From contig CP136067.1 of NCBI GenBank assembly GCA_032622095.1, forward strand, positions 55,407,899-55,471,898: a stretch of 64,000 bases of DNA. Reading direction: 5' to 3'. Source of the DNA: Siphonodentalium dalli (taxonomy: Eukaryota > Mollusca > Scaphopoda > Gadilida > Siphonodentaliidae). Numbering within the stretch: the first letter of the stretch is position 1; each line of letters opens with the position of its first letter. Under the pieces are notes generated by a model that saw only the letters and a program-made list of their open reading frames with translations, was not told the DNA's origin and did no database searches. Below, piece after piece: positions 1 through 64,000 of this stretch. The position numbers and the translations under genes are program-made.

Positions 1-1651
1 AACTGGGGGTCTAAAAGCCTGAACACATCTGTAATCAATTAAATGGTATCTCTGGACAAAACTTTCAGTACAAGATTCATATTGGGTCCCATTCAGATCA
101 ATTAGAAAATGTTTGTAATGTCGTTATCAAAAATATGTATTTTTTCGACCAAAAACGTGTTTGGGGGAGGGGTAGCTAAAATCCAATATCTCGCAAACCG
201 TTCAAAATTTGTGTTAACTTCTTTCCTCATATGACTGTCAGATAACTACTTCCCTACATGGACTAAATATTTCACCATTATTGCCATATCCGTTTGAATG
301 TAATGTTTGAAAAATATTATTGTTGTGAAAAAGAGCGATTTTTCAACAAAAAATAAATGTTTCGGCTCCAAATGGCAGGGAAATATAAATTAACCAACTC
401 GTTTTGCATATCAGGTACATATATGGTATGCTGTAGTAATTTTAACACCAACAATATGGGCAAATAACTTAGGACATAGCCGCAGGGCTCACTTTACCAA
501 AATCGTTACTTTATGGGAAAAGTCACTGGTGGGTATCGTTCATCGTCGATTTGAGAATAGCCACCACCAATTCCGTTATTTTTTACTATCATTTTCGTCA
601 AGAGTATATATCTCTCCTTAAACAAAATTTGTTTTAACTTGTTCTACCGTGGGTAGGGGTACCCGACCACTTTTGGCGTTTGGCCGCTGCACTAAATGTG
701 CAGTGTGCAGTGCGGTCCACTCAAGCAGGGAGAAATCAAAAGGAAATATGCCACAGTGTTAAGAGATATGGTGGTCAGCTTTAACTTGGTTGTGATCCCA
801 TGACCCACAACTAATCTCGGCCCAATTGTTCATTGATCAACATGCATGGCATGAAAATCATAAAATATAGAAAATTAATTATGGGTAGTTGCCTTTCTTA
901 ATAAAAATAATCATTACATTTCACAAATCAAGAATAATTAAGTCTCCTCTCATGATCTTGTCGATGGTTCTTAAATATTGTGTCACAATAATCGCTTGTA
1001 CCAAATTTCACAAATATATTCCTAATAGATTTTGAGAAAATCCATTTTGAAATACCAGGAAATTTTGACAAAAACGTGCGTCTGACCATTAACGATTTCC
1101 AATATATGCCGCTTTAAAAGCTATCTATGAATAAAGTTAGACTTCAATCTGGAGCAATCCATCATGGCTTTTATCAATTTGACTAAATTAGGCGTCACAT
1201 CCGCACGGTAGCATTCATACCACGGAATCTAGCCTCACGCAACGAAGGCCTTTGGGCGACAACGCAAATTCAATACAGCCCTGAAATTAAGCTTGATTCT
1301 GGTGGTACTGAACGCGTACCAAGGACCATGGTGTTCTCTGTCAATGGCGCACAATCAGTCCAATTGCACGCTTCATAACCATCGCACCATCAATAAAATT
1401 CTTCTTCCTTAACCCTTTATTTACTAAATACTCATTGATGCATAGGTCCCTCAAGAAATGTTCTATATATTCATATATATACATACATGTACAGTAATCA
1501 TATCATGGACTCTGTATTAGTATTTATTGCTTCAAATGTGCTTGCTTCAGTGGGCGTGACCGATTCTAACCCTTATCGAAATGGCCATGCATCGATCGGA
1601 ATGGCACATCGAGATGTTTCTCAACTCAGATCAAGCTTGAAAATCGATCCG
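1..1651. other. Intergenic, no gene recognised
   Basis: This AT-rich stretch has no recognisable coding region on either strand. Around 1414-1440 there is a fragment of the dispersed repeat that carries TTTACTAAATACTCATTGA, also seen near 5160, 5355, 14890 and 53570. The slightly more GC-rich part at 1190-1370 has no convincing frame or splice-bounded exon. Confidence 0.6.
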
Positions 1652-1735
1652 ATTTTCGCCCATGTCGGGGTTCGAACCCGTGCCAACCTCGTCTAGTCCA
1701 GACTGCGATGATCTTATCCACGACCCAACGAAAAC
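1652..1735 (-). repeat. tRNA-like sequence (SINE head or tRNA pseudogene)
   Basis: On the minus strand this segment has a perfect B-box core, GGTTCGAACCC (complement of about 1669-1679). Upstream is a D-arm-like stretch, GTCGTGGATAAGATC, in which GGTC and GATC can form a 4-bp stem. The ends, GTTTTCG and CGAAAAT, can pair over 7 positions with one G-U. The anticodon arm is poor and about six extra bases lie between the T arm and the 3' acceptor side, so this is not a normal tRNA gene. tRNA-derived SINEs in invertebrates have this kind of head. I cannot see a defined SINE body or tail. Confidence 0.45.
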
Positions 1736-2332
1736 CCTGTGCCAATGTTTTCTATTATATATGCGAGTCTCCCATAGAAAATTGATATTTAACGCTGCAC
1801 CAGTGCAGCTCCCGCCATGAACCTCATGAAAGGTTTATTTAAACCAAAATTCCCATTTCAGGGAAACTTCATTTGTACCTCCAACTTATCCCCTCGCTAT
1901 GCTGGTCTGACCACTAACATCACGTATATATGCGTAATTAAACATATTTTATTTAAGAGTTTTGTCGGTTACAATTCATTCTGATTTGATCTAGCCAATT
2001 TCCAAATGAATATGGACAGGACGGTTTCCCAGAATAATGCAGAATGAATAGTAACGGACAAAGTTCTCAAATTAAATTATGAGAAATATTCTCACATTCT
2101 GTGTACGTGGTGGCAGTGTTCAGGCCAGCATAGCATGAGATTAAACTCTGCCTTGCAGTTCGACTTTATGACATCCCCTATGATTAGAAAATGATGCACC
2201 TTGAAACTGATGGCCATTCCAGTCAAAATTTCAACTCTTAGTCCAAAAAACAAAAAACGACATATTTTTAGATACTTTAGATATTGATTGGGAACTCAAA
2301 ATCTCAACATATTTTCGGTCTGAAAAGCAACT
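1736..2332. other. Intergenic, no gene recognised
   Basis: No coding region is seen. From about 2200 there are fragments of a dispersed repeat rich in ATTTCCAAC and AATTTCAAC words, found again near 6430, 7080, 10870 and 38730. Confidence 0.5.
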
Positions 2333-2515
2333 GGCGCTGACATGCCGTTGATATGTCTTTGACATGCCGTTGATATAGCATTGATATGGCGTTGACTTGT
2401 CGTTGATATGGCGTTGACATACCGTTGATATGGCGTTGACATGCCGTTGATATGGCGTTGACGTGGAGTTGACATGCTGTTGATATGGCGTTGATATGCC
2501 GTTGACATGTCGCTG
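2333..2515. repeat. 12-bp minisatellite (CGTTGATATGGC type)
   Basis: About 15 tandem copies of a 12-bp unit, CGTTGATATGGC or CGTTGACATGCC. Because 12 is a multiple of 3, every minus-strand frame stays open and gives repetitive peptides rich in Q-R-H-I/V-N and S-T. These frames are by-products of the repeat, not evidence for a gene. The array is imperfect, with point variants in most units. Confidence 0.9.
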
Positions 2516-2989
2516 AACCAAAAATTTCCAACTGTTAATTTTGACCAAAGTTTGGCCGGGGCTGAGACACCCACCCCCTCGCCGTCGACACGTGCCCGAT
2601 CTCTGCCAACATAGCAAGGTGTTCGGGGGGGGTGGATATCCAACTTCGAATTCCCAACTTACTTCTCTCTCCTCGAAATTGAACAAAAAAGAAGCAGATT
2701 CCCATATATGGTGAATTTCACGATCATCCTCTTCTTTCAGTTACAATATTCCAACATCACGATTTCAAATGTCGGAAAAATTGGTTGGTCGGAATATTTT
2801 CAACTTAAAATGAGGTTAATGTCAGACTACAATTTAATCGAAAGTAGAAGAATAGTCGACTCCTTGTCTAAAAACAACACTAAATATTGTATGGAAATTA
2901 TAGCAACCAGATCAATCTCAACCTATGCTCTAGATCATACCATTAATATTATATTAATTTATAATACTAAGGATTATTATCGTACATAT
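2516..2989. other. Intergenic with dispersed repeat fragment
   Basis: The first 170 bp hold a fragment of the dispersed ATTTCCAAC repeat, including a run of CACCCCC and GGGGGGGG. The rest is AT-rich and has a chance-length open frame with no recognisable domain. Confidence 0.45.
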
Positions 2990-3105
2990 GCCTATTACAT
3001 GTATTTTATTTTAATGTGTAATTTTTCATGTATTGACTGTTATTTGCAGCCGCCTCTATTGGTGTATTGCAATAAATCATCTCATCTTATCTTATCTTAT
3101 CTTAC
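2990..3105 (+). mobile_element. Probable LINE/retroposon 3' end with CTTAT tail
   Basis: The sequence runs through TGTATTGCAATAAATCATC into about five copies of CTTAT (3083-3105). A signal-like AATAAA followed directly by a short tandem tail is typical of the 3' ends of CR1/L2/RTE-like retroposons. No coding part is attached, so this would be a severely 5'-truncated copy. Subfamily is not assigned. Confidence 0.4.
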
Positions 3106-3598
3106 TATGAATCTCTACTCCGGCTAAGGCCGTATAGAGATCATATTGCACCGTTAAAACCTGGGAACATTTTAGTGTTTAAACCTGTTCTGATGTGGTA
3201 CTTTCTACTGTTGAATTCAAGTTGCTTCATAATGTATTTATTTCACAATACGCGAAGGTCCGAGTTATCGAGATTGTATGATTTAGGCAACTCATGTGCG
3301 CTGCTTTCGCTCTGCGTTGGTAACAATCATGATATTTCCCCGGGTATTCGATTCAATATTTATCGCGAAATTGGCGCACAAAAGATGCCTAAATCGTGCA
3401 TTCTCGAGCTGGAACCTTCTCATGCAGTGACATATATTATTAAGGAACACGTATTGACAAAGAGATATATTACATGCGTGATTTTTTCAATATTATATTA
3501 AATTGCCAAGTCATATCTTCCAAACATGTTCAGGTTTTGAACTGGTGGAACGTGATATCTACGTGCGTAGCCAGAGTAGATATTCGTGGTGTGATCTA
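3105..3598. mobile_element. Degenerate copy of the long-TIR foldback MITE
   Basis: Both ends match the MITE at 12776-13288: the left end has GAATCTCTACTCCGGCTAAG and the right end has its diverged complement (GTAGCCAGAGTAGATATTCG). The interior also shares the CTGGGAAC and AACCTG words. Divergence between the two ends is clearly higher than in the 12.8-kb copy, and no target-site duplication could be placed, so this is an older copy. It inserted next to, or into, the CTTAT tail. Confidence 0.6.
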
Positions 3599-4229
3599 TC
3601 TATGTTCTAGTCTGAACAACTGTTGGTTCCGGTATGACATTCCCAATAGTTGAACATTTCGACAATGGAGTTTCCCCACGCATATTCGTTAGTGGGGAGC
3701 TATCTTTTGGCTGCTATGGGAAAAGGCGTCTGTAGATATAGTTTAATTGAACACTAGGCGGGGCGGATGGGTGTTTCAGCAGCCCGGTTTACACATTTTT
3801 CCTGGCCCTGTAAATTTTTTCCTAGAGTCATTTTTCTTCAAATAATGGGACAAAAGTTTTTAAGAATCCTTCTATTATGTAATAGGTATGCACTTAACTC
3901 TTGGTAGGGGGGTTTGAGTTCACCATCAGTTAATATTGAGGGATGACACCAATGGGTAATAAAAAGGTCAGCTTGCTAAATGTTTTCATTAAGGATCTAT
4001 CAATGCACATTGACATGGAGAGGCTCAGATTTAAATAGTTCTATTAAAAATCATTTATTCAACCTGATATAAATGAAAACATAACACAAAAATAGATTCT
4101 TCAAATAAATGTAAACTCTTCGCTGAACTTTTCAAATAAAAATTTACTATTCAAAAAACAAGAATAAAATAAAACAAAGGTGTTAAAACAAACTTTGACC
4201 GATTTCAACGATATTCGGTATATGGGTCT
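3599..4229. other. Intergenic, no gene recognised
   Basis: AT-rich sequence with no recognised coding region, repeat or RNA gene. Confidence 0.5.
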
Positions 4230-4640
4230 AGGATCACTTCTAGATGGGAGCTGTCAAATTTGAATGATTTTTTATGAAAAATATGGCCGCTGGCAGCCAT
4301 CTTGGATTTTACTCTTTGCATCACTAAATCCTTTAACACGCCCTGCAGAGCTTATCCCTCATCCGGTCATCACCAAACTTCATATGGATCCTCTCGATGG
4401 GTGCCTACCATTTTGTCCCGAATTTTGTAAAAAAAAACATGGCTACCAGCGGCCATCTTGGATTTTACTCTTTGTATGACCAAATCCTTTAGCACACCTT
4501 ACAGGTCATATTTCTAGATGGGAGCCTCCATTTTCCCCCAAAATTTGTTTAAAACAAACATGGCCATCAGCAGCCATTCTGGATTTCAAATGTCAATCCA
4601 TCAGCACGCCCTACAGCCCACATTTATTGGATAATTGTTT
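4230..4640. repeat. Dispersed tandem family with ATGGCCGC..CCATCTTGG core (3 units)
   Basis: Three diverged units of about 120-155 bp. Each carries an (A)CATGGCC...GCCATCTTGGATTT core followed by TTACTCTTTG and CCCTACAG words. The same family is at 48780-49260, 61030-62110 and 63700-64000. The apparent peptides in this stretch repeat from unit to unit and are not genes. Confidence 0.75.
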
Positions 4641-4680
4641 TGAAACTGTACAGTCTTGTTGGTAAATAAAAAGTAGGTAT

Positions 4681-4800
4681 GTTTCTATAATCATGATACG
4701 GAACATTGATCGGATAAGATCAGGAAAACTGAGTAAAATAGTCATTTGAAGCAGTTTGGAGGGGGTGGGTCCCTGTTCCAGAATCGGAAAAAATGGGGCG
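4681..4800. repeat. Dispersed repeat, partner at 57055-57175
   Basis: About 115 bp, from TTCTATAATCATGATA to CCAGAATCGGAAAAAA, is repeated at 57055-57175 in the same orientation with scattered differences. No coding potential. Confidence 0.75.
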
Positions 4801-4892
4801 GAAATTTGTTTTTGCGCCTAGTGTCCGGAATTTTTTTCCTGACCTCCGCTGATTGTTGTCACGCAAAACTCCAAGCAATGTTATAATAATGG

Positions 4893-4981
4893 ATGAATTT
4901 CCAACACCATGACACACATTGAAATCTCAGTAACATCATGTATGAATTTCCAACACCATGACACACATTGAAATCTCAGTA
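4893..4981. repeat. 48-bp direct duplication
   Basis: A segment starting ATGAATTTCCAACACCATG and ending GAAATCTCAGTAA occurs twice at a 48-bp period, with essentially no differences over about 40 bp. The duplication must be recent. Confidence 0.85.
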
Positions 4982-5141
4982 ATACTGAAAGTATATGCGC
5001 GGATATCAACATTACGATGAAAAATGAAATTTCAATTCAGTCGCTGATTGGTAGAAACTATCTGCTAATAATTATTTGATCGTCAGGGGTAGAAAAGCCA
5101 TTATTGGGGAGCAATGCCAAAAGCCACGTCGTCACGTCCTG

Positions 5142-5452
5142 TTAGTTTACCAATTCTTTACTAAATACTCATATGAAACGTCCAGATAATAAGTTGAACA
5201 AACGGTCATAATAGGAGAGTTATTAAAACTGAAAATAAGAACAAATCAATCTATTTTTTATGTACTTGTTGATGATAGTTGTTTTACAGATTTTGTGTTA
5301 TTTGGCATGAACCCACCCTCTTCATTAGCCTTTAGTCCCTTTAACCATTGCTTTACTAAATACTCATTGACGAGTAGTTATCCCTTAAGGAATGTTCAGA
5401 TAATAAGTTCAACAAACGTGTTGAAATTATTATCTGAACATTTGGCACCAAT
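5142..5452. repeat. Dispersed repeat (ACTAAATACTCATTGACGAG family) ending in a hairpin
   Basis: Two nearby copies (about 5150-5215 and 5335-5452) of a dispersed family marked by TTTACTAAATACTCATTGAC and AGATAATAAGTTCAACAAAC. Positions 5391-5452 form a near-perfect hairpin: AATGTTCAGATAATAA pairs with TTATTATCTGAACATT (16 bp), then one mismatch, then TTCAACA/TGTTGAA, with a 4-nt loop. The copy at 5335-5377 also serves as an empty-site comparison for the insertion at 14903. Confidence 0.75.
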
Positions 5453-6429
5453 TAATAGTAATCCATGATGAGTATTTGTTTTGTCTGGTTTCATTACATG
5501 AACACTCCTCCATCAAACAAATAGGCCATTCCAATGTATAATTGTATATAATTGATGGGAGAATCCATTCAGTACAGAAACTGTTAATGTTGAAGGGGAA
5601 CCATAAAAACGCATCTACACGGGTTGTCAACAACAGGTATAATTCTACGTGTCTAAAACCACGCCATCCCAGCTCCAGGGCACACACATGTGGAGAGATG
5701 TATTATTCTTCCAACTATGAAGATGCAAAAACACATTATTCCATCATAAACATAATCATAGACTGGCTCCCAATAAGCGCGGATTTGTGATCCACGCGAG
5801 TGGAGGCTAATTTGATTTGTCTGGAAAAGGTTGTCAGGTTATTAGGCCAAATAAAAACATATTTGTGGTTTGGGTTTCCCTACCTATTTTAACCCCCCCT
5901 ACCCTAAAGTTTTTTTCATGGTTTTCAAGAAAATATATTTAATTTTGTTCTCCAAAAATTTCATAAAACACAAAAAATACATTTAAACATATCAGAACAG
6001 GTTGACTTCTAAGTAAAAGTATTGTGTAATATTCAAATTTATACAAAAATAATCAAAAGTAGTTTTATGTCAATCTTGCAGAGTCAAATGCGCACATGAA
6101 AAGTCATAAAAATATGTAAAAATATAAGAAAATACACATGCCGGCAGCGGTCAGACATAGCGTAGTGAGGAGGCTGAATTCTATTTTGCAGCTTGGTGAA
6201 ACTTAGCCTCTATTTTTCCATCTACCATTGTAATTCAAGTTCAATATTTGTTGCTAAAACACGTCTTCAAGCGTCGTTCGCAAAAGCATGCAAGATTTAT
6301 GAATAGAGCACGGTGGCATTGACAACGCGCGTTAAATACGCCACCACGCAGCAGGAGTCGCGTAATCAGTTCAACCGTAATCAACAACAATTGAACCTTT
6401 GTATCTGAAGCTTTGCAGATGCTAGAAAT
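5453..6429. other. Intergenic, no gene recognised
   Basis: No recognised gene. Short overlapping open frames on both strands around 5430-5790 contain no family motifs. Confidence 0.5.
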
Positions 6430-6680
6430 TTTCAACCTGACACACCCTATATATGGTTGGAAAAATTCCAACTGATGGCCATTTCGGACCAAAAAATAAG
6501 CTGTAGCAAAGTGTAGCAAAATATTCGACTTTTTGTCTAAGACTACAAAATTGACATTAAATACCAGTGATGGCAAAAAATAAACCATAACTATAATTTC
6601 AACCTAATATTGGTATGAAATTTCCAACTAATGCTGTGTCAGGCATGAAATTTCCAAACACCCCACGTATGCGCACCACA
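6430..6680. repeat. Dispersed repeat (CAACCTGACACACCCTA / ATTTCCAAC family)
   Basis: This stretch shares blocks such as CCTGACACACCCTA, CTATATATGGTTGGAAAA and TGTGTCAGGCATGAAATTTC with 7070-7215, 10865-11040 and 38720-38900. It is an interspersed repeat of unknown type with no coding capacity. Confidence 0.6.
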
Positions 6681-6780
6681 AGCAGATTAATATTAACAAA
6701 GTTTTACAGCAAGACGAATTAAAAACAATCAAGTAGCATGACGGGTGAAAGCATATACACGGAATTATATTCGATGAGTT

Positions 6781-7014
6781 CTCAATATAGGGGTGGGTGG
6801 GTTCGTGGAGGTATTAATAGGGGTGGGTGGGTTCGTGTCTCAATATAGGGGTGGGTGGGTTCGTGTCTCAATATAGGGGTGGGTGGGTTCGTGTCTCAAT
6901 ATAGGGGTGGGTGGGTTCGTGTCTCAATATAGGGGTGGGTGGGTTCGTGTATCAATATAGGGGTGGGTGGGTTCGTGTCTCAATATAGGGGTGGGTGGGT
7001 TCGTGGAGGTATTA
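6781..7014 (+). repeat. G-rich 28-bp minisatellite, 8 units
   Basis: Eight copies of a unit containing GGGGTGGGTGGGTTCGTG, mostly 28 bp apart. The inner units are joined by TCTCAATATA. The first and last units instead carry GGAGGTATTA after the G-rich core. Each unit has three G-runs on the + strand, so pairs of units meet the usual G-quadruplex pattern. The inner units are almost identical. Confidence 0.92.
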
Positions 7015-7069
7015 GAAAAAAGCTGTGATGCATGCTTCCCAATTAAAACAACCAATTGACACTAACTAT

Positions 7070-7215
7070 GCATGGTTGGAAAATCAAACCATCGGTAAAA
7101 TGTCAACCTATTTGGGGTCTGAAGTTTCCAAGCGATGTTGTGTCAGGGTTGAAATTTCTAACTGTTGACATTTTGATCTAAGTTGAGGTTGGAAAGACAC
7201 AACAAACCCCATGTC
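7070..7215. repeat. Dispersed repeat (ATTTCCAAC/TGTGTCA family)
   Basis: Same family as 6430-6680, recognised by GATGTTGTGTCAGGGTTGAA and neighbouring words. About 200 bp of unremarkable sequence follow. Confidence 0.5.
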
Positions 7216-7435
7216 ACTCTCTATATATGCGTCCACGAGCATCAGGATTGTCGTTTTTTTTTGGTATCGGTGCATGATATGTTCTCGATCAGAAAAAAAT
7301 GATTGCAGCAAGGTATATACCCCAGTGAGATATGGAAGGCAAGATGTTAACCTTAACTTACTGCTGCATTGTACATGTATACATATATAGTATACAACCT
7401 ATTGGAAGGAAAATAATAGCAACCTACAGCGCTGC

Positions 7436-7862
7436 TTGTTTGTTTATGCCTTAGGCACATGCAGGTGAATTACGTCATATAATTTTTTCTATATCCATCA
7501 GTGATTTTTCAAAGATCGCGGGTATGTATTTTGGAGAAATTGTCACGTGACTTCCGTTTAGCAACTGTGGAGATTGCCAAAGCGTAGACTCGTCCCTGGC
7601 TCATATGTGAAACACCACGGCGCTATCGCTCTGTGACGTGCCCTCCCAGAGCGATGGCAAGGTTTCTAGTCCGGGGATCAGTCAAGCCAAAGCGCGGATC
7701 CATTCGGAAATGGACCATCGCGATGAAAATAAAATTAGCTATACCGGTAGGCCTAAGTACTTCACAACTTACGAAGAATTCCGATGTGATTTTAGGCCTA
7801 TTATAATTTCGTTAATACCTATTCCATTGGTAGCTTAATGAAAACCAGCGAAGACGTCGTGA
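7436..7862. repeat. Dispersed repeat, partner at 49570-49865
   Basis: Several blocks recur at 49570-49865 in the same order: CAGGTGAATTACGTCATATA, TATATCCATCA.TGATTTTTC, TATTTTGGAGAAATTGTCAC, ACTTCACAACTTACGAAGAA. The copy here is longer because of an insertion of about 130 bp between the GATTGC and CATCGCGAT blocks. No family is recognised and neither copy is open. Confidence 0.7.
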
Positions 7863-9805
7863 CACGGTTTCTGACGTCATTTTGGATTTCCGGGCCAGAA
7901 TCCAGACAAGATGACCAAGTTTGCACAATCCACGATAAGTCCTGTCATGTCGTCTCCACCGGGACCACTGGATGAGCGTTATATAAATTATGTCGCCGAT
8001 AAAAGCCAAATTTGAGGCGCAGCATGTGTGGTTGCCCCACTACGTGTCACGTGCGATTCATATTGCATTGGTATCATATCAGTATCAACAGTCATGCATT
8101 GACTGGCCAATGTAAGCTGTTTATGAACTTCTGTGTCAAACTCATGCTGCTTTACTTTATAAATACGCCATTAATTAACGTGAGGAATGTGCACGCACCG
8201 ACCATATGACCCAATGTGTTACGACAATAAAATATTGTTCTATTGCAGAAATGAAATATTGAATTGCCGTTGTACAAGCTGCTTCCAGTGTATGTAGTAT
8301 GTGAACAGCCCGCGGAGAAATGGACCCTCCTATCTATGCAATATGGCTACTGTGTTTTATATGACAGTGTTTTATATCACAGGTAAGTCCTTAATATATT
8401 GGTAACAGCGAGGTTTTGTTCCCCGGTATTAAAAGTGTTTTTTAAACTACGATACTATAATAGTACTGTATGTTCCAGGAGGAGTGGCAAGTTGACATCA
8501 GGAGAGCCAACATAAAACACTTTTGTCAAGGCATGGCAGGACATAACAAAATAAGGTTTACAGTTGTTGAAAAAAATGAAATATGATAATGGGCTACTCA
8601 ACTAACCACGCACTGATTGTTCATAAATATTTTCTCATCTGGTCAACATACTTTGGGTACCTGACTAATATTTTGATGAATAGAGTATTTCGTATGCCAC
8701 ACGGAAATCTTTAAATTCCTGACAACTCCTTATATTCCAAGAAAACAAAAGCGAACGCTTATTATTATAATGATACCTACAATAAATATTAAACTGGTAG
8801 CTCGATGGTTAAGACAGACAATGAATACTATCCAATGTGCCTCCATTCATTAAAACTGTCACGAGAAATAATTATGGGCGATCCTGTAAAAGTTAAATGT
8901 GAGTAGTATAGTGTACAACTTATTATTATATATACCTTGAGTTCACAGTGTCATGTTGTCTTTTGATTGGAATAAGTGCCATCGCGTGTCAGAGAGTAGT
9001 TTTGACCATTGTCCGGAAAGCAAACTATCGCCCGTGGTATATAGAACTAATATGACCATATACGCTAGGGTAATTAACGAACCGCAGCTAAATCACACAC
9101 AAGGTATATATGTGGCTTTTGTAATGTTATAAAAATAAGTTCATTGATATGTATTCCTATCAAATAAGATTCACTTTGGCCTTCCTTCGTTGGGTGATTA
9201 TTATTAATTACACTCCGGACACAAGGGCTCACCGAAAATATCAGTTGTCCGGATACTACATGACAATTGCAGCCTTGTTTGGATTCTGGCCCGCCAAGAC
9301 AAATGACGTCATGACGTCGTAACTGGTTTTCAGCTAATAAACGTAGGACATTGATCTAATTGAACAAATTTATTGATAATAACTGTTTATAAATAAATAC
9401 TTCAATTGTTCATAATTCCGATAGTAATTCCCCTTATTTTGGAATACTAGTAAATCGATAGACACAGTAACAAATGTTTCCGATTTCGACATTAATGCTT
9501 TACGCCCACCAATCTACTGTGCGACAAAAGTGGTCGCATAAATTCAAAACAACAGCGTCGTATTAAATAATAATTGGTGACGTCACAAAATGAGATATAG
9601 TCCATATTCGACCCAAAGCGTCCGGCTTTGGTTCGTTATTACCCGCTATTATTATTTGGTTCGTTATTGGCCCGCTGACGTCACAATTGGCGCGATGACA
9701 GAACTTGGCGTTTTGCCAGAATTGTCACGATTCTGGCACGAGGTCAGAATTTTGCGAACTATCGCCCGGGCTATTGTCTTCGAACTATTTATTCGCCCGT
9801 TGACG
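7863..9805. other. Intergenic; one weak first-exon candidate
   Basis: No repeat or domain is recognised. At 8343-8381 an ATG opens 13 hydrophobic codons (M-A-T-V-F-Y-M-T-V-F-Y-I-T) followed directly by a consensus splice donor, CACAG|GTAAGT. Upstream, TTGTTCTATTGCAG (about 8236) looks like a splice acceptor. This could be a short signal-peptide exon, but no partner exon was found. From 9590 the sequence is richer in GCCCG and GACGTCA words and leads into the TIR element. Confidence 0.3.
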
Positions 9806-11862
9806 CCAGAGTCGTTATTTCGTGGGAATCTGGATACAGAATCTGGATTCAGATTATGGATTAGTCCCTGTACGACTTGGCTCGGTAAACGAACAGACCA
9901 GAATCAGTAAACGAACAGACCGTAATCGTAATCTCGTGGTAATCCAGATTAGGATTCCGATTCCGATTACGGACTCAAATGTTCGTAATGTAAACAAACC
10001 GAGATTTCGCCACCTCGGAGTTTAAAAACACAATAAAACATAAGAATCCGTCTCTTGTGTACAAATTATTGCAGAATATAAACGATCTATATCAAAGAAT
10101 TTTAAATGCGGAGACAAATTTGTGTTATCGAGTATAAACGGGAAGAATATTACTGAAATTAGCCAAATAATAATGTTATTGATAGTAACGCTGGGGGAGC
10201 ACTTCGGTTGAACGCGAACTTGAAGCAAAGCATTGTCAATTTCATTGTCACTTTCATCATACCATGTTCATTTCATAATTCCATCCATAAAATACCACCC
10301 GAACGCATGTCGATTTCAAATTCGGCGGATACGTCACCATTGGCCGAATTAATGTGAACCTGCATGGATATGTCTTCTGCTTTGTTCGTTATTATATGTT
10401 CCTTCTTATTCAAGAAATAGTAGGATTATATTATATCGATGGATTATCAGATATACGTATGTACTATCTAGTCTTATAACAATTTCATATTTAAAATGTG
10501 TTGTTTCGTTAAATGCAGTCGTTTTGCACAATAGTCTCTGTATAGTGCAGAAACACAGGCATTTTTGGCCAACGTGCTGTACATTAATTGGAAAATAAAG
10601 CATTGCCCATGAAGCTAATGTTGTGGTCTTGTGATCGCAGGTGAACTGCATCTCCCAATCGCACAAACACAAATGTAAAGCTTATTCTAGGATCTCAGGA
10701 CTATATAGTGCAAATGTCAGTCAATTTATTGATTAAGTACCCACACGTACAAGTTCTAGGAACTTGGCTAGAGGTTTCCTCAAATTTTCGACCAACACTG
10801 CACCCCTCCTTGAACCAAACATCAATCTCACAGGTTCGCAGAATTCCATTTTCACCCCTTGGAAATATCCAACTTGACACACCCTAAGATTGGAAAATAA
10901 CCAACTTTTACTGGTTGAAAAAAAAATCAAACAATGAGAACAATTCCAACCTATATATGGTGTCAAACTAATGTCCAACTAATGTTGTGTCATGCATGAC
11001 ATTTCCAACTGCTGGAAATGTACCAAAGTTTAGTTTAGACACATTTATTTTAAAATATTTGTCAAATTTAGATAACACATGATATATAACAGATACATCT
11101 GTTTATACAGACAATGGGATTTGAGGACAAGTGCTGATTCACTGAAGGGAATCCCCTCTCCCATATGTTATTACACTGAAAAAATAAATAATTAGTAATG
11201 GCAAAGCAACATGACTACAAAAACAAGTTGAACATATATACAGATCACCGGTCACCCCTCCCCCGAATTAGTCATAAGTTTGTATATGTATTTATTTAAA
11301 ATTTGTTTGTTGCGTTTGCTGGCTTGTACGTATCATGATTTGGAACAGTTAGTCAAAATAATCCCCATTTGCCTCACGTATGAATGACTGTACAGCTAAG
11401 AAAATTGTACCAACGTTCGGGCGGGGGGGGGTCGAGACACCCTAACCAATCCCTGTCGCCACGTCCCTGTACAACTGACAAGTTTCGTGTGTTCTCCACA
11501 ACGTCTTCATAATTTGATTCAGGGAGACCTAGAGCTGTTAGAAGTGCTTGCCCTCAACAATAAACACACTTTAACTTGAAAAAAAGAAGATGTGATTAAG
11601 TCGGATTGGCAGCTAATTAGGTGCCCTGTATATACACATAGAAGCAAAGCATGACTTTCACAACAAACATGAACTTTATAAATATAAGATACAAATGATA
11701 CTTGTGTCAAATACATGAGCCACGTTTGACACTGGGAGAACATTAAACATAGTATCGGTGACCACGTGGAATTCAAAATCTGACCTAGAATCTGGAATTA
11801 GCCCCGCCCTTGTAATCGGATTCGGATTCTGAATCCGGATTCCCACGAAATAACGACTCTGG
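9806..11862. mobile_element. Non-autonomous TIR DNA transposon, copy 1
   Basis: The ends are inverted repeats of about 50 bp beginning CCAGAGTCGTTATTTCGTGG on both sides, roughly 88% matching. Subterminal regions are rich in GATTCCGATT/GGATTCAGA words. The 2.06-kb interior has no transposase and no sizeable open frame. A second copy at 37864-39724 matches along most of its length but lacks about 180 bp near 10550-10730. No clear target-site duplication is visible (TTGACG/TTGGCG is a weak candidate), so the superfamily is not assigned. Confidence 0.75.
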
Positions 11863-11989
11863 TTGGCGCGAGTTGAGAATGTTGTCATATATAATAATAC
11901 ACATTGTGTCATGCTTGCTGTTTAAAAGACAACAACTCGGGATAATAGTTCTTGTTATTCCACACCAAGGCAGTTGATAGGTGTATACT

Positions 11990-12240
11990 ATCGAATTTAT
12001 AAATAAAGGCTCTCAATCATCACACAGTGTGGATTGGATCGGAACTTCGAAAACCAATCCGATATTGGAAGGGATGTAACACTCGCCATGTATTGATCGT
12101 GGCTCCGACTCTTTGATGAATCAATTACAACAAGAAAAAAAACCCCCAAAAATCATCAAGAACAACAACAAGAACAACAAGAACAAACCAGTGACAATAC
12201 CAGTAATAACAACCACAACAACTTGCTAAAGAATTATGCC
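11990..12240. repeat. Dispersed repeat (AATCCGATATTGGAAGGGAT family), copy 1
   Basis: Shares AATCCGATATTGGAAGGGAT and CTCGCCATGTATTGATCGTG with copies near 13430-13545 and 14455-14575. It is followed by an A/AAC-rich tract (12130-12225). Confidence 0.7.
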
Positions 12241-12439
12241 CTTTTGATACTGAAAAGGGTAGTGCGAAAACGTTTGTCGTACATGCTATATTATATAGGT
12301 ATTATACACATATATCATGCAGGTATCATCATCGGAAGTACGTAGACTCGGATGCCACTTAACTTAATGTTCAAAACAAATAATTTTACACACTATAGAA
12401 TCCAACTAATAGGCAAAACAGGGTCCGTACAAATTGACC

Positions 12440-12735
12440 CGACCTATGAATGAATAAATGTACATCTTTAAGATGGACAATGGATGATATATTACCCCAT
12501 TCTTTTACCCTTTCTATACTAACTGGATTTTCCAATTCAGTAATAAAAGTATACATTGTAATAGTCTATCATTCATTTGGAGGGTGTCTAGAAAAATGAG
12601 CAGACAATAGACGTTCGAAAAAAAATAATACAAGTGTAGAATGATTCATATTCACTGGTGGGAAATGTTGAAATTATTATCTGAACATTGCATATTGGAA
12701 CTACTCGTCAATTATTATTTATTATAGACAGAGCT
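12440..12735. repeat. Dispersed repeat, partner at 14640-14902
   Basis: Blocks such as TTTCTATACTAACTGGATT, AAAAGTATACATTG, CATTCATTTGGAGG, TTATTATCTGAACATT and AACTACTCGTCAATTATTATT recur, in order, at 14640-14902. This and the preceding repeat may be parts of one element. Confidence 0.7.
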
Positions 12736-12766
12736 AAACGACAACAAGAGATATGGATGTTGCCAA

Positions 12767-12775
12767 GGACAATGT
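12767..12775. repeat. 9-bp target-site duplication, left copy
   Basis: GGACAATGT lies directly left of the foldback element and is repeated exactly at 13289-13297 directly right of it. Confidence 0.85.
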
Positions 12776-13288
12776 TAGATCATGCCACGAATCTCTACTC
12801 TGGCTAAGGCCCGTATATAGATCGTATTCAACCAGTACAAAACCTCGGAACTTTTTGAAGATTTGACAGAGAACCTTTTAAAGTCGAAAAAATAATATAT
12901 TTCTTAGTTATTATCTGTTCCTTGGTAATGTAGTTCACTGTAGATGAAGGTCCCAACTCGAAATTGCATGCTTTTCTGTGACTTTTGTGAGCCGATATCG
13001 CAATAAACATTGAATTTATTACACAGGAGAAATTCCATAATTGTAAGCGACGCAAAGCAAAATCGGTCACAAAGTCACTTAAATCGTGAAATTTCGAGTT
13101 GGGACCGCCACCTACAGTGAAGTAAATTATTAAGGAGCAGATAATAACTTAGAAATATATTCCCAGCGTTATTTTTTCGACTTTATAAGGTTCCCTGTCA
13201 AAACTTCAAAAAGTTCCCAGGTTTTGTACTGGTGGAATATGATCTATATACGGGCGTTAGCCAGATTAGAGATTCATGGCATGATCTA
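12776..13288. mobile_element. Foldback MITE with >200-bp TIRs, Mutator-like
   Basis: The 513-bp element starts TAGATCATGCCA and ends with its complement TGGCATGATCTA. The two arms stay alignable for more than 200 bp on each side (for example AGTACAAAACCTCGGAACTT against its complement near 13215), leaving only a short unpaired centre. The exact 9-bp duplication GGACAATGT on both sides fits Mutator-like (MULE) elements, which make 9-10 bp duplications. No protein is encoded. A degenerate relative is at 3105-3598. Confidence 0.88.
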
Positions 13289-13297
13289 GGACAATGT
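13289..13297. repeat. 9-bp target-site duplication, right copy
   Basis: GGACAATGT, the exact partner of 12767-12775. Confidence 0.85.
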
Positions 13298-13429
13298 GTG
13301 AAATATTTTTATATCCTTAAGAGGTTTATAATCGTGGCTATGTATGTAACTATCGATTGTTACACTGCTGAAATTTAAAATTCCTGTCAATCTAATTGCG
13401 ACCTCAATCGATATGGAAAGGCCACATCA

Positions 13430-13600
13430 AGAATCTCAATCGCCATGCAGTGTCCCTTTGGGTCGGAAGTTTGACAGCCAATCTAATATATATATTGGAA
13501 TGGATATAACCGTAAATACTCGTCATGTATTGCATTGAGGTGATGGTTACAAATAACAACAACAACAAAAACAACCACAGCAACAATAACAACAGCACTT
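13430..13600. repeat. Dispersed repeat copy 2 with AAC microsatellite
   Basis: CCATGCAGTGTCCCTTTGGG, GGTCGGAAGTTTGACAGCCA and CTCGTCATGTATTGC match the copies at 11990 and 14455. An (AAC)n tract at about 13549-13598 gives a leucine-rich frame on the minus strand that is an artefact. Confidence 0.7.
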
Positions 13601-14390
13601 ATATTTTAACATCACCATTATATTATCATTGTTCCAATGAAAACATGTTCGAAACTAGAGGTCACAAATAAATTAGAATAAATATCAAAGAACATCAATG
13701 CGATCGATATGTAACGGATACCGTAAATAAATACATATCGATGTCCATAAATTAAGATGAACTGCCAGTGCAGATGATATCAGATTACCCCATTATTTAA
13801 AATATCACAATAATTAATGATGGTCATATATTAAGCACAATATGCGTAGTTTTTCCATCCAAATTTACACACCCCCTGTTCAAGTTGGGTCCTGCTGAAT
13901 TGCTATGATACTGTTAGGGAAAACTGATGCTGTTAACAAAAAGTACCGTTATATATTTTTTTCCCCGAGGTGTTCCGATTATCTGAACATATACAGGAAA
14001 AGCCATTATGCTTATGAAATAGTCAAAAACATTTGTATACTGGTTGTAATAGTTGTTGAACACATCGACTGTAATCCAAATGGTTATTCACGTCGTTTTA
14101 GAAAAACCAGCGCAGGCATTATTATATTTTTCAAAAATATTTATGTTCTTGAATGTTTCATAGATACACTGGTTTTTTCTCAAATCGCTCAAACACCGCG
14201 AACGTGACAACTTTAGCAAATATAACGGTAATTTTTCATAACGGCATCAGTTTGCCCTGCCCGCATCATAGCAATTCAGCAGGACTCATCCTCATCATAA
14301 CACATTAGCAGGACCAATTGATCAGGGCTGTTAGAGTGTTAGATCATAACTAACTATTGAATTTTACACTGTGTTGAAATTAAACTCCGC
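13601..14390. other. Intergenic, no gene recognised
   Basis: AT-rich. A 100-codon plus-strand frame at 13905-14207 has no recognisable motif, and I do not call it a gene. Confidence 0.5.
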
Positions 14391-14580
14391 ACGAGGCAGC
14401 AACAGGTTTAAAATTCATGTCAATCTTGCGAACTCGCGCGCCTATATAAAGGTTCTCCATCACCATGCAGTGTCGATCGGGTCGGAAGTTTGACAGCCAA
14501 TCCGATATTGGAAGGGATATAACCCTAAACACTCGCCATGTATTGATCGTGATTCTGACGCTTTGATGTGACAAGCGCCT
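14391..14580. repeat. Dispersed repeat copy 3
   Basis: Shares GGTCGGAAGTTTGACAGCCA, ATCCGATATTGGAAGGGATA and ATGTATTGATCGTG with the copies at 11990 and 13430. Confidence 0.7.
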
Positions 14581-14639
14581 GTGCCTTTCTGACAGGAACG
14601 CCGCAGCCTAGATTCTGCCAACCTTATACAACATTTACT

Positions 14640-14902
14640 GTTGCAGAAATATTACGCGTTTAACCTTTTCTATACTGAATAGATTCTCCGTTTCAGCTAT
14701 AAAAGTATACATTGGAACGGTCTATTATTCATTTGGAGGCATGTACAGTGAATGCAAGCAGACGACACATACTATATAACATATAGAAAGAGTCCTATTC
14801 ATTGGAGGAGAATGTTCAGAAACTAAGTTCAACAACTGCATGTGGTCGTTTGTTAAATTTATTATCTGAAGAGATAAGGGAAAACTACTCGTCAATGAGT
14901 AA
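14640..14902. repeat. Dispersed repeat copy interrupted by Helitron-like element
   Basis: Matches 12440-12735 and ends CTACTCGTCAATGAGTAA. The repeat resumes at 15585 with TTAGTATATAGCAAGGGTTA, so the Helitron-like element sits inside this copy. The uninterrupted version is the complement of 5335-5377. Confidence 0.8.
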
Positions 14903-15584
14903 TCTAATATATATTTTTGGACTTCTGTTTGTCTGTCTGTCTGTTAGCTATGGCCGAGAAAACGGCTGGACCGATTGAGCTCAAACTTAAAATCTAAGGT
15001 TAAAAACACACGGACAGTGTTTACCGCCGTTTTGGAGAAGCTCCGAACACCCCTTCTCCACGCCCAGTCACCAAAATGACCGTCCTTGGCACTGTGGGGT
15101 TAATCGCGTTGATAGTTAAAGAGCGTTCGTATCCGCAGTGTCGTTGATAAAGAGCGTATGCGTATGCGTGATTCTTATGTCTGGGACCAGACGTGAGTGT
15201 GTCTGTATCCAGACATGAGCGTGTTGTGTGATTCTTATGTCTGTCTTCGTACTTAGGGGTTCCAAGGAACGGGGGAGATTTTCATCGGGTAAGTTTTTCC
15301 GCCCGAGGTGATCTTCACCTTGAAACGGGTACGCAGTGACCGCGTTGGCTAACGAAAACTACCTTCTGGGAGTGTTTTGGACGGGTCAAATCGTGACCCC
15401 GACCCGACCTTGACCTTCAACATGGTCAATTCAAGGTCAAATCGGGTAAAACTGACGGATTTCGCTAGGTGTACTTTTGTCCGGGGAGTGTTTTGGACGG
15501 GTCAAATCGTGACTCCGACCTGACCTTGACCTTCAAAATGGTCAATTCAAGGTCAAAGGCCGGACGAAGTCGGTCACCTGCTAG
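14903..15584 (+). mobile_element. Helitron-like element A (non-autonomous)
   Basis: Starts TCTAATATATATTTTTGGAC after host A and ends in a GC hairpin (GCCGGACGAAGTCGG), then TCACCTG and CTAG before host T. No target-site duplication. The flanks rejoin to a repeat sequence seen uninterrupted elsewhere. The body has a TCTGTCTG tract at the 5' end, a GAGCTCAAACTT block, and near the 3' end two copies of a block of about 110 bp with GGGAGTGTTTTGGACGGGTC and TGACCTTGACCTTC. It belongs to the same subfamily as 15764-16505 and 56094-56819. It encodes no Rep/helicase. Confidence 0.82.
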
Positions 15585-15763
15585 TTAGTATATAGCAAGG
15601 GTTAAAGAGACATTTAAAGATGATCTTCGATATTAAATTTAGGCTTGTATGTTAGATTTATTTATATGTATTTGTATCATCCGTCATACTGAGGGTTACA
15701 CGAATAAATAACAAATACAATATAGAGATATATGCACGATGCACACACTGAAAACATATAATA
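15585..15763. other. Spacer between convergent Helitron-like elements
   Basis: 179 bp of AT-rich sequence. It starts with the remainder of the interrupted dispersed repeat. The CTAG ends of the flanking elements face each other across it. Confidence 0.6.
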
Positions 15764-16505
15764 CTAGCAGGTGACCCGACTTCGTCCGGGCTTTGACCTT
15801 GAATTGACCATTTTGAAGGTCAAGGTCAGGTCGGGGTAACGATTTGACCCGTCCAAAACACTCCCCGGACAAAAGTACCCCTAGTTATAAAATTTCGTCG
15901 AAATCCGTCCGTTTTACCCGATTTGACCTTGAATTGACCATTTTGAAGGTCAGGTCGGGTCACGATTTGACCCGTCCAAAACACTCCCCCGACAAAAGTA
16001 TCCCTATTTTAATCAAGAGAAATGATGGCACCCGTCCCGTGATGGTACCCGTCCCTAAAAGAGGTACGTTTGTGGGTACCCGTTTCAAGGTGAAGATCAC
16101 CTCGGGCGGAAAAACTTACCCAATGAAAATCTCCCCCGTTCCTTGGAACCTCCAAGTACGAAGACAGACATAAGAATCACACAACACGCTCATGTCTGGA
16201 TACAGACACACTCACGTCTGGCCCAGACATAAGAATCACACTACACGCACACGCTCTTTATCAACGACACTGCGGATACGAACGCTCTTTAACTATCAAC
16301 GCGATTAACCCCACAGTGCCAAGGACGGTCAATTTGGTGAATGAGAGTGGAGAAGGGGTGCTCGGAACTTCTCCAAAACGGCGGTAAACACTGTCCGTGT
16401 GTTTTTAACCTTAGATTGGAAGTTTGAGCTCAATCAGTCCAGCAGTTTTCCCGGCCATAGCTAACAGACAGACAGACAAACAGAAGTTCCAAAATATATA
16501 TTAGA
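15764..16505 (-). mobile_element. Helitron-like element B (same subfamily as A)
   Basis: Read on the minus strand, it begins TCTAATATATATTTTGGAAC at 16505 and ends at the CTAG at 15764-15767, preceded by the hairpin CCCGGACGAAGTCGGG and TCACCTG. It carries the same GAGCTCAAACTT, CTGTATCCAGACATGAGCG and TGACCTTGACCTTC blocks as element A. The 5' end abuts the CTAG of the next unit at 16506 with no spacer. Confidence 0.8.
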
Positions 16506-17143
16506 CTAGCCGATGAGCCCGACGTTGTCCGGGCTACGTTGTCCGGGCTATTCAAAAACCAAATTTAAAGTCGATAGCTCTACCCGTTTCCGAGATCTGG
16601 TCTGCGCATGCGCGAAGCTGGCGTCACACGGGCTCGGCGACCCGATAAAATTCGTATCCGGGGCAAGATACATTCACATACCAAATTTCAAGTCGATAGC
16701 TCCACCCGTTTCCGAGATCTCGTCTGCGCATGCGCGAAGCTGGCGTCGCACGGGCTCGGCGACCCGATAAAATTCGTATCCGGGGAAAGATACATTCACA
16801 TAGCAAATTTCAAGTCGATAGCTCCACCCGTTTCCGATATCTCGTCTGCGCATGCGCGAAGCTGGTGTCGCACGGGCTCGACGACCCGATAAAATTCGTA
16901 TTCGGGGCAAGATACATTCACATAGCAAATTTCAAGTCGATAACTCCACCCGTTTCCGAGATCTCGTCTGCGCATGCGCGAAGCGGGCGCCGCACGGGCT
17001 CGCCAATACGGCAACGTCCACCTCCTGGTCAAACTACACACACGTACCAAGTTTCGTCCCGATCGGTCGAGAATCGTAGATTTGTATAAATGACAGACAA
17101 ACAGACAAACAGACAGACAGAGGTCTTCAAAATATCTATGAGA
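16506..17143 (-). mobile_element. Helitron-like element C with 122-bp internal repeats
   Basis: Minus-strand unit from TCTCATAGATATTTTGAAGA (17143) to CTAG (16506-16509). The 3' hairpin is AGCCCGGACAACGTCGGGCT. The interior has about four copies of a 122-bp repeat, each with CCGAGATCTCGTCTGCGCAT and the palindrome GCGCATGCGC. Since 122 is not a multiple of 3, overlapping frames on both strands stay open through the repeats; these are not genes. The host base beyond 17143 is T, so the minus-strand insertion is A|TC. Confidence 0.8.
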
Positions 17144-17345
17144 TAAAATACCAAATAAATAAGTATATATAAAGTATAGGAATTCTACTCTTAAAAGTAA
17201 AGGTTTATCCAATCCTTATACGTATATATAGAAATGGAAAATCACCGAGAGTCACCAGAGGAGTTCGAATTTCAAGATTGCTGCATGCATATTTGGATGG
17301 GTATCAGAGTTTTGTGTGGATCAAAATATTTCTCTCAATGGGTGA
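17144..17345. other. Short intergenic spacer
   Basis: Nothing recognised. Confidence 0.5.
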
Positions 17346-17602
17346 CCAAGCCTTGAAATAGTGTATCTGTCATTTGCTGAATGAGGTCCCCAGAGGGTGA
17401 ATTTAGTGATGCTACCCCCGCATAGCGGACTGGCATCACCAAATTCACCCTCTGGGGACCTCATTCTGCTTACACCTCGGCAGAATGAGGTTCCCGGAGG
17501 ATGAATTTGGTTATGCTAGCCCGCTATGCGGGGTAGCATCACTAAATTCACCCTCTGGGGACCTCATTCTGCAAATGACAGACACACTATTTCAAGGCTT
17601 GG
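17346..17602. repeat. 257-bp palindrome made of two tandem hairpins
   Basis: The left end CCAAGCCTTGAAATAGTG is the complement of the right end, and the whole block reads nearly the same on both strands. Each half is itself a hairpin (17379-17466 and 17480-17572). The stem is GAATGAGGTCCCCAGAGGGT...GATGC paired with its complement over about 34 bp, capped by CCGCATAGCGG or CCCGCTATGCGGGG. No coding. It could be a foldback element; no flanking duplication was identified. Confidence 0.85.
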
Positions 17603-18174
17603 GGAGGACATGAACTAGCTATTGATATTATTCACTACACTAAACTATCAGTACGCATATCCTGTTAAACTTCTGATATTTGGGACATTTTCAATTTCGT
17701 GTTATTTGATTTAAAGGCCCACTTAATTTACGAGCCCCCGATTAGGTTTTATAGTGCCTTGATATACGGTTTTAATAACAGTCTATGCCATAAAATATTA
17801 TTAAAATACTATAATTCATCACAATTTGTAACGTCTGTGACTCAGAATGTGCCATAGATTAATAGAAAATAGCTGAAGTCATAAAATCATTTCCCCCGCT
17901 ATGGCTCCCAGAATGCAACATAATTCAAACTAGTTTATTTTCAATGGAAGGGGAATAACTCTATATCTAAATTGATATCCATTGAAAATAATCGACTTTG
18001 TGCAGAAACTTTAGCATAGAACAAACATCGATATCTCAACAAAAACAACATGTTCACTGTTTATTACACCGAATAATTTGAAAATACAATGTTTTGGAGC
18101 TTTCTTTCAATGGTATATAATATGGCAGATATTTTATATAATGTGCTCTGGGGGTTCGAAAATTTAGTGGGCCT
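17603..18174. other. Intergenic, no gene recognised
   Basis: No coding region or recognised repeat. Confidence 0.5.
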
Positions 18175-18677
18175 TTAAAGACACGGTTGGCCTTGGTGGT
18201 GGGTATCCTGTGAAAATATCTCCATGCCGTCAAAAACCGCCACAAGCAGAAAGAACATCAAAATGTAGATAGACTTTGTCCGTATACAAATAAGAAATAT
18301 CGCATAAACAGTATGTTATGGTCATATGTTTGACCGTTGTTATGTAAACATAAGCGTAAAAAGTTACTTTTCTGGTGTTTGTTTATATTATGATGGTAAA
18401 CATAAAGAGCGTTCTTTGTTGGTGAATACCTGATATGGAACTAATAAAGAGCGTTTATTCAATTTGTGTGTGATTAGCCAGTAGCATTGTGTTGTCTTCA
18501 GTAACACAATCAGGCTCCTGCTTAGGTAAAATATAGTAGGTCTTTATGATAACATGCTGTTTACGCGATGGTCATGGTATATATGAACGGAACTGTATGT
18601 GTCTTACTGTTTTTCTGTTTACGGTGTTTGGAACAAATATGAATATTTTCGACAATTAAGACCGCACGTGCCTTTAA
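18175..18677. mobile_element. TTAA-flanked MITE, copy 1
   Basis: About 503 bp bounded by TTAA on both sides, with short inverted ends (TTAAAGACACGG against TTAAAGGCACGT). A copy of almost the same length is at 36726-37230, matching through words such as AAAACCGCCACAA, GACTTTGTCCGTATACAAAT and TAAAGAGCGTTCTTTGTTGG. TTAA target duplication is the mark of piggyBac-type transposases, so a piggyBac-mobilised MITE is the likely type. No protein encoded. Confidence 0.78.
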
Positions 18678-19019
18678 ACTAGCGTATGTTATGCGACTGG
18701 GAATAATACATCTGTATGTTGCCGCGAATCTGTAATGTATGGGTGGCAAACACCATAATTTCGTTTCTACACAAATAATGATTGGATCAAACTTTACTGT
18801 TTTTGAGTAGATTTCCTACACTTTCGTTATTTCAGTGCATGACCTACAAGATGGTCCCGCCGACCTACAAGATGGTCCCACTTGCCCAAACCATACCTTC
18901 AAACCATGCACCACAATTGCCGCCCCATCAGGGGGTAGTAAAATATTTGCAGGATTGTATGCCGGGGTAGGTGGGTGCCCAAGAAAGAAGTTTGGAGAAA
19001 TGTAAAACTGAAATATATA
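18678..19019. other. Intergenic, no gene recognised
   Basis: Contains a short direct repeat CGACCTACAAGATGGTCCC (about 18841-18880). Nothing else recognised. Confidence 0.5.
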
Positions 19020-19810
19020 AACTTGTCTTGATGTAACAAAAGCCAAGATCATTGTGTGCATGGAAAAAGAGCAACTGCCTCAAACATTAATGTGACTATC
19101 TATGGCTAGAATATAACTCATCACACTGTTCATCAGTGCATCAAGCCAATCAGTGAAATATTTGCATGTCTATCAACTCATATGATCTGTTACTCTCACA
19201 ACACCTAAAATATCCAAGTCTGGCATAGTGACTGTCTGTCATTTGTTATATCAGAGGTTTCTCCAGTAGACTAACAGAAGTGTTAAGGCATAATGCTAGA
19301 TAATGGGCTGGTTGACAGACTAATCTGGAAATGGTTAGAAATTATGGAATTGTGTGTATCCTGTACAATGACCTAAGTTTGCATATATTAGTAAACTTGT
19401 CCTGATGCAACTAATTCCTAGATCATTATGTGCATGGAAAAAGAGCGAGCAACTGTCTCAAACATTAATGTGACTATCAATGGGTAGAAAATATCTGTCA
19501 TCAGTGCATCAATCCAATCAGTGAATTATTTGCATGTCTTTCAACTCATTTCAACTCAGATGATCTGGACTTAAAAAAAAAAATATATTAAAACAATATA
19601 TATAAATAAAAATGTTTCAATGAAGTGAAGGCTCTGTCTCTAAGATCAAAATGTGTGCGAAGTCCAACAAAGGGGGCCACTGGTATCTCCGAGCTAGTTT
19701 AGTGTAATAGAAGTAAGTTGCTCCAGTAGACTAACATAAGTGGTATGGAATATGTTAGATAATGGGCTGGTTGACAGACTAATCAGGAAATAGTTAGAAA
19801 TTATGAAATT
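19020..19810. repeat. Diverged tandem duplication, unit about 380-450 bp
   Basis: Two blocks recur in order. Block 1, AACATTAATGTGACTATC...CATCAGTGCATCAA, is at about 19080 and 19463. Block 2, CTCCAGTAGACTAACA...GATAATGGGCTGGTTGACAG, is at about 19262 and 19713. The second copy carries an extra AT-rich insertion at 19570-19680. No coding potential. Confidence 0.75.
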
Positions 19811-22168
19811 AATGGTTCTTGCTATGCGAACAGTGATTCATGTAAACCAGCGAGGCTCACAATCTTTATATCAGAAAACATCAATGACTTATCTTTATTT
19901 TTATATGTTGGCCAGGAACTGTTTTATTCTCTGTTGACACAATTCCTATATGAGCCTCGATATCTGTGAAATTATCACGAACAATCATCATATCAATGTC
20001 ACGTTTGATTTATATTGGTCGTATTTTTAAATATGCCTGTTTCTGAACTCTCTTCTCTGTGTGCTATTATGTATATCCATAGTAAAAATGAATTTAGACT
20101 TGTATTGGGATATACACTGTGTGTGAATTGTTACATGGGAAGTAATCATTTCTATTGCCGGTTTGTGATGGTTCAGGGATGATTGTTTACGGTTCATTAT
20201 GATTAAAAATAAAAACATTCGGGAAATTTTGACAAGTAAAACTCAAATAATTTTTAGGTCAATTATAGGTGATAATTTTGATTCACCCACACAATTTTTC
20301 ACTTTGTGACACAAGCATGAAATTTGGCATGAATAGTCAGGTCGACAGACTCAATACTCAACATATAGGATTTTTTTGTCACATGAGTTCAGTAAATCAC
20401 AACAACAAAGTTAAGCAATTATAAACCATATTCAAATAAGACAAGTTCGTCCAGAAGTTATACAAATTTTCTGATTTTTATATTTAAAATTATCTCAAAA
20501 AGCGTCAACACGTTCACATATTGTGACATCAGCATAAAATTTGGGACGCATGGTCAGAATAAAGTATATATTGAACAATATTTTCGAGTTAGAATGGTAG
20601 ATATATTCAAGATGGCCACCGTTTGTAAAAATGGTCGTATTCACTAATTACACTTTCCAATTACGGAAACACCCTTCTGGGCAGTTTATGATAGCCTGTT
20701 GCATCATGATCCTTGCCTGAGCCACCATATATATATATTTCACTTTGCCCACTATATTTCTCATCGCATCTGGATTCTGGAAGCATATACGAGCCCGTTT
20801 CATTTCACTCGATGATATGTTGGATGACGCTAGCATCGAGCCAGTATTCCACATGAAACGTTCAACAACGGACCTGTAGGTTGTTTCAATTAATATGAAC
20901 ATCTCATAATCTCATGACAGTATATTTATATTTTCACGGGTCGATTATATGGCCGGGCATGGCAATTATTCTATACCGGTACCCCACCGGACTGTCAATA
21001 CTTGGTCTCTACCAATCGAAGTGAAGCTAATATCACTTAATCTCCTGTTACTAGATATATACACTCATAATTCTTACTATTGTATTATGTATAAATGACA
21101 TACGCTACATTCATTATCGGCGTTAAAACGTTTGATACACAAAACTATTTGGCTCAAAGTGTAGAAATCGTGGGAATAAATCTCATGTATAGAACCGTAA
21201 TAGTCGTGATTGGCTTGAAATAGAACCGTAACACACATGATGGGATTATGATGCAAATGTCCCAAATTATCAACCCATATCGGGATATTTTCTCAGCTAT
21301 TTTACAGAAGAATAACACAGGTATACCTTTTACTCGGTGTTGCGTTTCACACTATACGTGCGCTCAAAAACAAAGGAATTATGTTTACATGGCTTGATTT
21401 TCAATGATCACATGTTGATAATCTCACGATAACTCGCTATTTCCGAGTTAATTGTGCTCTCAAGTTCAGGTTTCGTTTAATGCATTCAAGATATGTGTGT
21501 GATTTTGTCCAGAATTAAAAAAAAAATTAATCGTAAGGAACCGTATAAACAATCATTCCTGAGCCATCACACACCGGCAATTAAATATAATGATTTCCGA
21601 TGAAACTGTTCCTTAAAAATGGGAAAATAGGTCGGTTAGTAACGGAAGAGCCATGGCCCGACAAACTTAATTTCATCTCTGATGGATTGGACTGTATCTT
21701 GGACTCGAAGCTATATTCCACCATAATTGAAGTCGGGAATGAATGTTCCGTGCACACACCATAGACGGCACAAGAATGTTGTGACAAAGGGTGTCTTACC
21801 CCTCCAATTCCGGACAAAACAGTTAGGAATAAATTGGCAGCACTTGAATACTTTTGGAAACAATATTTGAGTGTTTTGTTCAAAATTTCCAAAAATCAGA
21901 AAACTTGATTAGGGACCAGTTGAGAAATTGGACTAAAATTATCAACTCTCGGTAATGTCATGCATGGCACAGCATTAGTTGAAAATTATGGACAAAAATG
22001 GTTGAATTTGTTCTGATAGTTAAATGTTCCATCCAGCATTTAGTGTGAAATTTGTTTTTAAGACAAAAAATCAGCGGTAAATAAATGTAATTTTTAGATG
22101 TTGGATATCTCTGGTTAAAGATGGTTGTGGTGGAACATCCAAAGTTTGATACCCCCTCCCCACGGGAT
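19811..22168. other. Intergenic, no gene recognised
   Basis: Two minus-strand frames (84 codons at 20648-20902 and 103 codons at 21581-21892) lie in slightly more GC-rich sequence. They contain no domain I can name and lack convincing exon boundaries. The end, from about 21890, carries the dispersed ATTTCCAAC-type repeat. Confidence 0.4.
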
Positions 22169-22197
22169 CCCTCTCTCTCTCTCTTTATATATATATA
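22169..22197. repeat. (CT)n(TA)n microsatellite at array edge
   Basis: A CT run followed by a TA run ends at the A directly before the CTAG of the array. The far edge of the array (29110-29175) also borders CT and TA runs. Confidence 0.85.
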
Positions 22198-22930
22198 CTA
22201 GAAGGTGACCCGACTTCGTCCCGGCTATTCAAAAACCAAATTTCAAGTCGATTGCTCCACCCGTTTCCTAGATCTGGTCTGCGCATGCGCGAAGCTGGTG
22301 TCGCACGGGTTCGGCGACCCGATAAAATTCGTATCCGGGGCAAGATACATTCACATACCAAATTTCAAGTCGATAGCTACACCCGTACCGAGATATATAG
22401 CCCAATGTCATTTGCGGATACCTCGGCCGGTGATGAGTTAACGCGACATCGGCCGGCAAGAGTTAACGCGAACACGTCACGATATGTTGATGGCGTAATA
22501 TATTTTTTTACGCAATGATTTTCGATGAGCGAAGCATGATCCTGTGTTCTTCCCGATAATTAAGGTAGAAACTTTAAACGTATACAGGCGTGTGATACAT
22601 CATTGGAAAGGTGAAACGCCACAGATTCTAACCGTGCAAATTATATGACTGGCAATTTATTATTCGCGCTATATCGAATCGATTTGTGAGCACCGAACTG
22701 AAATATATTAGCGCAAAACGGCGTAAAAACAGATTTGACCTCGGCACGTGAAAAGTTGACCTCGGATCTGAAAATCAATATGCCTATGTTCGTCTCCGGC
22801 CGAAAATACATCCAAATACCAAGTTTCATCGAAATTGGCTTAGTCGTTTTTGAGTCCATCGATTTCAAACACACACACAAACACACACACACACAAACAC
22901 ATACACAGATCTTTCAAAATATATAATAGA
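22198..22930 (-). mobile_element. Helitron-like array unit D1
   Basis: First of eight D-type units in a head-to-tail array. The minus-strand start is TCTATTATATATTTTGAAAG (22930). The end is a GC hairpin close to CCCGGACGAAGTCGGG, then TCACCTT and CTAG at 22198-22201. D1 is the most diverged unit on this edge: it has (CA)-rich 5' sequence, GGGTTCGGCGACC in place of GTGCTCGGCGACC, and differences in the middle third. Confidence 0.8.
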
Positions 22931-23662
22931 CTAGAAGGTGACCCGACTTCGTCCGGGCTATTAAAAAACCAAATTTCAAGTCGATTGCTCCACCCGTTTC
23001 CTAGATCTGGTCTGCGCATGCGCGAAGCTGGTGTCGCACGTGCTCGGCGACCCGATAAAATTCGTATCCGGGGCAAGATACATTCACATACCAAATTTCA
23101 AGTCGATAGCTACACCCGTTTCCGAGATATATAGCCCAATGTCATTTGCGGATACCTCGGCCGGTGATGAGTTAACGCGACACAGTCAAATGCATCGGCA
23201 GGGTGAGAGTTAACGTAATCTAACTTTATGACCTCTGACGACGTCATAGAAGTTACGCAGTGATTTTATCCTGATAAAAGATCCCCGTACCACTTGTACC
23301 TAATAATTGAGGCAGATAACTAAAACGGATACATACATATTATATATCGTTGGAAAGATGAAGCCACACAGATTCTAACCGTGCAAATTATATGACTGGC
23401 AATTTATTATTCGCGCTATATCGAATCGATTTGTGAGCACCGAACTGAAATATATTAGCGCAAAAACGGCGTAAAAATAGATTTGACCTCCGCACGTGAA
23501 AAGTTGACCTCGCACGGACAAATAAATATGCCTATGTTCGTCTCCGGCCGAAAACACATCCAAATACCAAATTTCATCGAAATTGGCTTAGTCGTTTTGG
23601 AGTCCATCGATTTCAAACACACAAACAAACACATACACAGATCTTTCAAAATATATAATAGA
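22931..23662 (-). mobile_element. Helitron-like array unit D2 (732 bp)
   Basis: Representative D unit. From 3' to 5' in its own orientation it has: CTAG/hairpin terminus; a 150-bp block with GCGCATGCGC and GATAAAATTCGTATCCGGGG; a GATGAGTTAACGCGACA block; a TGACGACGTCATAG block; TTATTATTCGCGCTATATCG; and a TTCATCGAAATTGGCTTAG block near the CACA/TGTG-rich 5' end. The 60-127-codon frames on both strands repeat in every unit and are not genes. Confidence 0.82.
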
Positions 23663-24394
23663 CTAGAAGGTGACCCGACTTCGTCCGGGCTATTAAAAAA
23701 CCAAATTTCATGTCGATTGCTCCACCCGTTTCCTAGATCTGGTCTGCGCATGCGCGAAGCTGGTGTCGCACGTGCTCGGCGACCCGATAAAATTCGTATC
23801 CGGGGCAAGATACATTCACATACCAAATTTCAAGTCGATAGCTACACCCGTTTCCGAGATATATAGCCCAATGTCATTTGCGGATACCTCGGCCGGTGAT
23901 GAGTTAACGCGACACAGTCAAATGCATCGGCAGGGTGAGAGTTAACGTAATCTAACTTTATGACCTCTGACGACGTCATAGAAGTTACGCAGTGATTTTA
24001 TCCTGATAAAAGATCCCCGTACCACTTGTACCTAATAATTGAGGCAGATAACTAAAACGGATACATACATATTATATATCGTTGGAAAGATGAAGCCACA
24101 CAGATTCTAACCGTGCAAATTATATGACTGGCAATTTATTATTCGCGCTATATCGAATCGATTTGTGAGCACCGAACTGAAATATATTAGCGCAAAAACG
24201 GCGTAAAAATAGATTTGACCTCCGCACGTGAAAAGTTGACCTCGCACGGACAAATAAATATGCCTATGTTCGTCTCCGGCCGAAAACACATCCAAATACC
24301 AAATTTCATCGAAATTGGCTTAGTCGTTTTGGAGTCCATCGATTTCAAACACACAAACAAACACATACACAGATCTTTCAAAATATATAATAGA
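23663..24394 (-). mobile_element. Helitron-like array unit D3 (732 bp)
   Basis: Same length as D2 and nearly identical. I noticed essentially one change (TTTCATGTCGATTG for TTTCAAGTCGATTG). Its 5' end TCTATTATAT abuts the CTAG of the foreign unit E. Confidence 0.82.
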
Positions 24395-25443
24395 CTAGCA
24401 GGTTAGCCCGCCACTGGCGGCATTCGTCCCATGGCTTTGTTCGAAAAAGCAATTGCAACAGGTTCCGAGACACTTGTGCTGCATTTGCACCAAATTTCGG
24501 CAGTAGTCAGAAACATGACAATTTATTTTTTGTTTTTCAATGAGTTAATTATTTTGTTTTTCAATGAGTTAATTGTGCTTTTTTAATTTTTTAATTGAAT
24601 TTTTTGGTTTTAAATTTTACCCGATTTTTTTTTGTTTTTCAATGAGTTAATTGTGCCTTTTTAATTTTGTTTTTCAATTTTACCCGAATTTTTTTTGTTA
24701 TTCAATGAACCCGTCCATGACACTTCCCGTATTTAGCAAGTTTGAGCTCAATCGGTTCGAGTCTATAAAGGACACACATATATATGACACTTCCCGTAGG
24801 TAGCAAGTTTGAGCTCAATCGGCATTGCCTGGAATTTCCCAGTAAATATTTAGCAAGTTTGAGCTCAATCGGTTCGAGTCTATAAAGGACACACTCATAT
24901 ATATTTGCCGACATTGCCGTGGGGATGCCCGTTCCTACACGCGTTTTCGATTCTATGAAGTACCCACATATATACACACATATTAATAGTAGATTGGCAG
25001 ATTCCAGTAGCTTTATAACGGTATATCTGGGGAGAAATCTGATGCTATATTCGTGATTATCTGGGATGATTTCGGTGTATACGAAGGTATATACTGTAAA
25101 AACAAAGCGCGCCATCCGTGCTCGCAGGGAATAAATTTCGAGCGATAACGTTTGCGTTCCCGTATAACTATGCAGATGCTAATAACGTTGAATGGGAAAC
25201 AGACGCTCTTTATAGAGATGCGTCAAAAACAAACGCTCATTAAATAATCACTTGATTAACCCACACCGTACCTTTGCGGTGATTTGAGATTGGAGAACGG
25301 GTGCTCTGAGCTTCTCTAAACCGCGACCACTGTCGTGTCGGTGGGATTTGACACTTACATAGGAAGTTTGAGCTCAATATGTACACGCGTTTTGGATTCT
25401 ATGAAGTACACACATACGGAAGTCTCAAAATATATAGTATAGA
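24395..25443 (-). mobile_element. Helitron-like unit E, different subfamily, inside the array
   Basis: A 1049-bp unit with its own ends: minus-strand start TCTATACTATATATTTTGAG and terminal hairpin CCGCCAGTGGCGG before GCTAACCTGCTAG. It has the same strand as the D units and is joined to D3 and D4 exactly at the unit boundaries. Its 5' 600 bp match the element at 50100-51470 (GAGCTCAAACTTCCTATGTA, CTCAGAGCACCCGTTCTCC, TTGACGCATCTCTATAAAGA). The 3' part is T-rich. No ORF of note. Confidence 0.8.
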
Positions 25444-26175
25444 CTAGAAGGTGACCCGACTTCGTCCGGGCTATTAAAAAACCAAATTTCAAGTCGATTG
25501 CTCCACCCGTTTCCTAGATCTGGTCTGCGCATGCGCGAAGCTGGTGTCGCACGTGCTCGGCGACCCGATAAAATTCGTATCCGGGGCAAGATACATTCAC
25601 ATACCAAATTTCAAGTCGATAGCTACACCCGTTTCCGAGATATATAGCCCAATGTCATTTGCGGATACCTCGGCCGGTGATGAGTTAACGCGACACAGTC
25701 AAATGCATCGGCAGGGTGAGAGTTAACGTAATCTAACTTTATGACCTCTGACGACGTCATAGAAGTTACGCAGTGATTTTATCCTGATAAAAGATCCCCG
25801 TACCACTTGTACCTAATAATTGAGGCAGATAACTAAAACGGATACATACATATTATATATCGTTGGAAAGATGAAGCCACACAGATTCTAACCGTGCAAA
25901 TTATATGACTGGCAATTTATTATTCGCGCTATATCGAATCGATTTGTGAGCACCGAACTGAAATATATTAGCGCAAAAACGGCGTAAAAATAGATTTGAC
26001 CTCCGCACGTGAAAAGTTGACCTCGCACGGACAAATAAATATGCCTATGTTCGTCTCCGGCCGAAAACACATCCAAATACCAAATTTCATCGAAATTGGC
26101 TTAGTCGTTTTGGAGTCCATCGATTTCAAACACACAAACAAACACATACACAGATCTTTCAAAATATATAATAGA
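25444..26175 (-). mobile_element. Helitron-like array unit D4 (732 bp)
   Basis: Nearly identical to D2. Its CTAG directly follows unit E on the plus strand. Confidence 0.82.
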
Positions 26176-26907
26176 CTAGAAGGTGACCCGACTTCGTCCG
26201 GGCTATTAAAAAACCAAATTTCAAGTCGATTGCTCCACCCGTTTCCTAGATCTGGTCTGCGCATGCGCGAAGCTGGTGTCGCACGTGCTCGGCGACCCGA
26301 TAAAATTCGTATCCGGGGCAAGATACATTCACATACCAAATTTCAAGTCGATAGCTTCACCCGTTTCCGAGATATATAGCCCAATGTCATTTGCGGATAC
26401 CTCGGCCGGTGATGAGTTAACGCGACACAGTCAAATGCATCGGCAGGGTGAGAGTTAACGTAATCTAACTTTATGACCTCTGACGACGTCATAGAAGTTA
26501 CGCAGTGATTTTATCCTGATAAAAGATCCCCGTACCACTTGTACCTAATAATTGAGGCAGATAACTAAAACGGATACATACATATTATATATCGTTGGAA
26601 AGATGAAGCCACACAGATTCTAACCGTGCAAATTATATGACTGGCAATTTATTATTCGCGCTATATCGAATCGATTTGTGAGCACCGAACTGAAATATAT
26701 TAGCGCAAAAACGGCGTAAAAATAGATTTGACCTCCGCACGTGAAAAGTTGACCTCGCACGGACAAATAAATATGCCTATGTTCGTCTCCGGCCGAAAAC
26801 ACATCCAAATACCAAATTTCATCGAAATTGGCTTAGTCGTTTTGGAGTCCATCGATTTCAAACACACAAACAAACACATACACAGATCTTTCAAAATATA
26901 TAATAGA
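26176..26907 (-). mobile_element. Helitron-like array unit D5 (732 bp)
   Basis: Nearly identical to D4; one noticed change is AGCTTCACCC for AGCTACACCC. Confidence 0.82.
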
Positions 26908-27639
26908 CTAGAAGGTGACCCGACTTCGTCCGGGCTATTAAAAAACCAAATTTCAAGTCGATTGCTCCACCCGTTTTCTAGATCTGGTCTGCGCATGCGC
27001 GAAGCTGGTGTCGCACGTGCTCGGCGACCCGATAAAATTCGTATCCGGGGCAAGATACATTCACATACCAAATTTCAAGTCGATAGCTACACCCGTTTCC
27101 GAGATATATAGCCCAATGTCATTTGCGGATACCTCGGCCGGTGATGAGTTAACGCGACACAGTCAAATGCATCGGCAGGGTGAGAGTTAACGTAATCTAA
27201 CTTTATGACCTCTGACGACGTCATAGAAGTTACGCAGTGATTTTATCCTGATAAAAGATCCCCGTACCACTTGTACCTAATAATTGAGGCAGATAACTAA
27301 AACGGATACATACATATTATATATCGTTGGAAAGATGAAGCCACACAGATTCTAACCGTGCAAATTATATGACTGGCAATTTATTATTCGCGCTATATCG
27401 AATCGATTTGTGAGCACCGAACTGAAATATATTAGCGCAAAAACGGCGTAAAAATAGATTTGACCTCCGCACGTGAAAAGTTGACCTCGCACGGACAAAT
27501 AAATATGCCTATGTTCGTCTCCGGCCGAAAACACATCCAAATACCAAATTTCATCGAAATTGGCTTAGTCGTTTTGGAGTCCATCGATTTCAAACACACA
27601 AACAAACACATACACAGATCTTTCAAAATATATAATAGA
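26908..27639 (-). mobile_element. Helitron-like array unit D6 (732 bp)
   Basis: Nearly identical to D4/D5; one noticed change is CCGTTTTCTAG for CCGTTTCCTAG. Confidence 0.82.
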
Positions 27640-28357
27640 CTAGAAGGTGACCCGACTTCGTCCGGGCTATTCAAAAACCAAATTTCAAGTCGATTGCTCC
27701 ACCCGTTTCCTAGATCTGGTCTGCCCATGCGCGAAGCTGGTGTCGCACGTGCTCGGCGACCCGATAAAATTCGTATCCGGGGCAAGATACATTCACATAC
27801 CAAATTTCAAGTCGATAGCTACACCCGTTTCCGAGATATATAGTTGCGGATACCTCGGCCGGTGATGAGTTAACGCGACACAGTCAAATGCATCGGCAGG
27901 GTGAGAGTTAACGTAATCTAACTTTATGACCTCTGACGACGTCATAGAATTTACGCATTGATTTTATCCTGATAAAAGATCGCACCACTTGTACCTAATA
28001 ATTGAGGCAGATAACTATAACGGATACATACATATTATATATCGTTGGAAAGATGAAGCCACACAGATTCTAACCGTGCAAATTATATGACTGGCAATTT
28101 ATTATTCGCGCTATATCGTATCGATTTGTGAGCACCGAACTGAAATATATTAGCGCAAAACGGCGTAAAAACAGATTTGACCTCCGCACGTGAAAAGTTG
28201 ACCTCGCACGGACAAATAAATATGCCTATGTTCGTCTCCGGCCGATAATACCCTAAAATACCAAATTTCATCGAAATTGGCTTGGTCGTTTTCGAGTCCA
28301 TCGATTTCAAACACACAAACAAACACATACACAGATCTTTCAAAAATATATAATAGA
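27640..28357 (-). mobile_element. Helitron-like array unit D7 (718 bp)
   Basis: A diverging unit near the right edge. It lacks a few bases in CCCAATGTCATT and CCCCGTACCAC, and the conserved palindrome is broken (CTGCCCATGCGC). It uses TATTCAAAAACC like D1 and D8, not TATTAAAAAACC like the central units. Confidence 0.8.
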
Positions 28358-29109
28358 CTAGAAGGTGACCCGACTTCGTCCGGGCTATTCAAAAACCAAA
28401 TTTCAAGTCGATTGCTCCACCCGTTTCCTAGATCTGGTCTGCGCATGCGCGAAGCTGGTGTCGCACGTGCTCGGCGACCCGATAAAATTCGTATCCGGGG
28501 CAAGATACATTCACATACCAAATTTCAAGTCGATAGCTACACCCGTTTCCGAGATATATAGCCCAATGTCATTTGCGGATACCTCGGCCGGTGATGAGTT
28601 AACGCGACACAGTCAAATGCATCGGCAGGGTGAGAGTTAACGTGATCTAACTGTATGACCTCTGACGACGTCATAGAAGTTACGCATTGATTTTATCCTG
28701 ATAAAAGATCGCACCACTTCTCCCTAATAATTGAGGCAGATAACTAAAACGGATACATACATATTATATATCGTTGGAAAGATGAAGCCACACAGATTCT
28801 AACCGTGCAAATTATATGACTGGCAATTTATTATTCGCGCTATATCGAATCGATTTGTGAGCACCGAACTGAAATATATTAGCGCAAAACGGCGTAAAAA
28901 TAGATTTGACCTCCGCACGTGAAAAGTTGACCTCGCACGGACAAATAAATATGCCTATGTTCGTCTCCGGCCGAAAATATCCTAAAATACCAAATTTCAT
29001 TGAAATTGGCATAGTCGTTTTCGAGTCCATCGATTTCAAACACACAAACTTACACACAAACTTACACACAAACTTACACATACACAGATCTTTCAAAATA
29101 TATAATAGA
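28358..29109 (-). mobile_element. Helitron-like array unit D8 (752 bp), 5' edge of array
   Basis: Last unit. It has three copies of ACACAAACTT near its 5' end, which explains the extra length. The minus-strand 5' end TCTATTATATATT is preceded by host A (T at 29110 on the plus strand), as expected for an A|T insertion of the whole array. Confidence 0.8.

Positions 29110-29175
<66 letters not shown>
29110..29175. repeat. (CT)n(TA)n microsatellite
   Basis: A CT dinucleotide run followed by a TA run separates the large array from the next Helitron-like element. Confidence 0.95.
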
Positions 29176-29176
<1 letters not shown>

Positions 29177-30195
29177 TAGCAGGTGGACCCGACTTCGTCC
29201 GGGCTGTTTCCCCTTTGCTTTCCGGCGAATTGCGCGACTTGACCTTGAATTGTACATGTTGAAGGTCAGGTGGAGTCACGATTTGACCCGTCCAAAACAC
29301 TGCCCGAACAAAAGTACCCGACAAAAGTACCCATCGAAATCCATCCGCTTTTACCCGATTTGACCTTGAATTCATCATTTTGAAGGTCAAGGTCAGGTCG
29401 GGGTCACGATTTGACCTGTCCAAAACACCCAGTGGACAAAAGTAACCCTATGTATAAAATTTCGTCGAAATACCATCAAAATTGGCGATTTGACCTTGAA
29501 TTGACCCGATTTCAAGGTCCAGGTCACGTCACACGGGCAAATGAATATGTTTATGAGACTCCCCATACGAAAGTATCCCCACATACCAAGTTTCATCGAA
29601 ATCCCGTGATATTCGGGCGTTTGACCTGAAATGACCCGATTTCAAGGTCAATGTCACGTCGCACGGGCAAATGAATATGCTTATGAGACTCCCCATACGA
29701 AAGTACCCCCACATACCAAGTTTCATCGAAATCCCGTGATATTCGGGGTTTGACCTTGAAATGACCCGATTTCAAGGTCAAGGTCACGTCGCACGGGCAA
29801 ATTAATAGGCTTATGCCACTCCCCGGCCGAGAATACACCCACATACCAATTTTCATCGAAATCCCGTGATATTCGGGCGTTTGACCTTGAAATGACCCGA
29901 TTTCAAGGTCAATGTCACGTCGCACGGGCAAATTAATAGGCTTATGCCACTCCCCGGTCGAGAATACACCCACATACCAAGTTTCATCGAAATCCCTTGA
30001 TATTCGTGCGTTTGACCTTGAAATGACCCGATTTCAAGGTCAAGGTCACGTCGCACGGGCAAATCAATAGGCCTATGTCACTCCTCGGCCGAAAATACCC
30101 CCACATACCAAGTTTCATCGAAATCGACTCGGCCGTTTTCGAGTCCATCGATTACTGACAGACACACAGACAGATCTTCCAAAATATATAATAGA
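29176..30195 (-). mobile_element. Helitron-like element F with ~130-bp internal repeats
   Basis: Minus-strand element from TCTATTATATATTTTGGAAG (30195) to CTAG (29176-29179), flanked by A (29175) and T (30196). About five repeats of 130-131 bp occupy 29460-30170. Each has TTTCATCGAAATCCCGTGAT, TGACCTTGAAATGACCCG and TTTCAAGGTCAAGGTCACG. TCAAGGTCA occurs several times. Repeat frames on the minus strand are not genes. Confidence 0.8.
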
Positions 30196-30366
30196 TATCT
30201 ATATATATAGTTTCTACATCACATGGTTATTATGACCGACTGTGGAGTGCGCATGCGCGAGCGACATGACGCTTTTTCTAACATCAAGCGTTTCTCAAAC
30301 TAAATCATCATCTAAATCGCTAAACATCTGAGATACTGTTACAGAAATATCGGGAAAAGGACTATA
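30196..30366. other. Spacer between divergent Helitron-like elements
   Basis: 171 bp between the 5' ends of F (-) and G (+). It contains GTGCGCATGCGCGAG, the same palindrome core found in the C, D and H units. Nothing else recognised. Confidence 0.6.
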
Positions 30367-31360
30367 TCTATTATATATTTTGAAAGATCTGTGTGTGTGT
30401 GTGTGTATCTGTGTGTGTGTGTGTAATCGATGAACTCAAAAACGACCGACCCGATTTCGATGAAACTTGGTATGTGGGGGTATTTTCGGGCCAGGAGTAA
30501 CATAGGCCTGTTAATTTGTCCGTGCGACGTCACCTTGACCTTCAAAACTCATATCTCGGGATCTGCAGTGCTATCACGCCGGATTTAGCACTGCGATGCA
30601 GGGAGGATAACTCTATATTCATACGTCGACGAACGTAAGCGTTTTGCAGGCAATTACGCATCGTTTATTTTTCCCAAAATTATAACATTTACAATATATA
30701 TTGTCAATTTGCAGGCTATTAAAAATCGTGCATCTATCCCAAAATATATCATTTATTACAATTTCTGATATATAAATTTTGTTACAGCTAATATTCTTAG
30801 GTCTATTGTCGATAGATTTATTTTTTGCATATTCACACCACGCATAGGCTCAAGCTGTTTACATTTACCCCGCGGGTCTGGAATCTCATCCAAGAATCCA
30901 TTTAGCTGAAATGATACTTCGTTGTTGCGAAATGGAATCTACCGGTGGCCCCAAACCGTCAATGCCAACAACATCGACATTGTTCAACTTTGACGGCGAG
31001 AAAATAATTAGTTAAAATTTACTACACAATGCTAATTTATCTTTACGTTGAAGCTTGATAATTAACGAGCGTATGTATATGAGGCGCGTTTATATACTTT
31101 AGTGGAAATCAAATCGGGTAAAACTGGCGGATTTGATACATAGGGTATCTCGGTATCCGCTGGGCCGGTATCCGCTGGGCCAATTTCCACCGGTGTTGGT
31201 GTTGGTAAACTGCCAGACGGATTTTGACGAAATTTGATACTTAGTGGTAATTGTTTCCAGGGAGTGTTTTGGACGGGTCAAATCGTGACCCCACCTGACC
31301 TTGACCTTCAAAATGGTCAATTCAATGTCAAAGCCCGGACAAAGTCGGGTCACCTTCTAG
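30367..31360 (+). mobile_element. Helitron-like element G
   Basis: Starts TCTATTATATATTTTGAAAG after host A, with a GTGTGTGT tract, and ends AGCCCGGACAAAGTCGGG, TCACCTT, CTAG before host T. The first 180 bp resemble element F and the last 110 bp resemble elements A/B/K (GGGAGTGTTTTGGACGGGTC). The centre (30600-31080) is unique AT-rich sequence, so it looks like a chimera or a capture of about 500 bp of other DNA. Confidence 0.8.
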
Positions 31361-31498
31361 TATTATATATATTTAATCTTTACTATTGATTATTCGTGAT
31401 ATTTTGCATTGCGCGAGTATTTAAAGCTTTCTTTTTGGGGCCGACCGGTGAAGGTAAAAAAAAAATTCCACTACTTTGTCAAGATTGTTTTTCCACGG

Positions 31499-32261
31499 AT
31501 GTCACTTGGTAAACTACGTAAATACATTGGAGGGGAAACGGAACCACCCAAAGGTTCACAACTTATAACACCAGTATTGCTATCTGACAGCAAGGGCAGA
31601 TACTTGAAGAAAGAATTGCCGTGCAGGGACGAATTAACAAAGGTACAAAAGTCAATCACATGGGAATGTGAAAAGGGGAGAAGAACAGGAAATACAACTT
31701 CCTGGATAAAAAACAACATTCGCCGGCTAGCTAAGCCCGACAAAGAAACAACTGAACGACAGATATGGCTCTATGTATGGCTCGGGACTTGCGACCTAAC
31801 AACAATTAATGGTAAATACATCTCTCTTACCTCGCACGACAACTTCGCAGCCGACAGAGTAATAAGAAAACTTGATGAAATAGCGTGCACCACCAAAAAA
31901 CGCAGAGGCAATCAAGTGACGATACTAGAAGTGCCTGTCTACTCCATCACCTCATTAAACAAAAGCAGACACCACAAAAACCCTTCAGAATTTGAAGAAC
32001 AAGACACAAAACTGGTTGAGCAGATCCACTATCTAAACGGGAAAATAAGAGAACTAAATCTGAGTGGCCATACACACTCCCCGGAGTACCAGTGACCTAA
32101 AGAGGCATTCAATTGTGAAAAAGAAGAACTCCCAACTGCACAGGCGTTATTACTATTTCAACTTGTATACCGATGGTATCCACCCGAACAATACCCTAGG
32201 AAAATACTGGCTTAAGAAGATCACCGAACAAATGAAGACAGACTGCTGGGAGGGGAAATAG
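31499..32261 (+). pseudogene. LINE ORF1, SGNH-hydrolase-like, frameshifted
   Basis: The first ATG is at 31499 (M-S-L-G-K-L-R-K-Y). Block I of an SGNH esterase is visible as V-L-L-S-D-S-K-G-R-Y. The frame closes at 32095. The last block, Y-T-D-G-I-H-P-N with the expected Asp and His, lies in a different frame at 32064-32261, which ends L-K-K-I-T-E-Q-M. A single frameshift between about 32064 and 32095 explains this. Esterase-type ORF1 proteins are known from CR1-clade LINEs, where they are thought to help RNP or membrane association. ORF1 and ORF2 are six bases apart at the nearest open-frame edges. Confidence 0.72.
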
Positions 32262-32326
32262 AAGACGTGCCAGGGACTGAATATTGTGCAAGTCAGTGCG
32301 AGTTTTTCTGCGCTATCCTTGCTACA

Positions 32327-33979
32327 ATGTTCCAGTTTGTGCCATACCTCATTCTCCCCTTCATCTTTGCAAATACCATCCTATCATCAAAGTTATGGTA
32401 CAGTCAGCAACTAACACACAATATGTTGCAGTCCAACGTGTCATACACAGGTCGGAGACCAATCAGCCTCCCTATCAAAAGCAGAAGACTGACAAACATC
32501 ATACTCCTCCTGTCAATGTCTGGAGACGTCCACCCCCATCCGGGACCACCCACGAAACCACAAGACCTCTATCCATGTGGCTTCTGTGAAATCCCAGTCA
32601 CCTGGAGCACTAGCGGTGTATGCTGTGATGAATGCAGCCTTTGGTACCATAAAGAATGCCTAGAAATGTCACTGACCAACTACTCGCGGATAACTAAACC
32701 AAACATCACATGGCTTTGTTGTAAATGCAACACAGCGAACATCTCATCATTTACATTTCATAGCTACGAGTTGTCCGGCTCAAATTACTACGAACCATTG
32801 TCAGAAGATTACATCTCCATTGGATCATCACTGAACAGCATGTCATTTAGCCCACTGAAAGCAAGCAGTCCAAACACAACCAACTCAAGCTACTCTGCTA
32901 ATAAATCAAGAAGAAGAGAAGCTTCAAACACCAGCCTAAATAATTCAAACGTCTTCAACATCCAAGAAAAAGAAAACCTCAGAATATTGACCATCAACTG
33001 TAGAAGTGTATATGACAAAAGATCAGAACTATGCGCAGTACTAACATACACAAAACCAGATATCATCTGTGGAACCGAATCTTGGCTACGCGGAATAAGA
33101 CCCGGCCAGAAACCACAGCCAAACACCATCAAATCAAGTGAAGTCTTCCCATCTGGATATGAGATCTACAGAAATGACAGAAGTACAAAAGGCGGCGGAG
33201 TGTTCATAATGGTTCGAAATGATATCAAATCGATAGAAATGGTTGATTACATCACAGACTGCGAACTGGAGTGGGTCAAAATAAAAATGCACCAACGGAA
33301 AGACATGCTGATAGGGAATTTATACATGCCACACAGAAACCTAAATGACATCAAACAACTAGAAGAGTCACTGAAAAAGATCCCCAAGAGCAAGAATATC
33401 CTATTGACCGGTGATTTCAACTGCCCCTCTATCAACCGGGAAACACTTACGGTCAATTGTAATGCCAACGATACAGAAGTTCAACAGCAGCTCGTCAACA
33501 TCACAAATTCACCAGACCAGCATCTCTCCCAATTGCAAATGAAACCAACACGAGAGAATAACAACCTTGATCTTGTATTTGTTTCAACTCCATCACTAGT
33601 GAAGACCGTCGACACAATACCAGGCATCTCGGATCATAACATTGTGGTCACAGACATGGAGATCAAACCGCAATACCAGCCATCAATACCGAGAAAATCC
33701 TACAGCTTCAATAGAGCAAATTGGGGAGCCATAAACTCTGATATCAAACAGATGAACAACGCCATCATCACCGAATCACAAAATGACGCAGATATAGAAA
33801 CACTCTGGACGATATTCAAAGCCATCCACAACACTGTTGACAAAAATGTTCCATCTAAAATGATCAGGAAAAATCGGAGTGCACCATGGATCAACCATCG
33901 AGTTAAGCGAATGTTGAGGAAGAAACAACGAATGTACATCCGGGCCAAAAGACCGGCAAATGGGACAACTATAAACTAA
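32327..33979 (+). pseudogene. LINE ORF2, N-terminal part: PHD finger and APE endonuclease
   Basis: The frame is open from 32267, but the first ATG is at 32327, giving 550 codons before an early stop. Residues about 66-74 are G-D-V-H-P-H-P-G-P, resembling the 2A-like motif that LINEs of several marine animals carry, but with His where Asn is required. A PHD finger follows (C84, C87, C100, C103, H108, C111, C131, C134). After an S/N-rich linker comes the APE-type endonuclease: N-C-R-S (N224), T-E-S-W (E251), G-D-F-N (D363, N365), L-D-L-V-F, and S-D-H (D436, H437). It would nick target DNA for target-primed reverse transcription. The true frame continues into the RT after the A-run at 33946-33949, where one base appears to be lost. 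Confidence 0.88.
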
Positions 33980-35841
33980 TACAAAGAGAATGCAAAAAGA
34001 TGATTAGACACGAAGAGTGGAGACACATAAACAAAAACATCACTGAAGGCGTAACCAACAATAACAGCAAACCATTTTGGAGCTACGTCAAGTCAAAAAA
34101 GAACGACTCAATTGGCGTCGCTCCACTGAAGATAAAGGGGAAATTAGAAACCAGCTCAGAAGGGAAAGCCAACATCCTATTACAACAATTCAGATCAGTC
34201 TTCACGCACGAACCACCAGGAGAAGAAATGCCAACAATGAACACCAAACCCACGGATGACATAGAATAATTAACCATCGACAAAGAAGGGGTAGAGAGAT
34301 TATTGAAACAGGTTAAAACACACAAAGCACCAGGCCCTGAAAACCTGCCGAACCTAGTTCTCAAAGAATGTGCAACAGAGCTGGCAAACCCACTAACAAA
34401 AATATTCAACCGCTCATTGAAGACAGGCACACTACCTCTGGATTGGAGATCAGCCAACATATCCAGCATATATAAGAAAGGTGACAAACATAATGCTGAG
34501 AACTACCGCCCCGTCTCGCTGACCTCCGTTCCGTGCAAGCTGCTATAACATATCATATACAGCCACATCATTAATCACCTAGAAGAACACAAAATCCTAA
34601 CTTCACTCAACCATGGTTTCCGGTCAAAGTACTCTTGCGTAACTCAACTAGCAGTAACAACTGATGACATATTACAGTCATTCGACAACGGCAAACAAGT
34701 TGATGTTGCCATCCTGGACTTTTCTAAGGCATTTGATACGGTGCCTCACCGTAAATTGCTTCACAAACTGCAACATTATGGCATCAGAGGACAGCTGCAC
34801 AACTGGATGAGCTCCTTCCTACAAAATCGGAAAATGAAGGTAGTAATCGACGGGAAACTATCAGAGGAGGTACATGTAGAATCTGGAGTACCACAAGGAG
34901 TAGTGCTGGGCCCGTTGCTATTCCTATGCCATATCAACGACCTACCAAATGACATCGCCTCTAAAATCCGCTTCTTTGCAGACGACTGCCTATTATACCA
35001 AGAAATATCATCGTTTAAGGATCACCTCAAAATGCAGAAAGATTTAAACACACTGAACGATTGGGCCAACACCTGGGGGATGAAGTTTAACACCAAGAAA
35101 TGCCATATCCTATCAATCAAGAAAAAATCCAATTACTACTACACACTAAACAACGAGGTACTCGCAGAGGTCAACGAACATCCATACCTCGGAGTGACAC
35201 TCACAATTAATATGGATTGGAGTTCCCAGATCAACAACATCTCGAGGAAAGCATCATACACGCTTAGCTTCCTCCAACGAAACCTTAAGCATTGCGCAGA
35301 AGACCTACGCAAGCTAAGCTACATATCGCTAGTAAGATCAAGTATGGAATATGCAGATATAACATGGGACCCATACGAAAAACGAAACATCGATAAACTT
35401 GAGGAAATCCAAAGAAGAGCAGCTCGTTTCATCAAAAAAGACTATAGAAGCAGATTTGAGGGTGCGGTCACAAACATGCTAATTGACCTAAAATTCCAAC
35501 CACTCGAGACCAGGAGGAAAACCAACAGGTTGACATTCTTGCACAAAGTAGTGGACGGGGCCTTCCCAGCCATTCCCCTACAAAAGTATGCAAACTACTC
35601 TCTAAAACGAGTTCGTAAGAAAAACAAACACCTGGAGGGATACGAAACATCCAAATCCCCTCAGCATCTCATACGAAACCACGAAAGATGCTTCGAACTC
35701 CCGCAAACAATAAACACGGAAGAATACAAACATTCAGTGTTTATTAGAGCAAAGATCGATTGGAACCAGCTGGACGGGAAATTCTTAGATAGTCTGGACT
35801 CTACAACATCATTCCAGGAGTATCTACAGGAAAACATCTAG
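33950..35841 (+). pseudogene. LINE ORF2, C-terminal part: reverse transcriptase
   Basis: Continues ORF2 in the next frame: K-T-G-K-W-D-N-Y-K joins the endonuclease end, and the RT follows. Stops at 34267 and 34546 interrupt it; the second falls in C-K-L-L-stop-H-I, where a Glu codon is usual. From 34549 the frame is open to 35841. RT motifs: N-Y-R-P-V-S-L, N-H-G-F-R-S, L-D-F-S-K-A-F-D (34714-34737), S-G-V-P-Q-G-V-V-L-G-P, and catalytic F-A-D-D (34975-34986). The protein ends after a W-N-Q-L-D region and lacks RNase H. The pattern is a recent but dead copy. Confidence 0.9.
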
Positions 35842-35891
35842 CGCCTCCACACCCGTCGTAACACGCCAGAACTGGTTCCTACGACGTACCA

Positions 35892-35918
35892 CTACAGATA
35901 CAGATACAGATACAGAGA
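35892..35918 (+). repeat. (ACAGAT)n LINE 3' tail
   Basis: Four near-perfect 6-bp repeats, about 50 bp after the ORF2 stop. CR1/L2-type LINEs commonly end in short tandem repeats in place of poly(A). Confidence 0.65.
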
Positions 35919-36725
35919 CACTCTGTGGCTGACGCGCGCCATTCTCGCGTAAATTGTATTATCCACCATACACCAGACAATGTGGCAAACCGGATTATAT
36001 ATGGGGTAAAATTCTGAACACCATGCAATCAACGTCGATACAATGAGCAAACCTCATTACAGGGATCGCAACGATCGTTTCTCGGCGAAATTTGCACTGC
36101 ACTTACGAGACAGGATTCAGTTTATTTGCGCCCTTGACACGTTAATCAGTGCAATACGTGCGCACCGGCAGTTCATATTGTTTTCTGAGTTCTCAACAGT
36201 GACGTGGTGTTAGGGGTTTGGGGATGTCTCACTCCCTCTTTAGTCAATTTGTATATACCCCCTGTGAACCGGTCCTAGCGAGATCATAGCGCATGTTAGC
36301 GGCCGAGTGATCTACAAAAGAACCTACACTGCTTTTGTGATAACATCAATTTAGATATAACGTTGACAATCCACAATTTATGTATTCATATCCCATTTTT
36401 AACAAGAAAATACTGATTATATTTAACAAAAAAACAATATATTAAAATAGACGTCGAATGGTTTATTAGTAATTGTTCCCATATACTTGTATTTGAACGG
36501 CGAGTAATACGTTATTATTTAACTGCTCTTTTCTAAAATTAAGAAACTGTTGAATGGTTGAATGGTATTTATGGATCCTGATTGCTGTAGTTGCAATCTA
36601 TGAAATGGTAACGAATGCAGGTGGTCTGCGTCTAGTGGAAATTCTTGTGTTATGACTATAGTATTGGTTTTAATATATTTATTGCAACAAAAGTTACAAG
36701 GGATTGGGACACAAGTTTTAACAAC
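35919..36725. other. Intergenic, no gene recognised
   Basis: No coding region or recognised repeat. Confidence 0.5.
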
Positions 36726-37230
36726 TTAAAGGTATGGTTGGCCTTGGCGGTGGGTATCCTGTGAAAATATTTCCACCCGTCAAAAACCGCCACAAACAGA
36801 AAGAACATCAAAATGTAGACAGACTTTGTCCGTATACAAATAAGAAATATCGCATAAACAGTATGTTATTGTCAAATGTTTGACCACCATTGTTATGTAA
36901 ACAAAAGTATAACAAGTTACTTTTCTGGTGTTTGTTTATATTATGATGGTAAACATAAAGAGCGTTCTTTGTTGGTGAATTCCCGATATGGAACTAATAA
37001 AGAGCGTTTATGCCATTTGTGTGTGATTAGCCAGTAGCATTGTGCTGTCTTCTGTAACACAATCAGGCTCTTGCTTAGGTAAAATATAGTAGGTCTTTAT
37101 GATAACATGCTGTCTACGTGATGGTCATGGTATATATGAACGAAACTGTATGCGTTTTAATGTTTTTCTGTTTACGGTGATTAGAACAAATATGAATATT
37201 TTCGACAACTAAGGCCTCCCGTGCCTTTAA
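36726..37230. mobile_element. TTAA-flanked MITE, copy 2
   Basis: Bounded by TTAA at 36726-36729 and 37227-37230. Inverted ends are TTAAAGGTATGG and TTAAAGGCACGG. It aligns through its whole length to 18175-18677 with scattered substitutions and a few small indels. Confidence 0.8.
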
Positions 37231-37863
37231 TGCAGCCCCTTTCCCAACAATATTTAAACAACTGTTTACTTGAGTAAAACCCATTACATTGACAGCGGAC
37301 CACCGTCAGACAGTACTATTACCACCTGCAGACAGTAGTATTGAACTTTTGGAACAGCGGGATGTTGTTAAGTTCTCTAGAGTGATGTCTTAGAACTATC
37401 CGTCGTTCCAAAGTAAGATATTCTTGAGATGCCGTATCTATATATCAAAAAGACGATAGACAGATCTGCAAAGAAGTACGTTGGCAAGAATGAGCTAGAA
37501 AATGGGAAAAAAAATCAATCGAAACTATCAGATTTTTTCCATGAAATATCAACAATACACTAATATGATATTTTGCAATGCAAATATGTCTTTAGTTTGT
37601 CTCATTTTGTCGCATATTTGTGTGTTTCATACTTTTTTTCAAATATCGTATCGTTCGCCTGTCGGTTGTTTAATATGCAAAAAATAAACATCACGTGACA
37701 TGATTAGTAAAAGTGATCGCTATTACTCGAGTAAAGCCCATTACATTGATAGCAGACCACCGTCAGACAGTACCCTTACCATGCACCTGCAGACAGTGTC
37801 ATTTGGAAGCGCGGGTCCCCTGCGAACGTTCCATTGCTAATCTATCGCCCTCGATTTTGTGAT
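37231..37863. repeat. Direct repeat pair about 460 bp apart
   Basis: A block of about 70 bp, CCATTACATTGACAGCGGAC...CACCTGCAGACAGT, occurs at about 37281 and again at about 37738 with CATTGATAGCAGAC. The sequence between is AT-rich with no recognised gene. Confidence 0.7.
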
Positions 37864-39724
37864 CCTGAGGCGTTATTTCGCTAAAATCCCGATTCAGAAT
37901 CTGGATTCAGATTACAGTTTGGTCCCCGTACGACTTGGTTCGGCAAAAGAACAGACCAGAAATTGGCAGAATCAGTAAACGAACAGACCGTAATCTCAAT
38001 CTCGTGGTAATCCGAATCTGGATTCGGATTCCGATTACGGACTCAAATGTTCGTAATGTAAACAAACCGAGATTTCGCCACCTCGGAGTTTAAAAACACA
38101 ATCAAACATAAGAATCCGTCTCTTGTGTACAAATTATTGCAGAATATAAACGATCTATATCAAAGAATTTTAAATGCGGAGACAAATTTGTTTTATTGAA
38201 TGTAAACTGGGAGAATATTACTGAAATTAGCCAAATAATAACGCTATTGATAGTAACGCTGGGGGAGCACTTCGGTTGATGGCGAAGCAAATCATTGTTG
38301 ATTGTCACTTTCATATGTCCATTTCATAATTCCATCCATAAAATACCGCCCGAACGCATGTCGATTTCGAATTCGGCGGATACGTCACCATTGACCGAAT
38401 TCATATGAACCTACATGGATATGTCTTCTGCTGTGTTCGTTATTATAATGTTTCTTCTTATTCAAGAAATAGTAGGATTATATGATATCGATGGATTATC
38501 AGATACACGTATGTACTATCATCTAGTCTTATAGCAATTTCATGTTTTAAATGTTTTGTTTCGTTAAACGCAGTCGTTTTGCACAATAGTCTGTATAGAC
38601 AACAGACACACGTTCTAGGGACGTGGCTAGAAGTTTCCTCAAATTTCCGGCCAACTGCACCCCCCCCCCCATTGAACCAAACATCAATCTCACAGGTTCG
38701 CAGAATTCCATTTTCTCCCCTTGGAAATATCCAACCTGACAAACACTAAGATTGGAAAATTACCAACTTTTACTGGTTGAAAAAAATCTAATAATGAGAA
38801 CAATGCCAACCTATATATGGTGTCAAATTAATGTCCAACTAATGTTGTGTCATGCATGAAATTTCCGACTGCTGGAATGTACCAAAGTTTAGTTTAGATA
38901 TATTTATTTTAAATATATGTCAAATTTAGATAACACATGATATATAACACATACATTAGTTTATACATACAAAGGAATTGGGGGACAAGTGCTGACTCAC
39001 TTAAGGGTACCCCCTCTCCCATATGTTATTACACTGAAAAAATAAATAATTAGTAATGGCAAAGCAACATGACCACCAAAACAAGTTGAACATATATACA
39101 GATCACTGGACACCCCCTCTCCCGAGTTAGTCATAAGTTTGTATATGTATTTATTTAAAATCGGGTTTGTTTGTTGCGTTTGCTGGCTTGTACGTATCAT
39201 TATTTGGAACGGTTAGTCAAATTAATCCTGATTTTCCTCACGTATGAATGACTGCACAGCTAAGCAAATTGTACCAAAGTTCGGGGCGGTGGTCGAGACA
39301 CCCAACCTACCCCTGTCGTCACGTCCCTGTTCAACTAACAAGTTTCGAGTGTTCTTCACAACATCTTCGGAATTTGATTCAGGAGGCCTAGAGCTGTCAC
39401 GTTTAGATATGCTTGCCCTCATCAATAAACACACTTTAACTTGAAAAAAAAAGATGCGATTAAGTCGGATTGGCAACAAATTATGTGCCGTGTATATACA
39501 CATAGAAGAAAAACATGTCTTTCACAACAAACATGTACTTTATAAATATAAGATACAAATGATACTTGTGTCAAATACATGAGCCATGTTTGACGCTGGG
39601 AGAACATTAAACATAGTTTGGGAGACCACGTGGATTTCAAAATCTGACCTAGAATCGGTAATTAGCCCGCCCCGTAATCGGCTTCGGATTCTGAATCCGG
39701 ATTTTAGCGAAATAACGACTCAGG
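37864..39724. mobile_element. Non-autonomous TIR DNA transposon, copy 2
   Basis: Second copy of the element at 9806-11862. The ends are CCTGAGGCGTTATTTCGC and, inverted, CCTGAGTCGTTATTTCGC. The internal order is the same (AATCCGTCTCTTGTGTACAA, TGCGGAGACAAATTTGT, ATGTTGTGTCATGCATGA, TCAATAAACACACTTTAACT). It lacks about 180 bp present in copy 1 near 10550-10730. The terminal bases differ slightly from copy 1 but match each other, as expected when a copy was mobilised after divergence. No target-site duplication was resolved. Confidence 0.75.
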
Positions 39725-40194
39725 GGGTCGTTGGCCATCAAAAGATTAATAGATTCTATTCTGTATCTATTGAGGAGTACAGTTAGTGGATATTCGATGG
39801 ACGATGAATGTGAAACATCGAAGTTTTTCGGTTTATTCGTCCGATTGTGAAAATGTTGATAAGTCTCATTTGATCAGCCACTAGACAGATCTCTTTGTAA
39901 ACAATATAGTTGGTCATCTGTGGTAATTACATGTATATGAAATTCCCTATAGGAATGATCCACCCATTGTGTCTTATATCCTTATATATGTTCGCTGATG
40001 ACAATTCGTGATATGTTCTAAAAGCTGTCGGTGTGATTGGGGTCACCTGCTAACGCGTTTACATGGTACCACAACCACTGCTGCCTCGCTGTACATGACC
40101 GGTTCACATTGGGGGTGGTATACGCCCTTTTGGAAAAAAGGTCGAATCATGTAATCAGTCGGTCTGTATATCCGTCTAGCCGTCTGTCAGCCCG
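39725..40194. other. Intergenic, no gene recognised
   Basis: Nothing recognised. Confidence 0.5.
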
Positions 40195-40700
40195 TACGTC
40201 CGTCCGTGGGTTAACATTTTTGATTTTCGATCGATAACTCTAGATTGGATTATTTGATCTGAACCAAAGTTGGTTTGTGTATTTCCCAGCTAAAACTACA
40301 GGCCAAGTTCGAATATGGGTTCCGTACAATTATTTGTACATGAATATAGCTGCCCCTTTTCGACTTATAATTTGACCGTCGTTAACATTTTTGGTTTCCG
40401 ACCTATAACTCAGTTTGGAATATCTTATCTGAACCAACGTTTGTCTGTGTATTTCCCAACTAGATACAGGCCAATTTCGAATATGGGTTCCGTCCAATTA
40501 TTTTTACATGAGCTACGGCCTTTTTTCGACTTAGAATTTGACCATCTCTTAACATTTATGGTTTCCGATCGATAACTCCAGTTTGGATTATTTGTTCTGA
40601 ACGGAAGTTTGTATTTCCCAGCTAAAGATACATGCCAAGTTCGAATATTGGTTTCGTCCGATAACTCCAGTTTGGAATATTTGATCTGAACCAAAGCCGA
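40195..40700. repeat. Tandem repeat, about 170-bp unit, 3 copies
   Basis: Anchors TTAACATTTTTGATTTTCGA (40212), TTAACATTTTTGGTTTCCGA (about 40384) and TTAACATTTATGGTTTCCGA (about 40551) show a 167-172 bp period. Each unit also has TATTTCCCAGCTA, CAGGCCAAGTTCGAATA and TTTTCGACTTA. Fragments of the same family are at 46640-46735 and, more diverged, 48500-48770. Confidence 0.8.
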
Positions 40701-41125
40701 AATGTTGTCGTGGTGCACCCGAGGAAACAACATACCACTTTTTTTTTCGAATGCCCTTACTTTATTTACGGAAGACTAAAACTCCTCGATAGTATATCTA
40801 TACTGGGCATACTACATCTGACCATTGGAAATATACTATTCGGCTCCACTCATGAGACTGAGCAAATAAATTACAAGTTATTCATTGCTGCTCAAAAGTA
40901 TATTATAGAAACACACCGATTTATGATTATAATATATCATACCGAGCGAATAATAATACATAAATTTGGAAACAAATATCACATCATCGATCGACGGTTC
41001 ACATCTCACACTCTCACCCACATTGACGCAAGCAATACACATATCCTTTGACATCTTAATGTGTATCCCCAATTTATCTTAATTTATATATCATCCAAGT
41101 GTTATTTGTATACCTTTATATTATA
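40701..41125. other. Intergenic, no gene recognised
   Basis: AT-rich, no coding region or repeat recognised. Confidence 0.5.
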
Positions 41126-41505
41126 CTAGCCGATTAGCCCGACGTTGTCCGGGCTATTCAAAAACCAAATTTCAAGTCGATAGCTCTACCCGTTTCCGAG
41201 ATCTGGTCTGCGCATGCGCGAAGCTGGCGTCGCACGGACTCGGCGACCCGATAAAATTCGTATCCGGGGCAAGATACATTCACATAGCAAATTTCAAGTC
41301 GATAGCTCCATCCGTTTCCGAGATCTCGTCTGCGCATGCGCTGCACGGGCATCGCACGGTCTCGCCAATACGACAACGTCCACCGCCTGGTCAAACTACA
41401 CACACGTACCAAGTTTCGTCCCGATCGGTCGAGAATCGTAGATTTGTATCAATGACAAACAAACAGACAGACAAACAGACAGAGGTCTTCAAAATATATA
41501 TGAGA
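41126..41505 (-). mobile_element. Helitron-like array unit H1
   Basis: 380-bp unit of the C subfamily. Minus-strand start TCTCATATATATTTTGAAGA; end hairpin AGCCCGGACAACGTCGGGCT then CTAG (41126-41129). It contains two diverged copies of the 122-bp internal repeat and a TTTCGTCCCGATCGGTCGAG block near the 5' end. Confidence 0.78.
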
Positions 41506-42054
41506 CTAGCCGATGAGCCCGACGTTGTCCGGGCTATTCAAAAAACAATAGCTCTACCCAGTCCGACGTTGTCCGGGCTATTCAAAAACCAAATTTCAAG
41601 TCGATAGCTCTACCCGTTTCCGAGATCTGGTCTGCGCATGCGCGAAGCTGGCGTCGCACGGGCTCGGCGACCCGAAAATATTCGTATCCGGGGCAAGATA
41701 CATTCACATACCAAATTTCAAGTCGATAGCTCCACCCGTTTCCGAGATCTGGTCTGCGCATGCGCGAAGCTGGCGTCGCACGGGCTCGGCGACCCGATAA
41801 AATTCGTATCCGGGGCAAGATACATTCACATAGCAAATTTCAAGTCGATAGCTCCACCCGTTTCCGAGATCTCGTCTGCGCATGCGCGAAGCGGGCGCCA
41901 CACGGGCTCGTCAATACGACATCGTCCACCGCCTGGTCAAACTACACACACGTACCAAGTTTCGTCCCGATCGGTCGAGAATCGTAGATTTGTATAAATG
42001 ACAAACAAACATACAAACAGACAAATAATATATATGACAAATATATATATGAGA
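41506..42054 (-). mobile_element. Helitron-like array unit H2
   Basis: 549 bp with three 122-bp repeats. Its terminal GACGTTGTCCGGGCTATTC segment is duplicated (41520-41585), so it has two potential 3' hairpins. Head-to-tail with H1 and H3. Confidence 0.75.
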
Positions 42055-42546
42055 CTAGCCGATGAGCCGGACGTTGTCTGGGCTATTCAAAATCCAAATT
42101 TCAAGTCGATAGCTATTCAAAAACCAAATTTCAAGTCGATAGCTCCACCCGTTTCCGAGATCTGGTCTGCGCATGCGCGAAGCTGGCGTCGCACGGGGTC
42201 GGCGACCCGATAAAATTCGTATCCGGGCCAATACGACAACGACCGTGTCCGTGGGATTTTACCCCTAGATAGGAAGTTTGGTCTCGATCGGTGGAGAATC
42301 GTAGATTTGTATAAATGACAGACAGACAAACAGATAGATTGTATCAAAATATATAAGAGAGATATGTAAATTAGATAGATTGTATCAAAATATATAAGAG
42401 AGATATGTAAATTATCTACACACCATTACTGGTGTTTGTCAAAGTTTAGTGGGGTATATCAATACTCATTCACGATCATATCATTGAGGTCCGGAGGATG
42501 TGGGTTATCTCTCGAATACAGATTGTATCAAAATATATAGGAGAGA
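42055..42546 (-). mobile_element. Helitron-like array unit H3
   Basis: One diverged repeat, then two possible 5' ends: TCTCTCTTATATATTTTGAT at 42362, with a 41-bp tandem duplication of the end, or TCTCTCCTATATATTTTGAT at 42546. The segment 42404-42525 does not match other units and may be host or foreign DNA caught between duplicated 5' ends. Confidence 0.6.
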
Positions 42547-43147
42547 CTAGCCGTTGAGCCCGACATTGTCCGGGCTATTCAAAAACCAAATTTCAAGTCG
42601 ATAGCTCCACCCGTTTCCGAGATCTGGTCTGCGCATGCGCGAAGCTGGCGTCGCACGGGCTCGGCGACCCGATATAATTCGTATCCGGAGCAAGATACAT
42701 TCACATAGCAAATTTCAAGTCGATAGCTCCACCCGTTTCCGAGATCTCGTCTGCGCATGCGCGAAGCGGCACGGGCTCGCAAATACGACAACGTCAACCG
42801 CCCGGTCAAACTACACGCACGTACCAAGTTTCGTCCCGATCGGTCGAGAATCGTAGATTTGTATAAATGACAAACAAACATACAGACAATCATGATAATT
42901 CGTATCCGGGGCAAGATACATTCACATAGCAAATTTCAAGTCGATAGCTCCACCCGTTTCCGAGATCTCGTCTGCGCATGCGCGAAGCGGGCGCCGCACG
43001 GGCTCGTCAATACGACAACGTCCACCGCCTGGTCAAACTACACACACGTACCAAGTTTCGTCCCGATCGGTCGAGAATCGTAGATTTGTATAAATGACAA
43101 ACAAACATACAAACAGACAAACAGAGGTCTTCAAAATATATATGAGA
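42547..43147 (-). mobile_element. Helitron-like array unit H4
   Basis: A compound unit. A complete short unit reaches CATACAGACAATCATGATA, and then an internally truncated second copy starts within the 122-bp repeat (ATTCGTATCCGGGGC at 42897). Ends TCTCATATATATTTTGAAGA at 43147. Confidence 0.7.
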
Positions 43148-43538
43148 CCAGCCGATGAGCCCGACGTTGTCCGGGCTATTCAAAAACCAAATTTCAAGTC
43201 GATAGCTCCACCCGTTTCCGAGATCTGGTCTGCGCATGCGCGAAGCTGGCGTCGCACGGGCTCGGCGACCCGATATAATTCGTATCCGGTGCAAGATACA
43301 TTCACATACCAAATTTCAAGTCGATAGCTCCACCGTTTCCGAGATCTCGTCTGCGCATGCGCGAAGCGGGCGCAGCACGGGCTCGCCAATACGACAACGT
43401 CCACCGCCCGGCCAAACTACACGCACGTACCAAGTTTCGTCCCGATCGGTCGAGAATCGTAGATTTGTATAAATGACAAACAAATATACAGACAAACATA
43501 CAGACAAACATACAGAGGTCTTCAAAATATATATGAGA
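43148..43538 (-). mobile_element. Helitron-like array unit H5, 5' edge
   Basis: 391 bp. Its terminal CTAG is mutated to CTGG on its own strand (CCAG at 43148-43151 on the plus strand). The minus-strand 5' end at 43538 is preceded by A (T at 43539), matching an A|T insertion of the whole H array. Confidence 0.75.
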
Positions 43539-43604
43539 TGTATTGCAGACAGGAAGCCTACCTCTTTTGTTAATTGTTAATTGTTTGTTGGAAAGGGGCG
43601 TCAT

Positions 43605-44456
43605 TAAGTTAGCAATAGTAAGTTTATTGTTAACCTCCTCAATTTAGGAGAGCATATATACAAATAACAATTATATACAAGTTACATAAATATGCATGCA
43701 AATGTAATACTAGTCACAATATTAATATAACAGTGTTTATGCCATGTCACACGCATGCGGCCAGGTCTGTATTTTTCAAATTCCATGTGTTAAGGTGGTC
43801 GGTGATAATCTAATATAGAAATGCCAGTTGTCAACAACAACAACAACAAAAAAACAAAACAAAACAAAACAAAAAACAAAACCAAACCTGATTAGCAATA
43901 TCACATGCGTGTGATTTAGCGAAATAAAATTTCCGAATAAAATATTTATTGCAGATCAAAGTTGAGTATTGGAACTTTCGAATGTGAGTCGTCATATTAA
44001 CTTGTCGAGTGAAAGTTGATGAGCGTTTCTGGAAATAAATTAGCAAAATCACATGCGTGTGATCGAGCGAAATAAAACTTCCAAATAAAATATTTAGTCA
44101 ACATCAAAGTTGAGTATAAGAAATTGAGAATGTGTTTCGTCATATCACCGTATCGAGTGAAATTAGACAAAGATTTCAGACATCGAATTCAGAAAGTAGC
44201 ATGAAAATGGCCTATTTAAGACATATGTCAGGTATAATGTGAATGTGCGTGTATGATGGATACTATGTAACACGCAAATGGCCCAGCTGCATGAAAACAG
44301 TTTTGATGTGACAATAGGCGTGTTGCCGATTGCTGGTGATCATGCATTAATTATCTTTGAACTATCGACCACAATGTACGTGTGTATATATAGAGGTTTC
44401 TTGTGTGAATCATTATAGCAAAAACAAATTATTTATAGATAGCTTCGAATTGTCCA
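43605..44456 (-). mobile_element. Probable 3' UTR of the minus-strand LINE
   Basis: Follows the RT stop. Read on the minus strand it ends near AGGAGGTTAACAATAAACTT, which includes AATAAA. It contains a tandem duplication of about 148 bp (anchors CACATGCGTGTGAT at about 43902 and 44050) and an A/C-rich tract (43836-43880). The exact LINE end and target duplication are not resolved, so the lower limit is approximate. Confidence 0.45.
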
Positions 44457-46565
44457 TCAGCCGAGACCATCGGGTGTAGATCGTAGAACGTTGACAGCCT
44501 TGCTCGCATGCAGAAGGAATGTTGCGGTCGAGTCGACGATGAAATCCAGAGGAAAATCCGATATATTTAATATGTTACATCTTGAACCTAAAAGCATGGC
44601 ACACAAGTCGTCAACGGTAAGCGAAGCCATGAACATGTATATTGGAATTCCGAATCTGTTCGTTATGAAATCCCAGTATATGTTTCGCGCATGAATCAAT
44701 ATGCCCGATTGACACGAGAACATGATATGCGTTATCTCACTGTTAAAGCGAACAGAGCAAAGGTTACAGAGAGTATTGTTGTTGAATGCTGTCCTATTCA
44801 GTAACCGGCACAAGTTGACATATTTGGATGATAAATGTGCTTGGGCGTGTACTCGAGTCCATATTGACCAACAGTCTAATGGATTATGGTGAACTTTTGA
44901 TAGAACAATTAAATTTGGATCAGAATGTACAGCACAACGCCATGAGTTAATATAATAATTTTGCACAGCTGTTTTAGCAATCCTCTTCCACACTTCTTTT
45001 GCTGGGAACATACCTTCATCGAGATATTCTAGGAGATAACATTTTAGATTGTATTTTGCGAGAATTTGAAATATATCATGAACATAGCCGGAAGATGATC
45101 TTCTAAACAGACCTTGCTGGTGCGCTTTGAGAAGGAACAGTCTCAGAGGAGTTTGGTGGTGAAGTGGTAAATGGATAAGGTTTCCAAGAAAGCATAATTT
45201 TCGGGTATAAATTTCCTGTTCAATGGGCATCAATCCAAGTAATCCAAGGGACAGTCTAGTGCTTGCCCTTTTCGGTAGTGACTGGATACTCTTGATACAT
45301 GTTCGGAGTGATCTTTCCATTATCATGAGACCAGAGGTATATTGCATGGGTAAGAGTTCGCATCCGTATAATGCTTTCTGCAGAACAACACATTTTAGGA
45401 TCTGCCCCAGTGAAACAGGAGTCAAAGATGCAGTTAACAGTCTCTTAGCAATTGAGAAAAATGTTTTGCGCATTTTCAGAGAAACTAAGTGTCCATGTGA
45501 TTTTCCTGTAGCGAATTTATCTTGTACAATTCCTAAGTGCGTGCTCTCTGTTTTCTCTGGAATGGTGTTCGGGCCTAAATGCCATGTTCTGTGAGCTTTG
45601 GAGTGGCCACTTTTTGACTCGTTAAATACAATAATGTTGCTTTTAGTACAAGAGAAAGAAAATCGCCACCTGGTGCTGTATTGATAACACATGTCGATTA
45701 AACTGTCGAGGCCAATTTTAGAGAGGGATATAAGTGTTATATCGTCCGCCGTAGTAGGTGCCGCGCATGAAATATTATTTATGGAGAGTCCCATTCGTGT
45801 GGTCGTTAGGATTTCAAGAAGGTCATTTATGTACACTAAGTAGCAAAAAGGTGAGAGGATACCTCCTTGCCTTGTTCCTTGGCTAATCACAAAGGAGTTT
45901 GACAGACATCCGTTATAACGAACTTGGCTTGTGATGTCACTGTATATGCACTGTAACATGCAAATGGCTTTTCTTGAAAAACCAAGGCGAAGAAACTTGA
46001 ATAACAGTCCGGTGTGCCATACTTTGTCGAAAGCTTTTTTAGAGTCTAAAAATGCAACATAAAGTTTGGAACTGTTTTCATGTGCGTACGATATGGCCTC
46101 TTGAAGGACGAAAGTTGTCATGTTACAGCCTACCCTAGATTGAAATCCATTCTGAAGGTCATGTGGGAATGCAGCCAGTATGTCACTATCCATGAATCGT
46201 TTGAGAAGTATGGCTTCAAATATTTTGTATAACACGGGTAGTAATGATATCGCTCGGTAACTGTCCGGGAGAGTTGCAGGTTTAGGTTCTCCCTTGTATA
46301 ATGGCACGATAATACCCGCTTTTAACGTCTCTGGAATATATTCAAAATCAAGAAATGCGTTGAACAACTTGCACAAACATAATAACAAGAGATCCGTTCC
46401 ATGTCGCACGTGTTCGTTGGTTATACCATCATGACCGCTTGCTTTGCCAGATTTTAGTTTCCTTATAACATTTTCAATTTCAGCCGAAGTTATGGGAATT
46501 CCAAACAAAGGACATGTTTTATGCCCGCTTTTCAAACATTCAGATACAGCAATATTCAGATACAT
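44457..46565 (-). CDS. LINE reverse transcriptase, 702 codons, 5'-truncated element
   Basis: Uninterrupted frame from a true ATG. RT motifs: S-G-K-A-S-G-H-D-G-I (39-48), V-P-L-Y-K-G (87-92), S-Y-R-A-I-S-L (102-108), Q-N-G-F-Q (138-142), F-L-D-S-K-K-A-F-D (172-180), R-Q-G-G-I-L-S-P (232-239) and A-D-D (273-275). The usual aromatic before A-D-D is Thr here. A C-x2-C-x9-H-x4-C knuckle (C600, C603, H613, C618) is like those at the C-terminus of L1-type and related LINE proteins. No endonuclease lies upstream, because the element is cut near the ATG, where a 26-bp duplication (GTATCTGAATGTATCTGAAT) disrupts the frame. The clade is uncertain; it is clearly distinct from the CR1-like LINE at 31.4 kb. 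It is probably not functional alone. Confidence 0.88.
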   Translation of the reverse strand: MYLNIAVSECLKSGHKTCPLFGIPITSAEIENVIRKLKSGKASGHDGITNEHVRHGTDLLLLCLCKLFNAFLDFEYIPETLKAGIIVPLYKGEPKPATLPDSYRAISLLPVLYKIFEAILLKRFMDSDILAAFPHDLQNGFQSRVGCNMTTFVLQEAISYAHENSSKLYVAFLDSKKAFDKVWHTGLLFKFLRLGFSRKAICMLQCIYSDITSQVRYNGCLSNSFVISQGTRQGGILSPFCYLVYINDLLEILTTTRMGLSINNISCAAPTTADDITLISLSKIGLDSLIDMCYQYSTRWRFSFSCTKSNIIVFNESKSGHSKAHRTWHLGPNTIPEKTESTHLGIVQDKFATGKSHGHLVSLKMRKTFFSIAKRLLTASLTPVSLGQILKCVVLQKALYGCELLPMQYTSGLMIMERSLRTCIKSIQSLPKRASTRLSLGLLGLMPIEQEIYTRKLCFLGNLIHLPLHHQTPLRLFLLKAHQQGLFRRSSSGYVHDIFQILAKYNLKCYLLEYLDEGMFPAKEVWKRIAKTAVQNYYINSWRCAVHSDPNLIVLSKVHHNPLDCWSIWTRVHAQAHLSSKYVNLCRLLNRTAFNNNTLCNLCSVRFNSEITHIMFSCQSGILIHARNIYWDFITNRFGIPIYMFMASLTVDDLCAMLLGSRCNILNISDFPLDFIVDSTATFLLHASKAVNVLRSTPDGLG

Positions 46566-46745
46566 TCAGATACTTGTGCCCCAATCCAATTAGCTATTTT
46601 TGCTAATAAAATATGTTTAAACTAACTAAAGCTAGTACGTGTCTTTCCCAGCTGTAACTACAGGCCAAGTTCGAATAGGTTCTGTCCATTTATTTTCACA
46701 TGAGTTAAAGCCATTTTTCGACTTAGAATTTTACCTCATTTTGGC
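46566..46745. repeat. Fragment of the 170-bp repeat family
   Basis: TTTCCCAGCTGTAACTACAG, GGCCAAGTTCGAATAGG and TTTTTCGACTTAGAATTT match the tandem repeat at 40195-40700. Confidence 0.65.
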
Positions 46746-48489
46746 ATTTGAAATTAGGGGTATATTAGTTATTCTTTGTAAGCTCAAATTATTATTTTTA
46801 TTTTGCCGGAACTGAGAACTTAAGTACCCCTATGTATATGATATGTATCGGGCGTGCATATTAATCTAGTTGTCTGAGTGCCGTGACAATATGTTCTGGT
46901 TAATATGCACATATCAACTTATATATCATGCGATTGCTGATTTGTTATATACCATGGTTAAAGTGATACATAATTTCATATGTTAGCAGTCGAAACTCGT
47001 GGGGCTACGTTCGGGGTAATGCCAATTTACATGTGTTTATACATGTAGTTGGTTCTTCAGACCGCAATGCTTGGTCACCAGGAACCAACTAATGGTAAAG
47101 GATCACGCGATACCCAACCTACTTTTTTCAAGAGATTTGACAATTCGAAGTATATACGACCACAGCCTACCAATGGCCCTCTAACCATGTCACTATGGCT
47201 TTAGAATTGCAAGGGTGTTTCGCGTTTATACTTTCGATTCACGGCGAATTAATGGTAAATGTTAGGGATTATTTCTGAAAGCTTGTCTCGAGAATAACAC
47301 TGTATCATCGCACTATATCAAATGCGCAAATTAGACCCATAAAGGCGCGTCTGACACAATCAATAGCCCAGTCTTGTTAAGGACAGGATGACACCGTAGC
47401 CAGTCCATATACAACCCGAGGGCACGTTCGTGTAACGAGACGCCTCACGACGAAGTATGTGGCTTCTCTCACGGCCGTCAGCCCAGGGTCTCATCATTCC
47501 GTGATGAATAATTCACATCGAACAACATTCGGCCTGCTAATGAAGTCGCTATCATGTTCGATACAAAGCCTTATACAAGACAACCGATATAGATAGCTGC
47601 AGTCGGCTTGGTGTTATGGATTACCTACCTTAGATTGCTCTTCAGTGCTCTCGCTCGTATGTCTTTGACTATTGGTTATTGCAAACAGCTATATCATTGA
47701 AATGATGCCCCTTCTTCTGGTCTTCTGGCAACTGAATGGTGCATAATAGTTATAGGTATGGTACGCCACAATTTATTTAGTATCAAAATTAATTATGTTC
47801 GATGAAAAACTTCTTATACCCACGGTGTCTCAAATTTGGCATGGTAACTTATTGATGTGTCATGGACAGATATATGGAAATCATCCTCATGCCAGGTTGG
47901 AATTTTGAACAAGAACAAGGACAAAGGCGACTATAAAACAAAATAACACTTCCTCGGGAAAGTGCACCTGGAACATTTAACTTGTGTCTTTTCTCTAAAA
48001 GCTATGCGACAAAAAAATTCAATAACATAAACAAACACACAAACGAGTAAGCCTACGATTGTGTGACACGCACATGTATGTGCGGCTTGTATATTCGAGA
48101 AACCCACGCATTCATCAATCCGTTCTCAAGCAAAGCGAAAGAAGTTGTCACGGTGCCCGGCGATATTTAACATAAAAATATTTAAAGAAGATATATAGCC
48201 AATAGTCTATGCATCAACATTTATTGGTTTTCAGTATCCACGTCTTTATTTATAACAAAATCGCCTAATTGTGCAGAAACCTCCAGAAAACGTCGGTACT
48301 CGATGGTAATTTCCGGTGGTCTGTTTGCAAGGAAAATACACGTTCGCATATATAGTTCCGAAACCAGGAGGTCGGCCAATCAGAAAGACATCCGCCGACG
48401 CCGACCAATACAAATAAGCTAATCGATTATTTAACATGATCTGTACTACTACTACCTCAAAATGTAGGTAAATTTTCGATGTTGTGATT
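46746..48489. other. Intergenic, no gene recognised
   Basis: No recognised gene or repeat. The reading frames present are short and have no motifs. Confidence 0.5.
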
Positions 48490-49260
48490 CGGTCGCACAT
48501 TTTTACTAGAGTTACGGTCCTTTGTTGAAATTCGGGCTAAATGTTTGGGTTTTCGGGAGATAACATTAGTTAATGCTATCTGATATGCAGGGCTACCATA
48601 GAATACAGGCCAAGTTCGATTCCGGCCACCCATTTTTATCAGAGTTACAGATCTTTTTTCGTCTTTGAAATTCTGATTTTCTTTGTTTCCGGATGATAAC
48701 TTCAGTTAATGTTGACTGCATGAATGGAATACAATTTTAAGTTCATATTTGAAAATTCGGAACAATATTATTAAACTTTACAGGCGTGTTTAAGATCGCC
48801 TCTCGATGTGACCTATCATTTTGTTGCCCAATTTCGTTGAAAAACATGGCCGCTGACAGCCATTTTGGATTTTACTCTTTGCATGACTAAATCATTTGGC
48901 AACCCTACATACCACATCCCACGTCACCAAACTTCATATGAATCTTCTAGGTGACCACTAGATTGGAGCCATATATACAATGTTTCCTTATTTCGTTGAA
49001 AAACATGGCTGCCAGCGGACATATTGGATTTTACTCTCCATGACTAAATCCTTCGGCACACCATACATGCAATATCCCTCATCCGATCGTCACCAAATTT
49101 CAAATAATTTTTCAGGGTGACCTCTAGCTTGGAGCTATCAAATTTTCCGACATTAGATAAAAACATGGCTGCCAGCAGCCATCTTGGATTTCACATTTGA
49201 ATCCATCGGCACACCCTACAGTCCATGCACATTTATTGGTGAAATGTTTGAAAAGAAAAT
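48490..49260. repeat. Dispersed tandem families (TTCGACTTTG type, then CATGGCCGC..CCATCTTGG type)
   Basis: 48490-48770 has two diverged units with AGAGTTACGG/AGAGTTACAG and GATAACTTCAGTTAATG. 48780-49260 has three units of about 160 bp with CATGGCCGCTGACAGCCATT, CATGGCTGCCAGCGGACATA and CATGGCTGCCAGCAGCCATC. The same order of these two families recurs near 61.0 and 63.5 kb, so they are probably parts of one element. Confidence 0.65.
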
Positions 49261-49569
49261 AATGTCATCTACGCAATACAAGGCCTTTACTGAACTGCTC
49301 AGAATAAAATCAACGCCTATCCGAGTTGAGCTACAGACTTAGTGTCATTGACACTTTCATTGCCAAAGTTACGGTGCGTTTCCGACTTTGAAATTCGGAT
49401 TGTCTTGGTATCATGTTGATAATTATAGCTAGTGTTGTCTGATACCACCAAACTTTTTATGCGACTGAAGGCTGAATTGTCTCAAAATACAACCTGTGCT
49501 TGAATCGGGGATACGTCTAATGCTTCTCCCCAGACCTATGGGTCCTTTTGTACTTAAGGTTTTTATAGC
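49261..49569. other. Intergenic, weak repeat traces
   Basis: A diverged AAAGTTACGGTGCGTTTCCG unit is at about 49365. Nothing else. Confidence 0.4.
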
Positions 49570-49865
49570 AACCACCAAGGGTGCTTATACCTAAGGCAGG
49601 TGAATGACGTCATATATTTGTTTCTATATCCATCATTGATTTTTCAAGAGAGCGGGTATATATTTTGGAGAAATTGTCACGTGGCAACCGTGTGGAGATT
49701 GCAAAAAACGCGGAATTGGAAATGAAGCATCGCGATAAAATTGAAAGTAACTACTTCACAACTTACGAAGAATTCACATGTGATTTCGGTCTATTAATTT
49801 CATTTAGACCAATTTCGTTGGTTCGCTTAATGAATACGAAAAATGAAGAAGTCATGACGAGAATC
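49570..49865. repeat. Dispersed repeat, partner of 7436-7862
   Basis: Carries the same ordered blocks as the 7.4-kb copy (CAGGTGAATGACGTCATATA, TTTTGGAGAAATTGTCACG, ACTTCACAACTTACGAAGAA). Confidence 0.7.
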
Positions 49866-50099
49866 CACACAAAATTTTACAATGCACGACATGTCTTTAC
49901 AAGATGAAACATAAATTGATTTTAAAACTCCCGATAACGTCAATACCAGGGACGTGGCTAGAGTGTCTCCGTTGGGGGGGGGGGGTGTCCGCCTTGGGAA
50001 ATTACAACTGCACCCCCTTGAATCAGAATCAGACCAAACACAAGTTTTACATAATTCCATTTGCACCCCCCCCCCTTGTACTTCAGTGCTCAGGCCTAA
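49866..50099. repeat. G-run/C-run dispersed repeat
   Basis: GGGACGTGGCTAGAGTG followed by a run of G, then CACCCCC and a run of C. The GACGTGGCTAGA motif also occurs inside the TIR transposon copy at about 38620. No coding. Confidence 0.5.
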
Positions 50100-51470
50100 T
50101 CTATACTATATATTTTGAGACTTCGTATATATATATGTATACATATTATGTACTTCATAGAATCCAAAACGCGTGTAAAGATTGAGCTCAAACTTCCTAT
50201 GTAAGTGTCAAATTCCACCGACACGACCGTGGTCGCTGTTTAGAGAAGCTCAGAGCACCCGTTCTCCAATCTCAAATCACCGCAAAGGCACGGCGGGGGT
50301 TAATCAAGTGATTATTTAATGAGCGTTAGTTTTTGACGCATCTCTATAAAGAGCGTCTGTTTCCCATTCAACGTTATTCGCATCTGCAGAGTTATACGGG
50401 AACGCAAACGTTATCGCTCGAAATTTATTCCCTGCGAGCACGGATGGCGCGCTCTTTTTTCACATTATATACCTTCGGTATATATTCGGTATATACCGAA
50501 ATCATCCCAGATAATCACGAATATAGCATCAGATTTCTCCCCAGATATACCGTTATAAAGCTACTGGAATCTGCCAATCTACGGGAAATTCCAGGGAATG
50601 CCGATTGAGCTCAAACTTGCTACCTACGGGAAGTGTCATATATATGAGTGTGTCCTTTATAGACTCTAACCGATTGAGCTCAAACTTGCTAAATAAGAAA
50701 ATAGCCCCCAAGCCGTAAATATCAACAACAACGATATTACTAAATACACGTTTTCGGCAATGTGAGAGTTTTCGGGGAGCCGTGATGACAACAACAACGA
50801 CCCGAAGACAGATTTCCCGACGGGAAGCTTTTGTTTTAAATTCAATGCAATGTTATCGTAGAGAGATTTCGCGAAACAAAGAATGCGTTGTCTGTCGTTC
50901 CTAGGAAGGGGGGGGGGGGGGATTTCTACGGGTAAATTTTTCCGCCAGAAACAAAAAAATTAAATAAAACAATTTACAATTTAATTAAAACAATTTAAAA
51001 TTAAAAAAAATTAACAATAAAAAAACAATTCAGAAACAAAATATATTAAATTTAAAAAACATTAAATTAGGAAATTGAAATGGTGTGGGGAAAAATTCCC
51101 AAATGTTGTACTTGAATTGTTATTGGTCCATGGTGAGACCATTATTTCTCTTGATTAAAATGGCAGAATTAACTCATTGAAAAACAAAAAGTCATGTTTC
51201 TGACAAAGCCATGGGACAAATGCCGCCAGTGGCGGGCTAACCTAAAAATTAAATAAAACAATTTACAATTTAATTAAAACAATTTAAAATTAAAAAAAAT
51301 TAACAATAAAAAAACAATTCAGAAACAAAATATATTAAATTTAAAAAACATTAAATTCATATTCAAAAATAAAAAACAAAAATAAATAAAAACAAAATAA
51401 TTACAAAAATGTCATGTTTCTGAAACAAAGCCATGGGACGAATGCCACCAGTGGCGGGCTAACCTGCTAG
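50100..51470 (+). mobile_element. Helitron-like element I (E subfamily) with duplicated 3' end
   Basis: Starts TCTATACTATATATTTTGAG after A (50099). Ends with the hairpin region CCACCAGTGGCGG, GCTAACCT and GCTAG. The first 600 bp match unit E of the big array in opposite orientation. Near the 3' end a segment is duplicated: 50946-51243 and 51244-51470 share a long A-rich block and GCCATGGGAC...GGCGGGCTAACCT. The inner copy of the terminus lacks GCTAG. Confidence 0.8.
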
Positions 51471-53071
51471 TCTATATCTATATTTGCAAATGTCTGTCTG
51501 TCTGTCAGTCTGTGTTCTATAGAAATTCACAGGGGACCATCTAGATGATACCAAAGGGATCTACTAGGGGTAACTTTTTACGAGAAAGATAATGGTGGGG
51601 GTTAGAATTTTCAAAAGTGACGCCGTTGTTGTCAGGGGCAAAAAAGGGGGAGGGGCAGATTTTTTTTGTCGCCGATTGCCACGAAACTTACATATAACCA
51701 TCCCCATGATATGAAGAATCTAACGATGTGGTTTAAATATGACAAAAGTGGCGTCGTTCGAGTCAGAGATGCACGGAAGGGGAGAGGGGCACCAAAATTG
51801 ATAAAACTAATTTGAGCGCCAATTTCCACCAATTTGATATATATTCTTCTTCATGATACAAGAAATCTAATTGTGCGATTTAACAACGCCAAATTGTTGT
51901 CGTTTGGATGAGAGATTGGGGGGGGGGTGGGCACTAAATTTCACAAGAATGGGTTTAGTCGCCAATTTGCACCACACTTATACAAAATCATCCCATGGTA
52001 TGAGGAGTCTAATGGTGTGGCTTAATTCTGTCAAATTTGGCCTCATTCGGATCAGGGGTGCACTGAAAGGGAGAGGGGCACCAAAATTGATACACAATAT
52101 TTTAGCGCCAATTTCCACCAAATTCATACACGTTCTTATCCACGATACGAGGAATCTTATCGTGTGATTTAAAGACGCCATATTGGTGATGTTTGGATGA
52201 GAGATGGGGATGGGAGGGGTGGGCACCACATTTGATAAAAATTTGTTTAGTCGCCGATTAGCACCAAACTTATAAATAATCATCTCCATGATATCAGGAG
52301 TGTAATTGTGTGGTTTAGGGATGTCACAAGTGGGGCCATTCGAGTCAGTGGTGTATAGAGGTGAGAGGGACACACAAAAATTATAACAATATGTTTAGCG
52401 CCGATTTCCACCATATTAATACATATTCTTCTCCGTGATACGAGGAATCTTATCGTGTGGTTTAGATACACCAATATATATAGATATACGAATTTGTATT
52501 CTCGCCAATTTTCACCAATTATATATATATGCATCTCTGATCTCTGATGACTCTAAGTGTGTGGTTTAAGTGTGACAAAAGTGGCGCCGCTTGAGTCCGA
52601 AATAGGGACGGGGTGGTCACCAAAACTTATAAAAATATGTTTAGTACCAATTACCATAAAATTCAGACACGCTCTTCTCAAATGATACGAGAAGTCCAAC
52701 CCACTAGATTGATTGATACATCTCTATATGTAAAACCCAATTGTCGTCTTTTATTTTTGCGAACTAATGTGTTTATGATGTTCATGTGTCATATAATAAC
52801 GTCTGAAGTATACGCAGTTGTAAATAAATAAATACTTCATTATTGGTGCAAAGGGTTAATCGCGATAAACAAAACGACAATTGACAAGGTGAACCACTAC
52901 TTATATTCCATGACTGTAAGGATCATGTTTTGTGATGCTATTTGAATATACAATTTATGAGAATACGTGTAACACTTTGAGCAAGAGTATTCTCTATTCC
53001 CAACAAATATCCACAGCATGCAGAGGATTTCACATCACTTTAACCTGGACAACGCCGGGTAATCCTGCTAG
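51471..53071 (+). mobile_element. Helitron-like element J with ~145-bp internal repeats
   Basis: Begins TCTATATCTATATTTGCAAA directly after the CTAG of element I. Ends CCTGGACAACGCCGGG (stem CCTGG/CCGGG), then TAATCCTG, CTAG and host T. The interior has eight diverged units about 145 bp apart, alternating GTCGCC... and GCGCC...-type starts (for example 51821, 51961, 52105, 52250), with CGAGTCAG and GGGGAGAGGGGCACCAAAAT words. It is a different subfamily from I. No protein encoded. Confidence 0.75.
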
Positions 53072-53108
53072 TATCCTATATATTCATAAACCATGGTTCT
53101 ATATACCC
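53072..53108. other. Short spacer
   Basis: Host sequence between element J and a LINE tail. Confidence 0.5.
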
Positions 53109-53245
53109 GGTAGGATAGGATAGGATAATTTATTTACAATACACACATGAATAATACAATGGCAGTAACACATAATTAGGTAATGCTGTATATTGTTGGG
53201 GGTTAGCACAGCCCTATCGGGCTGTCTTCCTGCTACCCACTAAAA
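53109..53245 (-). mobile_element. LINE 3' fragment with (TATCC)n tail
   Basis: On the minus strand it reads CAGCCCGATAGGGCTG, AACCCCCAACAATATACAGC, TGTATTGTAAATAAATTATC and then TCCTATCCTATCC. A hairpin, an AATAAA-like signal and a pentamer tail fit a 5'-truncated CR1/L2-type LINE. No coding part is left. Confidence 0.6.
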
Positions 53246-55150
53246 CAAGTATCACTATAGATAATTGAATAGATGGCTTGTATTTCATATCCACGCAATA
53301 TAAGCCTGGTCAAGAGACTCAAGACTAATACCTTCATCACAAGTACCATAACTATCACATGTGCCATGTGGTTTACCCTGTATATCTCGTCCATGAACGT
53401 ATATATTAGAGCTGGCTGTCTTTAAATTGGCATGCGACAATTTAACCATTTAACCCATTCTTTGTCAAATGAACAGACGACAAACACGAGAACTGCATGA
53501 CAATACATTTGTACAAGTGTAGAAGATTCCTAATCACGTGATGGCAATACACAGGAACTACTCGTCAATGAGTATATTTAGTGTTTACTATAACAGATGG
53601 CAAACGAAGAGAACAATTAACCACGCGACAGGACAATTGATATATACTTCAATATATTCATGACAATGGTTTGTTCACACTCTGGAAATTTTGCCTTGCG
53701 GAATTTAGGGAGGGTCGTCGCATGGAACTGGAGTCCTCATATCATATTTGTCAGTGATACATTTTTAAATTTGAGTTTAACTTTTCGAATATACTATATA
53801 ATCGATTTGAGCTATGTTAAATGCGAAGATTGAATCTTGCACTATATCTTTGTCTGAAGTTTGACAAATACAGTCGTACGGAAAATATTGTGGTCATACA
53901 ACCCATCATACAACAAATGTGTATTTTATTATATGCCATTCACTGGAAATATACTGCCTTATTTCAATTGTTTATTCAGCCAGTGTTGATGAAAGAATTT
54001 GAATAGTTTTAGGAGTGTCACGCCACATTTTTTATTGTGGAATACAATTGTTCATACATGTAAAGACCGACTCGAATTTGTTTCAAGAGAAACACCACTA
54101 TATGAGTCATGAAATATGCGTCTTCGAAACTGGTTGAATGGGAATGTAATTATTTTTTAAAAGTCTGTTTTCAAATCGATGATATCAAGGCACTCGTAAC
54201 GAGTACTAAGTGAATAAAAAGTTATTAAAGATTAACGCTCGAATATTACTATTATGGCTTCGGGGTAAAACAATATTTGATTCGAGTCGAGGAACCCACC
54301 CATCAAAGCTCAGAGTTATCATATATCGATTTTGAAAATCTATTATTTTTCACCACCGAAAATTATTCAGTGGCCCAGTTAACAGTCGACGAGAAGACGG
54401 TCTCGGACCAAATTGCGGATGATATGGATAACTCTAAAATCAGGTGGCTTTTTTGTGTCAGATATTTGACAAACCGGCAAAATTTCGTGAACAAATGTTG
54501 TATTTATTTTTTGGGCAATTTTATACTATAAGTTAACTGTGGTTAGCATCATTTTTGGGCAATTACGCGATTCTGATAACTGAAGCGGGATTTCAAAGAA
54601 TGTTGTTGTTGTTGTTGTTGTTGTTGTTGGAATCTGATGATATGGTGACCATCGAATCGGATTGAGTACCTTTAAAATGACATATTTAAATGCACATATA
54701 ATATTGCTTCCGCTTTTTCCAAAGTGTTACGATAGTCACGTACCGGAATCAGTGTGGTCATTGATTGTTACCGCAGACATTTATTTTGTATTCGTCATAG
54801 TCTAACAAGAAAAGAAGATGCATGCATCAGATCGCCCATGAATTATTTTACAAAAAAATAGTCACATATATACATTGGGGAAATGTTATAAAGTTAATAT
54901 TATAAATCCATATTTATGCATCTATCAGAACGAGATATCTGATGTACTCACGACCAAGCACCCTATGCTTGCATGGTCAAATTACCCCTAGATATGAAGC
55001 GTGATCGTGCATCTACAATTTGACAATTACATGCTCATAAACGTGGGCTATATGGTTTGCCGATAGATTCAAATCATGACATCCAATATGCAGTCGGACA
55101 GATGCATGAGGGCTGTACCGTATTCCGAAGACTTGAATGATGCAAAGAGT
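53246..55150. other. Intergenic; small repeats only
   Basis: 53555-53590 holds the CTACTCGTCAATGAGTAT repeat end. 54602-54629 is (GTT)n. 54800-54860 (complement) matches 58210-58260 (GATCTGATGCATGCATCTTC). No gene is recognised. Confidence 0.5.
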
Positions 55151-55189
55151 AAAATCCAAGACGGATGCTGAGAAAAGAAACGTCAGCTT

Positions 55190-56093
55190 ATCAAGTTGTC
55201 ACCACAAATACACATATGCAATTCAAGATATATCAAATAGAACATGCTACCTATATAATGAAATGCAATAAAAGTATGTATACCCAAGTCGATGAGGACA
55301 TACACATGAAATATTCAAACCGACCGGACAGTGTTGCATGTAATATAAGTATACTTAACCCCACCCCCTGTGTCACCCCTCTGTGACGATGTGATCAGCC
55401 TTGATGACATAGACACGAAATATAAAATAGACCAGACAACGTACAATGAAATATAAGTACGCACACCCTAACCCCATGTCGCCACGCCTCAACATGCATG
55501 GGACACATTATGACATGTGACACATGCACATGAATGGTTCCAACAGACATGGTCCCATGCAATATAAATGCACACACGCCAATCCCATTTCGCCGCGTCA
55601 CTCTATGTAACCAGTCGTGAGAACGTGCACATGAAAATGTAAAACATATCCGACAGTGTCACAATCGATATAATAAAAAAAGTACATACTGCTCCCCAAC
55701 CGCATGTCGCCGTGTCCACACACGTGATGACCGGACGTGAAAACATGCACATGTAATAAAAGATATAGTCGTTATAATCAAATGCAATAAAAGTATGTAA
55801 ACCAACCACCTTGTACCACGCCGCTATGACCAGCCATGATAACATACACATGACATATTCAAACCGACCATGCAGACAGCGTTTAATGCAATATATATAC
55901 GTACACCCCAACACTGTGCCACCCCTCTGTGACGATGTGATCAGCACTGATGACGTACACATGAAATAATCAAATAGACCAGACAATGCCCCCTGCAATA
56001 TAAGTACGCACACCCTAACCCCATGTCTCTACACGGGACATTTTGTGACATGGGAAAATATGCACATGAAATGTTCAAACATACATGGTCCCA
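55190..56093. repeat. Satellite of ~108-bp monomers, higher-order repeat (left part)
   Basis: Monomers of about 100-118 bp marked by (G/T)ACACATGAAAT, GCAATATAAGTACG and CACCCTAACCCC(A)TGTCGCC words. Five monomer types repeat in order with a period of about 530-547 bp. For example, GACAGTGTTGCATGTAATAT at about 55329 corresponds to the unit at about 55872, and CAACAGACATGGTCCCATGC (55541) to the unit at 56078. Small open frames here are repeat by-products. Confidence 0.8.
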
Positions 56094-56819
56094 TCTAAGA
56101 TATATTTTTGGGACTTCTGTCTGTCTTTTTGGTTTTGTGTTAGCTATGGCCGGGAAAACTGTCAGACGGATTTTGACAAAATTTGATACCTAGGGGTAAT
56201 TTTGTCTAGGGACTGTTTTGGACGGGTCAAATCGTGACTCCGACCTGACCTTGACCTTCAAAAAGGTCAATTCATGGTCAAGTCGGGTAAAACGGGACGG
56301 ATTTCGACAAAATGTTATACCTAGGGAAAATTTTGTCCAGGGAGTGTTCTGGGCGGGTCAAATCGTTACCCCAACCTGACCTTGGCCTTCAAAACGGTCA
56401 ATTCAAGATCAAATCGGGTAAACGGGATACTTTTGTCCGGGGAGTGTTTTGGACGGTACAAATCGTGACCCCGACTGGACCTTGTCCTTCAAAATTGTCA
56501 ATTCAATGTCAAATCGCGAATTTTGACGGGATTTCGACAACATTCGATACCTAGGGTTACTTTTGTCAGGGGAGTGTTTTCGATGCGTCAAATCGTGACC
56601 CCAACCTGACATTAACCTTCAAAATTGTCAAATCAAGATCAAATCGGGTAAAACCTGATGGATTTCGACGTGTACGTTTGTCCGGGAGTGTTTTGGTCGG
56701 GTCAAATCGTGACCCCGACCTGACCTTGATCTTCAAAATGGTCAATTCAATGTCAAATCGCGCAATTCGCCGAAAAGCAGAGGGAAAACAGCCCGGACGA
56801 AGTCGGGTCCACCAGCTAG
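56094..56819 (+). mobile_element. Helitron-like element K inserted in the satellite
   Basis: Starts TCTAAGATATATTTTTGGGA after host A (56093) and ends CAGCCCGGACGAAGTCGGG, TCCACCAG, CTAG before host T (56820). It is of the A/B subfamily with about five copies of the GGGAGTGTTTTGGACGGGTC / TGACCTTGACCTTC block. The flanks rejoin to ACATGGTCCCA|TGCAATATAA, which occurs uninterrupted at 55548-55567. This directly shows an A|T insertion without target duplication. Confidence 0.87.
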
Positions 56820-57054
56820 TGCAATATAAGTGCGTACACGTCAATCCCAAGTCGCCGCTTCCCTACATATAACCAGTCGTGAGAACATGCAATGAAATTG
56901 TCAAACAGACCCGGAAGTGCCACAATCAATATTGGAAAAGCAGTACATACGTGCACCCAAATAGCCCCTCGCCGCCCCCATAGTCCATACGTGTGATGGC
57001 CAGACGTGAAAACATGCACATGAAATTTTCAATTATACCCGATAGTGTCGCATA
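56820..57054. repeat. Satellite continuation
   Basis: The higher-order repeat resumes (CCAGTCGTGAGAACATGCAA matches CCAGTCGTGAGAACGTGCAC at 55611) and ends at about 57054. Confidence 0.8.
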
Positions 57055-57175
57055 CAATGCTTCTATAATCATGATATGGAACAGATCAGATAAGATCAGG
57101 ACAACTAAGTAAAATAGTCATTTGAAGCAGTTTGAAGGAGATGGGTCCCTATCCCAGAATCGGAAAAAAATAAAA
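57055..57175. repeat. Dispersed repeat, partner of 4681-4800
   Basis: Matches the 4.7-kb copy (TTCTATAATCATGATATGGA, AGTCATTTGAAGCAGTTTG). Confidence 0.75.
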
Positions 57176-58067
57176 AAAATAGGTGGTGGTGGGTACCCAG
57201 TGGGCGGAAAAATACTGATACGCGCTCAACAGTTTGTCTAAAAAAAATTGTTCTAAAAACACAGGTTTATGACCGCGGACAGAAGCCGATTAAGTGTGAT
57301 GTAATTTATCCATGAACATGAATATGGAGATTCTATCACCATTCGACACGAAACTGGGATCTTTAAACAGACAAGTTTCATTTTCGTGGGACACGAAAAA
57401 GCGAATTTATTGTTGGCAGTTTCGGCAGTCTGAGTAGTTAATTAATCCCAAAATACACGGAACTCATTTACGATATTCCGATAGGACTATGTTTACTCTA
57501 GGTTCTCTAAAAAAATGGTGTGAATATTCTCGATAGAACTATTTTAATCCGACGTTTTGTAACACCTTAAAACATTGCGCAATTTTCTGAATTTTCGTCG
57601 CATAAAATCAATAAAAATACGATGAGCAACTGAACATGTTTTTGAACATTCTAGAAGGGGTATATGTCTCTGATATATGTTTAAAATTTCACGCAAAAAC
57701 TATAAAAGATGACAAGGATATAATTAGTTTAATAGACCCACTCTAAATCTGCCATAGTAAATGCATGGGTCTGTGTTTGCATAGTTTCTGTCCCGGCATG
57801 CAACAGTCAAAATGATTATCTGTAAAATGGTCTGTAAAGTGGAGTTTGTTTTAAATCAACATTTTATAAAACCTATTTACTTTACTAAAGGTCAGTAATA
57901 ATATTCACTGTTTTAGATTTAATTAACTATTTGCTTCTTCTCATCGTAAATACGCCACTTCTATTTGCTTGTTCTCATCGTAAATATTCAACTACAACGT
58001 TTCCGTCCATGTACAAAATATGATTTAATATCGTAACAATTTTTAATTCATTTCACTTAATAATCTT
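57176..58067. other. Intergenic, no gene recognised
   Basis: Includes a short direct repeat, CTATTTGCTTxTTCTCATCG, at about 57928 and 57961. Otherwise nothing recognised. Confidence 0.5.
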
Positions 58068-58547
58068 AATTTAAAATAATCATTACGTGTAAACTGTACA
58101 TAACCTCGTTTAAAAGAGAGATATGCATAGCTAATATGTATAGTATATACATCATACTTTAGTAGAAGACGTTATTTAATGCACCAAACATTGTATCACA
58201 TTTAAAAAGTAATTCTTTGTAAAATAATACATGGACGATCTGATGCATGCATCTTCATTTTCTTTTTGCTAATTGTTTTCGGTAAACAGTTGTACCATTG
58301 ACACAGGCCATTAATTTAAAATAATCATTACGTGTAAACTGTACATTACCTCGTTTAAAAGAGAGATATGCATAGCTAATATGTATAGTATATACACCAT
58401 ACTTTAGTAGAATACGTTATTTAATGCACCAAACATTGTATCACATTTAAAAAGTAATTCTTTGTAAAAATAATTCATGGACATCTGACATCTTCATTTT
58501 CTTTTTGCTAATTGTTTTCGGTAAACAGTTGTACCATTGACACAGGC
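58068..58547. repeat. Recent tandem duplication, 243-bp unit
   Basis: AATTTAAAATAATCATTACG starts both copies (58069 and 58312). The copies run to CATTGACACAGGCCAT with few differences; the second lacks a few bases around ATGGACGATCTGATGCATGC. No coding. Confidence 0.9.
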
Positions 58548-59298
58548 CATGATATATTGGGCTGGTTTGATCCGGTTCGAAGCTGGTTTACTCCGATTTC
58601 ATATGATAACAAAGAAAAGCAATCGTAATTTCGGGCTAACATTTACTCATATTGGTAAACCAATTGGCACATGAGACACAGTGGAATCCAATTTTCCACT
58701 ATGATATTCCCCCCTTCGGGCGAAATAACCACATACACAAGCTTCCGTAAATCACCAGATATTGTCAGATCCGTGGACTGCGTGAATATTCATCGTGTCT
58801 GTATTCGACAGTGTGCCAGAATGAATCTGTTTTGGTCTAATTTGTATGAATTGAGAGATTAGCCACTCCATGCAAGGATTTCGTTGAATTTGATATATAA
58901 TGAGAATGATATAAACATCTATTTAGGTATGTAAATATAAATAGTAACAGTCGGATTCAACGGTCAACTGATCCGGGGGTTGGTGCAGTCTGAATTTTAT
59001 TCTCAGATATATTTCGGGCTTAATAACCTAGGTGGTCGATTGCTACGCATACTATTACTAGAAAATTGGACGTTCCAATGCGCCTGTGCACATGCCGATA
59101 TAGCTTATAAAAAGATTCGCAGATTTTCATTTCTTGCATGAAATATTTTCCATCACCTGACAAAAACATCGATTGGCAGCAATACTTGAAGATTATCGAA
59201 ACAATCCATGAACTTAAATCCTCTCGTTTCAATCATATCCTCTACAAATCGTGTGATATAGCTATCGTGGAAATAATCGCATAATAATAACATCGGTA
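58548..59298. other. Intergenic, no gene recognised
   Basis: Nothing recognised. Confidence 0.5.
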
Positions 59299-60434
59299 AA
59301 GCTGCTTTCACATACATCCGCTTAACGCATGCGTTTTACGGATGCGTCAGGTGGACATCCGCGTAATGCTTTCACATAGGTCCGTTTAGCTCTGCGCTTA
59401 CGCGTCCGTTAGCGGATGCGCGAAGAAATATCTGTGTGTACATAGAGTCCTTTCGCCATGGATTCTTCACACGAAGAGGACGTTCTCGTGATTGCTTTCT
59501 AGATCTACAACAAAAGAAGACAAATAGGAGACCAAAACGATTTTGGGAGCACGCATAGCCGTTCAGGCGATCGCATTTTTATTGTGTTGGTGGGGGGGGG
59601 GGACTGAGACTTTTTGCCCGAAATTTTTTACATGATATATTCACGGTTGTATCACATGCAGTTTTTGTAGAATATACCTTCTATATACACAGAAATGTAA
59701 CGAAATAGGTTCAAATTAACCTTAGATATAAATGTATAATTCTGGCAGAAATGTGAACAATACTGTAATTTGCCACAATTTTCCTCTCAAAACTATTTAC
59801 AGTTTGTCCGAAAATTGCCATAATTTGTCAAAAAATATCTTCAATTTTGGGATGCAGCCCTCCCAGCTTCCTAGTACGTATGGCTATGGTAGCACGAAAT
59901 CGTTTTTAAAAGAAGAGAGCAATGGAAATATGCTAATATAATAGTGAAAGATTTGTATTCTGACAAAGACAAGTTCACCAGTTACTTCAGGGTGTCTCGC
60001 GAACAGTAACTGTTTTCGTTGATTTTTCATTTCATCGGCGAAGATATAAAGAAAGTACGAAAGAATCGAGAGCCACTGTGCCAACAAATATGCTAACTCC
60101 CCCATAACCATGGCATTCTATGTCATTAAATATATACATTTACCTAAATCTGCCATCACAAATCATTTAATTCCTGTTTCAATTGACTCAAGATCAGATA
60201 ACATGCATGGTGCCAGATGCCAATCATCCCCACATAATAATATTCACGCATCCGCTAAGCGGACAGGTTTTCGGCCCGGGAGCGAAAAGTTGTGCGCGCG
60301 CGCAGATGCGCGAGTTTTGCGGACGGTATGTGAAAGCTCCAGTGATGACATTGGATACCGAAATCATCCGCTAAACAGTGCGCGCACGGATGCGTTAAGC
60401 GGATGCGTGAAGCGGACGTATGTGAAAGCAGCTT
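59299..60434. mobile_element. TA-flanked TIR element (non-autonomous)
   Basis: Inverted ends AAGCTGCTTTCACATACATC and AAGCTGCTTTCACATACGTC continue for about 35 bp with about three mismatches. Further copies of GCTTTCACATA and GTCCGC occur in the subterminal regions. TA flanks both ends (59297-59298, 60435-60436). The 1.14-kb interior has no transposase. TA duplication suggests an IS630/Tc1-mariner-type or similar enzyme, but the superfamily is not certain. Confidence 0.78.
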
Positions 60435-61000
60435 TAAGTGAAAGTCTCTAAAGGCAAATTAGGAGTAGCCTTCGTTAGTGCTAACGGCAACTGGCAGAAA
60501 TGCTAATAGCATCAATAGCTGGGACAATGGTTAAATGTTTTTTGTTAAGGCGATGTTTTCCCATTTATGGCCATATTTAAGTTTAACAGCTTGACTAGCA
60601 TTTGGGCAAATTTCGAATCTTTGCCAAAGACGATGAAATCACATATTACACTAACTATTGGCTGGAAAGCTCAGATGTCGGAAGATGATCACCATATTTT
60701 TGGTCTGAAATTCGTAATCGCCGTCAATTCAGACTTCTAAGTGTTAACAATATAACATTTCAAGTATCAAACTATCTGAATGGATATATATTGTTCTCAT
60801 AGCAAAATGAACGTTTTCTTGCTAAATATTAAATGACACTATATTGCAACTGAGTAGTATATACTCCAATATCAATATCTGAACTTATAATCTGGAAACC
60901 AAGACAGTAGACAATCAGTTTCGTGGGTCTCAATGTAGCGTTGCCAGAGCGTATCCATGCTGGATATGCCCATTTTATTAGCTCAACTTGACGAATTCAA
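60435..61000. other. Intergenic, no gene recognised
   Basis: Nothing recognised. Confidence 0.5.
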
Positions 61001-62110
61001 GTTTGAGCTATTGTTATGGGTTGGCGTCCGTCGCCCGTGCGTGCGTCCGTGATCCACCAACAATTGCCGTTAGCACACCATACAGGTCACATCTCTCACC
61101 CGATCGTCACCAAACTTCACGTGGATCTTCGGGGTGACCTGTAGATGGGAGCCATCGTTTTTCCCGAAATTCTTTTAAAAACATGGACAAATTTTGAATC
61201 CATCGGCACACCTTGCAGCTCGCATTTATTGGAGAATTCTGTTGACAATTTACAGGATTTAGGATCGCCTCTAGATGGGAGCTATCGAATTTGAACAATT
61301 TTAGATGAAAAACATGGCCGCCGGTAGCCATATTGGCTTTTACTCTCTGCATGACTAAATTCTTTGGCACACCCTACAGACCACATTCCTTATCCGATCA
61401 TCACCTACCTTCACGTTGATCTTCGGGGTGGCCTTCCGATTGGAGCCATCATTTTTTTTTCTCCGAATTTCGTTGAAAAACATGGCCACCAGCGGCCATT
61501 TTGGATTTTACTCATTGTTGCATCACTAAGTCCTTCAACACACCATGCAGACCACCTCCCTCATCTGATCATCACCAAAACTTCATATGGATCTTCGGGG
61601 TGACCTCTAGATGGGAGGCGTCAATTTGTTCGTTAAAACACATGGCCGACAGCAGTTATCTTGGATTTCAAATTTGAATCCATCGACACACCCCGCAACC
61701 TGCATTTATTGGAGAATTCTTTAAAAAAAATTACAGGCAATGTTGAGGACTACCTCCAGATGGGAGCTATCAAATTTGAACGCTTTTTAATGAAAAATAT
61801 GGCCGCTGGCAGCCATCTTGGATTTTACTCTTTGCATGACTATATTTTTTGGCACACCCTACAGACCACATCCCTCATCCGACCATCACTAAACTTCATA
61901 TGGGTCTTCGGGGTGACCTCTAGATGTGAGCTATTTTTTTCTCTTCATAATTTCGTTGAAAAACATGGCCGCCAGCAGCCAACTTTGATTTTACTCTTTA
62001 TATGCCTAAATCCTTTGGCAAATCCATCATCCGATCATCATCAAACTTCATATGGAGCTTCGGTGTGACCTCTAGCTGGGAGCCATATCATGTTTGCGAA
62101 TTTCGTTCAC
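61001..62110. repeat. Tandem array, ~165-bp units with CATGGCCGCC..GCCATCTTGG core
   Basis: Starts with TTTGAGCTATTGTTATGGG and a GTCCGTCG.CCGTGCGTGCG block, then about six units with core positions near 61312, 61480, 61640, 61797 and 61962. Each unit has ATTTTACTCTTTGCATGACT, CACACCCTACAGACCACAT, CGATCATCACCAAACTTCA and TCTTCGGGGTGACCTCTAG. Reading frames through the array are not genes. Confidence 0.85.
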
Positions 62111-62640
62111 ATCTAGTATTACTTCGACATTTAACTTTCCGCGTTCCTAATCGCTCTATTGACTATAACACATGGAATTATCCTATCTCCTAGTTGAGCT
62201 AAAGTGCCAAATACTTTCATATTCTAGCTGCATCGGCCACTGTAACCAAACATTTTATAATTAAACGGACATGGCTCGTTCGAACCCAAAAATGATGTAT
62301 AGTATGTATACACAAGTTGGTAAGAGGTATCCCATAACATATACGGGTATCATTTCCGAACAAATTCGTCGATATAGCGCTGAAACTGACTTCGCACTGA
62401 TCGCGAAAAACGATATTTTACTGTGGTGAGTGAGTCCGAGTAATATTTGTCATTTTCATTCAAACCGCTTGGTCGAAAATCTTATCTTTTTCAGATAATT
62501 CTGGCCAATGTGAACTCAGAGCAACGAGAAGTTTTTATTTGAAGTATTTTATTCATATTCGGTCAATCGTTCTTGTTGCCTATTATTATTTACATCCCAA
62601 CACTGCCTAAATCACCCGAAACCAACAACAGAGCAGCATT
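62111..62640. other. Intergenic, no gene recognised
   Basis: Nothing recognised. Confidence 0.5.
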
Positions 62641-63493
62641 TAGTTAGACCAGTTATCCGGGTTATCATCTGTAGTTAGACCAGTTATCCGGGTTATCATC
62701 TGTAGTTAGACCAGTTATCCGGGTTATCATCTGTAGTTAGACCAGTTATCCGGGTTATCATCTGGGAGTTAGACCAGTTATCCGGGTTATCATCTGGGAG
62801 TTAGACCAGTTATCCGGGTTATCATCTGGGAGTTAGACCAGTTATCCGGGTTATCATCTGTAGTTAGACCAGTTATCCGGGTTATCATCTGTAGTTAGGA
62901 CCAGTTATCCGGGTTATCATCTGTAGTTAGACCAGTTATCCGGGTTATCATCTGTAGTTAGACCAGTTATCCGGGTTATCATCTGTAGTTAGACCAGTTA
63001 TCCGGGTTATCATCTGGGAGTTAGACCAGTTATCCGGGTTATCATCTGGGAGTTAGACCAGTTATCCGGGTTATCATCTGTAGTTCGGACCAGTTATCCG
63101 GGTTATCATCTGTAGTTAGACCAGTTATCCGGGTTATCATCTGTAGTTAGACCAGTTATCCGGGGTATCATCTGTAGTTAGACCAGTTATCCGGGTTATT
63201 ATCTGGGAGTTAGACCAGTTATCCGGGTTATCATCTGGGAGTTAGACCAGTTATCCGGGTTATCATCTGGGAGTTAGACCAGTTATCCGGGTTATCATCT
63301 GGGAGTTAGACCAGTTATCCGGGTTATCATCTGGGAGTTAGACCAGTTATCCGGGTTATCATCTGTAGTTAGGACCAGTTATCCGGGTTATCATCTGTAG
63401 TTAGACCAGTTATCCGGGTTATCATCTGGGAGTTAGACCAGTTATCCGGGTTATCATCTGGGAGTTAGACCAGTTATCCGGGTTATCATCTGG
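62641..63493. repeat. 31/32-bp minisatellite, 27 units
   Basis: Unit core GACCAGTTATCCGGGTTATC followed by ATCTG. Two unit types alternate in blocks: 31-bp units beginning TAGTTA and 32-bp units beginning GGAGTTA. Reading left to right the blocks are 4 T, 3 G, 5 T, 2 G, 4 T, 5 G, 2 T, 2 G. Three T units carry a small change (TAGGACC twice, TCGGACC once). Otherwise the units are almost identical, so the array is young. Confidence 0.95.
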
Positions 63494-63497
63494 GAGT

Positions 63498-64000
63498 TGT
63501 GTAAGTTCGCCAATTGCAGTTCGTCGTTTGTAAAGTTTGAGCTATTGCCATGGCCTTGTCGTCCGTCGTACGTCTGTGCGTGTGAGTGTGCGTGTGCGTG
63601 CGTGTGTGCGTTATTCGTCAACAATACAGGCTACATGTCGTATCTTTGGTCGGATCATTATGAAATTTGTCATAGCTGTTGACATCAACATTTAGACCGG
63701 AACGATTCATTTTGGGGTCATTCGGAAAAAAAAACATGGGTGCCAGTGGCCATCTTGGATTTCAAAAATCAATCCATTAGCACGGGCTACAGGTCGTACT
63801 GTTCGTCTGATCATCGTGAAATTTGTCATGGATTTTAATATTGATATGTAGATGGGAACGAGTAATTTTGGGGTCATTCGGCCAAAAAACATGGCCGCCG
63901 GCCGCCATCTTGGATTTTACTCTTTGCATGACTAAATCCTTTGGCACGGGCTACAGGTCGTACCTTAGGTCGGATCATCATAAAGTTTGTCATGGATGTT
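63498..64000. repeat. Dispersed family with GGCCGCCATCTTGG core, runs off window
   Basis: Begins TTTGAGCTATTGCCATGGCC with CGTCCGTCGTACGTC and a GTGTGCGTGTGCGTGCG tract, parallel to 61001. Two units follow (cores near 63734 and 63889), and the array continues past the window end. Confidence 0.75.

Follow-up and report, generated by a model that had tools for sequence, protein, structure and literature searches.

Introduction

Tandem arrays of Helitrons are already known, and how such arrays form was unsettled. As far as the available parts of two reports go, head-to-tail arrays from plants, bats and the silkworm are cited as known and are attributed to missed termination or to rolling-circle copying (PMC5876387, PMC4067079); one of them also describes unlike Helitrons directly adjoining each other in bat and maize (PMC4067079). 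The available part of a further silkworm paper (PMC3789558) contains neither the word “tandem” nor the word “array”. In fungi, the accessible text on self-insertions of FoHeli in Fusarium and on a three-copy tandem in Metarhizium leaves it undecided between insertion at the 5′ end of another copy and rolling-circle copying, and it reports one insertion lying 2 bp ahead of a 5′ end (PMC5148889). Tandem Helitrons have been cited in favour of rolling-circle transposition and of missed termination.

The array described here, from the scaphopod Siphonodentalium dalli, has much in common with Helitron1/Helibat (Helraiser) of bats, as characterized in the available part of its report: 5′-TC and CTAG-3′ termini, a palindrome that stops 11 nt short of the 3′ end, an A|T target and a Rep-helicase partner (PMC4778049). 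Helraiser targets are described there as AT-rich, mostly on the 3′ side, whereas here the preference on the 3′ side is for a run of TATATA type matching the 5′ end of the element itself, and many of the listed ends abut other units. In contrast to the arrays of plants, bats and silkworm, families are mixed here, units differ in divergence and some 5′ ends are split, which points to repeated insertion. The fungal examples are single cases of non-canonical Helitrons, whereas here the ends are canonical, the listed ends number in the hundreds, and a motif and a divergence test are at hand. We consider it probable that the nine units of our array are stacked because the Helitrons of this animal prefer targets that resemble their own 5′ end.

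Architecture of the Array

The window is the whole stretch of 64,000 nucleotides that was analysed (GCA_032622095.1, contig CP136067.1, positions 55,407,899–55,471,898, forward strand). Within it, nine units, eight of family D and a foreign one (F), tile 22198–29109 (6,912 bp) with zero spacers, all of them reading on the minus strand, which is the Helitron 5′→3′ sense. The 3′-most unit, D1 (22198–22930, 733 bp), is followed by D2 (22931–23662) and D3 (23663–24394), which sit between F and D1. F itself (24395–25443) is a Helitron of another family, 1,049 bp long, running from TCTATACTATATATTTTGAG to CTAACCTGCTAG. D4 (25444–26175), at the 5′ end of F, D5 (26176–26907) and D6 (26908–27639) sit between D7 and F; D7 (27640–28357, 718 bp) and the 5′-most unit D8 (28358–29109, 752 bp) complete the series. 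D2 to D6 all measure 732 bp. The eight junctions read AATAGA|CTAG on the plus strand, except for the one at position 25444 (TATAGA|CTAG); in the minus-strand sense they are CTAG|TCTAT. On the plus strand, the array is framed by an A at 22197 (the T after its 3′ end) and a T at 29110 (the A before its 5′ end). The tiling coordinates, unit lengths, junctions and frame bear out what an earlier note had read from the letters of this stretch, namely nine head-to-tail Helitron-like units joined directly, eight D units of 718–752 bp (five of exactly 732 bp), and a single A and T around the whole.

As assembled, the array is real and exact, and a search of the genome recovers this same array, on contig C7; a search of a phage collection gave no match. 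It is very improbable that collapsed or misjoined repeats produced it: although this is a high-copy repeat and the identity of D2 and D4 leaves room for a slight miscount of copies within the D runs, most units have differences of their own, four lengths occur besides 732 bp, and the exact D|D join is found 981 times.

All nine units start with TC and finish with CTAG, in agreement with the 5′-TC/CTRR-3′ definition; they are canonical Helitrons (Helitron1) and non-autonomous. Palindromes are present in the 3′ ends of D and F, and their folding is no better than that of shuffled sequences (z −0.28 and −0.48). In D5, whose 3′ end folds weakly, the palindrome stops 11 nt short of the end of the element; at the 3′ terminus of D1 (22198–22237) it is slightly altered.

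Relatedness and Relative Age of the Units

Pairwise, D2 to D6 differ by 0–2 bases (none between D2 and D4; D3 differs from the rest by 1–2), while against D5 as reference we counted 12 mismatches and 6 gaps in D8, 17 and 4 in D7, and 68 and 12 in D1. The contrast between a near-identical centre and diverged edge units, which had been noticed by eye, therefore holds. D1, the most diverged and probably the oldest unit, lies 33 mismatches from the nearest of the fetched units. The copy searches scored 39–40 candidates each: the best other scored copy of F falls 147 bits below F itself, the four best of D7, probably an older D unit, are 5–11 substitutions and 1–4 gaps away, and the four best of D8 are 3–5 substitutions away.

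Private substitutions number 5 in D7, 3 in D8 and either 11 or 13 in F, according to whether one relative (L062) is trimmed to nothing or included; one set of tests used 11 and another used both. The relatives fetched for these counts were the four best copies each for D7 and D8 and, for F, five of the top six other copies, whether full or partial (one partial copy being omitted). With 3, 4 or 8 events counted for D2–D6, and assuming a clock and the survival of the source copies in the assembly, F exceeds D2–D6 with p = 1.2e-5, 3.7e-5 and 8e-4, D7 with p = 0.004, 0.008 and 0.048 (marginal under the strictest count), and D8 gives p = 0.07, 0.10 and 0.29. Since relatives of F carry 3–9 private changes and those of D7 carry 0–6, part of the excess seen in F is a family feature. 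The position of the young D2–D3 between F and the diverged D1, and of D4–D6 between D7 and F, indicates that arrivals were spread over time and took place at the 5′ ends of residents.

These observations bear on the origin that the earlier note had proposed, in which rolling-circle replication misses the 3′ terminator, a ready-made concatemer is inserted once, and unequal exchange then homogenizes the middle. The exact CTAG|TC joins and the one A/T frame agree with it, as do the precise head-to-tail circles formed by Helraiser, according to the available part of its report (PMC4778049). However, F comes from a different family and exceeds D2–D6 in private substitutions, so that the nine units do not go back to one template at one time, and the listed ends include many joins between families and many split 5′ ends. 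Homogenization is unnecessary as well: D copies on four other contigs (C9, C8, C5 and C2; L001–L004) are mutually identical, which accounts for the uniform centre without unequal exchange. We regard read-through as an unlikely origin of the whole array. What survives of the proposal is that D2–D6 alone could be concatemeric. All five carry one variant (in D2, the T at unit position 700) that 5 out of 30 near copies have (p = 0.0008, for one site chosen post hoc); it points to one lineage, which makes short concatemers or local re-copying plausible for these units. The sharing exceeds what is expected from independent draws.

Across L001–L035, most D-like units have their nearest relative at a different locus. 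Same-locus nearest relatives amount to 5.67 against a shuffle mean of 1.79 and stay under the shuffle maximum of 8.3, in an analysis whose unit finder overlooked D7, as well as some units whose ends are altered, and fused two units in L032. An age gradient across these arrays, sought from nearest-relative distances, was dropped, as loci had been chosen by similarity to D5 and sampling was uneven.

Junctions across the Genome

In the 2.2-Gb genome, where such joins are common, there are 12,504 exact D-type 3′ ends. A search for further arrays with the same junction, which the earlier note had suggested, returned 981 exact copies of the 46-bp D|D junction and none of its reversed control, so chance does not explain the join. 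Flanks were studied at the first 100 places per family, all on contig C1, and the rules for sorting them were drawn up once the lists had been seen. In front of the 100 listed D 5′ ends lie 25 D, 20 E and 4 F ends, while 48 of the 58 Helitron ends in front of F, among the matches listed, are themselves F, a same-family bias. Of 100 listed 3′ ends per family, 29 for D, 65 for E and 75 for F are followed by a Helitron 5′ end, which may be exact, split or scarred. Mixed-family junctions are frequent among the listed ends.

Some arrays elsewhere look locally amplified. At C1:161.33 Mb, 35 ends are spaced 719–737 bp apart and a junction variant recurs every two to five units; L039 contains four 913-bp units with no difference between them; L041 repeats two types of unit, with most copies identical. 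Such homogeneous arrays, together with the variant shared by D2–D6, show that local amplification contributes besides insertion. Could a few tandem units in the window have expanded after insertion, by unequal crossing-over or slippage, as satellites do? The three arrays just described lend this some credit, but young D units flank a single F, which exchange among D units should have duplicated or deleted, and amplification does not on its own yield a first spacer-free dimer from unlike flanks. For our array we judge it slightly less likely even than read-through. A dimer moving as one unit was also considered for L030 and L031, which carry a matching two-unit array, and rejected: their 3′ flanks are 100% identical over 1,200 bp, which indicates a larger duplication.

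Insertion-Site Preference and Split 5′ Ends

Insertion takes place between A and T. T is the first base of 296 of the 300 listed 3′ flanks (D 100/100, E 98/100, F 98/100). Before 5′ ends with no Helitron 3′ end in front, A was found in 49 of 51 cases for D and 37 of 42 for F among the matches listed. After three rows were re-sorted as altered Helitron ends (one “TCTA scar” proved to be a D-type 3′ end minus a base, and two rows with an outer A were altered F ends), these become 47/49 and 36/41. A G in place of the A is rare at outer flanks among the matches listed.

Just after the T, a strong preference is seen. Among the matches listed, and under flank-sorting rules written after the lists were seen, ATATA or TATAT occurs in bases 2–12 of the plain-genomic 3′ flanks in 53 of 56 cases for D, 25 of 28 for E and 19 of 25 for F (97/109 pooled), as against 303 of 5,798 background A|T sites (5.2%) in parts of the window. 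On the opposite, 5′ side of D units the motif is present in 9 of 38 typed flanks (38 of 40 rows with an outer A were typed). Helitron 5′ ends match this TATATA-type motif, so resident elements are probably landing sites themselves; the 5′ terminus of D8 (TCTATTATATATTTTGAAAGATC, 29087–29109) fits it, with T and then TATAT within about ten bases.

Some arrays split the 5′ end of another Helitron. In L009 and L021, TCTA stands before the array and TACTATAT after it; the two halves rebuild an F 5′ end with no base repeated, hence without target-site duplication in the split cases. TCTA immediately precedes each of the three listed D units that have TACTATATATTTTGAGAC behind them; L049, which has three such remainders, contains one of these units. 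Exact bookkeeping of scars was dropped: L049 has 6 scars for its 3 remainders, and TCTA counts are therefore no clock. L050, in which one D 3′ end was recognised, was excluded from the scar test, and L020, whose 5′ flank ends in TCTA as part of another Helitron's end, was left out of the scars.

Resident 5′ Ends as Probable Landing Pads

These Helitrons insert at A|T sites after which a TATATA-like run comes within a few bases. Their own 5′ ends (TCTATTATATAT, TCTCATATATAT, TCTATACTATAT) are such sites, residents probably serving as pads. An incoming copy would join the front of a resident's 5′ end and contribute a 5′ end of its own, so that the pad is renewed; a common orientation without spacers would be the outcome. 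In the window, the array probably grew from 3′ to 5′, in the order D1, F, D7 and D8, and the recent burst of D probably entered later, D2 and D3 at the 5′ end of D1 and D4–D6 at that of F. The D2–D3 and D4–D6 runs may each represent a short rolling-circle concatemer. Cutting at the element's own 5′ end and choice of target would then depend on one recognition step of the transposase.

Several observations stand against this landing-pad reading. Entry between F and D1, or between D7 and F, needs a G rather than an A on the 5′ side. The variant shared by D2–D6, the same-family bias of neighbours and the same-locus relatives above the shuffle mean also run counter to it, as do the surplus of scars over remainders in L049, the marginal excess of D7 and the family share in the excess of F. 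Divergence, moreover, dates an arrival only where the source copy survives in the assembly.

In the IS200/IS605 family (IS608), one enzyme recognises both the target and the element end. The logic of target choice would be the same as the one we propose. More tentatively, and with somewhat less than even confidence, we suggest that the Helitron 5′ terminus has a double use, as cleavage site on leaving and as preferred target on arrival; that each insertion renews the target; that CTAG|TC, which equals the circle junction, can be re-entered; and that arrays may thereby turn into satellite-like DNA without read-through, possibly in Helitrons generally. If many arrays do arise from insertion at resident 5′ ends, the argument from tandem Helitrons to rolling-circle transposition weakens, and array structure reports target choice instead. 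The rule that the target resembles the element's own 5′ end is simple and testable, would account for arrays of mixed family and would open a path by which transposons become satellite DNA. This genome, in which exact ends number in the tens of thousands and Rep frames are open, is suited to testing it.

A candidate autonomous partner is L048, an element of 8,809 bp that has its first 28 and last 29 bases in common with D5, and it would mobilise the D units. It encodes a Helitron_like_N domain (Rep, HUH; E = 9.5e-58) and a PIF1 helicase domain (E = 1.1e-65), and this copy carries a stop between the Rep and helicase frames.

Structure of the array and its elements

The interval 22198-29109 of the window (G000:C7:55407899-55471898, in an assembly of 2.23 Gb and nine contigs) is tiled exactly by nine units with canonical Helitron ends. 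Along the plus strand, the order is D1, D2, D3, F, D4, D5, D6, D7 and D8, with lengths of 733, 732, 732, 1049, 732, 732, 732, 718 and 752 bp. The 5′→3′ sense of the elements is that of the minus strand, every unit starts with TC and finishes with CTAG, and the whole array is flanked by A and T. D2-D6 differ pairwise by 0-2 bases; mismatches to D5, gaps apart, number 12 in D8, 17 in D7 and 68 in D1. The earlier note had described the tiling, unit ends, A/T frame and near-identical centre correctly. A 3′ palindrome is present, its predicted folding being no better than that of shuffled sequence.

A candidate autonomous partner is L048 (8,809 bp; C1:114.62 Mb), an element that shares its first 28 and last 29 bases with D5 and is bordered on both sides by exact CTAG|TC joins. 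It encodes Rep (Helitron_like_N, E 9.5e-58) and helicase (PIF1, E 1.1e-65) domains, the two frames being split by one stop in this copy. The genome holds 151 Rep-domain matches; among those listed, 17 fall in open reading frames 1,600-1,700 aa long, with some in longer frames. Around L048 (G000:C1:114622548-114638548), Rep-coding Helitrons lie amid D-type junctions recurring 9.67 kb apart; the distance between the two Rep domains is 10.0 kb, and L048 is the sole copy read there. Two further Rep domains with 1,650-aa open frames, 8.6 kb apart at G000:C2:141795020 and 141803591, are possibly a tandem of autonomous elements.

Such elements are abundant. Exact searches of the whole genome returned 12,504 D-type 3′ ends (23 bp) and 981 D|D junctions (46 bp), and no match to reversed controls; patterns of 35 places found 11,201 D, 13,337 E and 9,353 F 3′ ends.

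Resident Helitrons as probable insertion targets

Flanks were analyzed at the first 100 places listed per pattern search, all on contig C1, and sorted by rules written post hoc into four classes: Helitron 5′ ends; 5′ ends that are split or scarred; (TA)n; and plain genomic sequence. Among these places, the first base after the 3′ end is T in 100/100 D, 98/100 E and 98/100 F cases. ATATA or TATAT occurs in bases 2-12 of the listed plain genomic 3′ flanks (94 distinct among 109) in 53/56 D, 25/28 E and 19/25 F cases, compared with a background of 303/5,798 A|T sites taken from three stretches of the window. Since only 9 of 38 listed outer flanks before D units carry it, the motif is mainly on the 3′ side of the insertion, where a new copy abuts any resident's 5′ end. 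It also occurs, within the same span, in the D, E and F 5′ ends themselves.

Helitron 5′ ends, whether exact, split or scarred, follow 29/100 D, 65/100 E and 75/100 F 3′ ends among those listed. For the D 5′ ends (100 listed of 3,092), the sequence directly upstream is a D end in 25 cases, an E end in 20, an F end in 4, a TCTA scar in 9, an outer A in 40 and something else in 2. For the F 5′ ends (100 listed of 4,246), it is an F end in 48 cases, a D end in 6, an E end in 3, another Helitron end in 1, a TCTA scar in 17, an outer A in 20 and something else in 5. A second inspection reassigns two cases of the D set and one of the F set to altered Helitron ends. Helitron arrays are already known and, in the literature consulted, are explained by bypassed termination or rolling-circle copying (PMC4067079; PMC5876387); a Fusarium study raises insertion into another copy's 5′ end as well as rolling-circle copying for a tandem of three copies and leaves the choice undecided (PMC5148889). 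Circular copying of one element cannot yield mixed-family joins. Inspection by eye found no inverted Helitron 3′ end at the start of any of the 300 listed D, E and F 3′ flanks. Two of the 100 listed D 5′ ends (G000:C1:51691209 and C1:27898106) stand head to head with another Helitron 5′ end across a short TA spacer.

Units also often sit inside the F 5′ end (TCTATACTATATATTTTGAG), at TCTA|TACTATAT. TCTA immediately precedes each of the three listed D units that are followed by TACTATATATTTTGAGAC (C1:8.978, 9.796 and 10.736 Mb), and at two loci (L009 and L021) TCTA lies ahead of a whole array and TACTATAT behind it. We read these pairs as putative insertions that split the 5′ end of a resident and duplicated no target bases. 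L049, which holds the 10.736-Mb unit, has three remainders and six TCTA scars; the surplus may reflect slippage.

Taken together, insertion of new copies at residents' 5′ ends, at a TATATA-like target, is the explanation we favor and consider likely. A rule that the target resembles the element's own 5′ end was not found in the open-access literature searched, subscription papers being mostly outside that search, and its novelty is unproven.

History of the array

In searches that scored 39-40 candidates each, D2-D6 are 1-2 substitutions from their best scored copies, on C9, C8, C5 and C2, which are mutually identical. The corresponding distances are 3-5 substitutions for D8, 5-11 plus gaps for D7 and 19-21 plus gaps for F; D1 has 33 mismatches to its nearest relative among the fetched loci. 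Private substitutions number 11/1,049 in F (13 in a repeat count), 5/718 in D7 and 3/752 in D8. D2-D6 have 3 in 3,660 bases relative to their own common form, 4 with a shared change counted once, or 8 if it is counted in every unit. Under these three counts, the excess over D2-D6 has p values of 1.2e-5, 3.7e-5 and 8e-4 for F and of 0.004, 0.008 and 0.048 for D7, where the evidence is weaker because of the strictest count; D8 has no excess (0.07, 0.10 and 0.29). Relatives of F and D7 also carry private changes (3-9 and 0-6, respectively), and therefore the excess is partly a family feature.

Leaving D2-D6 aside, divergence falls toward the 5′ end in the order D1, F, D7, D8, as predicted by growth at the front; the chance of four units falling in that order is 1/24. 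Under insertion at resident 5′ ends, D2-D3, exactly at the 5′ end of D1, and D4-D6, at that of F, would stand where they entered. This would require entry at CTAG|TC, with G replacing A, and is the weakest step.

T at unit position 700 is found in 5/5 of D2-D6, in 5/30 near copies and in 19/116 D-like units at other loci (p 0.0008 against near copies, for a single site chosen after looking). One lineage probably supplied both D blocks, either through several insertions from a single source or as short concatemers, two routes that are indistinguishable here. The unequal exchange that the earlier note had invoked to homogenize the centre of a single concatemer is unneeded for the identity of D2-D6.

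Arrays with dispersed relatives and arrays with apparent local amplification

L001-L035 contain 67 D-like units (52 at loci with several units), and 5.67 of the 67 have their nearest relative at the same locus vs 1.79 on average in 1,000 shuffles (maximum 8.3), so most have it at another locus. Including L039-L041, which were picked together with an array at C1:161.33 Mb for regular junction spacing and are a non-random sample, the values are 20.1 vs 2.8 of 85 units. L039 comprises four identical 913-bp units, L041 has two recurring unit types with most copies identical, and L040 units differ from their nearest relatives at 7-15 positions. L039, L041 and the array at 161.33 Mb appear to be products of local amplification. 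The last, the longest stretch read (35 Helitron ends in 26.7 kb), resembles a young satellite. There (G000:C1:161326500-161353200), a junction lacking its G, CTA|TCTATT, recurs.

Other repeats in the window

Next to the array, across a (TC)n(TA)n run, 29176-30195 is probably a further Helitron-like unit, framed by an A and a T of its own. More E-type units (CTAGCCGATGAGCC...) with 122-bp internal repeats lie at 41506-43538 and from 16506 onward. A second F-family unit occupies about 50102-51470, its CTAG end adjoining the apparent 5′ end (TCTATATCTATATTTGC) of another Helitron. Long reading frames at 31400-35841 and 44457-46565 resemble, by eye, non-LTR retrotransposon proteins, and 62641-63492 is a minisatellite of 27 copies with a 32-bp period and 96% matches.
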